The notes under the pieces are model-generated. The model was given only the letters and a program-made list of their open reading frames with translations. It ran no database searches and was not told the DNA's origin. A program made the translations under genes and the position numbers. 64,000 nt of DNA from Achromobacter pulmonis (GTDB lineage: Bacteria; Pseudomonadota; Gammaproteobacteria; Burkholderiales; Burkholderiaceae_B), in NCBI RefSeq assembly GCF_902859765.1, contig NZ_CADIJV010000008.1:108573-172572 (forward strand), read 5' to 3'. Positions 1-64,000 of this stretch are shown piece after piece. The first letter of the stretch is position 1; the number at the start of each line of letters is the position of its first letter.

Positions 1-1358
1 AAGTTGCCCATGGGGCCGACCGGCCCCAAACCGGGCCCGGTGTTGTTGATGCTGGCGAACACGGCGGAAAAAGCAGTAATGGGGTCCAGCCCCGACAACA
101 GCAGCAGGCTGGTGAAGACCGCGATGGACAGCCCATAGATCAGCATGAACGCCAGCACCGAGGACATGGTCCGCGCCTCGACCGCGCGGCCGCCGATGCG
201 CACCGGGCTGACCGCATGCGGATGCAACATTGTTACCAGCTCGTTGCGCGCCTGCTTGACCAGCAGAATGGCGCGGATCATCTTGATCCCGCCGCCCGTG
301 GAGCCGGCCGACGTGGCGAACCCGGACAGCAGCAGCATGGTCAACGGCGCGAACAAGGGCCATTGGGCGAAGTCGGTGTTCGCGTAACCGGTGGTGGTGC
401 CCATGGAGATGGTGTTGAACATGCCATACCGCAACGCCTGCAGCGGGTCCGGGTACACGCCCTTGACGTACAGGAAGCCCGAAATCACCAGCCCCACACC
501 CACCACGATCACCAGATAGGGAATGGCCTGCGGGCATTGCAGGTAGGCGCGCACGCTGCGCAGGCGCAGCGCATTGAAATGGGTCGCGAAGTTGATGCCG
601 GCGATCAGCATGAACACCATGGCCACCATTTCGACCGCCACCGAATCGAAGTGCGCGAAGCCGTCGTCCCAGGTCGAAAAGCCGCCCAGGCCCATGGTGG
701 TGGCCATGTGGCACCATGCCTCGAACCACGACAGGCCGACCGCGCGGTACGCCAGGAAGCACAGGATCGAAAAGGCGAAATACACCGCGTAGAGCGCCTT
801 GGCGGTACTGGCGATGCGCGGCGTCAGGCGTTCGTCCTTCATGGGGCCGGGCGTCTCGGCCCGCACCACCTGGTGGCCGCCCACGCCCAGCAGCGGCAGA
901 ATGGCCACTGCCAGCACCAGGATGCCCATGCCGCCGACCCACACCAGGGTGGCGCGCCACAGGTTGATCGAGGGGGGCAGCGCGTCCAGGTTGGCCAGCA
1001 CGGTGGCGCCCGTGGTCGTCAGCCCCGACATCGCTTCGAAGTAGGCCGCGGTGAACGACAGCGGCAGGCCGGCGCGGTGGAAGTAGATCAGCAGGGGAAT
1101 CGCCGCCAGCAGGGGCAGGCCGGCCCACACCGCCGACACCAGCACGAAACCGTCGCGCGCGCGCAATTCGCTGCGGGCACGCCGGGTCAGCGCCGCCAGG
1201 GCAACGCCTATGCCGATGGACAGCAGGAAGCCGTGCAGGAACGCGCCGCGCGCGGCGTCGGCCCCGACATAGGCCACCCCCAGCGGGATCAGCATGGTGA
1301 GGGCGAACATCACCATGGTCAGGCCCAGGATGTGCAGGGTCGCCAGGACGCGCCTCAT
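1..1358 (-). CDS. trkH: Trk potassium uptake protein TrkH (3' end outside window)
   Basis: Inner-membrane K+ translocating subunit of the Trk system, gated by cytoplasmic TrkA. About 452 codons are present from ATG at 1358. The protein is hydrophobic throughout, and the repeated pore-loop filter segments are visible: GLTTTGATV, ATTMGLGGFST, ISMGTTTGYA and INNTGPGLGP. The C-terminal end is cut by the window edge. TrkH is usually about 480 aa, so little is missing. trkA lies 52 bp upstream on the same strand, as expected for a trkA-trkH unit. Identification is secure from the filters and the neighbour. Confidence 0.95.
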   Translation of the reverse strand, partial: MRRVLATLHILGLTMVMFALTMLIPLGVAYVGADAARGAFLHGFLLSIGIGVALAALTRRARSELRARDGFVLVSAVWAGLPLLAAIPLLIYFHRAGLPLSFTAAYFEAMSGLTTTGATVLANLDALPPSINLWRATLVWVGGMGILVLAVAILPLLGVGGHQVVRAETPGPMKDERLTPRIASTAKALYAVYFAFSILCFLAYRAVGLSWFEAWCHMATTMGLGGFSTWDDGFAHFDSVAVEMVAMVFMLIAGINFATHFNALRLRSVRAYLQCPQAIPYLVIVVGVGLVISGFLYVKGVYPDPLQALRYGMFNTISMGTTTGYANTDFAQWPLFAPLTMLLLSGFATSAGSTGGGIKMIRAILLVKQARNELVTMLHPHAVSPVRIGGRAVEARTMSSVLAFMLIYGLSIAVFTSLLLLSGLDPITAFSAVFASINNTGPGLGPVGPMGN

Positions 1359-1410
1359 GCGGCCTCCCCGGCCGCCGCCGGTCCGTCGGGATGCGGGAAG
1401 CGCGGGCTCA

Positions 1411-2788
1411 TCAGAAGAACGACGCCGACACTTGGAACAGTTTTTCCACGCGCGGCATCTGCTTGCGCGAGGGCACGAAGACGATGACGTGGTCGTCGGT
1501 CTCGATCACGGTATCGGCATCCGGCAGGATGATCTCGTCCTCGCGCACCAGCGCGCCGATGCTGGCGCCCTTGGGCAGGCTGATCTCGCCCACCTTGCGG
1601 CCCACCACCTTGGAAGTGGAGCGATCGCCATGGGCGATGGCCTCCAGGGCCTCGGCCACGCCCTGGCGCAGCCGGTGCACCGCCGCCACGTCGCCGCGCC
1701 GCACGTGGCGCAGCAGTTCGCTCATGGTGGCCTGCGACGGCGACACCGCGATGTCGATATGGCTGCCCTGCATCAGTTCGCCATAGGCCTGGCGATTGAT
1801 CAGCGCGATCACCTTGCGCGCGCCCAGCCGCTTGGCCAGCAGCGACGACATGATGTTGTCCTCGTCGTCGCTGGTCAGGGCCAGCCAGGTGTCCATGTCT
1901 TCGATGTTCTCGCGTTCCAGCAGGGCCTCGTCGGTGCCGCTGCCGTGCAGCACCAGCACGCTGTCGGGCAATTGCGTGGCCAGGTACTCGCAGCGCTTGA
2001 GGTCGCGCTCGATGATGCGCACGCTGTAGTTTTCCTCGGCCAGCGCGCGCCAGCCGCAGGCCGATGTTGCCGCCGCCGGCGATCATCACGCGGCGCACGG
2101 CCTTTTCGGCTTCGCGCAACTGCCGCACGGCGCGGCGCGCGTGGCGCGTGTCCACCACCAGCACCGCCTCGTCGCCCGGCGCGAGCACGGTGCCGGCCCC
2201 GGCCCGCAGCGGCCGGCCGCCACGCAGCACGTCGATCACGCGGGCGGTGACGTCAGGCCAGACCTCGCGCAGCTTGTCGACGGGATGGTGCGCCATGGGG
2301 CTGCCATGCCCCACCCGCACGGTCACCACGCTGACCCTGCCCTCGGCGAATTCGACCACCTGCAGCGCCTCTGGGAATTCGATCAGGCTCTGCAGGTAGG
2401 TGGTGACGCTGCGCTCGGGACTGATGATGGCGTCGATGCAGAAGCCTTCTTCGCTCATCAGTTCCGGGTATTCGGAGAACTCGCCCGAGCGGATGCGCGC
2501 GATGCGGCGCGGGATGTTGAACAGCTGGCGGGCGATCTTGCAGGCCACCATGTTGGCGGCGTCGGACGCGGCGCAGGCGATCAGCAGGTCGGTGTCGGCC
2601 GCGCCGGCGCCTTCCAGCACCGACACCTGCGAACCGTCGCCATGGACGACGCGCAGGTCGAAGTGTTCTTGCAGGTATTGGAGCTGGGAGGGATCGGAAT
2701 CGATCACCGTGATGTCGTTCTGCTCGGACACCAGGTTTTCAGCCACGCTGGTGCCGACACGACCAGCGCCGATGATCAGGATCTTCAT
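1411..2788 (-). pseudogene. trkA: Trk K+ uptake regulator TrkA, frameshifted
   Basis: NAD-binding peripheral regulator of TrkH with two RCK_N/RCK_C repeats. The first half reads from ATG 2788 (MKILIIGAGRVGTSVAENLV, Rossmann GxGxxG) to the second Rossmann motif AGGGNIGLRLAR near 2050. The rest of the second repeat (YSVRIIERDLKRCEYLA to VEKLFQVSASFF) is in a different frame ending at 1411. The switch lies in an alternating GC tract at 2043-2050 (GCGCGCGC). One extra base, or two missing, explains it. Without correction the first frame runs on as a 477-aa chimera to 1355, past the trkH start. Start overlaps the ntrX stop (ATGA). This may be a real lesion or an assembly error; both halves are otherwise intact. 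Confidence 0.85.
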
Positions 2789-3474
2789 GCGCCTCGCTTG
2801 CGCGCGGACTCGATGCCCAATTGCTTGAGCTTGCGATAGAGATGGGTGCGCTCGAGGCCGGTGCGTTCGGATACCCGGGTCATGCTATGGCTTTCGCGGA
2901 CCAGGTGATATTCGAAATAGATGCGCTCGAACTCGTCACGCGCCTCACGCAGCGGCTGGTCCAGCGAGATGCTGCCCAACTGGCCATTGGCGGTGACGGG
3001 GATCTCGTTGACGGGCGCGGCCGACAGCGTCGGCGGGTCGAGCTCGTCTTCGAGCGCCACGGCGGCGCTGGCCGTCGCCGGCGCCGCCACGGGCACCGGA
3101 TGCGGCACCCGGCCGCGGGCCAGGCCGGCGGCCACGGTCTTGAGCAGGCGTTGCAGCGTGATCGGCTTTTCGAGGAAATCCATGGCGCCGATGCGGGTGG
3201 CCTCGACCGCCGTGTCGATGGTGGCGTGGCCGCTCATCATGATGACGGGCATGTCCAGCAGCCCCTGCGAGCCCCATTCCTTGAGCAGGCTGACGCCATC
3301 CGTGTCCGGCATCCAGATGTCCAGCAGCACCAGATCGGGACGCATGCGAAGGCGCGCGGCGCGCGCCTGCGCCGCGTTTTCGGCCAATTCGACCGTGTGT
3401 CCTTCGTCGTAAAGGATTTCCGACAAAAGCTCGCGAATACCGACTTCGTCGTCAACCACCAGAATTCTGGCCAT
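2785..3474 (-). CDS. ntrX: NtrX-like response regulator lacking the AAA+ domain
   Basis: 229-aa cytoplasmic response regulator. Residues 1-120 are a receiver domain: ILVVDDE acidic pocket, phospho-acceptor in LVLLDIWMPDTDG, MSGHAT, and the conserved Lys in FLEKPI. A Pro/Ala-rich linker follows (about 125-160). The C-terminus is a Fis-type helix-turn-helix (RVSERTGLERTHLYRKLKQLGI). Classical NtrX is about 450 aa with a sigma-54-activating AAA+ module between these parts. No GAFTGA motif or Walker motif is present here. It lies 11 bp downstream of the kinase gene and overlaps trkA by ATGA, so kinase, regulator and trkA are probably cotranscribed. Confidence 0.9.
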   Translation of the reverse strand: MARILVVDDEVGIRELLSEILYDEGHTVELAENAAQARAARLRMRPDLVLLDIWMPDTDGVSLLKEWGSQGLLDMPVIMMSGHATIDTAVEATRIGAMDFLEKPITLQRLLKTVAAGLARGRVPHPVPVAAPATASAAVALEDELDPPTLSAAPVNEIPVTANGQLGSISLDQPLREARDEFERIYFEYHLVRESHSMTRVSERTGLERTHLYRKLKQLGIESARKRGA

Positions 3475-3485
3475 AAAGCATCCAC

Positions 3486-5807
3486 CTATTGCGTAGCCGC
3501 ATTATCCTTTTCTTGCGCGGTCGCGCCCATAGTATCGGCCCCGGGCGCAAGCCGGGTCAACAAGATGGAAATCCGCGCGCCTCCTTCCTTGCGATTGGCA
3601 AGGTCGATCCGACCGCCGTGCTCTTCCACTATCTTGCGCACGATTGCCAATCCTAACCCAGTCCCGTGGGACTTGGTGGTGACGTAGGGCTCGAAGGCGC
3701 GCTGCATGACCTGCGGCGGGAAGCCCGGGCCCGTATCGGCAACCGTGAAACGCAGGGCCTGCTGGTCGGCGCGGTCGGGCTGCTCGCTGCGCATCAGCTG
3801 GGTCGTGACGCTGACCCCGCCCTTGCCGCCCTGCTCGGCGATCGCATCGCGGGCATTGGACAACAGGTTGTGGATCACCTGCCGCAACTGGGTCGGGTCG
3901 CCTTCGATGGCCGGCAGCCCCGCGCCCAGATTGACGTCCAGGTTCAGCGCCTGGCCGGGCGCCGATCGCACCGAGGTGCCGCCATCCGGCTCCCACCCAT
4001 ACAGCGACAGCACGTCGGCCACCAGCGCGTTGAAGTCGATGCGCTGCATCACCGCGGGCGGCGTGCGGGCGTATTCGCGGAAATCGTCCACCATCTGCTT
4101 GAGCGAGGCCACCTGGTTGACGATGGTGTTGGTGGAACGCTCGACGATCTGCGCCTCGGCCGGCGGCAGCTTGCCTTCCAGCTTCATCGCCAGGCGCTCG
4201 GCGGACAGCTGGATCGGCGTCAGCGGGTTCTTGATTTCATGGGCCAGGCGGCGCGCCACCTCGCCCCAGGCTACCGTGCGGTTGGCCGAAATGACTTCGG
4301 TGATGTCGTCGAACACCACCAGGTAGCCGTTGCCGCGGCCGTCCACCCGCAGGTGGGTGCCGCGCGCCAGCAGCGTGAGCGCCTGCGGTCCGTTGGGCGT
4401 GTCGCCCTGCTTGGGCGCGATCTCGAACTGCTGCTGCCAGTGCTGGCGCTCGGAGCCCACCGCCGCGTGGGTGGAAAACGCCTGCCGCACGATGTTGGCG
4501 AATTCGAGCATGCCGTCCACGGTCTCCAGCGGCCGCCCGATCACCGAGCGCAGGTCGGCCTGCAGGATGGTCTGCGCGCCCTGGTTGACGGTGGTGACGC
4601 GGAACGCCTCGTCAAACACCAGCACCCCGGAGGACAGGTTCGACAGCACGCTCTCCAGATAGACGTTGGAGCGTTCGAGTTGCTGGCGGTTGCTCTCGAC
4701 CATGCGGCGGGCCTCGTCGAGCTGGCGCGTCATGGCATTGAAGGAGCGGGTCAGCTGGCCGACTTCGTCGCGCTCCGGCGGCTCGGGCAGCGGCCGGTAG
4801 TCGCCCACGCCCACGGCCTGGGTGCCGCCGGCCAGGCTGAGCAGCGGCCGCACCAGCCGCTTGGACAACGACAACGCCACGGCGATGGCGCCGAACGCGG
4901 CCAGCAGCAGCGCCAGCGTCAGCGTGATGCCATAGAGCTTGCGCAGGCCCAGCCGCGACAGCGCCAGCTCCTGGTAGTCGCGAAAGCCCTGCTGCACCAG
5001 ATTGGCGTTGTGCGCGATCTGCTCCGGCACCGGCTGCAGCAGTTGCAGCCAGCGCGGCTCGGAAGCCGCGCCCAGCAGGTTGTCATAGCGGTCCGGGCCG
5101 GTCAGCGGAATCACCACGCGCAGATGCAGCCCGCCGTCCATCCCGGGCTTGACCGGATCGTCGGCCTCGGCCGCCGAGTAGCCGCGCGACAGCCGCAGCT
5201 GGTTCATTACGGTGGACGGCGGCATGGCCGGCAGCAACTGGCCGTACTGGCTGGTGGAAAACGCCACCATGCGGCCGCTGCCGGTGAAGACCATGGCTTC
5301 CTGCACGCCGTTGGCCTCGCGCAGGCGGGTCAGCGCCAGCGTTACGCCGGTATCGGAGTTGCGGTTCAGCTCCGCGGCCATCGAGCGCGCCCGCGCGTCC
5401 AGGTCGGCCAGTTGCGAATCGAGCGCGGCCCGGCCCAGGTTCAGGCCGGCCTCCAGCGCGCTGTCGACCCGCACGTTGAACCAGGATTCGATCGAGCGCG
5501 ACATGAACTGCACCGAGACGATGTAGATCAAGGCGCCAGGCACCACGCCGATCAGGGCGAACGCCAGCGAAAACCTGGCGGTGAGCCGGGCGCCGAATTG
5601 CCGGCGGCGGATCTGCCGCGCCAGCCGCACCGTCAGCGCCACCACCCAGACGAACAGCGCCAGGGCGAAGATGCCGTTGAGAATCAGCAATATGTCGTAG
5701 TAGCGCGCAAAGCGCGAGGCATTGCCGGTGGACCACGCCAGCAAGCCCAGCAACGCCAGGCCGCTCACGGCGCCAACCATCAAGGCCAGCCGAAGCAACA
5801 GCCTCAT
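3486..5807 (-). CDS. ntrY: NtrY-type membrane sensor histidine kinase
   Basis: 773-aa sensor kinase, partner of the NtrX-like regulator. The N-terminus has several membrane segments (about residues 5-110), then an extracytoplasmic region. A further TM near 295-315 is followed by a HAMP domain (SLSKRLVRPLLSLAGGTQAV), a PAS domain (near 390-490) and the kinase core. The H-box is VARRLAHEIKNPLTPIQLSAE, the N-box is LLSNARDAI, and the G boxes are DTGPGFP and GTGLGLAIV. Length and architecture match NtrY. It overlaps the upstream DUF4390 gene by 4 bp (ATGA). The signal sensed cannot be read from the sequence. Confidence 0.93.
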   Translation of the reverse strand: MRLLLRLALMVGAVSGLALLGLLAWSTGNASRFARYYDILLILNGIFALALFVWVVALTVRLARQIRRRQFGARLTARFSLAFALIGVVPGALIYIVSVQFMSRSIESWFNVRVDSALEAGLNLGRAALDSQLADLDARARSMAAELNRNSDTGVTLALTRLREANGVQEAMVFTGSGRMVAFSTSQYGQLLPAMPPSTVMNQLRLSRGYSAAEADDPVKPGMDGGLHLRVVIPLTGPDRYDNLLGAASEPRWLQLLQPVPEQIAHNANLVQQGFRDYQELALSRLGLRKLYGITLTLALLLAAFGAIAVALSLSKRLVRPLLSLAGGTQAVGVGDYRPLPEPPERDEVGQLTRSFNAMTRQLDEARRMVESNRQQLERSNVYLESVLSNLSSGVLVFDEAFRVTTVNQGAQTILQADLRSVIGRPLETVDGMLEFANIVRQAFSTHAAVGSERQHWQQQFEIAPKQGDTPNGPQALTLLARGTHLRVDGRGNGYLVVFDDITEVISANRTVAWGEVARRLAHEIKNPLTPIQLSAERLAMKLEGKLPPAEAQIVERSTNTIVNQVASLKQMVDDFREYARTPPAVMQRIDFNALVADVLSLYGWEPDGGTSVRSAPGQALNLDVNLGAGLPAIEGDPTQLRQVIHNLLSNARDAIAEQGGKGGVSVTTQLMRSEQPDRADQQALRFTVADTGPGFPPQVMQRAFEPYVTTKSHGTGLGLAIVRKIVEEHGGRIDLANRKEGGARISILLTRLAPGADTMGATAQEKDNAATQ

Positions 5808-6394
5808 GAGGGGTCTTTCTCCTTGTCACCCAGCGTGAACGAGAAATCGGTCCAGGGAGTGCCCTGGATCCACGAGCTGCTGTTCAGGGCGTTGACCTGG
5901 AATGGGCGCGGCAGCAACGACGTATCCAGCCGCAGCCGGAACTGGCCGCCATACACCACGCCCTCGTCGAAATCATCGGCATCCGCCACCTGCCAGTTGC
6001 GGACATGGCGGATGACGCTCATGGCGTCGTCCAGTGACGCCACCGGGAACGTCAACTCGCCGACGCCGGCGCGCCACTGGCGGGTCAGCGCGTTGTAGAT
6101 CACCCGCCAGGTGCGGGAAGTGTCCACCAGCGACTTGTCGAACCACCACCAGCGTTCGCGCGTGATGGTCAGGTCGGCGGTGAAATACAGCGGCACGCCG
6201 CGTTGGGCGGCATCGCGCAATTGCTGATTCAGTTCGAATTCGATGTCGGCGTCGATTTCAAGCTTTTCGCCACGCACGACGGGTTCGACACGCACCACCT
6301 TCGGTTCGGCCCCGTGTGCCTGACCGGCCGGCGCCAAAGACAGCGCGGCGGATGCGAACAATAACCCCAGAAATAAGCGTGAAATGATGGACAT
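5804..6394 (-). CDS. DUF4390 domain exported protein
   Basis: 196 aa with an N-terminal signal peptide (FLGLLFASAALSLAPAGQAHG). The mature part matches the DUF4390 family in features such as RWWWFDKSLVDTSRTWRVIYNALTRQW, shortened here to its WWWFD and YNALTRQWR cores. The family regularly lies between rsmB and ntrY in Burkholderiales. Function is unknown; the coupling (ATGA overlap with ntrY) suggests an envelope role linked to the NtrYX sensor, which is inference only. Confidence 0.85.
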   Translation of the reverse strand: MSIISRLFLGLLFASAALSLAPAGQAHGAEPKVVRVEPVVRGEKLEIDADIEFELNQQLRDAAQRGVPLYFTADLTITRERWWWFDKSLVDTSRTWRVIYNALTRQWRAGVGELTFPVASLDDAMSVIRHVRNWQVADADDFDEGVVYGGQFRLRLDTSLLPRPFQVNALNSSSWIQGTPWTDFSFTLGDKEKDPS

Positions 6395-6433
6395 ACGACA
6401 CCGAAACCCTGTCTTGCCCCTATTCTTGGCGAT

Positions 6434-7771
6434 TCAGGACTGCTTGGCAAACAAGGCGTAGAAAAAGCCGTCGTGCTGTGCCGCGGGTGTTGCATCGACC
6501 GCAACTGGCAGCAGTTGGCCCGGCGCTTCCAGCCGCGTGGCGTCGGGATGGCGCTGCAGGAACTCAAGCGCCTGGCGCGTGCCTTCGATCGGGAATACCG
6601 AGCAGGTGACATACAGCAGGCGGCCGCCCGGCGCCACGGTGCGCCAGAGCGCATCCAGGATGCGGGCCTGCACCGTCGCGGTGCGGCGCAGGTCGTTCTC
6701 GCGGCGCAGCCAGCGGATGTCGGGGTGGCGCCGCACGATGCCCGAGGCGGTGCACGGCACGTCCGCCAGCACCGCGTCGAACGGTTGGCCGTCCCACCAG
6801 GCGTCCAGGTCGGCGGCGTCGGCGGCGCGCAGGCGCACCCGCTCGCCGGCCAGGCCGAGCCGGTCCAGGTTCTGGCCGACGCGGGCCAGGCGGTCGGCGT
6901 CGGCATCCAGCGCCAGCAGGTCGATGTCGGCCAATTCCAGCAGGTGGGCGGTCTTGCCGCCGGGCGCGGCGCAGGCGTCCAGCACCCGCATGCCGTCCTG
7001 GGGCGCCAGCAGCTCGGCGGCCAACTGGGCGCCGGCGTCCTGCACCGACCACCAGCCCTCGGCAAAGCCCGGCAACTGGGTCACCGGACGCGGCGTGGCC
7101 AGCACCAGGCCGGCCGCGCCCACCGCTTCGGCCGCCAGGCCGGCGTCCTGGAACGCCGCCAGCACCTGCTCGCGGCTGGCGCGGCGGCGATTGACGCGCA
7201 GCGTCAGCGGCGCCGGCAAATTGGCCGCCCGCAGGACGTCCTGCCATTGCTGCGGATAGGCCACGCGCAAGAGCTTGACCCACCAGCCGGGGTGGTTCCA
7301 TTCGGCCTCGGGGCTGTCGGCCACCGCGGCGTCAAGGGCCGTCCGCTCGCGCAGGAAGCGGCGCAGGCAGGCATTGAGCAGCCCCTTGAACGCCGCCAGG
7401 CTGCGGTGCTTGGCCGTCGCCGTGACGGCCTGGTCCACCACTGTGTGCGGGGCGTATACCGGCATGCCCGGCAACGCCGCGGCGGCCTCGCCCTCGGCCT
7501 TGAGCAGAGTCAGCGACACCAGCAGCAGCGATTCGAACAGCACATTCGGATAACGCTGCACCAGCTCGCGCCCGACGGCATCGGCCCAACCCAGGTAGCG
7601 CATGGCGTGAAACGATACGGCCTGCGTGGCGGGACGCAGCCCGCCGTCGACGTCGGCCAGCGCCTCGGTCAGCGAGCGGCCGTCCAGGACGTCCTGCACC
7701 ACCTGCGCGCTGGAAAGCAGGATGGCGGACAGCGGCGGGGCCAGATGAGGGGGGTCGGAACGCGTGGACAT
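6434..7771 (-). CDS. rsmB: 16S rRNA (cytosine-967 C5) methyltransferase RsmB
   Basis: 445-aa SAM-dependent rRNA methyltransferase. The N-terminal part (about 15-150) is a NusB-like RNA-binding domain. The C-terminal Rossmann MTase has ACAAPGGKT (SAM binding), DVPCTASGI with one catalytic cysteine and YVTCSVFPIEG with the second. Length is close to E. coli RsmB (429 aa). It starts the minus-strand run rsmB-DUF4390-ntrYX-trkAH, the usual Burkholderiales order. Confidence 0.95.
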   Translation of the reverse strand: MSTRSDPPHLAPPLSAILLSSAQVVQDVLDGRSLTEALADVDGGLRPATQAVSFHAMRYLGWADAVGRELVQRYPNVLFESLLLVSLTLLKAEGEAAAALPGMPVYAPHTVVDQAVTATAKHRSLAAFKGLLNACLRRFLRERTALDAAVADSPEAEWNHPGWWVKLLRVAYPQQWQDVLRAANLPAPLTLRVNRRRASREQVLAAFQDAGLAAEAVGAAGLVLATPRPVTQLPGFAEGWWSVQDAGAQLAAELLAPQDGMRVLDACAAPGGKTAHLLELADIDLLALDADADRLARVGQNLDRLGLAGERVRLRAADAADLDAWWDGQPFDAVLADVPCTASGIVRRHPDIRWLRRENDLRRTATVQARILDALWRTVAPGGRLLYVTCSVFPIEGTRQALEFLQRHPDATRLEAPGQLLPVAVDATPAAQHDGFFYALFAKQS

Positions 7772-7900
7772 GGCAGCAAATAAGAGGATAAGACCGCTAT
7801 GGTAGCCCGGCGCGGCCCGCCGGCCCTGGCGCCACCCGCGTCCGACGCTGGACGAACCGGACCGGGCGCGTCACACTGGCCGCTTGCCACGGAGCCCGCC

Positions 7901-8533
7901 ATGTCCACCACTACGCTGCTGTTGTTCATCCTGGCCTCGGCCGTCGCCATCGTGACGCCCGGCCCCACCGTGCTGCTCGCCATGAGCAATGGCTCGCGCC
8001 ATGGCGTGCGCGCCGCCTGCTGGGGCATGGGCGGCGCGGTGCTGGCCGACTTCATCCTGGTGGGCGCGGTGGCCTCCGGCCTGGGCGTGGTGCTGGCCGC
8101 TTCCGAGGTGGCCTTCCATGTCATCAAGTGGGCGGGCGCCGCCTATCTGGCCTACCTGGGCTGGAAGATGCTGCGCTCGAACGCCGCGCTGGTGCTACCG
8201 GCCGCCGACCCCGGCGCCGCCCGGCCGAAGGGCCTCAAACTGTGCCTGCGCAGCTTCGTGGTGGCGCTGACCAACCCGAAATTGCTGCTGTTCATGTCCG
8301 CCTTCCTGCCCCAGTTCATCAACACCCAGGCGCCCCTGCTGCCGCAATACGCCACCGCGGCCGCCGTGCTGGCGCTGATGAACATCGCCACCATGCTGGC
8401 CTACGCCACCCTGGGGGCGCAACTGGTGCGAGCCTTTCGCGGCTCGGGCCTGCGCTGGCTGAACCGGGCCTGCGGTTCGGTCATGATCGGACTGGCCGGC
8501 ACCCTGGCGCTGTACCGCCGCAGCGGCCCCTGA
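7901..8533 (+). CDS. LysE/RhtB family amino-acid exporter
   Basis: 210-aa inner-membrane protein with about six hydrophobic segments. It opens with the family signature AIVTPGPTVLLAMSNGSRHG, followed by GAAYLAYLGWKMLR and ALTNPKLLLFMSAFLPQF, typical of RhtB/LeuE-type exporters. The ATG at 7901 is chosen because the 34 residues encoded upstream are not family-like. It is divergent from rsmB across 129 bp. Substrate cannot be assigned. It is the last native gene before the island. Confidence 0.9.
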   Translation: MSTTTLLLFILASAVAIVTPGPTVLLAMSNGSRHGVRAACWGMGGAVLADFILVGAVASGLGVVLAASEVAFHVIKWAGAAYLAYLGWKMLRSNAALVLPAADPGAARPKGLKLCLRSFVVALTNPKLLLFMSAFLPQFINTQAPLLPQYATAAAVLALMNIATMLAYATLGAQLVRAFRGSGLRWLNRACGSVMIGLAGTLALYRRSGP

Positions 8534-8696
8534 GCGCACGGCCTGCGCGCCGGACGGCACGCCGGACGGCACGGGAAGTATTGGGGACACACAACGTCCG
8601 GCGGTTTGCCCCGGCGACCCGCTAAAATAACGGCCCCCCGCCCTGCCGCGCTAAAATTGCGCAGTATTTGATCATTGGCGCCGGCTCGCGCCCACC

Positions 8697-8745
8697 GAGG
8701 TATTCCATTTCTTCCCCCAAAGTCGGCTTTGTCAGCCTGGGCTGA
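8697..8745 (+). pseudogene. rimO: Orphaned native 5' end of rimO
   Basis: A GAGG ribosome-binding site (8697-8700) is followed after 6 nt by codons 8707-8742 reading (I/M)-SSPKVGFVSLG and then TGA at 8743. This is the expected Alcaligenaceae RimO N-terminus; the same residues PKVG(F)xSLGC recur in intact rimO at 15514-15543. The island insertion cut the gene here. The codon in the start position is now ATT, not ATG. That could be a post-insertion mutation or a native rare start. Confidence 0.8.
8716..8744 (+). repeat. Left attachment-like direct repeat (attL, native rimO codons)
   Basis: Encodes PKVGFVSLG plus two bases of the next Cys codon. It aligns without gaps to 15514-15542 with 23 of 29 bases identical. 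Five of the six differences are at third codon positions; the sixth changes Val to Ile. The longest shared run at the inner edge is GGCTG (8740-8744). CAGCC-TG-GGCTG at 8733-8744 forms a short dyad. Inferred crossover zone. Confidence 0.7.
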
Positions 8746-8978
8746 CCGTAGGCTAGCGAAAATATACTCATGGATATGGAGCGCAGTGGTCCGGGTTCGT
8801 CACGATCCTATGGGCAACGCGCCAGGAGCATCCTTCCGACGCTAGAAGCGGCACCCTTTGTTTAGTGTGGAAAACGGTACGCGCGTTTCGCAAATAGCCG
8901 GGAAGGATTCCCATCCCTATCATTCCTGTCGAGAGTTCGGACAAGAATGGCTTGTCTGCTCGAAACCAGGGAGAAATC

Positions 8979-9380
8979 GTGTCCTTTTTAGATCTAGTTG
9001 GCGATTTTGTAGAAACGACGTTCGAAGGTATCGGTACCGCGGTCGCTGGGGCGGCGGATGCTGTGATGCAAAATCCCGTTAAATCCATCGCTATCGGCGC
9101 TGTGACCGTGGCCAGCGGCGGGGCCGCCTTGGTCTTCGCCGGCCCTATCGCTGCGGCGGTGGGCACGACGGGCCTGTTGGGCGCGGCAAGCACGGGCACA
9201 AGCATCGCTACGCTGTCTGGCGCAGCGCTTACCAAAGCGTCGCTGGCGGCGTTGGGTGGCGGAGCCTTGGCTGCGGGAGGTGGCGGCGTGGCGGCAGGCT
9301 CCGCGGCGGTGGCTGTGGCTGGCGCCGCCCTTGGTGCGGGCGTTTCGGGTGGGGTCGCCGCGGTCACGCCTCAGGCTTGA
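8979..9380 (+). CDS. Small Gly/Ala-rich hydrophobic protein, first island gene
   Basis: 133 aa from GTG 8979, preceded by AGGGAG at good spacing; a TTG at 8952 is a weaker alternative. I do not recognise it. After a short acidic amphipathic start (SFLDLVGDFVETTFEGIGTA) nearly all of it is Gly, Ala, Val, Ser and Thr. It has repeated small-residue GxxxG-like spacing (VASGGAALVFAGPIAAAVG, LGGGALAAGGGGVAAGSAAV), suggesting glycine-zipper membrane helices. No cleavable signal peptide and almost no charged residues are seen. Its stop overlaps a TTG of the next reading frame (TTGA), so the two genes are probably one unit. A membrane-inserting partner or effector is a guess. Confidence 0.6.
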   Translation: MSFLDLVGDFVETTFEGIGTAVAGAADAVMQNPVKSIAIGAVTVASGGAALVFAGPIAAAVGTTGLLGAASTGTSIATLSGAALTKASLAALGGGALAAGGGGVAAGSAAVAVAGAALGAGVSGGVAAVTPQA

Positions 9381-9439
9381 ACACGGCTGGCGAAATCGAA
9401 CCGGGCTGCCTTTCGGGCGCCCGCTTTTCTGGAATAAAT

Positions 9440-10672
9440 ATGGCCCGCGTTTCCTCAGCCCAGGTCGCTGGGCTAGACCTCATCGACAAGCTGTTCTTCA
9501 ATCAGGCGCTGGTGTTCTGCTTGTTCACGGAAGAACTCTGCTGGCTAATGGATCTTCGCGAAGACCTTGATCGCGAATTGACGAACCGACGCATACACGG
9601 CGTCCAGCGACAGGTGGTCAGGCACGGCGTCCTATGCATGATGGAAGCAGCACTGTCCGAGGACCTGCAGCTTGTTGAACAGGCGTTCCCACACCTTTCG
9701 GAAATTCCTCGTCCATTCACGGACGAAGTGCACGAAAGAGTGCGACAGTTCAATTTGGATTTTTTCGAAGGCGCAGTACTTGCCGCGCTGCACGTTCTTT
9801 ACGATTGCGACAAGGAAGTGGTTATCGAAATCGCCAACACGCTCTTGAAAGGATACGAGAGCGCGCCAGTTATGGTGCGCTATCGCTTGGTGGAGCGCAT
9901 GTTCTCCTTCGAATTTCTCATGTCGCCCATAGACTGCTTTACCTGGCTGGCGAAGATGGGCGTGCTGCGTAGCGCCAAACATCCGGGGATTGCGCTAGAG
10001 GCCCGCTATCGCACCGAGTTTCTGCAGCGCCTTGCGCTCCTCTGCGTGTTGGACATGCAACGCGATAACATCTATCGCTTGATGCGACTAAGCCCATACG
10101 AAAGCTCGGGGCTAGTCGACAAAATAAAAGGTCTCACGCCTACCACAATCAAACTGCTACTTGAGCAAGAGTTCAAGGCCATGTCGGTCAATTGCCTGCC
10201 CGATCTCAAAGGAAGCTTTCCCTTCATAAGCCTGGATGATCTCGAAGACCCGAGGAAGGTCCAACGATTCTTCAGCAGCATGAACAAATATTCGACGAGG
10301 TTTCGGGTGTTTCGCGGTCCGTTGGCAAGTTGGGTGGGGCTGCTTTGCGGCGGGTGTGTGGAGGTTATGTACCGAGCACAGGAAACAAAGCCCTTGATCT
10401 ATGCTGATGCGTTCAATGAAGGCAGCCTCACTCAAACGATTTCAGATGGGATGCGCGCTCGCGGATTTGAGATTTCGGCGCGGACCGTCTATGAACGTCA
10501 TCGGGACTTCAAGGAGACAATTCTCTGGATCGTGTCGACCTATTACGCATTGGCCGTACGCGTCAACGTTGCGACCCCCCCTTACCTCGCGGACATCACG
10601 TATGAGGGGTTAGCGTGCGGCTTCGATCACGTTAAGCCGAGAGCGCGGCGCAGTGCAGAAGACCGTGCATGA
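9440..10672 (+). CDS. Unrecognised 410-aa island protein, second gene of a two-gene unit
   Basis: I do not recognise this family. Start taken at ATG 9440 (GGAA 6 nt upstream). A TTG at 9377 overlapping the preceding stop would add 21 residues and may reflect coupling. The protein looks largely alpha-helical, soluble and charged (DLREDLDRELTNRRIHGVQR; FNLDFFEGAVLAALHVLYDC). It has no Walker, TOPRIM, PD-(D/E)xK, HNH or TIR motif and no recombinase RHRY pattern. Near the C-terminus TISDGMRARGFEISARTVYE resembles a helix-turn-helix. Base composition is AT-richer than flanking chromosomal genes. Transfer with the neighbouring Gly/Ala-rich gene suggests the two act together. Confidence 0.65.
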   Translation: MARVSSAQVAGLDLIDKLFFNQALVFCLFTEELCWLMDLREDLDRELTNRRIHGVQRQVVRHGVLCMMEAALSEDLQLVEQAFPHLSEIPRPFTDEVHERVRQFNLDFFEGAVLAALHVLYDCDKEVVIEIANTLLKGYESAPVMVRYRLVERMFSFEFLMSPIDCFTWLAKMGVLRSAKHPGIALEARYRTEFLQRLALLCVLDMQRDNIYRLMRLSPYESSGLVDKIKGLTPTTIKLLLEQEFKAMSVNCLPDLKGSFPFISLDDLEDPRKVQRFFSSMNKYSTRFRVFRGPLASWVGLLCGGCVEVMYRAQETKPLIYADAFNEGSLTQTISDGMRARGFEISARTVYERHRDFKETILWIVSTYYALAVRVNVATPPYLADITYEGLACGFDHVKPRARRSAEDRA

Positions 10673-10859
10673 GCTATCGAGCGCAGATGGAGAAGAATGC
10701 AAGTGGTCCCACGTAAATCTGACCCAAACTCGGAATCCGCTTTGGCAACCTGCATGATTTTTAACAAACCGTGTGCAGACGCCTCGCGCGAGACTGCCCG
10801 ATAGTCGATAATGTGCGCTTCGGAAAATCAGTTTAATTGCGGTATCCATTGGAGACAGC

Positions 10860-12809
10860 ATGGCCGGCTTCAACCGATCTAAGCTAGTCCGCATCATGGT
10901 GCGGAATATTGGTTGTATTGGCAACGAAGGGGTTGAGATCGAGCTCGACAACGTGGTCTGCTTGGTTGGAAAAAATAATGCGGGCAAATCCACCATCCTT
11001 CGTGCATATGAGTTAGCCAAGGGCTCCGCCAGCTTCGATATTGCCAAAGATCGCTGTCAGTACGCCCCGAAGGATCAACCGTCTGAAGTGCTCCTTGAGG
11101 TGCACATCCCTGACGGGATCGGCAACGTGGATGCCAAGTGGAAAATGTCGAAGGACGGTCACCTGATCGTCAAGAGCCGGTGGCAGTGGGCTGCCCCAAG
11201 TTTCCTGAAGGTGCGGACTACCTGGGATCCAACGGGAGGGACTGATGGCGCGGGAGCGTGGGCAGACGACGGCAAAGCCGCGGGTGCCGATCCAGTTTTC
11301 AACTCTAGGTTACCCCGCCCGCTGCGCATTGGATCACTTGATGACGCGGCAAAAACTGAGGACATGCTGCTCACTTTGGCGCTGGGGCCATTGCTAGCGG
11401 GATTAGAGAAAGAGCGCATTGATCCTCAGTCCGATCTCTGCAAAGCGATTGCAGGCATATCCGAACACTTGAACATTCTTAGCGGTGTTCACGAAGATCA
11501 CTTCAATGTAATTGCCAGCCGTGTTGCAGCTGGCTTCAAGGGCGTTTTCCCCCGGCTGGACGTAAAGCTCACAGTAAGTGCCGCTCCGCTGGTCCCAAAG
11601 CTCGGCGAACTGATTAAAGGCGGCTCGAGCCTGACTGTCCGGGATGGAGCCGCCGAAACGGCGCTTGTTCAGCAGGGAACAGGCGCGCGGCGAGCGCTTT
11701 TTTGGTCCATGCTACAAGTTCACAACGAGCTATCACGCGATAGGGAAGTTCGACAGGAATATCGTAAACGACTGGAAAAGGACCTATCTGACGCCCAGAA
11801 GAAGGTCCCGAAAGCCAAGGAAGCAGAAAAGCAGGCTCTAGCAGACACTATTGCGTCGCTCAACGCTCAGCTTGAGGCGCATGACGAAGGGGCAGCCATT
11901 CCGGACAGTCCGGAAGACCCCGCTTTTCCTGGCTATCTGCTATTGATTGACGAACCGGAAAACGCGCTGCACCCAATGGCGGCGCGTGCGGCGCAGCGTC
12001 ACTTGTACCAACTGGCAGAAAGTCCAGATTGGCAAGTAATCATGACTACCCATTCGCCTCATTTCGTCAATCCCTTTGAGGATCACACAACCATCGTGCG
12101 ACTTGAGCGGGCAGCAGACGGCGACGCACCTCCCGTGGCCCCAAAGACTTATCGTTCTGATTGCATCCAGTTTGATGGCGACGACAAAGATCGCCTCCAA
12201 GCACTGCAGCACATTGATCCGAGCTTTTCCGAAGTGTTTTTTGGCTCGTACCCGATTCTGGTCGAAGGGGACACAGAGCATGCTGCGTTCATGTCGTCCA
12301 TTCTTGAACGCCAGCATGACCTGATAGACCGCGTTACGATCATCCGGGCGCGTGGCAAGGCGATTTTGGTACCTCTCATCAAAGTGCTGACGCACTTCAA
12401 AATTGATTTTGGGGTAGTCCACGACTCTGATTCCCCGTTTAAAAAGAACGGCCATAAGAATGGGATGTGGACTGAAAACGAGAAAATTCGCAATGCGATC
12501 GTCAACGCGCGGGGAGCAGGCCTGGCCGCTCGACATAGGATCAGCATTCCTGATTTCGAGCGCTTCTTAGGTGGGGAAGAGGAAGTCAAGGATAAGCCTC
12601 TGAACACGTACCTCGTCGTCTCAAAAGACGACGCCATCGCTCAACAGGTGCAGAAGTTGATAGAAGAGCTTCAGTCTTCGACGCAGCATGAGCCATTCAT
12701 TGAAAGCGAGCTCGGGACTGATGGCTATTTGTCTTGGCTCGGTAGCATCGTTCAGCACTGGGCTGCGCAGAACGGACTATCGGACGATGTGAGGTTCAGG
12801 GGGGCTTGA
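10860..12809 (+). CDS. OLD-family ATP-dependent endonuclease (AAA ATPase plus TOPRIM)
   Basis: 649 aa. ABC/SMC-type ATPase: Walker A VGKNNAGKST (36-45), signature-like QQGTGARR, Walker B LLLIDEPENALHP (Asp364, Glu365), and the H-loop TTHSP. A charged, coiled-coil-like insert (KRLEKDLSDAQKKVPKAKEA) lies between signature and Walker B. The C-terminal TOPRIM has ILVEGDTEH (Glu469) and VVHDSDSP (Asp522, Asp524). This matches OLD nucleases, which cut DNA and serve in phage exclusion. No UvrD-like GajB helicase or DUF4435 partner is adjacent, so it looks like a stand-alone class 1 OLD protein rather than Gabija or PARIS. GGAGA lies just before ATG 10860. The 187-bp gap upstream suggests its own promoter. 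Confidence 0.85.
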   Translation: MAGFNRSKLVRIMVRNIGCIGNEGVEIELDNVVCLVGKNNAGKSTILRAYELAKGSASFDIAKDRCQYAPKDQPSEVLLEVHIPDGIGNVDAKWKMSKDGHLIVKSRWQWAAPSFLKVRTTWDPTGGTDGAGAWADDGKAAGADPVFNSRLPRPLRIGSLDDAAKTEDMLLTLALGPLLAGLEKERIDPQSDLCKAIAGISEHLNILSGVHEDHFNVIASRVAAGFKGVFPRLDVKLTVSAAPLVPKLGELIKGGSSLTVRDGAAETALVQQGTGARRALFWSMLQVHNELSRDREVRQEYRKRLEKDLSDAQKKVPKAKEAEKQALADTIASLNAQLEAHDEGAAIPDSPEDPAFPGYLLLIDEPENALHPMAARAAQRHLYQLAESPDWQVIMTTHSPHFVNPFEDHTTIVRLERAADGDAPPVAPKTYRSDCIQFDGDDKDRLQALQHIDPSFSEVFFGSYPILVEGDTEHAAFMSSILERQHDLIDRVTIIRARGKAILVPLIKVLTHFKIDFGVVHDSDSPFKKNGHKNGMWTENEKIRNAIVNARGAGLAARHRISIPDFERFLGGEEEVKDKPLNTYLVVSKDDAIAQQVQKLIEELQSSTQHEPFIESELGTDGYLSWLGSIVQHWAAQNGLSDDVRFRGA

Positions 12810-12875
12810 AAGCATGAACGGGACCAACAGCTCACCCTCCTGTCGAAACTAGTGAAGTTGATCTTGTCTGCCGAA

Positions 12876-12892
12876 CTATCGAACGCCGATAG
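12876..12892. repeat. Short inverted repeat upstream of the R-M genes
   Basis: CTATCG-AACGC-CGATAG, 6-bp perfect arms with a 5-bp spacer, in the 206-bp gap before the methyltransferase gene. It could be an operator for the R-M pair; no controller (C-protein) gene is visible. Low certainty. Confidence 0.35.
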
Positions 12893-12951
12893 CGCAGTGT
12901 CGCGCCCGTCGCGTGTTGCGCCTTTCAGCCGCCCCGGGTCAGACTCAGAGT

Positions 12952-12972
12952 GGCCCGCTCCAGTGGGCCTTT
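12952..12972 (+). terminator. Possible terminator after the OLD gene
   Basis: Seven-pair stem (GGCCCGC/GTGGGCC with one G-T pair) and a TCCA loop, followed by only TTT. Lies between the OLD gene and the methyltransferase gene. The weak U tract makes it uncertain. Confidence 0.35.
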
Positions 12973-13015
12973 CCCCGGGGATATGCGAAAATTCGCTATA
13001 GATTCAGAGGGCTTT

Positions 13016-14065
13016 ATGGCAAGAAATACCAAGATCCGTATCGCACGGCCGGATGACCGGACACTTCGGCTTGGCTCCGTATCGCTGTTTCATGGCGATG
13101 CGCTTGAGGCATACGACGAGTGGCTGGCGCCGACGGTCATCATCGCAGACGGCCCGTATGGACTGGGAAAATTTCCCGGTGAGCCTGTGACGCCCGACGG
13201 GCTGGCCGAATGGTACGCGCCTCATGCCGCTGCTTGGGCTAAGTGCGCGCAGCCATTCACGACGTTGTGGTTTTGGAATAGCGAAATAGGATGGGCAAAG
13301 GCGCATCCCGCCCTAGAGCTCAACGGTTGGCAATACGAAGAAACCGTAATCTGGGACAAGGGGATCGCCCACATTGCCGGAAACGTGAATTCCCGCACGA
13401 TCCGAGGCTTACCGGTGGTCACTGAGGTCGCGGTCCGATATACGCGAAAAGCGACCTTGCCGACCCTGACGGGGCATCAACTTCCTTTCAAGGAATGGCT
13501 CCGCTATGAGTGGCAGCGCTCAGGGCTTCCACTATCGCAAAGCAACGAGGCCTGCGGTGTGAAGAACGCCGCGACGCGTAAGTACCTCACACAGTGCCAT
13601 CTCTGGTACTTCCCGCCAGGGGAGGCCGTGGTGGCCATGGCCAATTGGTGCACTCGTTACGGTTCCAAGACCACAAGGCCCTATTTTTCAATCGACGGGA
13701 TACATCCGCCGACGGCCGAAGCGTGGGATAAGATGCGTGCAAAATGGACGCATGTGCACGCGCTTACAAACGTTTGGCATGACCCACCAGTGCACGGCGC
13801 AGAACGTGTGAAGAAGCCGCATGGAACTGGCTATCTTCATGCGAACCAAAAACCGATCGCTCTAATGGAGCGTCAAATAATCGCCTCTAGTGATCCTAAC
13901 GATGTGGTGTGGGAGCCGTTTGGAGGATTGATGTCGGCATCGGTAGCGGCTTTACGGTTGGGTCGGCGGGCACACGCCGCCGAGTTCAACGAGGAGTTTT
14001 TCGAAGCTGCACGTCTTCGCATCGAGGGCGAGCTCCTGCAACCAAAGTTGCAGGTGGCCGCGTGA
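13016..14065 (+). CDS. Site-specific DNA methyltransferase of a type II-like R-M pair
   Basis: 349 aa from ATG 13016, with AGAGG 5 nt upstream. ATGs at 12983 and upstream GTG/TTG codons lack this. The catalytic motif IV region reads IIADGPYG (residues 42-49) and precedes the SAM-binding motif I-like VWEPFGGLMSASVAALRLGR (298-317). That order belongs to beta-class amino-methyltransferases (N6-adenine or N4-cytosine). The usual (D/N/S)PP(Y/F) is here DGPY. Its stop overlaps the nuclease start by GTGA. Its role is probably host protection against the partner nuclease. The recognition sequence is not readable from sequence. Confidence 0.85.
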   Translation: MARNTKIRIARPDDRTLRLGSVSLFHGDALEAYDEWLAPTVIIADGPYGLGKFPGEPVTPDGLAEWYAPHAAAWAKCAQPFTTLWFWNSEIGWAKAHPALELNGWQYEETVIWDKGIAHIAGNVNSRTIRGLPVVTEVAVRYTRKATLPTLTGHQLPFKEWLRYEWQRSGLPLSQSNEACGVKNAATRKYLTQCHLWYFPPGEAVVAMANWCTRYGSKTTRPYFSIDGIHPPTAEAWDKMRAKWTHVHALTNVWHDPPVHGAERVKKPHGTGYLHANQKPIALMERQIIASSDPNDVVWEPFGGLMSASVAALRLGRRAHAAEFNEEFFEAARLRIEGELLQPKLQVAA

Positions 14066-14982
14066 CAATTTCTCCCCAGCGTACCCGAGGTCCCGATCCG
14101 TCGTGGAAACATAGGGACCTATATGACAGGGTGGTTGACGCCCTTCATGCCCTTCCGGCCCGTTTTAGGACATCGCTCCGCATAGCGGGAATCAGTGCGA
14201 CCGATCTATTCACGCTGAACACGCCATTAGGCGCGGCGATTGAGTCGTCCGTGGTCGAGAATCTCAACGACCTCAGGGAACTTTGGGACCCGGGGAACGA
14301 ATACGACGTTTATTCGTTTGTTCGCCAAGCGCAGGTCTTTCCCGACGTTCGACTTCAGTCGAGCGCACCGGGTGTGCCAGAAGATGAACGCGTCTTGATG
14401 GGCATTGAACTCAAGGGCTGGTTCATTCTGTCCAAGGAAGGAGAGCCCTCGTTTCGATACAAGGCATCGCCGATGGTTTGCATGCCGCAGGACCTTTTGG
14501 TCGTTTATCCATGGGGGCTTGATGAGGTGATTTCGGGCGCTCCGAAGTTGCTTCGACCTTTTATCGAGGAGGCGCGGTACGCAGCGGAACATCGGAATCA
14601 TTATTGGCAAGTGGTCCGAGGTCAAACCGGACCAGATGCCGAGGTTGCGCTGGCTACCGAACTGGCTCCTTACCCTGCGAAAGGTCAAAAGTTCAACGAC
14701 GAGGCGGTAAAAGACAAGGGAAAGAACTTTGGTCGGGTTGCCCGCGGAGGCCTAATGACTGCCTTTATCGCAGAGCTGATGCAACAACAAATTTCCGGAA
14801 TTCCGGCCATTCATTGGCAGAACTTTTTGAGAATTTTTTCCGAGGGCGCCGAGGCCAACGCTATAGAACGCAAGTTGGCCACGATGCGAACGGATGCTGA
14901 GGCAGCCGGCCTGACAGCAAATGGGTTGGAAGCGTTCGATCGGATTCAGGACGGATTACGAGACCTTCTTTCTAAGCTCTAG
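14062..14982 (+). CDS. Probable restriction endonuclease, PD-(D/E)xK type
   Basis: 306 aa from GTG 14062, overlapping the methyltransferase stop (GTGA). A core nuclease motif is visible: PD at residues 94-95 (VFPDVRL) and ExK at 116-118 (GIELKGW), 21 residues apart. A hydrophobic strand MVCMPQDLLVVYPW follows. This fits the PD-(D/E)xK fold. Overlap with a DNA methyltransferase gene makes a type II restriction enzyme the best reading. The motif is seen; the family is inferred, and I cannot name an isoschizomer with confidence. It should cut foreign DNA in the cytoplasm. Confidence 0.8.
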   Translation: MTISPQRTRGPDPSWKHRDLYDRVVDALHALPARFRTSLRIAGISATDLFTLNTPLGAAIESSVVENLNDLRELWDPGNEYDVYSFVRQAQVFPDVRLQSSAPGVPEDERVLMGIELKGWFILSKEGEPSFRYKASPMVCMPQDLLVVYPWGLDEVISGAPKLLRPFIEEARYAAEHRNHYWQVVRGQTGPDAEVALATELAPYPAKGQKFNDEAVKDKGKNFGRVARGGLMTAFIAELMQQQISGIPAIHWQNFLRIFSEGAEANAIERKLATMRTDAEAAGLTANGLEAFDRIQDGLRDLLSKL

Positions 14983-15126
14983 CTTCGGGTTGCACCGAAT
15001 ACCAAATTTTCGGACGGGATATTGATCGGCTCCCTGACTATAGGAGCGCACATTAGCGTATGTAGCTCGAGCCCCCGGGCTCAGCCCGATTACTAACGGC
15101 ACTCCTTTTCGCTGGTCATTTTCAAC

Positions 15127-15366
15127 ATGAACAAGCACTTAAAGAAGGGCATTAGCCAACGCGTTCGAGAGTGGTACCTAGGCAACTACGTGCCTCCACC
15201 TCCGAATGATCCAGACAGTCATGTGGTCTTCGTTAGCCCAGGGCATTACGAGCAGCCGCCGCTTGCAAAGGCAGTTAAGCTGCTCGGTGCCTTTTGGCTG
15301 AAGCACTGGCAGTGGATCACCGGCACTATCTTGGCTGTGATCGGCATCGTTGTATCCATGAAGTGA
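15127..15366 (+). CDS. Small tail-anchored hypothetical protein
   Basis: 79 aa, unrecognised. The N-terminal half is basic and Pro-rich (MNKHLKKGISQRVREWYLGN, then VPPPPNDPDSHVVF). The C-terminus is a single membrane helix (WITGTILAVIGIVVSM) ending in Lys, so it is predicted to be tail-anchored with a cytoplasmic N-terminus. No Shine-Dalgarno is evident before ATG 15127. Last island gene before the substitute rimO start. Possibly an accessory or immunity-like membrane protein; no function can be assigned. Confidence 0.55.
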   Translation: MNKHLKKGISQRVREWYLGNYVPPPPNDPDSHVVFVSPGHYEQPPLAKAVKLLGAFWLKHWQWITGTILAVIGIVVSMK

Positions 15367-15492
15367 GGCAGGCAAGCGCGAGGGCCGCTCGTGGAGAACC
15401 GATCGAATTTTGCAGTCTATGTGTGGCGTAGGGCGGAGGTTGCCCCATCGAAGCCCGGCGCCAAACCCCTCGGATAAAATTCAGTTATTTCA

Positions 15493-16821
15493 ATGACATA
15501 CAAAGTTAAACCACCGAAAGTGGGATTTATCAGTCTTGGCTGTCCCAAAGCCCTGGTCGACTCCGAACGCATCCTGACCCAACTGCGCACCGAAGGGTAT
15601 CAAGTCACGCCCGAGTACAACGACGCCGACGTCGTGGTGGTGAACACCTGTGGTTTCATCGACAGCGCCAAGGCCGAGTCGCTGGAAGCCATCGGCGAGG
15701 CGCTGGCCGAGAATGGCAAGGTCATCGTCACCGGCTGCATGGGCGTCGAGGAATCGGTGATCCGCAACGTGCACCCCAGCGTGCTGGCCGTGACCGGCCC
15801 GCAGCAGTACGAGGAAGTGGTGCGCGCCGTGCACAATGCCGCCCCGCCCAAGAAGGACCACAACCCCTACCTGGACCTGGTGCCGCCGCAGGGCATCAAG
15901 CTGACCCCGCGCCACTACGCCTACCTGAAGATCTCGGAAGGCTGCAATCATCGCTGCAGCTTCTGCATCATCCCATCGATGCGCGGCGACCTGGTCAGCC
16001 GCCCGGTGGGCGACGTGCTGAGCGAGGCCGAACGCCTGGTCAAGGCCGGCGTCAAGGAACTGCTGGTGATCTCGCAGGACACCAGCGCCTACGGCGTGGA
16101 CGTCAAGTACCGCAGCGGCTTCTGGAACGGCCGCCCGGTGCGCACCCGCATGACCGAGCTCTGTACGGCCTTGTCCGAAATGGGCGTCTGGACGCGCCTG
16201 CACTACGTCTACCCGTACCCGCACGTGGACGAAGTGATTCCGCTGATGGCCGAGGGCAAGATCCTGCCCTACCTGGACATCCCGTTCCAGCATGCCAGCC
16301 CGCGCATCCTCAAGGCCATGAAGCGCCCGGCGTTCGAGGACAAGACGCTGGCGCGCATCAAGAAATGGCGCGAGATCTGCCCCGACCTGACCATCCGCTC
16401 GACCTTCATCGTCGGCTTCCCCGGCGAGACCGAGGAAGACTTCCAGTACCTGCTGGACTGGATGCAGGAAGCCCAGCTCGACCGCGTCGGCTGCTTCCAG
16501 TATTCGCCGGTGGAAGGCGCGCCCGCCAACCTGCTCGACAACCCGGTGCCGGACGAGGTCAAGCAGGAACGCTGGGAACGCTTCATGGAAATGCAGCAGT
16601 CGATTTCGACCGCCCGCCTGGCGCGGAAAGTCGGCCGCGACATCGACGTGCTGATCGACGAAGTGGATGAAGACGGCGCCGTCGGCCGCAGCAGCGGCGA
16701 TGCGCCGGAAATCGACGGCTGCGTCTACGTCAGCTCGGAGCGCCCGCTCAAGGCCGGCGACCTGGTGCGCGCCCGCGTCACCGACGCCGACGAATACGAC
16801 CTCTGGGCCGAAACGGTCTGA
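15493..16821 (+). CDS. rimO: Ribosomal protein S12 methylthiotransferase RimO
   Basis: 442-aa radical-SAM methylthiotransferase that modifies Asp88 of ribosomal protein S12. Domains: UPF0004 ([27 protein letters not shown]), radical SAM ([15 protein letters not shown], the CxxxCxxC cluster), and C-terminal TRAM (about 375-442). The first 17 codons or so are island-derived ([17 protein letters not shown]); the native start is stranded at 8707. The new ATG 15493 has no clear Shine-Dalgarno, and an AT-rich ATAAAAT lies only 13 nt upstream, so initiation may be leaderless. No strong terminator separates it from the island genes. Confidence 0.96.
15514..15542 (+). repeat. Right attachment-like direct repeat (attR, island-borne rimO codons)
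   Basis: Island copy of the rimO start codons, encoding PKVGFISLG plus TG of the Cys codon. It uses AT-richer codons than the native copy at 8716-8744. Immediately after it the native GC-rich rimO body resumes (CCCAAAGCCCTGGTCGAC from 15544). Inferred as the right junction. Confidence 0.7.
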
Positions 16822-16859
16822 GCGTCATGCAGGCCGGCGGCGCCCGCCGCCGGCTGCCC

Positions 16860-17177
16860 TCACGCTTCCAGCAATTTCAAACCGGCCACGCCGCCCACGA
16901 TCAGCGCGATGCACGCCAGCCGCGCGACCGACGGCGAATCGCCGAACAGCACGATCCCCAGCACCGCGATGCCCACCGAACCGATGCCGGTCCACACCGC
17001 GTAGGCGGTGCCGGCGGGCAGGTGCCGCATCGCCAGCGTCAGCAGGAAGATGCTGCCCAGGGCCGCGGCGATGCCGATGATGCTGGGCCAGAACCGCGTC
17101 CAGCCGTCGGCGTACTTCAACGCCAGCGCCATCACGATTTCCACCGCGCTCGCGGCCAGCAGGATCCACCAGGCCAT
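16860..17177 (-). CDS. sugE: Small multidrug resistance exporter, SugE/Gdx type
   Basis: 105-aa four-helix inner-membrane transporter. It has the SMR glutamate in the first helix (LAASAVEIVMALALKYADG) and the Gdx/SugE-specific GTAYAVWTGIGSVG. That subtype exports guanidinium or quaternary ammonium compounds in exchange for protons. The start at ATG 17177 gives the standard family length. It is divergent from an hxlR-family gene with a perfect inverted repeat between them, so it is probably regulated by that protein. No guanidine riboswitch is apparent in the 95-bp leader. Confidence 0.92.
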   Translation of the reverse strand: MAWWILLAASAVEIVMALALKYADGWTRFWPSIIGIAAALGSIFLLTLAMRHLPAGTAYAVWTGIGSVGIAVLGIVLFGDSPSVARLACIALIVGGVAGLKLLEA

Positions 17178-17220
17178 CGTGGCCTCCCTTCGATATTGGA
17201 ATGCGGCCAGCTTAGGGCCT

Positions 17221-17260
17221 ATAGTTACCAAGGCACAAGTACGCACCTTTTGGTAACTAT
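17221..17260. promoter_or_regulatory. Inverted-repeat operator between SMR exporter and HxlR regulator
   Basis: ATAGTTACCAA (17221-17231) and its exact complement TTGGTAACTAT (17250-17260), separated by 18 bp, lie centrally in the divergent intergenic region. Best read as the HxlR-type regulator's binding site controlling both genes. Function is inferred from position and symmetry. Confidence 0.65.
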
Positions 17261-17272
17261 GAAAGGCTCACC

Positions 17273-17659
17273 ATGGCTGTCTCTTCCGCTTCCCCGGCCG
17301 ACGTCTTCGACGCCGCCTGCCCGTCGCGCCGCGCGCTCGAAGTGATCTCCGGCAAATGGGTGCCGCTGGTGCTGCCGGCGTTGGCCCAGGGGCCGCTGCG
17401 CAACAACGAACTGCTGCGCAGGCTCGACGGCATCTCGCAGAAAATGATGACGCAGACGCTGCGCGACCTGGAGCGCCACGGGCTGGTGCGGCGCGAGGAC
17501 CTGCGCACGGTGCCGCCGCACGTGCGCTATCACCTGACGGAATTGGGGAGATCGCTGAATGTGGCGCTGGAGGCCCTGGATCGCTGGGCGGAACGGCACC
17601 ACGGGCAACTGGATGCGGCGGCGCGCCGCCATGATGCGGCCGCCGCGCGCCGGACCTGA
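17273..17659 (+). CDS. HxlR family winged-helix transcriptional regulator
   Basis: 128 aa with the HxlR pattern CPSRRALEVISGKWVPLVL (N-terminal Cys), FxELxRxLxGIS-like NNELLRRLDGISQKMMTQTL, and the wing ERHGLVRREDLRTVPPHVRY. Divergent from the SMR exporter, so it is probably the local repressor responding to the exporter's substrates or to redox/electrophile stress. The C-terminal Ala/Arg-rich tail is low-complexity. Confidence 0.9.
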   Translation: MAVSSASPADVFDAACPSRRALEVISGKWVPLVLPALAQGPLRNNELLRRLDGISQKMMTQTLRDLERHGLVRREDLRTVPPHVRYHLTELGRSLNVALEALDRWAERHHGQLDAAARRHDAAAARRT

Positions 17660-17686
17660 GCGCGGCCGGCCGGGGTTGTCAGGGCC

Positions 17687-18247
17687 TCAATGCTTGGCCA
17701 GGAAATCCGACATATCGTCGGCGTGCTCTTCCTCGACCGCCAGGATCTCCTCGAGCAGGCGGCGCGTGGTGGAATCCTGTTCGCCGATGTAGTCGATCAT
17801 CTGCCGGTAGCTGTCGATGGCGATGCGCTCGGCGATCAGGTTTTCCTTGATCATCTCTTCGAGCGTGGCGCCTTCGATGTACTCGGAGTGGCTGCGGTCC
17901 AGCAGGCCCTTGGGCGACAGGTTGGGTTCGCCGCCGAGTTGCACGATGCGCTCGGCCAGCTTGTCGGCGTGGTCCTGCTCCTGGGTGGCGTGCTCGGCGA
18001 ATTCCGCCGCCACCGGCTCGGCGTTCAGGCCGCGGGCCATGAAGAAGTGGCGCTTGTAGCGCAGCACACAGACGATCTCGGTGGCCAACGCCTCGTTCAG
18101 CAGCTTGAGCACGGTCTGACGGTCGGCGCGATAGGTATCGGTGACGGCACCGGATTCGATGTCCTGGCGCGCCTTGGCGCGGATCGCCTTCACATCCATG
18201 TCGAAGGGGCGGCTCGCCTGTTCGCGGTTACGGGTCGTGTTTTCCAT
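17687..18247 (-). CDS. Ferritin-like / bacterioferritin-family protein
   Basis: 186 aa. A strong AAGGAG precedes ATG 18247. A four-helix ferritin-like domain (about 45-180) shows the paired metal ligands: LNEALATEIVCVLRYKRHFF, EFAEHATQEQDHADKLAERI (ExxH-type), ENLIAERIAIDSYRQMI and EEILAVEEEHADDMSDFL. It probably binds a di-iron centre for iron storage or oxidative protection. It differs from standard Bfr in its longer N-terminus. Monocistronic by layout. Confidence 0.85.
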   Translation of the reverse strand: MENTTRNREQASRPFDMDVKAIRAKARQDIESGAVTDTYRADRQTVLKLLNEALATEIVCVLRYKRHFFMARGLNAEPVAAEFAEHATQEQDHADKLAERIVQLGGEPNLSPKGLLDRSHSEYIEGATLEEMIKENLIAERIAIDSYRQMIDYIGEQDSTTRRLLEEILAVEEEHADDMSDFLAKH

Positions 18248-18474
18248 ATCGTTAGCTCCTTGTGGGTTGGCAATACGACGCTGGACTTCCAGTCGTTCCG
18301 AACAACCCAGTCTACCGGCCATGCGAAAAGATGCTGTGTCCAAACATTGCCCACAGCCCCGGATCGGGCTTTCAGGCGAAACGCCAAACCCCGCGCGGCG
18401 CTTCTCGTAAACTATCGGCTTCCCGAAAGGCCCGTGACGCAATCTGTAACGGGCTCGGCAATGAATAACGTCAT

Positions 18475-19077
18475 ATGACCCTGAAGAACATCTGCGTCTA
18501 TTGCGGCTCCAATCCCGGTGCGCGCCCCGAATACCTCGAACAGGCCCGCGTGCTGGCGCGCGAACTGGTCAAGCGCGGCCTCGGCCTGGTCTACGGCGGC
18601 TCGGTCGTCGGCATCATGGGCGTGATCGCCAACGAGGTGCTGGCCGGCGGCGGCCGCGTGATCGGCGTGATCCCGGAACTGCTGCAGAAGAAGGAACAGG
18701 CCCATCGCGGCCTGACCGAACTGCACCTGGTGCAGAACATGCACGAGCGCAAGGCCATGATGATGGAAAAAGCCGACGGCTTCATCGCGCTGCCTGGCGG
18801 CGCCGGCACGCTGGAAGAGTTCTTCGAGGTCTGGACCTGGGCCCAGCTCGGCATGCACAGCAAGCCCTGCGGCCTGCTCAACATCGCCGGCTACTACGAC
18901 GCGCTGATGCAGTTCGTCGATCACGCGGTCGAGGAAGCCTTCATGCGCCCCCAGCACCGCGACATGCTGGTGGTGGAAAGCGATCCGGCCACGCTGCTGG
19001 ACCGCTACGCCATCTACGAGCCGCCCAACGTCTCCAAGTGGTTCGAGCCGGTCAAGCCCGAGCACCGCGCCCCTTAA
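18475..19077 (+). CDS. LOG family protein (TIGR00730 type)
   Basis: 200 aa with the family motifs CVYCGSNPGARPEY, LVYGGSVVGIMG and ALPGGAGTLEEFFEVW (PGGxGTxxE). Related proteins hydrolyse nucleoside 5'-monophosphates (cytokinin-activating phosphoribohydrolase) or were misannotated as lysine decarboxylase. The real substrate here is unknown. Cytoplasmic. An inverted repeat (GCCCGT...ACGGGC, 18430-18454) lies just upstream of the start. Confidence 0.9.
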   Translation: MTLKNICVYCGSNPGARPEYLEQARVLARELVKRGLGLVYGGSVVGIMGVIANEVLAGGGRVIGVIPELLQKKEQAHRGLTELHLVQNMHERKAMMMEKADGFIALPGGAGTLEEFFEVWTWAQLGMHSKPCGLLNIAGYYDALMQFVDHAVEEAFMRPQHRDMLVVESDPATLLDRYAIYEPPNVSKWFEPVKPEHRAP

Positions 19078-19101
19078 CCCACTTCCAAGGAAAGCCCCGC
19101 A

Positions 19102-19662
19102 ATGTCCTCCGGTTCGTCGTCTCCCGCCAGCACCGAGTCCGTATTGCGCGATTACTTCCACGCTAAGGACGAAAACCGCCCGCACTACATGGCGCGTGCT
19201 TTCGCGCCGGAAGCGGTGCTGAAGATGGCGCTGCGTACGCAGGCCATCGCGTTCCCGCCCGAGTCCCACGGCCTGGCCGCGATCACCGACACGCTGGTGC
19301 GCAAGTTCGGCCAGACCTACGACAACGTCTACACCTTCTACCTGGCGCGGCCCGCGTCCGATGCGCATCTGTCCGATTATTCCTGTGACTGGATTGTCGG
19401 CATGACCGAGAAGGCCACGGGCAACGTGCGGGTGGGCTGTGGCCGCTATGACTGGACCTTCCAGCCCGACCCCTACCGCGCCACGCACCTGACCATCACC
19501 ATCGAGACCATGGTGACGCTGCCGGCCAGCGACACCGACGCCGTCTTCGGCTGGCTGCTGGGGCTGGATTATCCCTGGACCAACGCGCGGCGCGTCGTCG
19601 CCGGGGCCCCGCCGCTTGAAGACCTGGCGCCCGTGGTGCAGTATCTGCTTCACCCCATGTAG
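19102..19662 (+). CDS. SnoaL/NTF2-like fold protein
   Basis: 186 aa. Short helix-rich start (ESVLRDYFHAKDENRPHYMARAF) followed by alternating strands, typical of the NTF2-like cone fold. It has no signal peptide and no strongly conserved catalytic residues that I can assign. Lies 24 bp after the LOG gene and 20 bp before a HAD gene, so probably cotranscribed. Function unknown. Confidence 0.7.
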   Translation: MSSGSSSPASTESVLRDYFHAKDENRPHYMARAFAPEAVLKMALRTQAIAFPPESHGLAAITDTLVRKFGQTYDNVYTFYLARPASDAHLSDYSCDWIVGMTEKATGNVRVGCGRYDWTFQPDPYRATHLTITIETMVTLPASDTDAVFGWLLGLDYPWTNARRVVAGAPPLEDLAPVVQYLLHPM

Positions 19663-19682
19663 CCCGGCATCGGATTGTTTAC

Positions 19683-20309
19683 TTGAAATACGACCTCGCA
19701 GCCTTCGATTTCGACGGAACCTTGGCGGACACCATGCCCTGGTTCAATTCCATCCTGAACACCGTTGCCGACAAATACGGTTTTCGCAAGATCGACGCCG
19801 CCGAGCGCGAGCAATTGCGCCACCGCGACGCCACCGAAATCCTGAAATTCCTGGGCATCCCGCTGTGGAAGCTGCCCGCCATCCTGGCGCACGCGCGCAC
19901 GCTGATGCAGGAGATCGATCCCGGCGTCCATATGTTCGACGGCATTCCGCAGGCGCTGGCGCGCATGAAGGCGGACGGCCTGCGCCTGGCCGTGGTCAGC
20001 TCCAATTCGCTCGAAAACGTGCAGCGCGTGCTCGGACCGGAAACCGCCGCGCTGTTCGACGACTATGAATGCGGCACCGACCTGTTCGGCAAGGCCGCCA
20101 AGATTGAACGCCTGCTGCAACGCCATGGCACGCCCGCGGCGCGCTTCCTGCTGATCGGCGACGAAATACGCGACATCGACGCGGCCCGCAAGGCCGGCGT
20201 GCAGGTGGGCTCGGTGGCCTGGGGCTACAACCACGTGGACGCGCTGCGCGAGCGCGCCCCCGACGAATTGATCATGCAGGTCGCCGACCTGCCCGCCGTG
20301 CTGGCCTGA
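19683..20309 (+). CDS. HAD-superfamily hydrolase (phosphoglycolate-phosphatase-like)
   Basis: 208 aa beginning at TTG 19683, the only reasonable start in frame. HAD motif I is AAFDFDGTLADT (nucleophile Asp), motif II is LRLAVVSSNS, and motif IV is FLLIGDEIRDIDAARKAG. An alpha-helical cap follows motif I, as in the Gph/YjjG group. It likely dephosphorylates a small phosphorylated metabolite; the substrate is not readable. Part of the run from the LOG gene to the CYTH gene. Confidence 0.88.
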   Translation: MKYDLAAFDFDGTLADTMPWFNSILNTVADKYGFRKIDAAEREQLRHRDATEILKFLGIPLWKLPAILAHARTLMQEIDPGVHMFDGIPQALARMKADGLRLAVVSSNSLENVQRVLGPETAALFDDYECGTDLFGKAAKIERLLQRHGTPAARFLLIGDEIRDIDAARKAGVQVGSVAWGYNHVDALRERAPDELIMQVADLPAVLA

Positions 20310-20333
20310 GCGGCCGCCCTCCGAGGAAACAGA

Positions 20334-20849
20334 ATGGCGCGCAATGTCGAGATCAAGGCCCGGGTCGCCAGCCTGGCCGCCCTCGAACCGCTGGCGGCGG
20401 CGCTATCGGGCGCCGCGCCCGTGGGCATCGCCCAGGACGACACCTTCTTCGCCTGCGCCAACGGCCGCCTCAAGCTGCGCGACTTCGGCGACGGCACGGG
20501 CGAACTGATCTTCTACCGCCGCGCCGACGATACCGGACCCAAGGAAAGCTTCTACGTCATCTCGCCGACAGCGGCGCCCGACACCCTGCGCGAAACGCTG
20601 GCGCTGGCCCACGGCGTGATCGGCCGCGTGCGCAAGCAGCGCCTGCTGTTCATGGCCGGGCGCACCCGCATCCACCTGGACCGGGTCGAAGGGCTGGGGG
20701 AATTCCTGGAACTGGAGGTCGTGCTGCGCGATGGCGAAAGCGTCGAGGCCGGCATGGCCGAGGCTCACGAACTGCTCGCCAGCCTGCAGGTCGCGCCGGA
20801 CCAGTTGTTGGCGGGCGCCTACCTGGACCTGCTGGCCGGGCGCCCCTGA
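20334..20849 (+). CDS. CYTH domain protein (class IV adenylate cyclase / thiamine-triphosphatase superfamily)
   Basis: 171 aa starting with the CYTH signature NVEIKARV (ExExK-type), followed by the tunnel residues RLKLRDF, YRRADDTGPKESFY and FLELEVVL. These bind polyphosphate-containing substrates and divalent metal. The activity could be adenylate cyclase or triphosphatase; sequence alone does not decide. AGGAAACAG precedes the ATG, and it follows the HAD gene by 24 bp. Confidence 0.88.
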   Translation: MARNVEIKARVASLAALEPLAAALSGAAPVGIAQDDTFFACANGRLKLRDFGDGTGELIFYRRADDTGPKESFYVISPTAAPDTLRETLALAHGVIGRVRKQRLLFMAGRTRIHLDRVEGLGEFLELEVVLRDGESVEAGMAEAHELLASLQVAPDQLLAGAYLDLLAGRP

Positions 20850-20886
20850 CAAAGGGCGGCCCGCCACGACGCGGCCGTGTACGGCG

Positions 20887-21828
20887 TCAGGCCGGCTGCC
20901 AGCCGCGCACGAATACGTCCACCGGCTGGCGCTTGCCGCCGGCCTTCTGCAGCTCCAGCAAGCGCAGCACGCCCTCGCCGGTCGCGATGTCGATGCCTTC
21001 GGCATCCGCGCGCAGCACGCTGCCCGGCGCCGCGGTGGCAGGCTGCGGCAAGGCCTGCGCGCGCCACACCTTCACGGGATCGGCCAAACCGGGCAGGCGA
21101 ATGCTGGCGCCCGGCACCGGATTGAAGGCGCGCACGCGGCGCGACAGCAATTCGGCCGGCTGGCGGCAATCGAGCGCGGCCTCGGCCTTGTCCAGCTTGG
21201 CGGCATAGGTCACGCCTTCCTCGGGCTGCGGAGTGGGCGTCAGGCCGCCCTGGGCCAGCGCGGCCAGGGCCGCCACGATCGCCTCGCCGCCGGCCTGCGC
21301 CAGCGCGTCGTGCAATTGCGCGGCATTGGCGTCGGCGCCGATCGGCACGATGCGTTCGAGCAGCATGTCGCCGGTATCCAGGCCCGCATCCATCTGCATG
21401 ATGGTGACCCCGCTGCGGTCATCACCCGCCTCGATGGCACGCTGGATCGGCGCCGCGCCGCGCCAGCGCGGCAGCAGGCTGGCGTGGATGTTCAGGCAGC
21501 CCAGGCGCGGCAGGTCGAGCACCCACTGCGGCAGGATCAGGCCATAGGCGGCGACCACCATCACATCGGGCGCCACGCGTTCGAGCAAGGCGCGCGCCTC
21601 GGCAGCTTCATCGGGATAACGGCCATCCAGCCGCAGGCTGCGCGGCTGGGCCACCTCGATGCCGGCGTCCAGCGCCGCCTGCTTGACGGGGCTGGGCGTC
21701 AGCTTGAGCCCGCGCCCGGCCGGACGGTCGGGCTGGGTCATGACCAGGGGAATATCGTGCCCCGCCGCCCGCAGGGCGTCGAAGGCGATACGGGCGAATT
21801 CCGGCGTGCCGGCAAAAACGAGGCGCAT
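20887..21828 (-). CDS. fmt: Methionyl-tRNA formyltransferase
   Basis: 313 aa. Formylates initiator Met-tRNA using 10-formyl-THF. N-terminal formyl-transferase fold ([19 protein letters not shown]) with the catalytic stretch [20 protein letters not shown] and [17 protein letters not shown], then a C-terminal tRNA-binding OB-like domain (about 210-313). It follows def by 31 bp on the same strand, the standard def-fmt pair. Confidence 0.97.
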
Positions 21829-21859
21829 GGGGATCGGACCGGGAAGAAGGAGACGGGCG

Positions 21860-22372
21860 TCAGGCGCGCAGCGCTTCGCGCTCGGCCTTTTTCAGCTTGG
21901 TCTTGATACGGTTCTGCTTCAGGTTGGACAGGTATTCGACGAATACCTTGCCCTCCAGGTGGTCGAGCTCGTGCTGCACGCACACCGCCAGCAGGCCGTC
22001 GGCGTCGAACTCGAACGGCTTGCCGTCGATGTTCAGGGCTTTGCAGCGGATGCGCGAGGCGCGCTCGACTTCGTCGTAGATGCCGGGAACCGACAGGCAG
22101 CCTTCCTCGTAGATCTTGTAATCGTCGCTGCGCCAGGTGATCTCGGGATTGATCAGCACCAGCAGTTGGTTGCTTTCTTCGGAGACGTCGATGACGACCA
22201 CGCGCTCGTGCACGTCGACCTGGGTCGCGGCCAGGCCCACGCCCGGCGCGTCGTACATGGTTTCGGCCATGTCGCGCACCAGTTGACGGATGCGGTCATC
22301 GACCTCGGCGACCGGCTTGGCCTTTTTGTGCAAGCGCGGATCCGGGTAGCGAAGAATAGGGAGTAAAGCCAT
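21860..22372 (-). CDS. def: Peptide deformylase
   Basis: 170 aa. Removes the N-formyl group from nascent proteins. All three active-site motifs are present: [16 protein letters not shown] (metal-binding Cys) and QHELDHLEG (the two His and catalytic Glu). Standard length. Divergent from dprA across 255 bp, with fmt immediately downstream. Confidence 0.97.
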
Positions 22373-22627
22373 TGAAAAGGGATCGTCGGTAATTGGTGTC
22401 CGAGTAAGAGTTTAATTCATTAGAGTCTTGATTTCTAATAGTTTTCGGCTAAACCAGGGATTATCGAAGACCGGCCCGACCCCGTTTTGGCCAGCGGCGG
22501 CCGGGACGATTCGGTCCGCCCCGCGTGGTCCCACCCGGCCGCCGTGCGACACTCTCGGACGTCCGGCGCGCCTGTGCGCGCTTCGCCCCCTGCCTTTGCC
22601 GCGCCGGCCCGCCCGGCGCCCTTGCCC

Positions 22628-23743
22628 ATGCCGCTCACCCACACCGCCGCTGAATTGTCCGCCTGGCTGCGCCTGTCCCTGGAACCGGGTATCGGTTCTG
22701 CCACCGCCTGCACGCTGCTGGGCGCCCTGGGCCTACCCGAACAGATCTACGCCCAGCGCGCCACGGCCCTGGCGCGCCAACTGCCGGAGGCGCTGGCACG
22801 CCAGCTGGCCGCGCCCATGCCGGCCGATATGGCGGCCCAGGTCGACAGCGCGCTGCAATGGGTCGAGGCGCCCGGCCACCACGTCCTGACGCTGTCCGAC
22901 CCGGGCTATCCGCAAAACCTGCTGACGATCGCCGATCCCCCCATCCTGCTCTACGTGACCGGCGACCCGGCCTATCTGCAGGGGCCGGCGTTGGCGGTGG
23001 TGGGCGCGCGCAACGCCACGCCCGGCGGCCAGGAAAACGCCCGCGCCTTCGCCCGCCACCTGGCCGACCATGGCTGGCGCGTGATCAGCGGCCTGGCCCT
23101 GGGTATCGACGCGGCGGCCCATGAAGGCGCGCTGGAGGCCGGCCCTGAGGGCGCCGGCACCGTCGCCGTCATGGGCACCGGCATCGACCGCATCTATCCC
23201 GCGCGCCACCGCGATCTGGCGCATCGCATCGCCGCGCACGGCGCGCTGGTGTCGGAACTGCCGCTGGGCACGGGCGCCCTGCCGCAGCACTTCCCCAAGC
23301 GCAATCGCATCGTGGCCGGGCTGGCCCGGGGCGTGCTGGTAGTGGAGGCGGCCAGGCAGAGCGGCTCGCTGATCACCGCGCGGCTGGCGGGCGAAAGCGG
23401 GCGCGAGGTGTTCGCCATTCCCGGCTCGATCCATTCGCCGCTGTCGCGCGGTTGCCATGCGCTGATCCGCCAGGGCGCCAAGCTGGTGGAAACCGCCGCC
23501 GACATCACCGACGAGCTGGGCGGCGGACCGCAGCCAGGCGCCCGCCGCGCCCAGGCGCCGGCCGCAGACACGGCCCCCGTTCATCCGGTGCTCGACGCGC
23601 TCGGCTTCGACCCCCTGCACCTGGACGCGCTGCAGGCGCGCTGCGGCCTGGACACCGCCACGCTGCAGGCGCAATTGCTCGAACTCGAACTGGCCGCGTG
23701 CGTCGCGCGCCTGGACGACGGCCGCTTCCAGCGCCTGAAGTAA
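22628..23743 (+). CDS. dprA: DNA-processing protein DprA/Smf
   Basis: 371 aa from ATG 22628; the 47 codons upstream in frame are Pro/Ala/Arg-rich and not family-like. An N-terminal SAM-like helical part is followed by the Rossmann-like DprA core (about 100-290): LAVVGARNATPGG, RVISGLALGIDAAAHEGAL, VAVMGTGIDRIYP, FPKRNRIVAGLARGVLVVEA and SGSLITARLAGESGREVFAI. A C-terminal winged-helix-like segment follows. Loads RecA on incoming single-stranded DNA during transformation. Confidence 0.95.
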   Translation: MPLTHTAAELSAWLRLSLEPGIGSATACTLLGALGLPEQIYAQRATALARQLPEALARQLAAPMPADMAAQVDSALQWVEAPGHHVLTLSDPGYPQNLLTIADPPILLYVTGDPAYLQGPALAVVGARNATPGGQENARAFARHLADHGWRVISGLALGIDAAAHEGALEAGPEGAGTVAVMGTGIDRIYPARHRDLAHRIAAHGALVSELPLGTGALPQHFPKRNRIVAGLARGVLVVEAARQSGSLITARLAGESGREVFAIPGSIHSPLSRGCHALIRQGAKLVETAADITDELGGGPQPGARRAQAPAADTAPVHPVLDALGFDPLHLDALQARCGLDTATLQAQLLELELAACVARLDDGRFQRLK

Positions 23744-23894
23744 CGGCGCCGCGCCCGGACGAGGCGGCGTCGTGGCCGGCGCGCGGACGCCCTCGCGGCA
23801 AGCCACGGACAGCGCCCTTGGCGATGGCGCTAATATTGTCTCTGGCACCGGGCCGCCGCCGCGGCCGCCCGCCGATACCGATACAGGAAGAGAC

Positions 23895-24803
23895 ATGGCA
23901 TTGCCCACACGCGTCAAGATCGTCGAGGTTTCGCCCCGCGACGGCCTGCAGAACGAAAAGGAATTCGTGCCCACCGACATCAAGGTGGAACTGATCGACC
24001 GCCTCGCGGCCGCCGGCTTTCCCAACGTCGAGGCGGCCTCGTTCGTGTCGCCCAAGTGGGTGCCGCAGATGGCCGACGGCGCCGACGTCATGGCGCGCAT
24101 CCAGCGCCGCCCCGGCACGATCTACTCGGTGCTCACGCCCAACATGAAGGGCTTCGAGGGCGCCCTGGCGGCCCGCGCGGACGAAATCGTCATCTTCGGC
24201 GCGGCCAGCGAAGCCTTCTCGCAAAAGAACATCAACTGCTCCATCGCCGAATCCATTGCGCGCTTCGAGCCCGTGGTGCAGGCCGCGCGCGAGGCCGGCA
24301 TCCGCGTGCGCGGCAGCATCAGTTGCGCGCTGGGCTGTCCGTACCAGGGAGAAGTGCCGATCGAAGCCGTGGTCGACGTGGCCCAGCGCTACCTGGCCAT
24401 GCAGGTCGACGAGATCGACGTGGCCGACACCATCGGCGTGGGCACGCCGCAGCGCGTGCGCGACGTGATGGCCGCGGTCACCCGCGTGGTCGATCCGGCG
24501 CGCGTCTCGGGCCACTTCCACGATACCTATGGCCAGGCGCTGGCCAACATCCTGGCCTCGCTCGAAACCGGCATCTCGATCTTCCACGCCTCGGTGTCCG
24601 GCCTGGGGGGCTGCCCCTACGCCAAGGGCGCGACCGGCAACGTCGCCACCGAAGACGTGCTGTACATGCTGCGCGGCCTGGACATCGACACCGGCGTGGA
24701 CTTCGACGCGGTGGTCGACATCGGCCAATGGATGTCGGCCAACCTGAACCGCAAGGGCTCCAGCCGGGCCGGGAACGCCATTGCCGCCAAGCGGGCCGCC
24801 TGA
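23895..24803 (+). CDS. Hydroxymethylglutaryl-CoA lyase
   Basis: 302-aa class I lyase splitting HMG-CoA into acetyl-CoA and acetoacetate (leucine degradation). Key motifs: VSPRDGLQNEKEFV, FVSPKWVPQM, HFHDTYGQALANI (metal His) and ASVSGLGGCPYAKGATGNVA with the catalytic Cys. ATG 23895 is preceded by AGGAAGAG at good spacing. No other leucine-degradation genes are adjacent in the window. Confidence 0.95.
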   Translation: MALPTRVKIVEVSPRDGLQNEKEFVPTDIKVELIDRLAAAGFPNVEAASFVSPKWVPQMADGADVMARIQRRPGTIYSVLTPNMKGFEGALAARADEIVIFGAASEAFSQKNINCSIAESIARFEPVVQAAREAGIRVRGSISCALGCPYQGEVPIEAVVDVAQRYLAMQVDEIDVADTIGVGTPQRVRDVMAAVTRVVDPARVSGHFHDTYGQALANILASLETGISIFHASVSGLGGCPYAKGATGNVATEDVLYMLRGLDIDTGVDFDAVVDIGQWMSANLNRKGSSRAGNAIAAKRAA

Positions 24804-24900
24804 CGCGGAAAACCCGTAGAATGGCTGCGCGCGTTTCGCGTGAGCGCCGGGGCCACCCGGCGCACGTCTTCTCGCCACGCTACCGGAATCCCGCCGCCGC

Positions 24901-25374
24901 ATGACGTCCCCCGTCCCGCCCCCCTCGCCCGAGGATCACGCCGCCCTGTTGCGCGCCATCGGCCCGCTGCCCCTGTCGGGGCAGGCCTGGCCCGATTGGG
25001 TGCGCATCCTGACCTGGGTCATCCTGGCCGTGCTAGGCGTGCAGGTCGTCACCAGCGGCATCCGCGCCCCGGGCCAGCCGCTGGACAGTTCCATGGCCGT
25101 GGTGGCGGGCCTGTGCTTCATCGGCCTGCTGTTCGTGTCGTGGCATATGCAGACCTCCATCACCACCATCGACGAACACGGCCTGCGCCAGACCTGGTTC
25201 TCGCGCCGCGAGGTCGCCTGGGAAGACGTGCGCGAGGCCCGCTTCGTGCCGATGATTTTCTCCAAGCGGCTGGTGGTCTTCACGCGCCGCGGCCGGCCGG
25301 TGATCTTCCAGGGCGGCACGCGCGAACTGCGCGCGGCGTTCACCCGCATCGCCCAGGTATATCAACGCCGCTGA
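24901..25374 (+). CDS. Two-TM membrane protein with PH-like C-terminal domain
   Basis: 157 aa. Two hydrophobic segments (about 39-55 and 68-85) precede a compact strand-rich domain (TTIDEHGLRQTWFSRREVAW, EDVREARFV, KRLVVFTRRGRPVIF) resembling bacterial PH-like (YdbS/YcxB-type) domains. No enzyme motif. No strong ribosome-binding site before ATG 24901. It ends at a bidirectional terminator. Function unknown. Confidence 0.75.
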   Translation: MTSPVPPPSPEDHAALLRAIGPLPLSGQAWPDWVRILTWVILAVLGVQVVTSGIRAPGQPLDSSMAVVAGLCFIGLLFVSWHMQTSITTIDEHGLRQTWFSRREVAWEDVREARFVPMIFSKRLVVFTRRGRPVIFQGGTRELRAAFTRIAQVYQRR

Positions 25375-25389
25375 CGATCCGGGCCAGGC

Positions 25390-25423
25390 AAAAAAAACCG
25401 ATGCCGCGGCATCGGTTTTTTTT
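25390..25423. terminator. Bidirectional intrinsic terminator
   Basis: Perfect 34-bp palindrome: eight A, the GC-rich core CCGATGCCGCGGCATCGG, then eight T. It lies between converging genes (24901-25374 plus, 25462-26478 minus), so it can end both transcripts. Confidence 0.93.
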
Positions 25424-25461
25424 GCGCGGCCGCGGCCCCCGGGGGCCTGCTCGCGCCGCGC

Positions 25462-26478
25462 TCAGCGGATCGGCAGCGCGTACATCAAACCGCCCTGCGT
25501 CCATTGCGCATTCAGGCCGCGCTTGATCTTCAGCGGGCTGCCCTGGCCGACATTGCGCTCGAAACTCTCGCCGTAATTGCCGACCTGCTTGATGATGTTG
25601 TAGGCCCACTTCTCGTCCAGCCCCAGGTTGGCGCCGGCGCCAGGCGTCACGCCCAGGATGCGCTTGATGTTGGGGTTGTTGCTCTTGGTCTGCTCATCCA
25701 CGTTGCGGGAGGTCACGCCGTACTCCTCGGCCTCGATCATGGCCGACAGCGACCAGCGCACGACGTTCAGCCAGGCGTCGTCGCCCTGGCGCACGAACGG
25801 ACCCAGCGGTTCCTTCGAGATGATCTCGGGCAGCACCACGTAGTCATCGGGATTCTGCAGCTTGGAGATGCGGATCGAGGCCAGGCCCGAGGCGTCGGTC
25901 GAGAACACGTCGCAGCGGCCCGCGGCGAAGGCGTTGACCACTTCGTTGAAGGTCTCGATCACCACCGGTTTGTAGGTGACGTTGTTGGCGCGCGCCCAGT
26001 CGGCCAGCGTGTTCTCGTTGGAGGTACCGGTCTGCAGGCAAATGGTCGCGCCGTTGATCTCCTTGGCGCTCTTGACGCCCAGCGACTTGGGCACCAGGAA
26101 GCCCTGGCCATCGTAGAAATTGATGCCGGCATGGATCAGGCCCAGCGCCGTGTCGCGCTGCTGCGTCACGGTGGTGTTGCGGGTCAGCACGTCGACTTCG
26201 CCGGACTGCAGCGCGGTGAAGCGCTGCTGTGAATTGAGCGGCACCACCTTGATCTTGTCGGCATCGCCGAACACGGCCGCGGCGATGGCGCGGCACAGGT
26301 CAACGTCCAGCCCCTGCCACTTGCCCTGCGCGTCGGGCGCGGAAAAACCGGCAAAGCCGGTGGTGGTGCCGCAGGCGACCGCGCCGCGCTGGCGCACCAC
26401 GTCCAGCGTTGCCGCCTGCGCCCCTTGTGCCACGACAAACAGCATCGCCGCGCCCGCCAACCCTTTTGCAATGTTCAT
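25462..26478 (-). CDS. General amino-acid ABC transporter periplasmic binding protein (AapJ/BztA type)
   Basis: 338 aa. Signal peptide MNIAKGLAGAAMLFVVAQGAQA, then an SBP_bac_3 domain: LDVVRQRGAVACGTTTGFAG, GLDVDLCRAIAAAVFGD, LTRNTTVTQQRDTALGL and EPLGPFVRQGDD. The length (about 340) and the N-terminal VRQRG...CG pattern fit the AapJ group of broad-specificity L-amino-acid binders. No cognate permease genes are adjacent, so it is an orphan in this window. Confidence 0.9.
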   Translation of the reverse strand: MNIAKGLAGAAMLFVVAQGAQAATLDVVRQRGAVACGTTTGFAGFSAPDAQGKWQGLDVDLCRAIAAAVFGDADKIKVVPLNSQQRFTALQSGEVDVLTRNTTVTQQRDTALGLIHAGINFYDGQGFLVPKSLGVKSAKEINGATICLQTGTSNENTLADWARANNVTYKPVVIETFNEVVNAFAAGRCDVFSTDASGLASIRISKLQNPDDYVVLPEIISKEPLGPFVRQGDDAWLNVVRWSLSAMIEAEEYGVTSRNVDEQTKSNNPNIKRILGVTPGAGANLGLDEKWAYNIIKQVGNYGESFERNVGQGSPLKIKRGLNAQWTQGGLMYALPIR

Positions 26479-26579
26479 GACTCGTTTTCCTGTTGTTCCG
26501 GGACGCGCGAGCGCGTCAAGGCGAGAAGCTTATCGGCCCGCGGCGCTTCCGCCAAATAACCAGCATGCATTTGGGTATA

Positions 26580-27821
26580 TCACGCCGCCAGCGAGATCGA
26601 CACCGGTTCGTTGGCCTCGCAGGCATCCAGCGCGCGGCTCAGGCGCTCCATGCCCTGGGCGATCTGGCTTTCGTTCATGGTGGCGAACGACATGCGCATG
26701 GCATGCAGGTCGGCCCGCGCCGGGTCGGCGTAGAACGCCTTGCCGGGCACGTAGACCACCTCGTGCTCGATCGCGTAGGGCAACAGGCGGGTGGCGTCCA
26801 CCTCGCCGGTCAGGCGCGCCCAGAAGAACATGCCGCCCTCGGGCTTGCTGAAGGTGATGCGGCCGTCCAGCTCGCGCGCCAGGGCCGTGGCCATGGCGTC
26901 GCAGCGCTGGCCATAGGCCGCCCGGATACGCGGCACGTGCTCTTCATAGCGGCCGTTGGCCAGGTATTGCGCGACCACTTCCTGGATCCAGGCGGACGAG
27001 GCCATATCGTCGGCGGCCTTGGCGCCAACACAGCGGCGGCGGATCTCGGCCGGCGCCACCAGCCAGCCGATGCGCAGGGCCGGCGCCATGGTCTTGGACA
27101 TGCTGGCCAGATACACGGCCCAGTGGCGGGCCTCGCCCTCGGCCAGCGCCATGATCGGCGGCACCGCTTCGCCGGCGAAGCGCAGCTCGCTGTAGGGGTC
27201 GTCCTCGACAATCAGGAAACGGTGCTTGACCGCCAGGTCCAGCAGGCGCAAACGGCGCTGGCGCGAAAGGGTGGCGCCGCAGGGATTGGAAAACGACGCC
27301 ACCACACACACGATCTTGGGCTTGACGCGGGAGGCCAGCTCGTCGAGCGCGTCGATGTCGATGCCGTCAGGGCCCGATGCCACGGTGTGCACGGTGGCGC
27401 CGGTGTAGCGCAGCGCCTGCACGGAATTGGGGAAAGCGGGCGATTCGATGATGGCGTGGTCGCCCGGTTGCAGCATCACCCGGCTCAACAGTGCCAGCGC
27501 CTGCTGCGAACCGCCGGTGACGGCCAGCTCGGTATCCGCGTTGCACTGCAGGCCGCGCGCCGCCGACAAGCGGGCCAGTTCATGGCGCAGGCTGGCCTGG
27601 CCATCGATGTTCGAATACTGCAGGCAGGCGCCCAGGCGCGCCAGCACCTGGGTCGAAGCAATCGACAGGCCATCCACGTCGAACAGTTCCTGGGCGGGAT
27701 AGCCGCCCGCCAGCGAGATCGTGCCCGGGCGCAACGCGTAGGGCATGAGCGAACGGATCGGAGAAGCGGGGGGATTCAGGAAGGGCGTGGCAAAAGCGTA
27801 CTCGGGCGCGGCGCTGGACAT
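26580..27821 (-). CDS. PLP-dependent class I/II aminotransferase
   Basis: 413 aa from ATG 27821; ATG 27866 is an alternative and neither has a clear Shine-Dalgarno. Fold-type I PLP enzyme: SFSNPCGATLS, VEDDPYSELRF and the Schiff-base Lys in SMSKTMAPALRIGW. Closest in style to 2-aminoadipate/aromatic aminotransferases of the MocR-related group, but there is no N-terminal GntR helix-turn-helix. The amino donor is unknown. It ends about 100 bp upstream of the orphan amino-acid binding protein gene, perhaps in a related pathway. Confidence 0.88.
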   Translation of the reverse strand: MSSAAPEYAFATPFLNPPASPIRSLMPYALRPGTISLAGGYPAQELFDVDGLSIASTQVLARLGACLQYSNIDGQASLRHELARLSAARGLQCNADTELAVTGGSQQALALLSRVMLQPGDHAIIESPAFPNSVQALRYTGATVHTVASGPDGIDIDALDELASRVKPKIVCVVASFSNPCGATLSRQRRLRLLDLAVKHRFLIVEDDPYSELRFAGEAVPPIMALAEGEARHWAVYLASMSKTMAPALRIGWLVAPAEIRRRCVGAKAADDMASSAWIQEVVAQYLANGRYEEHVPRIRAAYGQRCDAMATALARELDGRITFSKPEGGMFFWARLTGEVDATRLLPYAIEHEVVYVPGKAFYADPARADLHAMRMSFATMNESQIAQGMERLSRALDACEANEPVSISLAA

Positions 27822-28036
27822 GGCGGAGGGGAACAACGAGAAGGGGAAGGAAGCCGCACGATCCATCGGGACCACGCCGGCGGGGCTAGAACATTGAAAT
27901 CTAAACAAATGTGCTGAAATTCTAAGCCTGCGCTTTGGACAGGGTCAACGAAGATGGCGCCGGGCGCGGCCCCGGTGTGGCGAAACGGTGCGCGCGCGTC
28001 CTACACTATGGGACATCCCTTTCCCAAGAGAGCCGC

Positions 28037-28756
28037 ATGACCGAAGTAGACACCATGGCCACCCGCCTGGCCCGGATCCGGCAACGCATCGCCCAGGCCT
28101 GCGCACGCGCCGGCCGGACGCCGGACAGCGTGACCCTGCTGCCCGTCAGCAAGACATTCGAGGTCGACGCCATCCGCGAGGCCATGGCGCTGGGCCTGAA
28201 CCGCTTCGGCGAGAACAAGACCCAGGAATTGCGCCAGAAGGCCGCGGCCCTGGCCGGCCAGGGCCTGCAATGGGTGCTGATCGGCCACCTGCAGACCAAC
28301 AAAGCCAAGGACGCCGCCCGCGACGCCACCGAACTGCAATCGCTCGACCGCCTGGATCTGGCCGAGGCGCTGCACCGTCGCCTGGTCAACGAGGGTCGGA
28401 CCCTGGACGTGCTGGTGCAGGTCAAGACCTCCACCGAGCCCAGCAAGTACGGCATGGCGCCCGGCGATGTCGCCGCCTTTCTGCGCCGCATCGCGGCGGA
28501 CTTCCCCACGTTGCGCGTGCAGGGCCTGATGACCATGGCCGTGAATTCCCCCGATGCGCTGGCGGTCCGCGCCTGCTTCAGCGCCCTGCGCGAGCTGCGC
28601 GACCAACTGCGCCAGGAAGGCCTCCCCGGCGTATCGCTGGAACGGCTGTCGATGGGAATGAGCGGCGATTTCGAGCTGGCGATCGAGGAAGGCTCGACCG
28701 AAGTGCGCATCGGCACCGCCATCTTCGGCGCCCGCAGCTACCCCGATCCGCAATAA
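28037..28756 (+). CDS. YggS/PLPBP family pyridoxal phosphate homeostasis protein
   Basis: 240 aa. Alanine-racemase-like TIM barrel binding PLP: LLPVSKTF with the PLP Lys, GLNRFGENKTQEL, WVLIGHLQTNKAK, VLVQVKTSTEPSKYGM, GLMTMAV and LSMGMSGDFELAIEEGSTEVRIGTAIFG (shortened to its LSMGMSGDFE and VRIGTAIFG cores). ATG 28037 follows AGAGAG. Non-catalytic PLP carrier and regulator of amino-acid and keto-acid balance. Confidence 0.94.
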   Translation: MTEVDTMATRLARIRQRIAQACARAGRTPDSVTLLPVSKTFEVDAIREAMALGLNRFGENKTQELRQKAAALAGQGLQWVLIGHLQTNKAKDAARDATELQSLDRLDLAEALHRRLVNEGRTLDVLVQVKTSTEPSKYGMAPGDVAAFLRRIAADFPTLRVQGLMTMAVNSPDALAVRACFSALRELRDQLRQEGLPGVSLERLSMGMSGDFELAIEEGSTEVRIGTAIFGARSYPDPQ

Positions 28757-28841
28757 GTCGCTGATTCCGGGGCGCGAAACAGGCGCATATTGCCGCGCGC
28801 CCGGGGCATAATAGCGTCGCAAAAAAATGAGGAGACATTCC

Positions 28842-29810
28842 ATGCACAAGCACGCCCGGCGCCTGTTGGCGCTTGCCGCCCTGTCGCTCGCCGCCACCAC
28901 GGCCGCAGCCCAATCCTGGCCCGCCCAGCCCATCCGCTGGATCGTGCCCTACCCGGCCGGCGGCGGCGCCGACGTGGTCGCGCGCACCGTCGCCAGCGGC
29001 ATGGAAAAGCCGCTGGGCCAGACCATCGTGGTCGAGAACCGCCCTGGCGCCGCCACCATCATCGGCGCCACCGCGATCTCGCAGGCCGACCCTACCGGCT
29101 ACGTCATCGGCACCGCCGACTCCGGCACGCTGGCCTACAACCCGACGCTGTACGCCAAGCTGGCCTATGACCCGGCCAAGTTCACCTACATCGGCGGCAT
29201 CGCCAAGTTCCCGCTGCTGCTGGCGGTGAACGTCAATTCGCCCTACAAGACGGTCGCTGACGTGATCCAGGCCGCCAAGAAGGAACCCGGCAAGCTGACC
29301 GCCGCCTCGGCCGGCGCCGGCTCGCCGCACCATCTGGCGCTGGAGCTGTTCAAACAGCGCACCGGCGCCAACCTGCTGCACGTGCCCTACAAGGGCGCGG
29401 CACCCGCGATCCAGGACCTGCTGGGCGGACAGGTGGACGTGATGTTCATCGACCTGGCCGCCGGCCTGCCCAACGTCAAGGCCGGCAAACTGCGCGTGCT
29501 GGGCGCGGCCACACCCGAGCGCGTCGCCGTGCTGCCCGACACGCCCACCATGGCCGAACAGGGCGTGTCCGACTTCACCGCCTACGCCTGGCAAGGCCTG
29601 GTGGCTCCCGCCGGCCTGCCCGAGCCGGTGGTCAAGAAGCTGTCCGCCGAACTCGACGCCACGCTGAAGTCGCCGGCCGTTTCGCAGAAGATGCTGGACA
29701 TGGGCGTGATCCCGATGCCGATGTCGGCGCAGGACTTCAAGGCTTATGCCGACAAGGAACGCGCCACCTGGGCCGAAGTGATCAAGAAGGCCAACATCAA
29801 GCTCGAATGA
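28842..29810 (+). CDS. Bug/TctC family periplasmic solute-binding protein
   Basis: 322 aa. Signal peptide (HKHARRLLALAALSLAATTA, cleavage after AAA), then the Bug signature WPAQPIRWIVPYPAGGGADV and VVENRPGAATIIGA, ANLLHVPYKGAAPAIQDL, GQVDVMFIDLAAGLP. ATG 28842 is chosen because AGGAGA lies 6 nt upstream; the in-frame ATG at 28827 sits inside that site. Binds small carboxylates. Such orphan receptors are greatly expanded in Bordetella-group genomes. No TctAB membrane genes are nearby. Confidence 0.94.
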   Translation: MHKHARRLLALAALSLAATTAAAQSWPAQPIRWIVPYPAGGGADVVARTVASGMEKPLGQTIVVENRPGAATIIGATAISQADPTGYVIGTADSGTLAYNPTLYAKLAYDPAKFTYIGGIAKFPLLLAVNVNSPYKTVADVIQAAKKEPGKLTAASAGAGSPHHLALELFKQRTGANLLHVPYKGAAPAIQDLLGGQVDVMFIDLAAGLPNVKAGKLRVLGAATPERVAVLPDTPTMAEQGVSDFTAYAWQGLVAPAGLPEPVVKKLSAELDATLKSPAVSQKMLDMGVIPMPMSAQDFKAYADKERATWAEVIKKANIKLE

Positions 29811-29826
29811 GCCCGCCCTGCCCATG

Positions 29827-29858
29827 AAAAACGCGGCCCCCCACGGGGCCGCGTTTTT
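29827..29858. terminator. Bidirectional intrinsic terminator
   Basis: AAAAACGCGGCCCC (29827-29840), loop CCAC, and its exact complement ending in TTTTT (29845-29858). A perfect 14-bp stem between the converging Bug gene and the DUF3857 gene. Confidence 0.92.
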
Positions 29859-29892
29859 GTTTGGCGGCCGCGCCGGCCGCCCGCTGGGCCGG

Positions 29893-31764
29893 TCACTTGC
29901 CCGGCAGCCGGACCGCCAGGCGCAGCGACTCCACGCACCGCCGGCCCTGTTCGATGGCCTGGCCGAACGCCTCGGACACGATATCGTCGTGGCTGAACCA
30001 GCTGACCTTGCGCACGCTGCGATACCGGTATTGGTAACCCGATGCGGCGGGCTTGCCGTCCAGGTCCACGTCGATCCAGGGCGACCGCACCTGGCAATGC
30101 AGCGCCGGCGCGTCGACCCGGCCGCCCGCCAACGTCACGTCGTAGGACGCGGTTTCGGGCGTGCCCAGGTAGATATCCGCCAACTGGCCGGTCTGGCGAT
30201 AGCGCGCAAAAGACTCCCACTCATCGCCCAAGTGCGATTGCGCATACAGATATTGCCCGCCCACCCGTTCCAGCGCACGCAGATCGCGCAGCGTGGCGTC
30301 GATGCGATACGCGGCGGGCACCACGAAATCGCTGGCGGCGCGTTGCAGCTGGCAGTCCTGGTTCTCGGCGGCAAAGCCGCGGCACAGGGCCTGGTCCATC
30401 GCCGTCGCGCCGTTCTGCCGATCACCCACGCTGACTTGCGCCGCCACCATGCGCCCGAGCTCGACCGAGGCGCGCACCCGGGCCTGGCCGCCTTCGCCGA
30501 AACGTTCGTTGCGCGTCACCGCGACGCCGACGCCGGGACTTTCCAGCGGGATATCCTCGCGCCGCACATTGCCCTGGCGGTCCATGACGAACGCCCAGCG
30601 CTGCTGAATGTCGGGCATAGTGAAGCCCGGCACGAACACGGGATTGGTGGGGTCCAGCCACCAGGTCGCGCCCTGCACCCGGGCCCGCACGATGGCGTGA
30701 TTGGGCGCCGCCAGCCCGGGCAGCAGGACCGCCGGCGCCAGGGTGCCGCGCGCCACCAGCGCGGGTTCGGCCTCGATGCCGGCCGCACGCAGCATGGCCA
30801 CCAGCAACACGGCCAGATCCTTGCAGTCGCCATAGCCACGGCGCTCGATCTCGTCGAGCGCGAACGGAATCTGGCCGCGCTCGCTGCTGCGCCAGTCGCC
30901 CAGGTAGCGGTAGTGTTCGTGCAAATGGCGCATCAGGCCGGCCACCGCCTGCGGCCCGGGCTGGCCGCGCTGCGCCGCGACCGCCGCGGCGGCGTTCGGC
31001 GGCAGCGCGGCCGACAGGATCGCGTTGTAGCGCTTGGCGAACGGCCCGAAGTAATCCTGCAGCGCGTCGGAACTGCCAATTTCCAGGCGCGGCGCCTGCC
31101 GCAGATAACCGCGGTCCGACTCGTTGACGTAGGCGTAGTAGTACGGCGGGGCCTTCAGCGCCACCGTGATGTGCTTGGCGTCGGGCGTTGCCTCGATGCG
31201 GTAGTCATCCATGGCCTGGCCGCGCCAGACCATCGGGCGGTCGGCGCTGAACTCGGCCCGGAAGCGCTCCTGGCGCACGGCGCGCGGCTGCAGGTCGAGC
31301 AGGTAGTGGAATTGTGTGGCCGACGGCACGCCGGCAAAGCGTTCGCGCAGGGTGTAGACGATGGTGCTGCCCACCCGCAGGTTGGGAAAGGCCAGCGACG
31401 TCTGCTTCTGCCGCAGAAAGCCCTGATCCGGATTGGGCGCCATGCGCGTATCGATCTGCGTGGCCGACAGCGGAACCGGCTTCTCGCCGGGCTGGATCAG
31501 CTCGGCGCGCTCGACCTTCAGGCTGTCGTTTTCGGCATAGCTGCGGTCGATGCGCGAAACCAGCTCGCGTCCGGCCAGGGTCAGGATGGTGTAGCGGTAG
31601 GTGCTCACGCACTCGGTGCTGTTGTCCTGGCCGAAGCGGCAGTGGAACTCGGTGTCGCCGGACAGGGGGGCCTCGCCGATGGGTTGACGCGCGGCGTGGG
31701 CCGGCAGGCTGGCCATGGCCGCCAGGAGCGCGGCCAGGAGGGGACTACGGGGAAAAACAGACAT
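29893..31764 (-). CDS. DUF3857 plus transglutaminase-like domain exported protein
   Basis: 623 aa from ATG 31764; an upstream TTG at 31788 is unlikely. Signal peptide (SPLLAALLAAMASLPAHAA), a DUF3857 beta-rich part (about 50-230), then a transglutaminase-like domain with RRGYGDCKDLAVLLVAML (catalytic Cys), NHAIVRARV (His) and WLDPTNP (Asp), and a C-terminal DUF2569/3858-like part. Periplasmic protein of unknown role; the intact Cys-His-Asp triad suggests protease or cross-linking activity. Confidence 0.88.
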   Translation of the reverse strand: MSVFPRSPLLAALLAAMASLPAHAARQPIGEAPLSGDTEFHCRFGQDNSTECVSTYRYTILTLAGRELVSRIDRSYAENDSLKVERAELIQPGEKPVPLSATQIDTRMAPNPDQGFLRQKQTSLAFPNLRVGSTIVYTLRERFAGVPSATQFHYLLDLQPRAVRQERFRAEFSADRPMVWRGQAMDDYRIEATPDAKHITVALKAPPYYYAYVNESDRGYLRQAPRLEIGSSDALQDYFGPFAKRYNAILSAALPPNAAAAVAAQRGQPGPQAVAGLMRHLHEHYRYLGDWRSSERGQIPFALDEIERRGYGDCKDLAVLLVAMLRAAGIEAEPALVARGTLAPAVLLPGLAAPNHAIVRARVQGATWWLDPTNPVFVPGFTMPDIQQRWAFVMDRQGNVRREDIPLESPGVGVAVTRNERFGEGGQARVRASVELGRMVAAQVSVGDRQNGATAMDQALCRGFAAENQDCQLQRAASDFVVPAAYRIDATLRDLRALERVGGQYLYAQSHLGDEWESFARYRQTGQLADIYLGTPETASYDVTLAGGRVDAPALHCQVRSPWIDVDLDGKPAASGYQYRYRSVRKVSWFSHDDIVSEAFGQAIEQGRRCVESLRLAVRLPGK

Positions 31765-31923
31765 GGGCAATGCATCGCCTCTATTCAAAACTGAGACGCA
31801 ATATTATTTGCAATAAAATTGCAACACAAGCTCTGCGTGGCCTGCGGCCCCCGGCGCGCCCCAAACAAAACGCCCGGCGTCACCGCCGGGCGTTCCGCCC
31901 TGCCTATCCGCGAAGGCAGCGTC

Positions 31924-34900
31924 CTACACCAGCACGCGCTCGATGCCGCCCGCGTTGGCGCGGCGCACGTAGTCTTCCATCCAGCCTTCACCCAGGATGT
32001 GGCGCGCCATTTCGACCACGATGTAATCGGCGTCCATGCCGGTGTCGCCCTCGTAGCGCGACAGGCCCTGCAGGCACGACGGGCACGAGGTCAGCACCTT
32101 GATGTCACCCGTGAAGCCGTCGCTGCGCAACGCGGCATCGCCCTTGAGCAGTTCTTCCTGCTTGCGAAAGCGCACCTGCGTCGAGATGTCCGGCCGGCTG
32201 ACCGCCAGCGTGCCCGATTCGCCGCAGCAGCGATCGCTCTTGACAGCGCCATCGCCCACCAGCGACCGCACGGTCTTCATCGGGTCCTGCAGCTTCATCG
32301 GCGTGTGACAGGGGTCGTGGTACATGTAGCGCACGCCTTTGGCCCCTTCCAGCTTGATCCCCTTTTCCAGCAGGTATTCGTGGATGTCGATCAGGCGGCA
32401 GCCCGGGAAGATCTTCTCGAACTCGTAGCCGGCCAACTGGTCGTAGCAGGTGCCACAGCTGACCACCACGGTCTTGATGTCCAGGTAGTTGAGCGTGTTG
32501 GCAACGCGATGGAACAGCACCCGGTTGTCGGTGATGATCTGCTCGGCCTTGTCGGTCATGCCGTTGCCGCGCTGCGGATAGCCGCAGCACAGGTAGCCCG
32601 GCGGCAGCACGGTCTGCACGCCGGCATGCCACAGCATCGCCTGCGTGGCCAGGCCGACCTGCGAGAACAACCGCTCCGACCCACAGCCCGGGAAGTAGAA
32701 CACCGCTTCCGTGTCGGCCGTGGTGGCCTTGGGATCGCGGATGATCGGCACGTAGTTCGCGTCCTCGATGTCCAGCAGCTTGCGCGCGGTCTGCTTGGGC
32801 AGCCCGCCCGGCATCTTCTTGTTGACGAAGTGCACCACCTGCTCGCGCAGCGGCGGCTTGCCGACCGTGGCCGGCGGCGCCGAGGTCTGCTTCTTCACCA
32901 GGCCCGACAGCAGGTCATGCGCGGCCCGCTGCACCTTGTAGCCCACGCCCACCATCGCCTTGCGGGTGGCGTTGATGGTGGCCGGGTCCTTGGCGTTCAG
33001 GAAGAACATGGCGCTGGCCGTGCCCGGATTGAACGACTTGCGGCCCATGCGGCGCAGCACGGCGCGCATGTTCATCGACACGTCGCCAAAGTCGATATCG
33101 ACCGGACAGGGGTTGTAGCACTTGTGGCAGACGGTACAGTGATCGGCCACGTCCTCGAATTCTTCCCAGTGCTTCAGGCTGACGCCGCGGCGGGTCTGCT
33201 CTTCATACAGGAAGGCCTCGACCAGCAGCGAGGTCGCCAGGATCTTGTTGCGCGGCGAATACAGCAGATTGGCGCGCGGCACGTGGGTGGCGCACACCGG
33301 TTTGCACTTGCCGCAGCGCAGGCAGTCCTTGATCGAATCCGAAATGGCGCCGATGTCGCTCTGCTGCATGATCAGCGACTCGTGGCCCATCAGGTTGAAG
33401 CTGGGCGTCCAGGCATGGCGCAGGTCCGCGCCCGGCATCAGCTTGCCCGCGTTGAAGTGGCCATTGGGATCGACGCGGCGCTTGTAGGCCTGGAACGGCG
33501 CCAGTTCGGCTTCGGTCAGGAACTCGTACTTGGTCAGGCCGATGCCGTGCTCGCCCGAGATCACGCCGTCCAGGTCGCGCGCGATCTGCATGATGCGCTC
33601 GACGGCCTGGTGGGCCTCCTGCAGCATGCCGTAGTCGTCCGAGTTGACCGGGATGTTGGTGTGCACGTTGCCGTCGCCGGCGTGCATGTGCAGCGCCACG
33701 AACACGCGGCTCTTGAGCACGCGGCCGTGGATGGCGACCAGTTCGTCCAGGATCGGCTTGCGCGCCGCGCCCGAGAACGCGGCCTGCAGACCGGCCAGCA
33801 CTTCGGTCTTCCACGACACGCGGATGGTGCGGTCCTGCACCACGTCGAACACGCGCGCCTGCGGCTGCGTCGCCAGACGCTCGGCCAGCGTGGGACGCAG
33901 ATGCGCCATGCCCAGCCCGTCCAGCTGCGGCATGGCCTCGGCCAGCGGCAGGTCCAGGTTGTCCAGCAGCCACTGCCAGCGTTGGCGCGCCGCGGCCAGC
34001 AACTCGATGGCCTGGCGCGTGCGCTCGGCCAGCACCTCGGCGCGGGCTTCATCGTCGTCGGCGGCGTCTTCGGCCTTGCCGACGGGCAACGGCGTACAGA
34101 GGTAATCGTCCAGCGCGTCCAGCAGCCGCAGCTTGTTGCGGGTCGACAGCTCGATGTTGATGCGCTCGATATGGTCGGTGTACTCGCCCATGCGCGGCAG
34201 CGGGATCACCACGTCTTCGTTGATCTTGAAGGCGTTGGTATGGCGCGCGATCGCGGCGGTGCGCGAACGGTCCAGCCAGAATTTCTTGCGGGCCTCGGCG
34301 CTCACCGCCACGAAGCCTTCGCCGTGGCGCGTGTTGGCCAGCCGCACCACTTCGCTGGCGGCCACGGCGACGGCGTCTTCGTCATCGCCGACGATGTCGC
34401 CGATCAGCACCATCTTGGGCAGCGAACCGCGCTTGCTCTTGGTGGCGTAGCCGACCGCGCGCAGATAGCGTTCGTCCAGGTGCTCCAGGCCGGCCAGGAT
34501 GGCGCCACGGGCGCGGCCCTCGCCGTCCAGGTAGCCCTTGACCTCGACGATCGACGGAATCGCGTCGCGCGCCTGGCCGAAGAACTCCATGCAGACCGTG
34601 CGGGTGTGCTTGGGCATGCGGTGCAGCACCCAGCGTGCCGAGGTGATCAGGCCGTCGCAGCCTTCCTTCTGGATACCCGGCAGGCCGGCCAGGAACTTAT
34701 CGGTGACGTCCTTGCCCAGGCCTTCCTTGCGAAACACGCGGCCGGCGATCTCCAGGGTCTCGGTCTTGAGCAGGCGTTCGCCCGGCTTGCCGCGGCCGTC
34801 GAACCACTTGAGTTCAAAGCGGGCCACGTCCACGTCGTGGATCTTGCCCATGTTGTGGTCCAGGCGCGTCACTTCGAGCCAGTTGCCGTCCGGATCGACC

Positions 34901-35886
34901 ATGCGCCACCAGGCCAGGTTGTCGAGCGCGGTGCCCCACAGCACGGCCTTCTTGCCGCCGGCGTTCATGGCGATGTTGCCGCCCACGCACGAGGCCTCGG
35001 CCGAGGTCGGGTCCACCGCGAACACGAAACCGGCCGCTTCGGCCGCTTCCGATACGCGCTTGGTCACCACGCCGGCGCCGGCATGGATGACGGCCACGGG
35101 CTCGGTCAGGCCCGGTAAAATACAGGACTCGACCTTGCCGAGCTTGTCGAATTTCTCGGTATTGATGACGGCCGACTTCCAGGTCAGCGGAATCGCGCCG
35201 CCGGTATAGCCGGTGCCGCCGCCGCGCGGCACGATGGTCAGGCCCAGCTCGATACAGGCGGTGACCAGCGCGGCGATCTCGTCCTCGGTATCCGGCGTCA
35301 GCACCACGAACGGGTACTCCACGCGCCAGTCGGTGGCGTCGGTCACGTGCGAGACGCGCGACAGGCCGTCGAACTTGATGTTGTCGCGCGCGGTGATGCG
35401 GCCCAGCACCTTCTGCGCCTGCTTGCGCAGCATGGTGGTCTGGTCGAACTCGCCCTCGAAGGCGGCAATGGCAGAACGCGCCCGTCCCAGCAGACTGAGC
35501 ACTTTTTCATCACGGTGCGGATCATGGCCGGCCTCGGCCGGGGCGCCCGGCTCGCGGCGGCGGTCGATCTCGCCCAGGCGATGGTGCAGCGCGTCGATCA
35601 GTTGCTTGCGGCGCTTGGGATTGTCCAGCAGGTCGTCCTGCAGGTAGGGGTTGCGGCGCACCACCCAGATGTCGCCCAGCACCTCGTACAACATGCGGGC
35701 GGAGCGTCCGGTGCGGCGCTCGCCGCGCAGGTCGGTCAGCAGGCTCCAGGCGTCATCGCCCAGCAGACGGCCGACGATTTCCCGATCGGAAAACGACGTG
35801 TAGTTGTAGGGGATTTCGCGCAGTCGCGCGGGTGCTGCGGGCGGCATCGCCCCGTTCAAGATGTGGCTGGCGAGAGGGGCGTTCAT
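31924..35886 (-). CDS. Giant FAD-linked oxidoreductase with 4Fe-4S and CCG domains (D-lactate-dehydrogenase-like)
   Basis: 1320 aa. An N-terminal DUF3683-type region (about 1-170) is followed by a PCMH-type FAD-binding domain ([36 protein letters not shown]) and the FAD-oxidase C-terminal domain (to about 830). Next come two 4Fe-4S motifs ([11 protein letters not shown] and [14 protein letters not shown]), then the Cys-rich CCG repeats of GlpC/HdrB type ([27 protein letters not shown]). Probably oxidises D-2-hydroxyacids such as lactate and passes electrons to the respiratory chain. Exact substrate is inferred. Confidence 0.9.
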
Positions 35887-36018
35887 GGCGGCAAGAGGGG
35901 GCCCTTAAAAAATTATTTTATGCCATTGGCCGGAACTGCCCCTGAATACCCCCAGGGAAACGTCCAAAACCCTGACAATCCGGCGTTTATGCGTCCCCAA
36001 TTAAGTGGGACGTCAGCG

Positions 36019-36543
36019 CTAGACCTGGCCGGGAAAAAGCCATAACAGGCCGGCCGTCATGACCAAGTAGCGCAGGAATTTGCCAATAGCCATGTAGGCC
36101 ACGCACGGCCAGAACGGCAACCGCAGCCAGCCAGCCACCGCACACAGCGGATCGCCCACGGCCGGCAGCCAAGACAGCAGCAACGCGGGCGGCCCCATCC
36201 GATGGATCCAGTCATGGGCGCGGTGGTGCCAGCGGCCGCGCATGCGGCGCTCGGCCGAGGCATGGGGATGGTGCTCCTTCCAGCGCTCGACGGCTTTTTC
36301 CGCGCCCAGGCCCATGGCGTAGCTGATGGCCCCTCCCACGGTATTGCCGGCGGTCGCCACCAGGATGGCGGGCCAGAACATGTCCGGCGACAGCTTGAGG
36401 TAGCCGAACACCGCCGGCTCGGAGCCTAGCGGCAGCAGCGTGGCGGAGACCAGCGACACAACGAAAATGGCGGGCAGGCCCACCGAGGGCAGCGCCAGCA
36501 GGCCCAACAGCCAGTGGACCGCGGATAAGAGGCTTTCTTCCAT
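36019..36543 (-). CDS. YqaA/DedA-related inner membrane protein
   Basis: 174 aa from ATG 36543. Several hydrophobic segments. The YqaA/SNARE-associated pattern is visible: VSATLLPLGSEPAVFGYLKL, ILVATAGNTVGGAISYAMG, WLPAVGDPLCAVAGWLRLPF and GKFLRYLVM. This small DedA-like family is linked to membrane homeostasis. Divergent from ilvA across 173 bp. Confidence 0.88.
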   Translation of the reverse strand: MEESLLSAVHWLLGLLALPSVGLPAIFVVSLVSATLLPLGSEPAVFGYLKLSPDMFWPAILVATAGNTVGGAISYAMGLGAEKAVERWKEHHPHASAERRMRGRWHHRAHDWIHRMGPPALLLSWLPAVGDPLCAVAGWLRLPFWPCVAYMAIGKFLRYLVMTAGLLWLFPGQV

Positions 36544-36716
36544 GATGGCTGCGAGTGTAGCCGCGCCCGCCGCCCTCCCCGCGCGCGTCCGGTCCATGGC
36601 GAAAGCGCCGGCACCCCATCGGCGGCCGCGGCTTTCCCTGCAATAATCGCGATCACGCCATGCTGGCGCGCGCCTGCCGCGCCGCCCACTTTTCCGCTCC
36701 TACCCCAGCGCAGTCC

Positions 36717-38225
36717 ATGTCCACCGATTATCTGAAACGCATCCTGACCTCCAAGGTCTACGACGTCGCGGTCGAATCGCCGCTCGAAGCCGCGCCGCTG
36801 CTGTCGCAGCGCGTGGCGAACACGATCCTGCTCAAGCGCGAGGACACCCAGGCCGTCTTCAGCTTCAAGCTGCGCGGGGCTTACAACAAGATGGCCAACC
36901 TGGCCCCGGCCGCGCGCAACCGCGGTGTCATCGCGGCCTCGGCCGGCAACCACGCCCAGGGCGTGGCGCTGGCGGCTTCGCGGCTCGGCTGCCGCGCGGT
37001 CATCGTCATGCCCACCACCAGCCCGCAGGTCAAGATCGACGCGGTGCGCCGCCTTGGCGGTGAAGTCGTGCTGGCCGGCGAGAGCTTCTCCGATGCCTAC
37101 GCCCACGCGCAAACGCTGGAAAAGAAGGAAAAGCTGACCTTCGTGCATCCCTTCGACGATCCCGACGTGATCGCCGGCCAGGGCACCGTGGGCATGGAGA
37201 TCCTGCGCCAGCACCCCGGCCCGATCGACGCCATCTTCGTGGCGATCGGCGGCGGCGGCCTGATCGCCGGCGTGGCCGCCTACATCAAGCAGTTGCGCCC
37301 CGAGATCAAGATCATCGGTGTGCAGACCGAGGATTCCGACGCCATGCTGCGCAGCGTGCGCGCCGGACGCCGGGTGCAGTTGAACGACGTCGGGCTGTTC
37401 TCCGACGGCACCGCCGTCAAGCTGGTGGGCGCCGAAACCTTCAGGCTCACCCGCAAGTACGTGGATGATTTCGTGGTGGTGGACACCGATTCGATCTGCG
37501 CCGCCATCAAGGACGTGTTCCAGGACACCCGCAGCGTGCTGGAGCCCGCCGGCGCCATGGCCGTGGCCGGGGCCAAGCAATACGCCGCCGAGCACAAGCT
37601 CAAGGACAAGACGCTGGTCGCCATCGCCTGCGGCGCCAACATGAACTTCGACCGCCTGCGCTTCGTGGCCGAACGCGCCGAGGTCGGTGAAATGCGCGAA
37701 GCCGTCTTCGCCGTCACCATGCCGGAACAGCGCGGCAGCTTCCGCCGCTTCTGCGAGCTGGTCGGCGAACGCAGCGTGACCGAATTCAACTACCGCATCT
37801 CCGATTCGGACCGCGCCCACGTGTTCGTCGGCCTGCAGGTGTCGTCGCCGGCCGAGCCCGCGAAGATCGCCAACCACTTCCGCCGCCACGGCTTCGACAC
37901 GCTCGACCTGACCCACGACGAAATGGCCAAGACCCACTTGCGCCACATGGTCGGCGGGCGCTCGGCGCAGGCGCGCGACGAACTGCTCTACCGCTTCGAA
38001 TTCCCGGAGCGCCCGGGCGCGCTGATGCGTTTCCTGAACGCCATGAACCCGGACTGGAACATCAGCCTGTTCCACTACCGCAACCAGGGCGCCGACTACG
38101 GCCGCATCCTGATCGGCATCCAGGTGCCGCCGGCCGACAAGAAACAGTTCCGCCACTTCGTGGCCGATCTCGGCTATCCGCACTGGAACGAGACCGACAA
38201 CCCGGCCTACAAGCTGTTCCTGTAA
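36717..38225 (+). CDS. ilvA: Threonine ammonia-lyase, biosynthetic
   Basis: 502 aa from ATG 36717. First step of isoleucine synthesis, threonine to 2-oxobutanoate. PLP core (about 1-330): FSFKLRGAYNKM with the PLP Lys, SAGNHAQGVA and GGGGLIAGVAAYI. Two C-terminal ACT-like domains (about 335-500) mark the long allosteric form inhibited by isoleucine. A terminator follows within 20 bp. Confidence 0.96.
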   Translation: MSTDYLKRILTSKVYDVAVESPLEAAPLLSQRVANTILLKREDTQAVFSFKLRGAYNKMANLAPAARNRGVIAASAGNHAQGVALAASRLGCRAVIVMPTTSPQVKIDAVRRLGGEVVLAGESFSDAYAHAQTLEKKEKLTFVHPFDDPDVIAGQGTVGMEILRQHPGPIDAIFVAIGGGGLIAGVAAYIKQLRPEIKIIGVQTEDSDAMLRSVRAGRRVQLNDVGLFSDGTAVKLVGAETFRLTRKYVDDFVVVDTDSICAAIKDVFQDTRSVLEPAGAMAVAGAKQYAAEHKLKDKTLVAIACGANMNFDRLRFVAERAEVGEMREAVFAVTMPEQRGSFRRFCELVGERSVTEFNYRISDSDRAHVFVGLQVSSPAEPAKIANHFRRHGFDTLDLTHDEMAKTHLRHMVGGRSAQARDELLYRFEFPERPGALMRFLNAMNPDWNISLFHYRNQGADYGRILIGIQVPPADKKQFRHFVADLGYPHWNETDNPAYKLFL

Positions 38226-38244
38226 GCCCGCGGCGCAAAACGAG

Positions 38245-38273
38245 AGGGCCTCCATACGGAGGCCCTGCCCTTC
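38245..38273 (+). terminator. Terminator downstream of ilvA
   Basis: AGGGCCTCC (38245-38253), loop ATAC, and its exact complement GGAGGCCCT (38258-38266), then a short pyrimidine tract GCCCTTCTTT. The U run is weak, but the position 20 bp after the ilvA stop supports it. Confidence 0.75.
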
Positions 38274-38384
38274 TTTGCTCAAGACCCGCCCGGCCGCGAC
38301 CGGTAGGGGGGGTTCGCTGTCACTCGGCGGCTCACGGAGATGTGCCGCGCATTCAGCAAGACGCGGCCAGGCCGGGTCTGTCGC

Positions 38385-39497
38385 TTAGAACCGGTGACGC
38401 ACACCCACGGCGAACGCGGTGTCGCGCGCATCGCGCTGGAACGCGTAGTTGTCGCCGTAAGAAGCATAGGCGTACAGGTTGGTGCGCTTGGTGAAGTCGT
38501 ACGTATAGCCCAGGCTGTAGACGTTGAACGTCGCGTCGTCGCCGGTGAGCTTGTCATTGTTCGGCGTGGCGCGCTGCCAGGAACCGAACACCGCGTGACG
38601 GCCCAGCGGCACGGTGGCGCCGATCATGTAGGAGTTGGCGCGGAAGCCGTCGGCCAGTTTGAACGTGCCCAGCTTCTGCATGCCGTCCGGCGTAGTGCCC
38701 ATGTTCTGGCCGATGAACCAGCCGTCGCGGGTCTGGCTGAACGCCGCCGCCACCTTCACCACCTCGAAATCGTAGGTGCCGCCGATGATGTATTCCTGGA
38801 TGCGCGAGCTGGACTTGCCGCCCGTGGTGTCGTTGGACGGATTGAAGCGGTCGTAGGCGGCGGCCAGGTTCAACGGGCCGTTCACGTATTGCACGCCCGC
38901 GGTCAGGACGCGGTTGTTGTTGCCGGTGGCGAAGCCCTTCTGCTTGTCGTCGGTGACGCTGTCATCGGCGCTGAACGAATAGCCCACGCCCACCTTGAAG
39001 CCGTCCATGCTCGGGGTCTGGTACAGCACCATGTTGTCCAGGCGCATGGTGTTGGCGCTGCTGAACGTGGTACCCAGGTTGGCGGTGTTGTAGCTGGTCG
39101 AGAACGGGTCGATCGAGCCGAAGTACTTCGACGCCAGGTTGGTCTGACGGCCGAATTCCAGGCGGCCCCACGAGTCACTGTCCAGGCCCACCGTGGCCTG
39201 GCGACCCCAGAGACGGCCGCTCTGCAACGACTGGCCGTTCATGGGACCGAAGCCGCCCTCCAGGTTGAATACGGCACGCAGGCCGTCACCCAGGTCTTCG
39301 GTGCCGCGCAGGCCGAAGCGCGAGCCGCTGCTCACGCCCTGCACGCCGCCGAGTCGGCTTTGCGAATTGCCGTTGAATTTCACCTGCTCGTAACCGATGC
39401 CGGCGTCGATCAGGCCGTAGAGCGTCACGGAGTCGGCAGCGTGCGCGGCACCGGCAAAGCCGGTCAGCAGCGCAACAGCCAATAGCGTCTTCTTCAT
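38385..39497 (-). CDS. Gram-negative general porin (trimeric, beta-barrel)
   Basis: 370 aa from ATG 39497. Signal peptide MKKTLLAVALLTGFAGAAHA, then the beta-proteobacterial porin start DSVTLYGLIDAGIGYEQV, SRFGLRGTEDLGDGLRAVF, WGRQATVGLDSDSWGRLEFG, and the C-terminal strand AVGVRHRF with the terminal Phe needed for BAM assembly. Outer-membrane diffusion channel of the OmpC-like Porin_4 group. A long leader of about 100 nt is likely. Confidence 0.95.
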   Translation of the reverse strand: MKKTLLAVALLTGFAGAAHAADSVTLYGLIDAGIGYEQVKFNGNSQSRLGGVQGVSSGSRFGLRGTEDLGDGLRAVFNLEGGFGPMNGQSLQSGRLWGRQATVGLDSDSWGRLEFGRQTNLASKYFGSIDPFSTSYNTANLGTTFSSANTMRLDNMVLYQTPSMDGFKVGVGYSFSADDSVTDDKQKGFATGNNNRVLTAGVQYVNGPLNLAAAYDRFNPSNDTTGGKSSSRIQEYIIGGTYDFEVVKVAAAFSQTRDGWFIGQNMGTTPDGMQKLGTFKLADGFRANSYMIGATVPLGRHAVFGSWQRATPNNDKLTGDDATFNVYSLGYTYDFTKRTNLYAYASYGDNYAFQRDARDTAFAVGVRHRF

Positions 39498-39924
39498 AAA
39501 TGTCCCCAAAATGGCGAGATAAAGGCATTTCCGCAGCCACGCGGCAAAGCCGCCGCGCCCTGCGCGCCGCGGCCAGAAGAGCGCGCGGCGTCTGCACTGA
39601 ATCTAGTGTCGGCCCAGGAACAATTTGAAGTAATCCGGATTTCGACGAACAACTTTCCATGGGTGGGATAATGCCCGCCACATGAAGCGCGAGGCCCGCG
39701 CGAAGGCGCTTTAACGCCTTGATATCAAATGTGAATTCTTGCTCGCAATTGCGGCGCCGGGCGTCAGGTCCGGCGCCGCGGCCACGGCCGTGCCGACATC
39801 ACCTGTTGTGCCGGCCGTACAGTTTTGCGGCATTGACGCCACAGGCCGCGCGGTCCGGCGCGCCGCCAGCTCCTGCAAAAAACCCCTTGGCGAGCAAGGG
39901 GTTGTGCGTGTGCCTGACGGTCGT
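39498..39924 (-). other. Intergenic region upstream of the porin gene
   Basis: No gene is supported in these 427 bases. The left part is the GC-rich porin leader (39510-39600 contains long GCGCC-type runs that could fold). A possible porin -10 TAGATT (minus strand, about 39599-39604) has only a poor -35 partner. The right part holds the terminator of the DUF4148 gene (39877-39903). Nothing else recognised. Confidence 0.5.
39877..39903 (-). terminator. Terminator downstream of the DUF4148 gene
   Basis: Read on the minus strand: CCCCTTG, loop CTCGC, CAAGGGG, then TTTTTT (six A at 39877-39882 on the plus strand). Lies 22 bp past the stop at 39925. Confidence 0.88.
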
Positions 39925-40308
39925 TCAGCGGGTTTGGGGCGGATAGTCCAGCTCGCCAAAGGTGTATTCGCCATTGGCCTTGGCCCGGGCCAGTTCTTCG
40001 CGCACCTGCTCGCGGGTCTTGCCGGCGGCGCGCGGCGCGGCGGCGGGCGGCGGGTAATCCAATTCGCCGGAAGTGACCTGGCCGGCCGCCTGGGCGGCTT
40101 GCAGTTCCTGGCGCACTTGCTCGCGCGTCAGGCTGGTCTGCGGGGCGATGGCGGGCGGGTAGTCCAGTTCGCCGAAGGTGACCTGGCCTGCGGCCTTGGC
40201 CGCCTGCAGTTCCTGGCGCACCTGTTCGCGGGTCTTGCCATCGGCGTGGGCGGCGGACATGCCCGCCAGGGTCGCGGTAACCATAAGTGCTGTAGCGAGG
40301 GCTTTCAT
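39925..40308 (-). CDS. DUF4148 domain exported protein with three tandem repeats
   Basis: 127 aa. Signal peptide MKALATALMVTATLAGMSAAHA. The mature protein is essentially three repeats of about 34 residues, each with the pattern TREQVRxELxxAxAxGxxTxGELDYPP; the copies begin near residues 25, 61 and 95. DUF4148 proteins usually carry one such unit. Periplasmic, function unknown. GGAGTC lies at good distance before the ATG. A LysR-type gene is divergent 296 bp away, with inverted repeats between them. Confidence 0.85.
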   Translation of the reverse strand: MKALATALMVTATLAGMSAAHADGKTREQVRQELQAAKAAGQVTFGELDYPPAIAPQTSLTREQVRQELQAAQAAGQVTSGELDYPPPAAAPRAAGKTREQVREELARAKANGEYTFGELDYPPQTR

Positions 40309-40445
40309 TGTGATGACTCCATCCTAAACCTGGCACACCGTCCGCGGCCAGGGCGGCAGCGGCAATGTGACAATTCGATTGCTGAGATGAAGTATCTGGC
40401 GATCAGGACTCAGTAAAAACCCTTATTTTGGTGAACATATTTGCA

Positions 40446-40549
40446 TAGCCGGGACAATCGCAAGACGTATCGGCAATAGCGGGGCGCACTTGGCGGAGAG
40501 GCGGGATTTGCTTGTCCCGGCTAAATAGACATTTCCACTGTCGGGACAA
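40446..40549. promoter_or_regulatory. Repeated GGGACAA elements upstream of the LysR gene
   Basis: TAGCCGGGACAA (40446-40457), its exact inverse TTGTCCCGGCTA (40512-40523), and a third partial copy TCGGGACAA (40541-40549) lie in the 296-bp divergent gap. Placement 55-160 bp before the LysR start fits autoregulatory binding sites. Nothing else is recognised in this gap. Inferred from repetition and position. Confidence 0.55.
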
Positions 40550-40604
40550 TAAATCCACTTATCATATGACCTTGCCAGAAATGGAAATTTGATTTGAGGG
40601 CCTC

Positions 40605-41495
40605 ATGGATATCCAGCTTAACGACATCGCGCTTTTCGTCGAGGTCGCCAAGCGCAAGAACTTCAGCCACGCCGCCGAAGCCTTGAATATTCCGACATCC
40701 ACACTCTCGCGCCGCGTCAGCGAACTCGAGCGCAGCGTGGGCATGCGGCTGCTGAACCGCAGCACGCGCAAGATCGACCTGACCGAGGCCGGCGCCATCT
40801 ACTTCGAGCGCTGCCGCCACATCGTCGAAGAGGCTCGCATCGCCCACGACCAGTTGCTGGACATGGCGGTGCAGCCCAAGGGCCGCCTGCGCATTTCGCT
40901 GCCGACGAGCCTGGCGCAATTGTTCCTGCCCGCCGTGATCCGCGAGTTCCGCGAACAGCACCCCGATATCGAGTGCGATTTCGATCTGAGCATGCGGCCG
41001 ATCGACCCCATCAGCAATCCGTTCGACCTGATCCTGCGCTTCGGCCAGCAACCCGACTCCAGCCTGATCTCGCGCAAGATCGTGCTGATGGCACACCAGT
41101 TGTACGCCTCGCCCGACTACCTGGCGCGCCACGGCGAGCCGCGCGTGCCGGCAGACCTGAGCCACCACGAATGCCTGCGCCCGACCATGCGCGACGAATC
41201 CTCCTTCTGGATGCTGCATTCGGGCGACAAGGTCGAACGGGTGCAGGTGTCGGGACGGCTGTCCGCCAACAACGTCGGCATGCTCGGCCGTCTGGCCGGG
41301 CAAGGCCTGGGGATTACGCCGCTGCTGGTGTTCGACGCAATGGAACGGGCCATCCAGCAGGCCGGACTGGTGCGCGTGCTGCCCGATTGGAGCCTGACGC
41401 CCCTGCCCCTGTTCGCGCTGCTGCCATCGCGCATGCTGCCGGCCAAGACCAAGGCGTTCCTGGACTTCATCCAGCCCCGGTTATCCGACGCCTGA
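40605..41495 (+). CDS. LysR-type transcriptional regulator
   Basis: 296 aa. N-terminal winged HTH (NDIALFVEVAKRKNFSHAAE, ALNIPTSTLSRRVSELERSV) and a C-terminal periplasmic-binding-like effector domain (about 90-290), in the CrgA/DsdC-like group. The nearest divergent gene is the DUF4148 protein, a possible target. GAGGGCCTC precedes the ATG. Effector unknown. Confidence 0.93.
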   Translation: MDIQLNDIALFVEVAKRKNFSHAAEALNIPTSTLSRRVSELERSVGMRLLNRSTRKIDLTEAGAIYFERCRHIVEEARIAHDQLLDMAVQPKGRLRISLPTSLAQLFLPAVIREFREQHPDIECDFDLSMRPIDPISNPFDLILRFGQQPDSSLISRKIVLMAHQLYASPDYLARHGEPRVPADLSHHECLRPTMRDESSFWMLHSGDKVERVQVSGRLSANNVGMLGRLAGQGLGITPLLVFDAMERAIQQAGLVRVLPDWSLTPLPLFALLPSRMLPAKTKAFLDFIQPRLSDA

Positions 41496-41514
41496 GCGCG
41501 GGAACGCCGCGGGC

Positions 41515-42066
41515 TTACACCGACGCGCTGTCGTACTGACAGACGGTGTACAGCGGCGTGCCAGTGGCCGCGATCTTGGCCGAACCGCCCAGCTCGGGCA
41601 GATCGATGATGGCGGCCGCCTCGACCACATTTGCGCCCAGGCGCTGCAGCAGCTTGATGGCCGCCAGCATCGTGCCGCCGGTGGCGATCAGGTCGTCGAC
41701 CAGCAGCACGCGCTGTCCGGTGCGCACCGAATCGGTATGCATCTCGACGGCCGCATTGCCATATTCCAGCGAATATTCCTCGGCCACCGTGCGGTACGGC
41801 AACTTGCCCTTCTTGCGCACCGGCACGAAGCCCAGGTTCAACTCATAGGCCAGCACACTGCCGATGATGAAGCCGCGCGCGTCAACGCCCGCGACCAGAT
41901 CCAGGCGCTGGCGCATGTAGCGGTAAACGAAGAGATCGATCAATACCCGGAACGCGCGTGGATCCTGCAGCACTGGCGTGATGTCACGAAAAATGACACC
42001 GGGTTGGGGCCAGTCTGGAACGCTGCGGATGGTGCGCCGGATGTACTCGGCGTTGTCGGTCTGCAT
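41515..42066 (-). CDS. apt: Adenine phosphoribosyltransferase
   Basis: 183 aa. Salvages adenine with PRPP to AMP. The PRPP-binding loop [20 protein letters not shown] is intact, as are the N-terminal [20 protein letters not shown] and the [12 protein letters not shown] flexible-loop region. Standard length. Lies after cydC by 54 bp on the same strand but is functionally unrelated. Confidence 0.96.
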
Positions 42067-42120
42067 GGAAGACGGCCCTGGAGAATTGAAGCAAGGCGAA
42101 CTATAACCGCGCCACCGCGC

Positions 42121-43818
42121 TTAAGCCAGGATTGCCACGGGCGATGACATGTCATGCAGTTGTCCACCGCGCAGCATGCAACAGCGGTCCACCGCGCCGG
42201 CCGGCAAGGCCGCGTGCGTGGCCAGCACCACCGTGCGTCCGCGCACCGCCTGCCCCAGGTCAGCCAGGAATGCCGCCTCGGCCGCCGCATCCAGCCCGGC
42301 GGTAGGCTCGTCCAGCACGATGACCGCAGCCGGTGACAACAGCGCGCGCGCCAGGCAGAGACGGCGGGCCTGGCCCGCCGACAACAGCGACCCCGTTTCG
42401 CCGGCCCAGGTGTCCAGGCCATCCGGCAGGCCGCGCACGAATTCGCCCAGGCGGGCCGCGTCGAGCGCGCGCCACAGCGCCGCATCATCGGCTTGCGGAT
42501 CGCCGATAAGCAGATTGGTGCGCAGCGTGCCCAGGAAAACTGGCGCATCCTGCGACAACAGCGCGATACGCCGATGCCAGTCCGCCTGCGCGCAAGCGCG
42601 GGCATCGACCCCGGCATAGCGTACCTGTCCGGCCAGCGGATCCTCCAGGCGCAGCAGCAGGTGCAGCAAGGTGGACTTGCCGACGCCGCTCGGCCCCAGG
42701 ATCGCCACCCGCTCACCCGGCGCCACGCGCAGATGCACCTGGCGCAGCAAGGGCTCCGGCGGCGCCGAAGCGCGCGCCGGGTAGGCAAAATCCACGCCCA
42801 CCAGTTCCAGCGCGCCATGCTGCGGCAAGGGGCTGGGCACGGCCGGATCGCGCATATCGGGGTCGCACTGCGTCACGTCGCGGATGCGCGCGGCGGCCGA
42901 CAGGGCCGAGCCCATGCGCGAGGCCCCGCGCATGATGGGACCGGCCACTTCGAAGATGCCGATCACCGCCAGCAGCAGCCCCACCAGCAGCGGTCCCGCC
43001 AACGCGCCCGCTTCGTACTGGCCCAGGCCAAACCAGAGCATCCCCAGTACCGACGCGCCAGCCGCCGCCTGCAGGAACCACTGGCCCCTGGCCGCCACGC
43101 GCGCCTGGCTGCCGCGCGCCTGCGCGCTGGCCTCGCACAAGCGCTCGAAATGCGCATGGGTCTGGGCCTGGGCGTGCAGCGCCACCATGTCGGCATGGCC
43201 ATCGACCGCATCCAGCGCGGCCGCCCGCAGCCCGGCCGCGCTCTCCTGTGCGGCCGCGCCGGGCTTGCGCGCGGCGCGCAGCAGCCAAAACGGCACCAGC
43301 ACGCAGGCGCACAACAGGGCCAGCACGAAAACCAGCGCCGCCGCCGGCACCCAATATCCCAGCACCGCCGTCAAGGCCGCGCCGGCCAACAAGGCGGTGG
43401 CCAAAGGCGCCAGCACGAACAGGAAGACCGTGTCCAACGCGTCGACGTCGCCCGTCATGCGCGCCACCAGGTCGCCGCTGCGATAGCGCGCCAGCTGGCG
43501 CGGCGTCAGCCGTATCAGGGCCGAGAACACCACCGCGCGCAGGTCCGCCAATAGCCGCAAGGTGGCGGCATGGCCCACCACGCGGTCGGCGTAGCGCGAC
43601 ACGATCCGCAGGAATGACAGGCCGCGCACCAGCGCGGACGGCGCGAACAGGTTGAAGGCGGCGCCGGCGCCAGCCAGCGCCGCGCCCGTCAGGAACCAGC
43701 CCGACACGCCCAGCAGGCCCACGCCCGCCGCCACGGTCGCCAGGGCGCCGCAAAGGGCGAGCAGCAATCCCCCTTTGCGGCGCGCGTACAAGGGCAGCAG
43801 CAACAACAGATTCTTCAT
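42121..43818 (-). CDS. cydC: Heterodimeric thiol exporter CydDC, subunit CydC
   Basis: 565 aa. ABC exporter half: six-TM domain (about 15-310), then an NBD with Walker A LGPSGVGKSTLLHL, signature SLLSAGQARRLCLARALL and Walker B VIVLDEPTAGLD. With CydD it exports cysteine/glutathione to the periplasm, required for assembly of cytochrome bd haem centres. Overlaps cydD by ATGA. Confidence 0.93.
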   Translation of the reverse strand: MKNLLLLLPLYARRKGGLLLALCGALATVAAGVGLLGVSGWFLTGAALAGAGAAFNLFAPSALVRGLSFLRIVSRYADRVVGHAATLRLLADLRAVVFSALIRLTPRQLARYRSGDLVARMTGDVDALDTVFLFVLAPLATALLAGAALTAVLGYWVPAAALVFVLALLCACVLVPFWLLRAARKPGAAAQESAAGLRAAALDAVDGHADMVALHAQAQTHAHFERLCEASAQARGSQARVAARGQWFLQAAAGASVLGMLWFGLGQYEAGALAGPLLVGLLLAVIGIFEVAGPIMRGASRMGSALSAAARIRDVTQCDPDMRDPAVPSPLPQHGALELVGVDFAYPARASAPPEPLLRQVHLRVAPGERVAILGPSGVGKSTLLHLLLRLEDPLAGQVRYAGVDARACAQADWHRRIALLSQDAPVFLGTLRTNLLIGDPQADDAALWRALDAARLGEFVRGLPDGLDTWAGETGSLLSAGQARRLCLARALLSPAAVIVLDEPTAGLDAAAEAAFLADLGQAVRGRTVVLATHAALPAGAVDRCCMLRGGQLHDMSSPVAILA

Positions 43819-45560
43819 GCGTCTTTCACTTTTGCATCGGCCACGCGCAACACCCGCTGGAAGCGCGCCGCGACTGCGGGCGAGTGGGTGGCCAGCAGCA
43901 GCGTGCGGCCGGCGGCGAACGCCAGGATCTCGTCCAGCACACGCGCCTGCGTTGCCTCGTCCAGATGGGCGGTGGGCTCGTCCAACAGGATCAGTCCCGG
44001 ATCGCGCAGGAACAGCCGCGCCAGGGCGACACGCTGCGCCTGACCGCCGGACAAACCGTGACCGCGACTACCCAGCGGCGTATCCAACCCTTGCGGCAGA
44101 CCGGCAGCGAACTCCAGCACACAGGCGCGGCGGGCGGCCTCGCGCACGGCCTCGTCGGAAGCGTCCGGACGGCCCAGCCGGATGTTGTCGGCGATCGATC
44201 CGGCCAGCAATTGTGGCCGCTGGCCGATCAACGCCACCCGCGCGCGCAGGGCGGCTTCGTCCCACTGGCCCAGCGCTACCCCATCGATGGTGATGTCTCC
44301 CTGGGCGGTACGCAGACGCGCGATCGCCTCGATCAGGGTCGTCTTGCCTACGCCGCTGGGGCCCATCAGCGCCACATGCTCGCCCGGCGCCAAGGCCAGA
44401 CTGGCCTCGGCCAATACGGGTTGCGGGCGACCGGGAGCGCGCATGGTCAAGCCCGCCACCGCCAGGTTCACGCCGCCGGTGGCGCAAGCCTGCGCCGCCC
44501 CGGTCACGGGCGCGTCAATCGCTTCCTGCGGCAGGCCGTCGAACAGCTTGGCGATCTGCGAGACCGCGGCCAGCGCCGCGGCCCGGTCGTGATAGTGCGC
44601 CGCGAACTGGCGCAGCGGCGCATAGACTTCCGGCGCCATCAGCAGGCAGAACAGGCCGGCCTGCAATGTGAACGGCGACCAGCGCAAGTCGAGAAAACCC
44701 AGATAGCTCAGGCCGATATACACCGCCACTCCAGCCACCCCCAGCGCGGCGAAGAACTCCAGCACCGCCGACGACAGGAAGGCGATGCGCAGCACGGACA
44801 GGGTCCGCTGGCGCAACGCGTCACTGGCGGCGGCGACCGAGGCCGCCTCGGCTTCGGCGCGTCCATATAGTTTCAGGGTGGACAGGCCGCGCAAGCGGTC
44901 GGCGAAAAATCCCGACAGGCGCGCGAAGGCCTGCAGATGACGGCGGCTGGCGCCCTGGGCGCCCCAGCCCACCAGGGCCATGAACAACGGAATCAGCGGC
45001 GCGGTGATCAACAGCACCAGTCCCGCGACCACGTCCACCGGCAACAGCAATACAGAGAAGGCCACGGGCAGCAGCGCCGCCGCGGCCATGGTCGGCAGAT
45101 ATTTGGAAAAAAAGCCGTCGAGCGCCTCGACCTGATCCACCAGCGCGCTGGCGATTTCGCCGGAAGCCTGCCTGCGGCTCCAGTCCGGCCCCTTATGCAG
45201 CAGGCGCGCGAACAAGGCCTGGCGCACATGGCGCTTGATACGCTCGGCGGCATCCGCCCCGGCGCGCTCGCCGGCCCAGGTGATGCAGGCGCGCGCCAGC
45301 ATCAGCGCGGCGATGGCCAGGATCTGGCCGAGCAGCTCCTGGCGCGGCACCTGCCGCACGATGGCGGCATCCAGCACGCTGGCCAGCAGCCACGCCTGGA
45401 CCACCAGCAGCGCGCCCGCCAGCAGCGGCGCCGCGCCCGCCAGCATCAGCGGCAGCCGGGCCGCCCCGGCCAGCGCCCGCAGCCAGCGCGACTGTTCGCG
45501 CGGTGGCTTGCCCAGGCTGGCCGAGGGATCATGCTCCAGGCTGCTGGCGGGGCCGCTCAC
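43815..45560 (-). CDS. cydD: Heterodimeric thiol exporter CydDC, subunit CydD
   Basis: 581 aa from GTG 45560. N-terminal TM domain with the CydD-like intracellular motif ASGEIASALVDQVEALDGFF, then the NBD: Walker A MGPSGVGKTTLIEA, signature GHGLSGGQAQRVALARLFL, Walker B LILLDEPTAHLD. Start overlaps the cydX stop (GTGA), giving tight coupling within the cyd operon. Confidence 0.93.
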   Translation of the reverse strand: MSGPASSLEHDPSASLGKPPREQSRWLRALAGAARLPLMLAGAAPLLAGALLVVQAWLLASVLDAAIVRQVPRQELLGQILAIAALMLARACITWAGERAGADAAERIKRHVRQALFARLLHKGPDWSRRQASGEIASALVDQVEALDGFFSKYLPTMAAAALLPVAFSVLLLPVDVVAGLVLLITAPLIPLFMALVGWGAQGASRRHLQAFARLSGFFADRLRGLSTLKLYGRAEAEAASVAAASDALRQRTLSVLRIAFLSSAVLEFFAALGVAGVAVYIGLSYLGFLDLRWSPFTLQAGLFCLLMAPEVYAPLRQFAAHYHDRAAALAAVSQIAKLFDGLPQEAIDAPVTGAAQACATGGVNLAVAGLTMRAPGRPQPVLAEASLALAPGEHVALMGPSGVGKTTLIEAIARLRTAQGDITIDGVALGQWDEAALRARVALIGQRPQLLAGSIADNIRLGRPDASDEAVREAARRACVLEFAAGLPQGLDTPLGSRGHGLSGGQAQRVALARLFLRDPGLILLDEPTAHLDEATQARVLDEILAFAAGRTLLLATHSPAVAARFQRVLRVADAKVKDA

Positions 45561-45682
45561 TCGTCGCTGCGGCTGGCGCGCGGGTCATGCGAGTGACCTT
45601 CGCGCAGCTCGAACCACATTGCATTGAGGATGGCGAACGCACACGCCAGTCCCAGGCCGAGTATCCATGAGAAATACCACAT
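45557..45682 (-). CDS. cydX: Cytochrome bd oxidase small subunit CydX
   Basis: 41 aa, easily missed because of its size: MWYFSWILGLGLACAFAILN, then AMWFELREGHSHD and a short charged tail. It has the CydX hallmarks: N-terminal MWYFxWxLG, one membrane helix, and the Glu after the helix. It lies 16 bp after cydB and its TGA overlaps the cydD GTG. It stabilises the haem environment of the CydAB complex in the inner membrane. Confidence 0.92.
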   Translation of the reverse strand: MWYFSWILGLGLACAFAILNAMWFELREGHSHDPRASRSDE

Positions 45683-45698
45683 GGTGAAGGCTCCTTTG

Positions 45699-46850
45699 TC
45701 AGTACGAGTTGGGCGTGTCGCCCACGGATGCGTGGGTCACCTTGCCGCGCATGACGCGGTACACCCAGGCGGTGTACACCGTCACGATGGGCAGGAAGAC
45801 GACCACGGCGATCACCATGATCCACAACGTCAAGTGGCTGGACGAGGCATCCCAGACCGTCAGGCCGGCCTGCGGGTTGCTCGACGACGGCATCAGGAAC
45901 GGGAACAGCGAGAAGCCGACCGTCAGGATGACGCCGGCGATCGAGACCGCCGAGGCCAGGAACGACAGCACGTTGGCACGCAGCGTCAACAGCAGCAGCA
46001 CCAGCACGGCGCCGGCCACGCCCAGCGCGGGCGCGATCCACATCAGCGGCCACTTGGCATAGTTGGCCATCCAGGCGCCGGCCTGCACGGCGACACTCTT
46101 GAGCATCGGATCCGACGGCCCCTGCGCGTCCACGGCGCTGGTGATGACATGGCCGTCCAAGGCCGTCACCCAGAAGCCGCCCGCGACGAACAGCACCAGC
46201 GTCAGCAATGCGCACAGGCGGCCCCAATTGCGGGCCCGCGACGACACCGGATCCTCGGTGCGCCAGGCCAGCAGCACGGCGCCGTGCATCGCCAGCATCA
46301 CCACGCTGAGCACGCCGCACAGCAACGCGAATGGCGTGAACAGCTGGTAGAAATGGCCCTGGTACACCATGCGCAGCGCGTTTTCGTCAAAGGTGAACGG
46401 CACGCCCAGGATGATGTTGCCCACGGCCACGCCGAACACCAGCGAAGCCACCACGCCCGAGAAGCACAGAACGCCGTCCCAGCTGTTGCGCCAGCGCGAG
46501 CCTTCCATCTTGCTGCGGTACTTGAAGCCGACCGGGCGCAGGATCAATGCGATCAACGCCAGCATCATCGCCAGATAGAAGCCCGAGAAGGACGCGGCAT
46601 ACAACAGCGGCCAGGCGGCGAAGATGGCGCCGCCCGCGGTGATCAGCCACACCTGGTTGCCTTCCCAGACCGGGCCGACGACGTTGATCACGACGCGGCG
46701 TTCAGCGTCGGTCTTGGCGACCACCGGCAACAGCGCGGCCACGCCCAGATCGAACCCGTCCATGATGGCGAAGCCGATCAGCAACGCGCCAAGCAGCACC
46801 CACCAGACCACCCGCAAGGTGGCGTAGTCGAAAGGAATAAGGGTATCCAT
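45699..46850 (-). CDS. cydB: Cytochrome bd ubiquinol oxidase subunit II
   Basis: 383 aa, multi-TM inner-membrane subunit. Family features: LRVVWWVLLGALLIGFAIMD, GFDLGVAALLPVV, VVGPVWEGNQVWLITAGGAI and the C-terminal HLTLWIMVIAVVVFLPIV. Partner of CydA, 13 bp downstream of it. Standard length (E. coli 379). Confidence 0.96.
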   Translation of the reverse strand: MDTLIPFDYATLRVVWWVLLGALLIGFAIMDGFDLGVAALLPVVAKTDAERRVVINVVGPVWEGNQVWLITAGGAIFAAWPLLYAASFSGFYLAMMLALIALILRPVGFKYRSKMEGSRWRNSWDGVLCFSGVVASLVFGVAVGNIILGVPFTFDENALRMVYQGHFYQLFTPFALLCGVLSVVMLAMHGAVLLAWRTEDPVSSRARNWGRLCALLTLVLFVAGGFWVTALDGHVITSAVDAQGPSDPMLKSVAVQAGAWMANYAKWPLMWIAPALGVAGAVLVLLLLTLRANVLSFLASAVSIAGVILTVGFSLFPFLMPSSSNPQAGLTVWDASSSHLTLWIMVIAVVVFLPIVTVYTAWVYRVMRGKVTHASVGDTPNSY

Positions 46851-46863
46851 TGCTTCTCTCCCC

Positions 46864-48438
46864 TCAGGCGCGCACGGCGGCGTGGACTGGATCGGCGGCG
46901 GCGCTGGCGGGCGCCGGCGTGTCGGACTTAGGGCCCTTCCTCACGGCATGCAGCATCACCTTCACGCCGATGATCAGCAGTGTCGTGTACAGCACCAGGA
47001 AGATCGCCAGGCTGATGGCCAGGTCGGCGACCGTCAGGCCCGAGGCCGCGTAGTACGTCGGCAGCACGCCCTCGATCACCCAGGGCTGGCGGCCATACTC
47101 GGCGACGAACCAGCCGCTCTCGATGGCGATCCATGGCATCGGCAGACTCCACAGCGCCACCTTCAGCAGGCCGCGACGGCCGTCCAGGCGGCCACGCGAG
47201 GCCAGCCAGAACGCCACGCCGAAGAACAGGATCAGGTACATGCCCACGGCCACCATGACGCGGAACGCCCAGAACAGCGGTGCCACGTTCGGCACGGTAT
47301 CCACCGCCGCCTTCTTGATGTCGTCCTCGGTGACCTTGCTCATGTCGGGCTGGTAGCGCTTGACCAGCAGCGCGTAGCCGAGATCGGGCCACGTGCGATC
47401 GAACACCATGCGCGCGTCGACGTCCTTGGGATTGGCGCGGATCTTCTGCAAGGCGTCGTACGCCACCATGCCATCGCGGATACGGTTCTCGGCGCGCAGG
47501 ATCAGGTCGTTGATCCCCAGCAGCGGCGTGGTCAGCGACCGCGTGCCGATGATACCCATGACGTAGGGAATCTCGATGGCGAAGTCGTTCTTGCGTTCCG
47601 CCTGGTTGGGCAGCGCGATCAGGTTGAAGGACGCGGGCGCCGGCTCGGTATGCCACATGGATTCCATGGCCGCGATCTTCATCTTCTGGTGTTCAGTCGT
47701 GAGATAGCCGCTCTCGTCGCCCAGCACCACCACGGACAGGGCCGAGGCCAGGCCAAAGCTGGCGGCCACCGCCATCGAGCGCTTGGCCAGGTCGGTGTGG
47801 CGGCCCTTGAGCAAGTACCAGGCGCTGATCGACATGACGAACATGGCGCCGGCCACATAGCCCGCGCTGACCGTGTGCACGAACTTGGCCTGCGCCACCG
47901 GGTTGAAGATGACCGCGGCGAAGTCGGTCATTTCCATGCGCATGGTGTCCGGGTTGAACACCGCGCCCACCGGGTTCTGCATCCAGCCGTTGGCGATCAG
48001 GATCCACAGCGCCGAGAAGTTGGTGCCGAACGCCACCAGCCAGGTCACCACCAGGTGGCTGACCTTGGACATGCGGTTCCAGCCGAAGAAGAACAGGCCG
48101 ACGAAGGTGGCTTCCAGGAAGAAGGCCATCAGCCCTTCGAGCGCCAGCGGCGCGCCGAAGATGTCGCCCACGTAGTGGCTGTAGTACGACCAGTTCATGC
48201 CGAACTGGAACTCCATGACCACGCCCGTGGCCACGCCCAGTGCGAAGTTGATGCCGAACAGGGTGCCCCAGAACATGGTCATCCGCTTCCAGATGGGGCG
48301 GCCAGTCATGACGTACACGCTTTCCATGATGGCCAGGATGAACGACAGGCCAAGCGTGAGAGGGACGAAGAGGAAGTGGTAAAGCGCGGTCGCGGCAAAC
48401 TGGAATCGCGACAGGTTGACGACGTCGAGATCAATCAT
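46864..48438 (-). CDS. cydA: Cytochrome bd ubiquinol oxidase subunit I
   Basis: 524 aa from ATG 48438; GGGAG precedes it. Haem-ligand His in FAATALYHFLFVPLTLGL, a second His in the AKFVHTVSAGYVAGAMFVMS helix, and the family signature AEYGRQPWVIEGVLPTY. The long periplasmic Q loop implied by the length places it with the E. coli bd-I-like (long Q-loop) type. Reduces O2 at low oxygen using quinol. A candidate promoter and a regulator half-site lie at 48518-48555. Confidence 0.96.
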   Translation of the reverse strand: MIDLDVVNLSRFQFAATALYHFLFVPLTLGLSFILAIMESVYVMTGRPIWKRMTMFWGTLFGINFALGVATGVVMEFQFGMNWSYYSHYVGDIFGAPLALEGLMAFFLEATFVGLFFFGWNRMSKVSHLVVTWLVAFGTNFSALWILIANGWMQNPVGAVFNPDTMRMEMTDFAAVIFNPVAQAKFVHTVSAGYVAGAMFVMSISAWYLLKGRHTDLAKRSMAVAASFGLASALSVVVLGDESGYLTTEHQKMKIAAMESMWHTEPAPASFNLIALPNQAERKNDFAIEIPYVMGIIGTRSLTTPLLGINDLILRAENRIRDGMVAYDALQKIRANPKDVDARMVFDRTWPDLGYALLVKRYQPDMSKVTEDDIKKAAVDTVPNVAPLFWAFRVMVAVGMYLILFFGVAFWLASRGRLDGRRGLLKVALWSLPMPWIAIESGWFVAEYGRQPWVIEGVLPTYYAASGLTVADLAISLAIFLVLYTTLLIIGVKVMLHAVRKGPKSDTPAPASAAADPVHAAVRA

Positions 48439-48517
48439 GGGAGCGCTCCCAGGCAAGTGAGTGGCCACAGCAACCGGCATGGTGCCCAGACCGTCTCTGG
48501 CGCCATGATAAGGGCGT

Positions 48518-48555
48518 TGTATACAGCTTCATAGAGGTTTCCTGAAAAATTCGGG
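48518..48555 (-). promoter_or_regulatory. Candidate cydA promoter overlapping a regulator site
   Basis: Minus strand: TTCAGG (48541-48546) as -35, 17 bp, TATACA (48518-48523) as -10, about 80 bp before cydA. The -35 lies in an imperfect dyad (CCTGAA-3-TTCGGG, 48541-48555). The 9-mer TTTCAGGAA found here (48539-48547) recurs upstream of the regulator gene at 49173-49181. Promoter match is only moderate. Confidence 0.45.
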
Positions 48556-48567
48556 ACAGATCGGCGA

Positions 48568-49113
48568 TCAGCCTTTGCCCCGCAACTTGCCGGCGAAGCC
48601 CAGCACCTTCTGCACTTTCGAACCCAGTTTCATCAGGTTCTGCAGGGTTTCCGGCGGCAGACGTTGAACCTCATCGAACCATCCGGTGGACAGTTCGATG
48701 AGCTCCAGCATTTCGGTCATGCGCTGTTGCGCGTAGGCGCCATCGGGCCCGGCCGGGGGCTCGAGCAGGGTGTCGCGCAGCAGGGTCAGGGTAGGATCGA
48801 TTTCGCGCTTGCGCTTCTCTTCCATCAGGATGCGGAAGATCTCCCAGACATCCTTGGGGGTCTCGAAGTAGTCGCGGCGGTCGCCGACCTGGTGCACCAG
48901 CTTCACCAGCCGCCAGGACTGCAATTCCTTCAGGCCCAGGCTGACGTTGGAGCGGGAAAAGCCCAGTGTTTCGGCGATGTCCTCGGCCGGCAGGGGCTCG
49001 GGCGCCAGGAACAGCAGGGCGTAGATCTGGCCGACGGTGCGATTGACGCCCCAACGGCTGCCCATTTCGCCAAAGTGCAGGACGAAACGTTCGGTTTGAG
49101 GGGTAAGCACCAT
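48568..49113 (-). CDS. GbsR/MarR-family transcriptional regulator, upstream of cyd operon
   Basis: 181 aa from ATG 49113. Winged HTH: RTVGQIYALLFLAPEPLPAE, DIAETLGFSRSNVSLGLKEL, and the wing LVHQVGDRRDYFETPKDVWE. The C-terminal helices probably dimerise. This family appears beside cyd or betaine genes. It lies 129 bp upstream of cydA on the same strand and shares a 9-bp sequence element with it, so control of cydABXDC is a reasonable inference. Confidence 0.82.
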   Translation of the reverse strand: MVLTPQTERFVLHFGEMGSRWGVNRTVGQIYALLFLAPEPLPAEDIAETLGFSRSNVSLGLKELQSWRLVKLVHQVGDRRDYFETPKDVWEIFRILMEEKRKREIDPTLTLLRDTLLEPPAGPDGAYAQQRMTEMLELIELSTGWFDEVQRLPPETLQNLMKLGSKVQKVLGFAGKLRGKG

Positions 49114-49162
49114 GATCAATCCAGGCCCGCTAAAGCATCGACGGCAAAAAATAGTTACGCTG

Positions 49163-49209
49163 ATTTCAGAAATTCCTGAAATTATCGAACAAACTGTGCG
49201 AAAACACAA
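49163..49209 (-). promoter_or_regulatory. Promoter and operator of the GbsR-type regulator gene
   Basis: Minus strand: -35 TTGTGT (49204-49209), exactly 17 bp, -10 GATAAT (49181-49186). Just downstream and touching the -10 is the perfect dyad ATTTCAG-6-CTGAAAT (49163-49182), containing the TTTCAGGAA element shared with the cydA upstream region. Suggests autorepression. The rest of the 266-bp gap to purT shows nothing recognised. Confidence 0.6.
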
Positions 49210-49379
49210 ACCACACCCGCAATAGGGGTATAGCCGCAAGCGATGACAATTCCGGCGTTCCAGCCGCGCAATCAGTCCTGGTCCGTTGCGTGCAAACGAC
49301 GAAAAAACACCCGCCGGCAGGCGGGTGGTTTGGAGGCCGGTGGGCTACCGGGGCGTCGCGGCCCGGGCCGGCGTGCGCG

Positions 49380-50597
49380 TCAGCCGGCCTTGACGGTCAC
49401 GGCGGCGGACACGCGCTTGGCCTTGGCGCGCGCGGCGGCCACGTCTTCGGCGACCGCCAGTCCCACGCCCATGCGGCGCTTGACGAAGGATTCGGGCTTG
49501 CCGAACAGGCGGATGTCGGTGCCGGGTTCGGCCAGCGCCTGCGCCACGTTATGGAACGACACGGCCTTGGCATCGACCCCGCCGTAGATGACGCTGCTGG
49601 CGCCGGGCTGGCGCAGCGCGGTATCCACCGGCAGGCCCAGCAGGGCACGGGCATGCAGCTCGAACTCGTTCTGGGCTTGGGTGATCATGGTGACCATGCC
49701 GGTATCGTGCGGGCGCGGGCTGACTTCCGAGAACCAGACCTGGTCGCCGGCCACGAACAACTCGACGCCGAAGATGCCCAGCCCGCCCAGCTCGGCGGTG
49801 ACCGCCAGCGCGATCTCGCGGGCCCGCTCCAGCGCGGCGGGCGACATCGGGTGCGGTTGCCAGCTTTCGACGTAATCGCCGTCGACCTGCTTGTGGCCGA
49901 TCGGCTCGCAATAGTGTGTCTCGACCTGGCCGTCGGCGCCGCGCGCGCGCACGGTCAGCAGGGTGATTTCGTAATCGAAGCGGATGAAACCCTCGACGAT
50001 GGCGCGGCCGCCCCCCACCCGGCCGCCTTCCTGGGCGTAGCGCCAGGCCGAGGCCACGTCGTCCGCGGTCTTGATCACGGACTGGCCCTTGCCCGATGAG
50101 GACATGACCGGCTTGATGACGCAGGGATACCCGATGCCGGCGTCGATAGCCTGGCGCAGTTCGTCCTCGGTATCGACAAAGGCGTAGGGCGAGGTGGGCA
50201 GGCCCAGGGTCTCGGCCGCCAGGCGCCGGATGCCTTCGCGGTTCATGGTCAGTTGCGCCGCCCGGGCAGTCGGCGTGACCCGCGCCACGCCGGCCGCCTC
50301 CAGTTCCACCAGCAAACCGGTGGCAATGGCCTCGATTTCGGGGACAATAACGTGCGGCCGCTCCTCGCGGATGAGCTTTTCCAGCGCCGCCGGGTCGGTC
50401 ATCGACACGACATGCGCGCGATGCGCCACCTGGTGGCCCGGCGCGTCGGCATATCGATCCACCGCTATGACCTCTACGCCCAGCCGCTGCAGGGCAATGA
50501 TGACCTCTTTGCCCAATTCGCCCGAGCCTAGCAGCATGACTCGGGTGGCCAGGGGGGACAGGGGCGTGCCAAGGACGGGGCTGGGAATGCTGGACAT
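49380..50597 (-). CDS. purT: Formate-dependent phosphoribosylglycinamide formyltransferase 2
   Basis: 405 aa from ATG 50597. ATP-grasp enzyme making formyl-GAR from formate in purine synthesis. Motifs: [91 protein letters not shown]. Standard length. Divergent from kdsD. An open frame continues upstream of the chosen start but is not family-like. Confidence 0.96.
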
Positions 50598-50702
50598 GGA
50601 GCGGGCCTGGAAAGGAAAGATTGATAGCCGGATGAAAGAGCCGCCAGGATGCCATACCCCCCAGCCCGGGGCAAACCCGCAACCTGATATTAAAATCCCC
50701 TG

Positions 50703-51692
50703 ATGACCGACCATCCCACCACATCGTCCGAGACCGCGCTGGCATCCGCCCGCAGGACGCTGCAAATCGAAAGCCAGGGCATCCTGGACCTGTCCGCGCG
50801 GCTGGACGACGGCTTCGCGCGGGTCGTCGCCATGCTGCTGGCCTGCCGCGGCCGGGTGGTGGTCAGCGGCATCGGCAAGACCGGCCATATCGCCCGCAAG
50901 ATCGCCGCGACCCTGGCCTCGACCGGCACGCCCGCCTTCTTCATGCATGCCGCCGAAGCGGTGCATGGCGACCTGGGCATGATTACCCGCGACGACGTCC
51001 TGATCGCCATTTCGTACTCGGGCTCCGGCCAGGAACTCCTCACCATCCTGCCGGTGGCGCGCCGCATGGGCGCCGGCCTGGTGGCCATTACCGGCAACCC
51101 GCAGTCCGAACTGGCCCAGCAGGCCGACGTCCACCTGGATGCCAGCGTGTCCCAGGAAGCCTGCCCGCTGAACCTCGCGCCCACCGCCAGCACCACCACC
51201 GCGCTGGCCCTGGGCGACGCGCTGGCCGTGGCCTGCCTGGAAGCGCGTGGCTTCGGCCCGCAGGACTTCGCCCGCTCGCATCCCGGCGGCGCGCTCGGCC
51301 GCCGCCTGCTGACCCATGTGCGCAACGTCATGCGCGAGGGCGACGCCCTGCCTGTGGTGGCGCTGGGCACGCCGGTCTCGCAGGCGCTCGAAGTCATGTC
51401 CGCCAAGGGCATGGGCATGACCGTGGTCTGCGATCCGCGCCGCCGCCCGGTGGGCATCTTCACCGACGGCGACCTGCGCCGCCTGATCGCACGCTACGGC
51501 GACATCCGCAGCCTGACGGTCGAGGCCGGCATGACGCGCTCGCCGCGCAGCATCAACCCGGACGCGCTGGCCGTCGAGGCCGCCCGCCAGATGGACGAAC
51601 TGCGGCTCAATCACATGCTGGTGCTGGACGCCGATGGCGCCCTGCTCGGCGCCCTGCACATGCACGACCTGATGGCTGCCAAAGTGGTATGA
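50703..51692 (+). CDS. kdsD: D-arabinose 5-phosphate isomerase
   Basis: 329 aa. SIS sugar-isomerase domain (about 40-180: [53 protein letters not shown]) and two CBS domains (about 210-325). Makes arabinose-5-P for Kdo. Overlaps kdsC by ATGA and leads the kds-lpt operon. Confidence 0.95.
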
Positions 51693-52297
51693 CTATGACC
51701 CTTCCTTCCTCGATCACCCACCCCGCCGAAGCACTGGTCCTGGCCCGCATCGCGCCGGCCATCCGCGAACGCGCCGCCGCCGTGCGCCTGATGGTCTTCG
51801 ACGTGGACGGCGTGCTGACCGACGGCGGCTTGTACTATGGCGAAACCGGTGAAGTGCAGAAGCGCTTCCATTCGCTGGACGGCCACGGCCTGCGCCTGCT
51901 GATGGAAGGCGGCCTGAAGGTCGCCCTGATGACCGGCCGCTCCGGCCCCATCGTGGCGCGCCGCGCCGCCGAACTGGGGATTTCCGAGGTCATGCAGGGC
52001 GTGCGCGACAAAGGCGCGGCCCTGGCCGAACTTGCGCAGCGCAGCGCGGTCCAACTGAACCAGACCGGCTACATGGGCGATGACATCATCGACCTGCCGG
52101 CCATGCAACGCGCAGGCTTCGCCGCCAGCGTGCCGAATGCCCCGGGCTACGTCAGCCAGGCGGCCCACTGGATCGCCACGCACCCCGGCGGCAACGGCGC
52201 GGTGCGCGAATGCTGCGACCTGCTGCTGGCGTCCCAGGGCCGGCTGGGCAGTTTCCTGGCCGCGCCGGGGCTGCTCGGCCCGGGCGCCATCCAGTAA
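51689..52297 (+). CDS. kdsC: 3-deoxy-D-manno-octulosonate 8-phosphate phosphatase
   Basis: 202 aa. HAD phosphatase of the C0 (capless) type: [39 protein letters not shown], and [20 protein letters not shown]. Releases Kdo from Kdo-8-P in LPS core synthesis. Downstream of kdsD by overlap; 24 bp before lptC. Confidence 0.96.
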
Positions 52298-52321
52298 GCG
52301 CCGCCACCCTACCCAGACCCG

Positions 52322-52954
52322 ATGAAAGACCGTTTTCCTTCCCTCATCGCGCTGTTCCTGCTGCTGGTGCTCGTCGCCAGCACGTACTGGGCCGCCGATT
52401 ACGCGCAGCGCGCCATCCAGACGGATCCGCCGCGCCGCGTCACGCACGAAATGGACGCCTGGTCGCGCAATTTCGTGATGCTGCGCACCGATGCCACCGG
52501 CCGTCCCATCAACCGGCTGGAAGGCGAATACGCCGAGCACTTTCCCGACGACGACTCCTATCACATCACCCAGCCGCGGGCCATCGGCCAGCGCGAGGCC
52601 AGCCCGATCACCGTGGGCGTGTCCAAGACGGCCGTCATGGAACAAGGCGGCAAGCGCATCATCATGAACGGCGACGCCCATGTGCACCGCCAGCCCGACG
52701 CCAACAACGACGTCCTGGACGTGCGCAGCCAGCAACTGATCCTGCTGCCCGACGACGACGTGGTCTACACCGACCTGCCCGCCGAGGTCATCAAGGGCCG
52801 CTCGCGCATGAACGGAAAGGGCATGCGTTACAACAACAAGACACGCCAATTGCAGGTATCGGCCGCCACCGACGTGCAAATCGCCGGCACGGAAAACAAG
52901 TCGCGCCGCCCCGCCGAAACGCCTGCCAACTCCTCTGACCAGAAAAAACCATGA
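52322..52954 (+). CDS. lptC: LPS export bitopic protein LptC
   Basis: 210 aa. One N-terminal membrane anchor (PSLIALFLLLVLVASTYWAA) and a periplasmic beta-jellyroll (about 45-190) containing LEGEYAEHFPDDDSYHITQP and SQQLILLPDDDVVYTDLPAE. Takes LPS from LptB2FG and hands it to LptA. Overlaps lptA by ATGA. Confidence 0.93.
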   Translation: MKDRFPSLIALFLLLVLVASTYWAADYAQRAIQTDPPRRVTHEMDAWSRNFVMLRTDATGRPINRLEGEYAEHFPDDDSYHITQPRAIGQREASPITVGVSKTAVMEQGGKRIIMNGDAHVHRQPDANNDVLDVRSQQLILLPDDDVVYTDLPAEVIKGRSRMNGKGMRYNNKTRQLQVSAATDVQIAGTENKSRRPAETPANSSDQKKP

Positions 52955-53592
52955 CCGACCTCCGGATTCGCATTGCCCCCACCACGCGCCTGCTGGGCGC
53001 GGTGCTGCTGATGGCATCGGCGATGGCGCCGGCGCTCGCGGCCGATCCCCAGCCGGCCGCCGGCGCGAGCAAGGCCGCGCCCGCCGAGGAGCCCACCACC
53101 ACGATCCTGTCGGATACGCTGCACTACGACGACGTCAAGAAGCAAAGCGTGTTCACCGGCAACGTCAACATGACGCGCGGCCTGATGACGCTGACCTCCG
53201 ACACGCTGGAAATGCACGAGGACGCGGCCGGCAACCAGTACGGCACCGCCACCGCCAACAAGGGCAAGGTGGTGACCATCCGCCAGGAACGCCCGGAGAA
53301 CTTCGAACTGATCGAAGGCAAAGGCCTGCGCGCCGAATATGACGGCACCAAGAGCACCTTCGACCTGATCGGCCAGGCGGTGGTGGTGCGGTATGTCTGT
53401 GGCAAGCCTTTCGACACCATCCGTGGCGACCGCGTGCGCTACAACGAGAAGAGCGGCACCTACGAAGCCCAGGGCGGCCCGAACTCGTCGGCCGCCGGCG
53501 GCCGGGTGCGCTCGGTGGCCGAACCGCGCGCCAAGGCCGACGCCGCCATCGCCGAGTGCCGCAAGCAACAAGCATCGAAGAAGGGGCGCTGA
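52951..53592 (+). CDS. lptA: LPS periplasmic bridge protein LptA
   Basis: 213 aa. Signal peptide ([20 protein letters not shown]) and OstA/LptA beta-jellyroll: [40 protein letters not shown]. Oligomerises to carry LPS across the periplasm. C-terminal tail is basic. LptB follows 33 bp later. Confidence 0.94.
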
Positions 53593-53624
53593 AGCGCCTC
53601 CCACGCCACCCATACGCAGCCACG

Positions 53625-54491
53625 ATGAACCAACCTTCAGTGCAGAGTCCCGTGACCTCCGCCCCTTCGGGCGTCAAGCAGGGCAGCCTGCGCGCAACCG
53701 GCTTGCGCAAGACCTATAACGGCCGCACGGTGGTGCAGGACGTGTCCCTGTCCGTCTCCAGCGGCGAAGTGGTCGGCCTGCTCGGCCCCAATGGCGCCGG
53801 CAAGACCACCAGCTTCTACATGATCGTCGGCCTGGTGCCGGCCGACGCCGGACGCATCGAGATCGACGGTTCGGTCATTACCGCCATGCCGATCCACAAG
53901 CGCGCCCGCATGGGGCTGTCGTACCTGCCCCAGGACGCCTCGGTGTTCCGGCGCCTGACAGTCGAGCAGAACATCCGCGCGGTGCTTGAGCTGCAACTGG
54001 GACCGGACGGCCGCGCGCTGTCCACGCCCAAAATCAATGAACAAATGGAGCTGCTGCTCGAAGAGCTGCAGATCGGCCATATCCGCAGCAACGCCGCCAT
54101 TTCGCTGTCGGGCGGCGAACGCCGCCGCGTCGAAATCGCGCGCGCCCTGGCCACCAGCCCGCGCTTCATCCTTCTGGACGAACCGTTCGCCGGGGTCGAC
54201 CCCATCGCCGTGATCGAGATCCAGCGCATCGTGCGCTTCCTGAAGGGCCGCGGCATCGGCGTGCTGATCACCGACCACAACGTGCGCGAGACGCTGGGCA
54301 TCTGCGACCGCGCCTACATCATCAGCGAAGGCAAGGTGCTGACCGACGGTCATCCCGACGAAATCGTCGGCGATCCGGCCGTGCGGCGCGTCTACCTGGG
54401 CGAACACTTCCGCATGTACCCCCCCCCGGATTGGGGAAACTCCCAGGGCCCCCACGCGGGGCCCGGGCGCGCCCCTGGGCGGCCGCCATGA
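53625..54491 (+). CDS. lptB: LPS export ABC ATPase LptB, with extended C-terminus
   Basis: 288 aa from ATG 53625. Walker [14 protein letters not shown]-loop [11 protein letters not shown], signature [17 protein letters not shown], Walker [14 protein letters not shown], switch His ITDHNVRE. The usual family end (VYLGEHFRM) is followed by about 26 Pro/Gly-rich residues encoded in a GC-rich inverted-repeat segment, making it longer than typical LptB (about 240). N-terminus also has an extra 20 residues or so. Confidence 0.95.
54442..54479. repeat. Nested GC inverted repeats at the lptB 3' end
   Basis: GGGCCCC-5-GGGGCCC (54446-54464), and an overlapping outer pair CCCAGGG (54442-54448) / CCCTGGG (54473-54479). 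Lies within the atypical lptB tail, 12 bp before its stop, with no T run. Could be a transcript-end structure or the scar of a rearrangement. Confidence 0.6.
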
Positions 54492-54643
54492 AAATGCCAT
54501 GAACTTGCGCTAGGTCAGCTTGTTTTATCGGCCCGAGTCTATACACTAGTATCAAACGAACCTCTCAAACAAGGAGAACGCCTAACGACCCCAACCGCGC
54601 CTTCCGCGCAACGTTTTTTCCTCTTTTAGAAGGAGAGCACACT

Positions 54644-54979
54644 ATGAACCTGAGCATCTGCGGTCGTCACCTCGACGTCACCCCGGCCATCCGGGAATAT
54701 GTCATGAACAAACTGGCGCGAGTGCTGCGGCATTTCGATCACGTCATCGATACCCAGGTCATGCTCTCAGTAGAGCCCCTGCGGCACAGAGCCGAAATCA
54801 CCATGCGTCTTAGCGGCAAGGACATTCATTGTGAGGCAACCGATGAAAATCTCTACGCAGCGATAGACCTTCTTGCTGACAAAGTCGACCGTCAGGTCAT
54901 CAAGCACAAGGACAAGGTAAGAAGCCACTCGGCAGAGTCCGTGAAGCGGCAAGCGGCGAGCCTTTCGCCAACCCAGTAA
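54644..54979 (+). CDS. hpf: Ribosome hibernation promoting factor (short HPF)
   Basis: 111 aa. Short-type S30AE protein: NLSICGRHLDVTPAIREYVM, VMLSVEPLRHRAEITMRLSG, DIHCEATDENLYAAIDLLAD KVDRQVIKHKDKV. Inactivates ribosomes as 100S dimers in stationary phase. Strong AGAAGGAGAG before the ATG. The preceding 152-bp gap holds a possible -10 (TATACA near 54540) but no rpoN gene. Confidence 0.95.
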   Translation: MNLSICGRHLDVTPAIREYVMNKLARVLRHFDHVIDTQVMLSVEPLRHRAEITMRLSGKDIHCEATDENLYAAIDLLADKVDRQVIKHKDKVRSHSAESVKRQAASLSPTQ

Positions 54980-55347
54980 CACCGCGCTTCATGTCCCGCT
55001 CGCCGTGCGAGCCCAGAAACAGCGATTCCTGAATCCTGCCTAAGTCCCGGTGTCCCGCTAGACGCACAGTCCAGCCGGGGCATCGGCAAACACCCCGCTT
55101 TGTCCCCCATAGCCCCGGCCCCTGCCGCGCGGCGACACGCAAACCCCGAATTCCCCTGTTCCCGGCGACGCCATATCGCGCCGGTATACCTGCCTACGCA
55201 CGAAGAATGCCCACAATCGGGCACTATCGGTCTATGCTGTCGCTCTCGTGCCGGGAGCGGCGGACTGATCCAGGAGGGTGCGGACCGCCAGGCAGCGCCT
55301 CCGACCGGAGCTTTTTGCAGTGCATCATATAACCCTATAATGATCCG
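54980..55347 (+). other. Intergenic region before ptsN
   Basis: No gene is supported in these 368 bases. Near its end, CTCC-GACC-GGAG followed by CTTTTT (about 55299-55316) could be a weak terminator for hpf. The ptsN promoter follows at once. No RNA gene or other repeat was recognised. Confidence 0.5.
55315..55341 (+). promoter_or_regulatory. ptsN promoter, close to the start codon
   Basis: TTGCAG (55315-55320) as -35, 15 bp, consensus TATAAT (55336-55341); an overlapping TATAAC lies at 55328-55333. The ptsN ATG is at 55348, so transcription would start at or within a few bases of it and there is no Shine-Dalgarno. Spacing is shorter than ideal. Confidence 0.6.
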
Positions 55348-55803
55348 ATGAATCATTTGTCGCGCATCCTTCCCGCCGGCAACGTCGTCCTCGATATGCT
55401 CGCCACGAGCAAGAAGCGCGCGTTCGAACAGGCCGGCCTCCTCTTTGAAAACAACCACGGCCTGGCGCGCGCGCTCGTGTTCGACAGCCTGTTTGCACGG
55501 GAACGCCTGGGCTCGACCGCATTGGGACAAGGCGTGGCGGTGCCGCATGGCCGCGTCAAGGGCCTGGAGCAGGCGCTGGCCGCCTTCATCCGGTTGGCGC
55601 AGCCGATCGCCTTCGACGCGCCGGACGGCCAGCCCTTCTCGATGCTGCTTTGTCTGCTGGTGCCCGAGACCGCCACCCAACAACACCTGGACATCCTGGC
55701 CGAACTGGCGCAACTCATGTCCAACAAGGCCCTGCGCGAGGCCCTGGCCACCGAGCCCGACCCGGCCGTCGTGCACAAGATGCTGACCACCGGCCAACTC
55801 TGA
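55348..55803 (+). CDS. ptsN: PTS IIA-like nitrogen-regulatory protein PtsN (EIIANtr)
   Basis: 151 aa. PTS EIIA type 2 fold with the phosphorylatable His in [16 protein letters not shown] and the C-terminal [20 protein letters not shown]. Cytoplasmic regulator of potassium and nitrogen functions by phosphorylation state. Its mRNA appears leaderless. hprK starts 20 bp downstream. No HPr or EI gene is in the window. Confidence 0.94.
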
Positions 55804-55823
55804 CCCCTCGCGGAAACGCTGCC

Positions 55824-56750
55824 ATGCTTACGGTGCAGGAACTCGTCGACGACAACGCCGACAAAATCCCCTTCAACTGGATTTCCGGCCAGGGCGCCGC
55901 GGACCGCGCGATTCCCGATGACGGCATGGCGGCCGCCGACCTGGTGGGCCACCTGAACCTGATCCACCCGTCGCGCATCCAGGTGTTTGGCCAGGAAGAA
56001 CTGGCGTACTACACCCGCTTCGACCTGCGCCGCCGCATGCACCACATGGACGAGCTGCTGATCGGCGGCGTGCCGGCCATCCTGCTGGCCGATGGCCTGA
56101 CGCCGCCGCAAGACCTGGTGGACCAATGCGACCAGCATCAGGTGCCGCTGCTGTCCACCCCGGTGGCGGCGGCGCAGCTGATCGACCTGCTGCGCATCTA
56201 CCTGGGCAAGAAGCTCGCGCCCACCACCACGGTGCACGGCGTGTTCCTGGACGTGCTCGGCCTGGGCGTGCTGATCACCGGCGAGTCCGGCCTGGGCAAG
56301 AGCGAACTGGCGCTGGAACTGATCTCGCGCGGCCACGGCCTGGTGGCCGATGACGCGGTCGAGTTCTCGCGCACCGCGCCCAACATGATCGAAGGCCACT
56401 GCCCGCAACTGCTGCAGAACCTGCTGGAAGTGCGCGGCCTGGGCCTGCTCGACATCCGCACCATCTTCGGCGAGACCTCGGTGCGCCGCAAGATGCGCCT
56501 GAAGCTGATCGTGCACCTGGTGCGCGCGACCGCGCAGGACAAATTCGAACGCCTGCCGCTGCAGGACATCACCCAGGACATGCTGGGCCTGCCGGTGCGC
56601 AAGGTCATGCTGCAGGTAGCCGCCGGCCGCAACCTGGCGGTGCTGGTCGAAGCCGCCGTGCGCAATACCATCCTGAAGCTGCGCGGCATCGACACCCTGG
56701 GCGAGTTCATGGAGCGCCAGGCGATGGCGATCCTGCAAAGCAGCAAGTGA
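55824..56750 (+). CDS. hprK: HPr kinase/phosphorylase
   Basis: 308 aa from ATG 55824; an open frame upstream overlaps ptsN and is not real. N-terminal domain (about 1-130), then the kinase: P-loop [31 protein letters not shown], and the HPrK signature [15 protein letters not shown]. Phosphorylates HPr on Ser46; in proteobacteria it acts with PtsN in regulatory PTS control. Confidence 0.95.
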
Positions 56751-56772
56751 ACGCGCGTCGCCCCGCGGCACC

Positions 56773-58206
56773 GTGAGCCTGTACGAGAAACTCGCCGACG
56801 AGATCGCCAGGTCGATCCGCGACGGCGTGCTGCGCGTGGGCGACAAGCTGCCCTCGGTGCGCGAGGCCTGCGCCACCCGCGGCGTCAGCCCGTCGACGGT
56901 GTTCCAGGCCTACTACCTGCTGGAAGCACGCGGCCTGATCCGCGCCCGCCCCCGTTCCGGCTACTACGTCAATACGCGCGGCGACAGCCTGCCGCCGGAG
57001 CCGGACACCTCCCACCCGGATGGCGAATCGACCGAGCTGGCGATCAGCGAACGCATCTTCGACATCCTCGGGTCGGTGCGCAACCGCGACGTTACGCCAC
57101 TGGGATCGGCCTTTCCCTCGCCCCTGCTGTTTCCGCTGCCGCGCCTGGCCCAGGCCATGGCGGCGCACCTCAAGCGCCAGGACCCGCTGGACACGATGGA
57201 AGACCTGTCGCCCGGCAATCCGGCGCTGCGCCGGCAGATCGCGCTGCGCTACCTGATCGCCGGCATCAACGTGCCGGCCCAGGATATCGTGGTCACCAAC
57301 GGCGCGCTGGAAGCGCTGAACCTGTGCCTGCAAGCGGTGGCCCGACCCGGCGATACAGTCATCGTCGAGGCCCCCACCTTCTACGGCGCATTGCAGGCGC
57401 TGGAACGCCAGGGCCTAAAGGCCCTGGAAGTACCGACGCATCCGCGCACCGGTGTCGACCTGGACGCGATGGAAAGCGCGATCAAGCGCCACCGGCCCAA
57501 GGCCTGCTGGCTGATGACGCAATTCCAGAACCCGCTGGGCAGCCTGATGCCCGACGACAAGAAGCGCCAGCTGGTCGAGCTGCTGGCGCGCCACGAAATC
57601 CCGCTGATCGAGGATGACGTCTACGGCGAGCTGTATTTCGGCGCGGCCCGGCCGGTGCCCGCCAAGGCGTATGACCAGCACGGCCTGGTGCTGCACTGCT
57701 CGTCATTCTCCAAATGTCTGGCGCCCGGCTACCGCATCGGCTGGGCCAGCGCCGGCCGCTACACGCAGCGCGTGCAGCGTCTGAAACTGTCCTCGACACT
57801 GTCGGCGTCCGGCCCGGCCCAGGGCGCCCTCGCCGAGTACCTGGAACAGGGCGGCTACGACCGTCACCTGCGGCGGCTGCGCGAAACGCTGCAGGCGCAG
57901 CAGGACCTGATGGCCAACGCGATTGCGCAAGGGTTTCCCGCGGGCACGCGCGTCACCCGTCCGCAGGGCGGTTTTTTCCTGTGGCTGGACATGCCGGCGG
58001 CAGTGGATGCGCTGGCCTTGCACCGGCAGGCCCTGGCCCGCGGCATCAGCGTCGCGCCGGGCCCGATATTTTCGGCCAGCGGCCAGTTTGGCAATGCCCT
58101 GCGGCTGAACTACGGCCATCCCTGGAGCGCGTCCCAGGCCGACGCCATCCGCGCCCTGGGCGAGATGGCGCACGCGGCCTGCGGCACCGGCAGGCCCCTG
58201 TCCTGA
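56773..58206 (+). CDS. MocR-type GntR/aminotransferase transcriptional regulator
   Basis: 477 aa from GTG 56773. N-terminal GntR winged HTH (about 1-70: EKLADEIARSIRDGVLRVGD, KLPSVREACATRGVSPSTVF, ARGLIRARPRSGYYV). Then a fold-type I aminotransferase domain with LIEDDVYGELYF and the PLP Lys in SSFSKCLAPGYRIGW. MocR proteins use PLP as an effector rather than a catalyst. Target unknown. It separates hprK from rapZ. Confidence 0.92.
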   Translation: MSLYEKLADEIARSIRDGVLRVGDKLPSVREACATRGVSPSTVFQAYYLLEARGLIRARPRSGYYVNTRGDSLPPEPDTSHPDGESTELAISERIFDILGSVRNRDVTPLGSAFPSPLLFPLPRLAQAMAAHLKRQDPLDTMEDLSPGNPALRRQIALRYLIAGINVPAQDIVVTNGALEALNLCLQAVARPGDTVIVEAPTFYGALQALERQGLKALEVPTHPRTGVDLDAMESAIKRHRPKACWLMTQFQNPLGSLMPDDKKRQLVELLARHEIPLIEDDVYGELYFGAARPVPAKAYDQHGLVLHCSSFSKCLAPGYRIGWASAGRYTQRVQRLKLSSTLSASGPAQGALAEYLEQGGYDRHLRRLRETLQAQQDLMANAIAQGFPAGTRVTRPQGGFFLWLDMPAAVDALALHRQALARGISVAPGPIFSASGQFGNALRLNYGHPWSASQADAIRALGEMAHAACGTGRPLS

Positions 58207-59487
58207 TCAGTTGCGGGTGGAGGCCGCGCGGGCGCGCTTGACCTCCAGCGGCGTCACGCCGCCTGCCTGATTGCCCCAGCTGTTGCGGATGTAGGACACC
58301 AGCATGGCAATGTCGTTGTCGTTGAGCGACTGGCCGAAAGGCGGCATGCCGTGGGGCCGCGGATTGGCCGCGGTGGCCGGCGCGAAGCCGCCATCGAGCA
58401 CCATGCGGATCGCGTTCAGCGGCGACGGCGCCGTCACGGTCGGATTGCCGGCCAGGGCCGGCCACGCGCCCGGGCTGCCCTCGCCCGCCGGCTGGTGGCA
58501 TTGCGCGCACTGCTGGCGGTAAATCCGGCCGCCCAGTTCCATGGCAGCGGGCGCCACCGCGGCGCGAGTCCCGGCCGCCGCCGGGCTTGCCGGCAGCGAC
58601 TTCAGATACACGCCCATCGCCAGCGCGTCGGCATCGCTCAGGTGCTGCGTGCTGCCCAGCACCACCTCGGCCATCGGCCCGCTGGCGCTGGAATGCGCCG
58701 CGATGCCGGTGCGCAACAGCGCGGCGATGTCCTCGGCCGACCAGCGTCCCAGGCCCGTTTGCGGATCATTGGTGAGCGGCGGCGCATACCAGTCCAGCGT
58801 CGGGATGATGCCGCCGGCCAGGCCATCGGCCGCGCGCGTGGCCCCCAGACTGTTGCGCGGCGCATGGCAGGCGGCGCAGTGGCCCAGGCCTTCGACCAGG
58901 TAGCGGCCGCGGTTCCACTGGGTCGATTGGTCCGGATCGGGTGGCTGCACGCCCGGCCGGAAATACAGGGCGCGCCACGCCGCCAGCAGGATGCGTTGAT
59001 CGTAGGGAAATTCCAGTTCCGGCGCGCGGCTGGGCTGGTTGACCGGCGTCACCGTGCGCAGATAGGCGTACAACGCGTCGGCGTCCGCGCGCGTGACGCG
59101 GGTGTATTCGGTGTACGGGAAGGCCGGATACAGCAGCGTGCCATCGCGCGACTTGCCGTTGTGCAGCGCCTGCCAGAAATCATCCGCGCTCCAGGCGCCG
59201 ATCCCGGTCCGCTCGTCGGGCGTGATGTTGGGACCGTAGATCGTGCCGAACGGCGTCGGGATCGGCGTGCCGCCCGCATACGCCTGGCCGCCGCGCGCCG
59301 TATGACAGGCCGCGCAATTGCCGGCCTGTGCCAGGTAACGCCCGCGCTCGATGCGTTGCTGCGGGTCGGCCGGCGCCGCGGCCGGGCCGGTGCTGGCGTC
59401 GTCGCGCGTGCCGAGCCAGTACAACGCGACCAGCGTGATCACGGCCAGCGCCAACAGGACGCCCAGAATACGCTTCATCAGTTTCAT
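58207..59487 (-). CDS. Membrane-anchored tri-haem cytochrome c (alcohol/gluconate dehydrogenase type)
   Basis: 426 aa. An N-terminal hydrophobic anchor (RILGVLLALAVITLVALYWL) and three CxxCH haem sites: CAACH (about 58), CAACH (about 206) and CAQCH (about 335). Three haems with this spacing match the cytochrome subunit of membrane alcohol, aldehyde or gluconate dehydrogenases, which passes electrons to quinone. No dehydrogenase subunit is adjacent. Follows the next cytochrome gene by 12 bp. Confidence 0.9.
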   Translation of the reverse strand: MKLMKRILGVLLALAVITLVALYWLGTRDDASTGPAAAPADPQQRIERGRYLAQAGNCAACHTARGGQAYAGGTPIPTPFGTIYGPNITPDERTGIGAWSADDFWQALHNGKSRDGTLLYPAFPYTEYTRVTRADADALYAYLRTVTPVNQPSRAPELEFPYDQRILLAAWRALYFRPGVQPPDPDQSTQWNRGRYLVEGLGHCAACHAPRNSLGATRAADGLAGGIIPTLDWYAPPLTNDPQTGLGRWSAEDIAALLRTGIAAHSSASGPMAEVVLGSTQHLSDADALAMGVYLKSLPASPAAAGTRAAVAPAAMELGGRIYRQQCAQCHQPAGEGSPGAWPALAGNPTVTAPSPLNAIRMVLDGGFAPATAANPRPHGMPPFGQSLNDNDIAMLVSYIRNSWGNQAGGVTPLEVKRARAASTRN

Positions 59488-59499
59488 CCGGCGGCCCTC

Positions 59500-60255
59500 T
59501 CAGCGCTGCGCCTGGCTGCCGCACTCGGCGGGCAGGCGCAGGGCGCCGGCCGGCTCGGGCGCATAGGTGGCAGTTACCGGCTGCGACGACAGCCAGGCCG
59601 CCAGGGCGCCGATGTCCGCGGGAGTGAGCTTGTTGGCGATATCGGCCATGCAGTCGGGCGCGGCGGCGCGCCGCAGGCCATTCTTCCAGCTGCCGATCTG
59701 CGAGCCGATGTAGTCGCGTGGCAGGCCCAGGAGGCCGGGAATGGCGGGTAGCAGCCCGCCCAGCGCAGTGCCATGACAGGCCGTACAGGCCGGCAGGCCG
59801 CGGGCGGCATCGCCGGACAGCGCCAGTTGGCGGCCGGCTTCGAGCGTGGCGGCGGAAACCTCGGCGCGCAGCGGCGGCGGATACGGCACGTGCTGGTCGG
59901 CGAAATAGGCGGCCATTTCGTGCAGGTAGGTATCCGGCAGGCCCGCCAACAGGTGCGCCATGGGCCGGTACTGGCGCCGGCCGTCGCGGAAATTGAGCAA
60001 CTGGTGGTAGAGGTATTCCTGCGGCTTGCCCGCCAGGCGCGGGTAATAACCGTCGGCGCCGGCGCGGCCCTGCTCGCCATGACAGGCGGTACAGGCGGCC
60101 ACCCGGGCGGCCATGGTCCCTGGCTGCAAGACCCGCGGCGCGTCCTGGGCCAGCGCGGGCGCTGCCGAAAAGGCAACAACGGTGGCGGCCACGAGGCGGG
60201 TTTTCACCCAAAACCGCGGCAGTGAAACACGACGAAAGCAAATGAGGGCTAACAT
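59500..60255 (-). CDS. Di-haem c-type cytochrome (c4-like)
   Basis: 251 aa. Signal peptide (TRLVAATVVAFSAAPALAQD; the 17 residues before it are atypical, so the start may be later). Two haem sites, ACTACHGEQGRAG and ACTACHGTALGG, in duplicated domains with the c4-like YPRLAGKPQEYLYHQLLNFR and QIGSWKNGLRR. Soluble or weakly bound periplasmic electron carrier. Probably cotranscribed with the tri-haem cytochrome downstream. Confidence 0.88.
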   Translation of the reverse strand: MLALICFRRVSLPRFWVKTRLVAATVVAFSAAPALAQDAPRVLQPGTMAARVAACTACHGEQGRAGADGYYPRLAGKPQEYLYHQLLNFRDGRRQYRPMAHLLAGLPDTYLHEMAAYFADQHVPYPPPLRAEVSAATLEAGRQLALSGDAARGLPACTACHGTALGGLLPAIPGLLGLPRDYIGSQIGSWKNGLRRAAAPDCMADIANKLTPADIGALAAWLSSQPVTATYAPEPAGALRLPAECGSQAQR

Positions 60256-60447
60256 CTAGGGCCAGTTAACACTAAGTCGAATTCCAACCCCGGCGCCGCA
60301 TGGCGGCGGGGCGCGTAGGTGAATCGGTCGTGTGCGGGTGCCCAAGCTTAAGCCGAACCCCGCCAGGCAGTACAGGCGCAGATTCGCAGTTTACGGCCAT
60401 ATCAGATGCCAACCCCCGGCATCCTCCTGGAAAAGCGTGCCACAATC

Positions 60448-61326
60448 ATGTCCATGTTGAAAGTCGTCCTCGTTACCGGCATCTCAGGCTCAGGCAAGTC
60501 GGTTGCCCTGCGCATGCTCGAGGACGCCAGCTATACCTGCGTCGACAACCTGCCCGTGCGGTTCCTGGCCGAGTTCATCGCCAATGCCCGCGACGACGGC
60601 CTGGAGCGCGTGGCGGTGGCCATCGACGTACGCTCGCCCGGCGAGCTGGCCGAACTGCCCGACGTGGTCACGGCGCTGCGCGCCATGGGGACCAGCCTGC
60701 GCGTGGTGTTCCTGGACGCCAGTACCGATACCCTGGTGCAGCGCTATTCCGAATCGCGTCGCCGCCACCCGCTGACCGACCGCCTGCAACGCGGCGGCAC
60801 CACGCCTTCCCTGACCGACTGCATCGCGCTCGAACGCGAACTGCTGGCGCCGCTGCGCGAGCAGGAACATGTCATCGATACCTCCGAACTCACGCCCGGC
60901 CAGTTGCGCGCCTGGATCCGCGACCTGATCCAGGCCGACCGCGCGCCGCTGGTGCTGACCTTCGAATCGTTCGCGTACAAGCGCGGCGTGCCGCGCGACG
61001 CCGACCTGGTGTTCGACGTGCGCTGCCTGCCCAACCCCTATTACGACCGCAACCTGCGCCCCCTGACGGGCCGCGACGAGCCGGTCGCCACCTGGCTGTC
61101 CGGCTATGAGCAGGTCGGCCTGATGATCGACGATATCACCGGCTTCCTGCACCGCTGGTTGCCGCAATACACGCAGGACACCCGCAACTACCTCACGGTC
61201 GCCATCGGCTGCACCGGCGGCCAGCACCGTTCGGTCTATGTGGTCGAACAGCTGGCCAAGCGCTTTGCCGACCACGATCCGCTGCTGGTGCGCCATCGCA
61301 CCCAACTGCCCGACGAATCCGCATGA
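60448..61326 (+). CDS. rapZ: RNase adapter protein RapZ
   Basis: 293 aa from ATG 60448 (ATG 60454 is equally possible). N-terminal P-loop LVTGISGSGKSVALRMLEDA, the FESFAYKRGVPRDADLVFDV segment, and the C-terminal CTGGQHRSVYVVEQLAKRF. In enterics it targets the GlmZ sRNA to RNase E and binds GlcN6P. Usually clustered with ptsN and hprK; here three genes intervene. Overlaps rlpA by ATGA. Confidence 0.94.
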   Translation: MSMLKVVLVTGISGSGKSVALRMLEDASYTCVDNLPVRFLAEFIANARDDGLERVAVAIDVRSPGELAELPDVVTALRAMGTSLRVVFLDASTDTLVQRYSESRRRHPLTDRLQRGGTTPSLTDCIALERELLAPLREQEHVIDTSELTPGQLRAWIRDLIQADRAPLVLTFESFAYKRGVPRDADLVFDVRCLPNPYYDRNLRPLTGRDEPVATWLSGYEQVGLMIDDITGFLHRWLPQYTQDTRNYLTVAIGCTGGQHRSVYVVEQLAKRFADHDPLLVRHRTQLPDESA

Positions 61327-62270
61327 CCCTGTCCCGTCCGCTCCATATCCTGATGATGCTGTTGCTGGCCATTGCCGTGGCCGGCTGCTCTTCCACCGGG
61401 GGACGCAAGAAGGGCGGCGGATACTACAAGGACGACGGCCCGGACGCCAATCCGCCGTCCAACCTGGACCAGGTGCCGGACGCGGTGCCGCGCATCGAGC
61501 CGTACGCCAGCGGCGCCAATCGTCCGTATGTGGTGTTCGGCCAGCGCTATGTGCCGGATACCAGCGGCCGGCCCTACAAGCGCCAGGGCATCGCCTCGTG
61601 GTACGGCAAGAAATTCCACGGCAACTCGACCTCGATCGGCGAACCCTACGACATGTACGCGATGACGGCGGCGCACACCACACTGCCGATTCCCAGCTAC
61701 GCGCGCGTCACCAGCCTGGTCAATGGCAAGACCATCATCGTGCGGGTCAATGACCGGGGTCCGTTCCACAGCGACCGCATCATGGACCTTTCCTACGTGG
61801 CGGCCTACAAGCTGGGCATCATCGGACCGGGCAGCGGGCAGGTGGTGGTCGAAAGCATCACGCAGGACGACATTCGCCGCCTGGCCTCGCAGGGAGCCCC
61901 TGCCCCCGCCCCCGCATCGGCGACCGGTTCCACGCCCGTGGCCACGCCCGTCGCCGCCGTCCCGGTGGCGCTGGCGCCCCAGCCGCTGGCGCAACAGCCG
62001 GCCCCGACGCCCGGCGCCGCGCCCGTGCGCCAGCCCGGCAGCGTCTACCTGCAGGTGGGCGCGTTCAGCCAGCCCGCCAATGCGCAGTCGCTGGTCAGCC
62101 GCATCAACAGCCAATTGGGCATGGTTGGCGCGCCCCCGGCGGCCGTCGAACAATCCAACAACCTGTACCGGGTCAAGATCGGACCCTATCCGGATCGTCA
62201 GAGCGCGCTGGACGCGGTGCAGGTGGTGTCGGACCGTATCGGCATCATGCCCAGCATCGCCGCGCAATAG
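61323..62270 (+). CDS. rlpA: RlpA septal ring lytic transglycosylase lipoprotein
   Basis: 315 aa. Lipoprotein signal with the lipobox near residue 22 (LLAIAVAGCSS). Double-psi beta-barrel domain (ASWYGKKFHGNSTSIGEPYD, VRVNDRGPFHSDRIMDLSYV), Pro/Ala-rich linker (about 185-240) and a C-terminal SPOR domain (YLQVGAFSQPANAQSLVSRI) binding denuded septal glycan. Outer-membrane-anchored peptidoglycan hydrolase. Confidence 0.93.
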   Translation: MTLSRPLHILMMLLLAIAVAGCSSTGGRKKGGGYYKDDGPDANPPSNLDQVPDAVPRIEPYASGANRPYVVFGQRYVPDTSGRPYKRQGIASWYGKKFHGNSTSIGEPYDMYAMTAAHTTLPIPSYARVTSLVNGKTIIVRVNDRGPFHSDRIMDLSYVAAYKLGIIGPGSGQVVVESITQDDIRRLASQGAPAPAPASATGSTPVATPVAAVPVALAPQPLAQQPAPTPGAAPVRQPGSVYLQVGAFSQPANAQSLVSRINSQLGMVGAPPAAVEQSNNLYRVKIGPYPDRQSALDAVQVVSDRIGIMPSIAAQ

Positions 62271-62282
62271 CGCCGCGGCCGA

Positions 62283-62903
62283 TCAGGCCGGAGGCCAGTC
62301 GAACGCCGGTTGCTCGAATGGCAGTTGCGCCTGCCCGTCACAGACCCGGCGCGCGCGCGGATTGCGGCTCAGGTATTGGCTGCCTTCGTGCCTGAGCAGG
62401 GCCTGCTTGCGCGGCAGGCCGCCGCCAAAGCCGGTCAGCGAAGTGTCGGCGCCGATGATGCGGTGGCACGGAATGATGATGATGACCGGGTTGCGGCCGA
62501 CCGCGCCGCCAATGGCCTGGGCGCCCTTGGGACGCCCCACGGCGCGCGCCAGTTCGCCGTAGCTGGCGAGCTGGCCGAAATCGAGTTGGCACAGCGCGCG
62601 CCAAACCTCGTGCTGGAACGGCGTGCCGACCGGGTCCAGCGGCACCTCGAAATCGCGGCGCCGGCCGGCGAACCAATCCTCCAGCTCGCGCCGCGCCTGT
62701 TCCAGGATCGGATCGGATTCCGCGCGGGTCCAGCCTTCGGCCGGCGGCAACGACGCCTGGTCGGTGAACCAGGCGCCACGCAGGCCCTTGCCGCTGGCGA
62801 CCAGGCGCATTTCGCCCAGGGGCGTGACCATGTCCCGGTAGACGATCGGTTCCCCCGCTTCGCCGTGATGCTTGCGGGCCGCTGCGGTATGGTTCATGGG
62901 CAT
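62283..62903 (-). CDS. ogt: Methylated-DNA--protein-cysteine methyltransferase
   Basis: 206 aa from ATG 62903, which overlaps the rsmI stop (TAATG); ATG 62897 is possible. Suicidal alkyl acceptor repairing O6-methylguanine. Motifs: GTPFQHEVWRALCQ (HTH lead), YGELARAVGRPKGAQAIGGA, and the active site IIPCHRIIGADTSLTGFGGG with the acceptor Cys. Sits divergently from rlpA's end, 12 bp apart. Confidence 0.94.
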   Translation of the reverse strand: MPMNHTAAARKHHGEAGEPIVYRDMVTPLGEMRLVASGKGLRGAWFTDQASLPPAEGWTRAESDPILEQARRELEDWFAGRRRDFEVPLDPVGTPFQHEVWRALCQLDFGQLASYGELARAVGRPKGAQAIGGAVGRNPVIIIIPCHRIIGADTSLTGFGGGLPRKQALLRHEGSQYLSRNPRARRVCDGQAQLPFEQPAFDWPPA

Positions 62904-63832
62904 TACGAATGCTTGCGGGCCAGGGCCCGGTTGTACAGGACATCGCGCGACAGGCCGGTGACCTTGGCCGCGACCTTCGAGGCGTCTCGCACCGAAAGCG
63001 TTTCCAGCAGCGCATCGAGCAAGGCGTCGGCGCGCGGATCGGCGTCTTCGTCCGCCTCGCGCCCGTCCTGGGCGTGCGCGATCAACACGAATTCCCCCTG
63101 CTCCCGATGGGTGTCCGCCGCCAGCCAGGCCGCGGCCTCGCCCAGCGGGAAAGTGGCGATTTCCTCGAAGCGCTTGGTCAGTTCGCGCGCCACGGTCAAC
63201 AGGCGGGCCGGACCGCAGACTTCCAGCAGATCGGCCAGCGTGGCCGCCAGGCGGTGCGGCGATTCGAACATCACCACTGGCGCAGGCAGCGCGCACCAGG
63301 TGCGCAGCCAGCGCTGACGCGCCGTGGCCTTGGGGGGCGGAAAGCCGGCAAAGGCATAGGCCGGATTCTCGTCGGTGGTGACGCCGCTGCCCATCAGCGC
63401 GGCGATCACCGCGCTGGGACCGGGCACCGGCACCACCGTGAAGCCGGCTTCGCGCACCGCGCGCACCACGCGGGCGCCCGGATCGCTGACCGCCGGCGCG
63501 CCGGCGTCGGACACCAGCGCCACCCGCTGGCCCTGGGCCAGCCGTTCGCAGATGGCCTGCGCCGCCGCGGCCTCATTGTGCCGATGGGCCGCCATCAGCG
63601 GCGTGCCGATGCCCCAGGCGTCCAGCAGCGTGCGACTGGCGCGGGTGTCTTCCGCCGCGATCACGTCGGCGCGCAGCAACGCATGCCAGGCGCGCAATCC
63701 CAGGTCGCCCAGATTGCCGATCGGCGTGGCCACCACGTATAGCGTCGAGGCGGGCCAATGCTGCCCGGCCACGCGTTCAGCGACACGGGCCCAGGCGTCG
63801 CCGGCCACCGGGGGTGAGACATTTTGATTCAT
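62903..63832 (-). CDS. rsmI: 16S rRNA (cytidine-1402 2'-O) methyltransferase RsmI
   Basis: 309 aa. Tetrapyrrole-methylase fold: LYVVATPIGNLGDLGLRAWH, IAAEDTRASRTLL, ALVSDAGAPAVSDPGARVVR, VPGPSAVIAALMGSG, VMFESPHRLAATL. It 2'-O-methylates C1402 of 16S rRNA. The divergent neighbour is the probable yraN, as in many proteobacteria. Confidence 0.96.
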   Translation of the reverse strand: MNQNVSPPVAGDAWARVAERVAGQHWPASTLYVVATPIGNLGDLGLRAWHALLRADVIAAEDTRASRTLLDAWGIGTPLMAAHRHNEAAAAQAICERLAQGQRVALVSDAGAPAVSDPGARVVRAVREAGFTVVPVPGPSAVIAALMGSGVTTDENPAYAFAGFPPPKATARQRWLRTWCALPAPVVMFESPHRLAATLADLLEVCGPARLLTVARELTKRFEEIATFPLGEAAAWLAADTHREQGEFVLIAHAQDGREADEDADPRADALLDALLETLSVRDASKVAAKVTGLSRDVLYNRALARKHS

Positions 63833-63897
63833 TGCTGCCTACTTACGCGGAAAACCATGCCAGTGTAGCCGCCATCGCTGCGCGCTTCGGGACCGCC

Positions 63898-64000
63898 ATG
63901 ACGAATGACACCTTTGCTTTCGAACTCGCCCTGGCCGCGCGGCGCCGGGCCGCCAGGCGCCGGCGCCGCGCATCGCAGCGGCTCAGCCCGCCCGACCGCG
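63898..64000 (+). CDS. Probable YraN/UPF0102 nuclease-like protein, 5' fragment
   Basis: Only 34 codons before the window edge: MTNDTFAFELALAARRRAA and an Arg-rich continuation. The Arg-rich leader and the position divergent from rsmI match yraN in related genomes. The conserved nuclease core would lie beyond the edge, so the identity rests on context. Confidence 0.5.
   Translation, partial: MTNDTFAFELALAARRRAARRRRRASQRLSPPDR

What the first reader, a model, noticed from the sequence alone, without database searches (positions are those of the whole stretch)
8697..15545. A defence-type island inserted into the 5' end of rimO brings its own recoded rimO start
Two copies of the first rimO codons exist. 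The native copy at 8716-8744 is cut off by TGA. An island-borne copy at 15514-15542 is fused in frame to the native gene body. They match at 23 of 29 bases, and five of six differences are synonymous third-position changes. This is the signature of an element that enters the 5' end of an essential-type gene and repairs it, as SXT does with prfC. I know of no described element family using rimO this way. The cargo is all nuclease, methyltransferase and unknown genes.
Basis: partly seen in the sequence, partly recalled or inferred. Interest (0 to 1): 0.85.

Follow-up and report, generated by a model that had tools for sequence, protein, structure and literature searches.

The report
Integrase-less defence island in rimO
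A 6.8-kb block of probable anti-phage genes sits at the exact spot in the rimO gene that some temperate phages use, and supplies a replacement start for the gene it cut, yet no recombinase was found in it, so it may depend on phage enzymes to move.

Summary
In the window (an Achromobacter genome) rimO is cut at its Cys codon and a 6.8-kb island supplies a new in-frame start. The five genus members with the most similar rimO have the uninterrupted gene. 'No described family uses rimO this way' is out of date: Burkholderia phage JC1 integrates in the rimO 5' end with a large serine recombinase (LSR) and also supplies a new start (PMC9144972). The island's left end is a JC1-type attP half-site: TAWAC lies exactly 18 nt after the inferred TG crossover in 15 of 20 distinct left junctions, mostly from Burkholderiales. 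What looks new is a class of islands here without a JC1-type LSR, carrying defence, metal-resistance or other genes. LSR-bearing sequences have GTATA 18 nt before the crossover (15 of 15); the islands without one have a native-like rimO half instead (10 of 10), so their right junction resembles the empty target. I propose helper-dependent, hybrid-att islands integrated in trans. Four of 268 family genomes show the window's type of start. Trans action is inferred, not shown; stacking rests on one imperfect case.

The parts
8707..8744 (+). Orphaned native rimO 5' end (start codon now ATT), ending in the inferred TG crossover 8743-8744 (= left half B of the target site)
   Evidence: equal to G011, G012 and G020 except ATG to ATT
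8745..8767 (+). Island left end = attP-type half-site P': ACCGTAGGCTAGCGAAAA-TATAC (TATAC exactly 18 nt after TG)
   Evidence: same spacing in JC1 attP and in 15 of 20 distinct left junctions
8979..9380 (+). Small Gly/Ala-rich protein (about 133 aa; ORF opens at 8952), partial PDC-M09A match that may reflect its simple composition
9440..10672 (+). Unknown protein (about 410 aa; ORF opens at 9377), homologues at 23-27% identity on 11 plasmids
10860..12809 (+). OLD-like ATPase-TOPRIM nuclease (649 aa), probably anti-phage
   Evidence: PADLOC Old E 1e-62; OLD-like TOPRIM PF20469
13016..14065 (+). N6/N4 DNA methyltransferase
   Evidence: PF01555, phrog_67
14062..14982 (+). Putative type II restriction enzyme partner (306 aa), overlapping the methyltransferase
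   Evidence: weak REase_II match; a Cupriavidus plasmid hit covers the methyltransferase and part of this gene
15127..15366 (+). Small 79-aa protein; the C-terminal half recurs (82%) in the G030 rimO island
15414..15434 (+). Conserved right-end motif AGTCTATGTGTGGCGTAGGGC of the 'type 1' islands
15493..15540 (+). Island-borne rimO start ([16 protein letters not shown]); 15518-15540 is the native-like left half (no GTATA)
15541..15542 (+). Right crossover TG (inferred); from here the rimO body is native
15541..16821 (+). Native rimO body, now in frame with the island's start

Best explanation
The 6.8-kb block (8745-15542) is a recombinase-less genomic island inserted at the rimO attachment site of JC1-type large serine recombinases (LSRs). 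Crossover was most likely at the TG of the Cys codon of VGFVSLGC. The island's circular form would carry a hybrid site: a phage-type right half (P', at its left end) joined to a native-like rimO 5' end (its right end). Insertion therefore leaves a stub plus P' on the left. On the right it gives a fused, in-frame rimO whose junction again resembles the empty target (attB). I infer that an LSR from a co-resident phage or LSR-bearing element acted in trans, much as a hybrid-att transducing phage needs a helper. Shown: reciprocal breakpoints in the same five bases, P' half-site, native-like right half, no JC1-type LSR in the island and no PF07508 match in the held genome, and the same kind of right end in three genera. 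Inferred: trans-mobilisation, a circular intermediate, anti-phage function of the cargo, working RimO, and that the target-like right junction can be used again.
For: Uninterrupted site in 5 of 5 genus members with the most similar rimO; switches at GGCTG on both sides. A scan of genome contigs for a rimO 5' end followed by NCCGTA gave 16 stretches, 14 with Burkholderiales titles. TAWAC at +18 nt in 15 of 20 distinct left junctions against 2 of 1,180 other positions; the scan did not specify these bases. JC1 attP has the same layout. LSRs related to that of JC1 (69.6% for L153) lie beside rimO in 7 loci (Pfam domains seen in the three that were scanned, one of them truncated). GTATA 18 nt before TG in 15 of 15 LSR-bearing sequences and in 0 of 10 islands without one. 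All 10 right halves of these islands are nearer to a native stub half (2-6 differences) than to any of 9 LSR-element halves (6-12). The MTYK-type start matches in full in 4 of 268 family genomes, in three genera; their cargo differs and none has a JC1-type LSR. PF07508 gave no match in G000.
Against: No circle, excision or trans-recombination was observed. LSRs normally do not join an attL-type site to attB without an accessory factor (recalled), so the reaction may need an unusual or two-step route. 5 of 20 left junctions lack an exact TAWAC. For L154 and L155 the right half is only slightly nearer to native (4 against 6 and 3 against 6). The LSR+ and LSR- sets are partly related, so the p-values are optimistic. 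Direct support for stacking is weak: only G095 holds an inner type-1 right-end remnant, and its junction is not a clean TG junction; the G019 stub is an ordinary native start. In Paraburkholderia domus and Caballeronia the island contains dus, which lies directly upstream of the rimO stub in relatives, and the G024 island carries about 360 bases of the normal rimO-upstream region of other Achromobacter; both also fit a history of homologous recombination. The held genome is a draft in 91 contigs.
Confidence: 0.62

Rival explanations
1. Decayed autonomous element: an LSR-bearing phage or island integrated normally; later its right end (LSR plus phage half-site) was lost and replaced through homologous recombination with rimO-upstream DNA from a relative, leaving P' and cargo.
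For: In the 7 genome loci with an LSR it lies at the right end, just where it is missing here. dus, upstream of the rimO stub in L095, L097 and L103, lies inside two of the islands, and the right part of the G024 island is the normal rimO-upstream region of other Achromobacter. G027 keeps a 39-residue LSR fragment and a GTGTA start, so decay does happen.
Against: In the window the exchange points on both sides fall in the same GGCTG with native sequence right outside; a homologous tract should run on into rimO. The same kind of right end sits on four islands with different cargo in three genera, which would need repeated replacement by an MTYK donor; no full MTYK match other than these four is listed in the family.
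Confidence: 0.23
2. The islands belong to a different, undetected recombinase whose phage-side half happens to look like rimO (KVGFISLGC).
For: Type-1 right halves (AAGTG...) are alike in four hosts, as a recognised site would be. The unknown 410-aa protein has no family match.
Against: The left half-site is JC1-type with exact spacing. The right halves of the islands without an LSR differ among themselves and each is nearest to a native half. No recombinase family in the window's six ORFs.
Confidence: 0.1
3. Ordinary chromosomal rearrangement or assembly artefact with no element involved.
For: The genome is a draft (91 contigs).
Against: The site lies inside one 172-kb contig; the same junction type recurs in other assemblies across Burkholderiales.
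Confidence: 0.02

Closest known systems
Burkholderia phage JC1 and related LSR-bearing prophages/islands at rimO
   Same: Insertion in the rimO 5' end, in-frame start supplied by the element, same P' half-site spacing (PMC9144972)
   Different: JC1-type elements carry the LSR next to rimO and a GTATA phage half; the window island has neither
SCC/pseudo-SCC at rlmH (CcrAB serine recombinases)
   Same: Cargo islands at one RNA-modification gene, serine-recombinase sites, members without recombinase (recalled; ECC passages in PMC6222049)
   Different: Different gene and recombinase; SCC enters the 3' region of rlmH, here the 5' end of rimO is replaced
SXT/R391 ICEs in prfC
   Same: 5'-end insertion with a replacement start (recalled)
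   Different: Tyrosine integrase and conjugation genes (recalled); neither found in the window's ORFs
dusA-associated islands and prophages
   Same: 5'-end insertion in an RNA-modification gene, gene integrity proposed to be kept (PMC4482086, start of abstract and one passage)
   Different: Carry their own integrase; rimO is mentioned there only as another target (Polaromonas CJ2)
Lambda dgal-type hybrid-att transducing phages
   Same: A B.P' hybrid att site that needs a helper (recalled)
   Different: Tyrosine integrase, laboratory products of aberrant excision (recalled); here a recurrent natural class

Membership tests
JC1-type rimO elements (autonomous) | Insertion in the rimO 5' end at the VGFVSLGC Cys codon | tested here: met
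JC1-type rimO elements (autonomous) | P' half-site with TAWAC 18 nt after TG | tested here: met
JC1-type rimO elements (autonomous) | P half-site with GTATA 18 nt before TG at the rimO side | tested here: not met
   AAGTG, native-like
JC1-type rimO elements (autonomous) | Own large serine recombinase | tested here: not met
   no PF07508 match in the held genome
JC1-type rimO elements (autonomous) | rimO reading frame restored | tested here: met
   442-aa RimO with UPF0004, radical SAM and TRAM domains; activity not testable
Cis-mobilisable or satellite-type islands (mobilised in trans) | Recombination sites at both ends but no recombinase, mobilised by a helper | tested here: inconclusive
   left site and lack of recombinase shown; right end is target-like; mobilisation not testable
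SXT/R391 ICE | Tyrosine integrase plus conjugation genes | tested here: not met
   no such family in the window's six ORFs
SCC | rlmH 3' site with ccr recombinases | tested here: not met
   site is the rimO 5' end, no PF07508 match in the genome

The most novel reading that the evidence does not exclude
The rimO locus of Burkholderiales hosts a natural class of helper-dependent, hybrid-att islands. Each carries a native-like rimO 5' end on one side and a phage LSR half-site on the other, so every insertion repairs rimO and recreates the target. Anti-phage genes can thus collect at the very site used by temperate phages, moved by those phages' own recombinase.
Probability: 0.35. Interest if true: 0.8.

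Novelty: new variant of a known kind. Interest (0 to 1): 0.58.

Why it matters
If the reading is right, a conserved gene acts as a self-renewing docking site. Phages target it with a serine recombinase, and small islands with no recombinase of their own use the same enzyme and restore the gene and the site each time. That would explain how defence genes collect at a phage attachment site without visible mobility genes, and it gives a short sequence signature (rimO stub, NCCGTA, TAWAC at +18) to find such islands in other genomes. It also raises a testable question of biochemistry: can a serine integrase use a half-phage, half-bacterial site as a donor?

Tried and rejected
The stub motif alone as a marker was dropped: a short pattern with one mismatch hit all 43 genus genomes at about the rate of its reversed control, and the one exact hit off the rimO locus among the listed rows (G010, L064) is, by inspection of the printed sequence, not a rimO site. 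The right-end motif as a phage packaging or arm site: no exact match in the viral contigs. A phage with the type-1 half-site: no match in the viral contigs. A native source of the MTYK start in the order: 19 of 399 genomes matched a loose pattern; of the six loci I read (the window's own and five others) only the window's own is rimO; the rest were not read. Stacking in G019, which I first inferred (notes), was withdrawn: about 340 bases just upstream of its rimO stub match the ordinary rimO-upstream region of many other genus members, so its stub is a native start and one insertion is enough. Long lysE-rimO gaps in several genus members looked on inspection like ordinary chromosomal genes and were not counted as islands. 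PMC10872708 and PMC8865926 were false text hits.

Rows left out of counts: the Roseateles MAG (L110/L156: stub and rimO on different contigs, native-like right half, no LSR hit), Endozoicomonas (L104/L159: GTATT and a 41% LSR fragment), the Opitutaceae MAG (L101, contig end, probable contaminant) and G027 (L049: LSR fragment, GTGTA) are not in the 15 against 10 comparison; L101, L104 and L110 are among the 20 left junctions. G030 has the locus on two contigs; one was used. Of 23 viral loci the 7 with sequence beyond the LSR were read; the other 16 start at the LSR. The 15 LSR-bearing sequences are JC1, these 7 and 7 genome loci, not all independent. For the islands other than the window's only chosen ORFs were scanned with family models, so recombinases of other kinds are not excluded there; all ten were searched with the LSR. 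One search used 13 native and 9 LSR-element halves.

Full report
What is there. The window lies in an Achromobacter genome: G000 is of the same genus as G019 and G024, whose rimO contigs have the same lengths as contigs titled Achromobacter pulmonis ANB-1 and Achromobacter sp. Root83. Its rimO gene is split. The native first codons end at 8743-8745 in TGA, and the gene body resumes at 15541-15542 behind a second start codon at 15493. The five genus members with the most similar rimO carry lysE and rimO side by side with the start MSSPKVGFVSLGC (5 of 5). Left of the crossover the window differs from G011, G012 and G020 at one base in 118, the one that turns the old ATG into ATT; right of it there is no mismatch to G011 or G012 for 56 bases. 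Both breakpoints thus fall in the same five bases, GGCTG. The insert has 55.7% G+C. It holds an OLD-like nuclease, a methyltransferase with a possible restriction partner, and three unknown ORFs. No recombinase or integrase family was found in its six ORFs, and ARAGORN found no tRNA in the window.

Known part. Passages in the literature show that rimO is already described as a target. [quoted passage not shown]). PMC4482086 names a Polaromonas rimO case in one passage, PMC10322971 an island/ICE in A. ferrooxidans (passages) and PMC9658991 a Variovorax prophage with a serine integrase at RimO (table passage). I found no account of recombinase-less islands at rimO in searches, of whose papers I read only the passages cited.

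A wider family. A scan of genome contigs with a pattern for a rimO 5' end followed by NCCGTA gave 16 stretches, 14 with Burkholderiales titles. With the loci found by other routes this makes 20 distinct left junctions. TAWAC lies exactly 18 nt after the TG in 15 of 20, against 2 of 1,180 other positions tested. JC1 attP has the same layout. That the crossover is at TG is inferred, from differences on either side of it between the two junctions (for example L154 and the window). In 7 genome loci a protein related to the L153 LSR (53-76% identity for the other six; one truncated, one split by frame) lies immediately upstream of rimO on the opposite strand; L153 is 69.6% identical to the JC1 recombinase. 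The islands without an LSR run from about 0.9 kb (G024) and 1.3 kb (P. domus, a dus gene) to about 11.8 kb (G030, Lamassu LmuA/LmuB). In Bordetella petrii a stub and the LSR-rimO end lie about 91 kb apart on one contig.

The dichotomy. LSR-bearing sequences have GTATA exactly 18 nt before TG at the rimO side: 15 of 15 (JC1, 7 genome loci, 7 viral loci). The ten islands without a JC1-type LSR have none, and each right half is closer to a native rimO stub half than to the LSR-element halves compared, narrowly so for L154 and L155. Fisher tests give 5e-5 for 7 of 7 against 0 of 10 and 3e-7 for 15 of 15 against 0 of 10, optimistic because relatives are included. The left junction keeps the phage half; the right junction looks like the empty target. 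Reading the ends together, the inserted circle would have had a hybrid site.

The window's own kind. Among the listed matches, four of 268 family genomes show the MTYK...KVGFISLGC start in full (G000, G019, G086, G095; three genera), and the same four have the right-end motif within two mismatches just upstream of rimO; two other genomes matched the motif away from rimO. Cargo differs: OLD plus restriction genes here; chromate transporter, ChrB and nickel transporter in G019; the PDC-M28 pair and an Abi_C protein in G086; a NERD-helicase and a near copy of the Abi_C region in G095. G086 and G095 share 992 bp at 94%. G095 also holds an inner, decayed type-1 right end, so it is a composite, though the inner junction is not clean. 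The G019 stub is an ordinary native start. PF07508 gave no match in G000, G024, G030, G086 and G095; G019 has one distant member elsewhere (24% over part) and B. petrii one beside rimO.

Mechanism. Reciprocal breakpoints with a phage half-site argue for site-specific recombination by a JC1-type LSR. Since none was found in the island or the held genome, I infer action in trans. The native-like right half would make the right junction target-like again. The main rival is decay of a normal element with later replacement of its right end. It explains the missing LSR, the dus cases and the G024 island, whose right part is the normal rimO-upstream region of other Achromobacter, but less well the clean exchange points and the repeated right end with changing cargo.

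Verdict. The recombinase-less hybrid-end class is, as far as my searches reach, undescribed: a new variant of a known kind.

Noticed in passing
8952-10672: The Gly/Ala-rich small gene and the 410-aa unknown gene may be a pair: two Pseudomonas plasmids match both close together, but in a Klebsiella plasmid the second gene follows transposase genes instead. Homologues of the second lie on 11 plasmids.
   Followed up: partly
8707-8709: The start codon of the orphaned rimO stub has mutated from ATG to ATT.
   Followed up: partly
L148:17258-18539 and L154: Islands in Paraburkholderia domus and Caballeronia contain a dus gene that lies directly upstream of the rimO stub in L095, L097 and L103.
   Followed up: partly
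L157, L158: Phage-like ORFs (by eye) upstream of rimO in Pelomonas and Delftia with LSRs only 53-55% identical to the Paraburkholderia one, so several LSR lineages share this site.
   Followed up: no
L041:17404-18287: In Achromobacter Root83 a 0.9-kb insert carries an antitoxin-like helix-turn-helix gene (by eye) and the longer rimO start used by many other Achromobacter, so rimO N-termini in this genus may themselves be mobile.
   Followed up: partly
L104, L159: An Endozoicomonas genome (a gammaproteobacterium) shows a similar rimO stub and, on another contig, an LSR fragment beside rimO.
   Followed up: no
L049:7269-7385: G027 keeps a 39-residue fragment of a JC1-type LSR and a GTGTA-type rimO start, perhaps a relic of an LSR element in the genus.
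   Followed up: no
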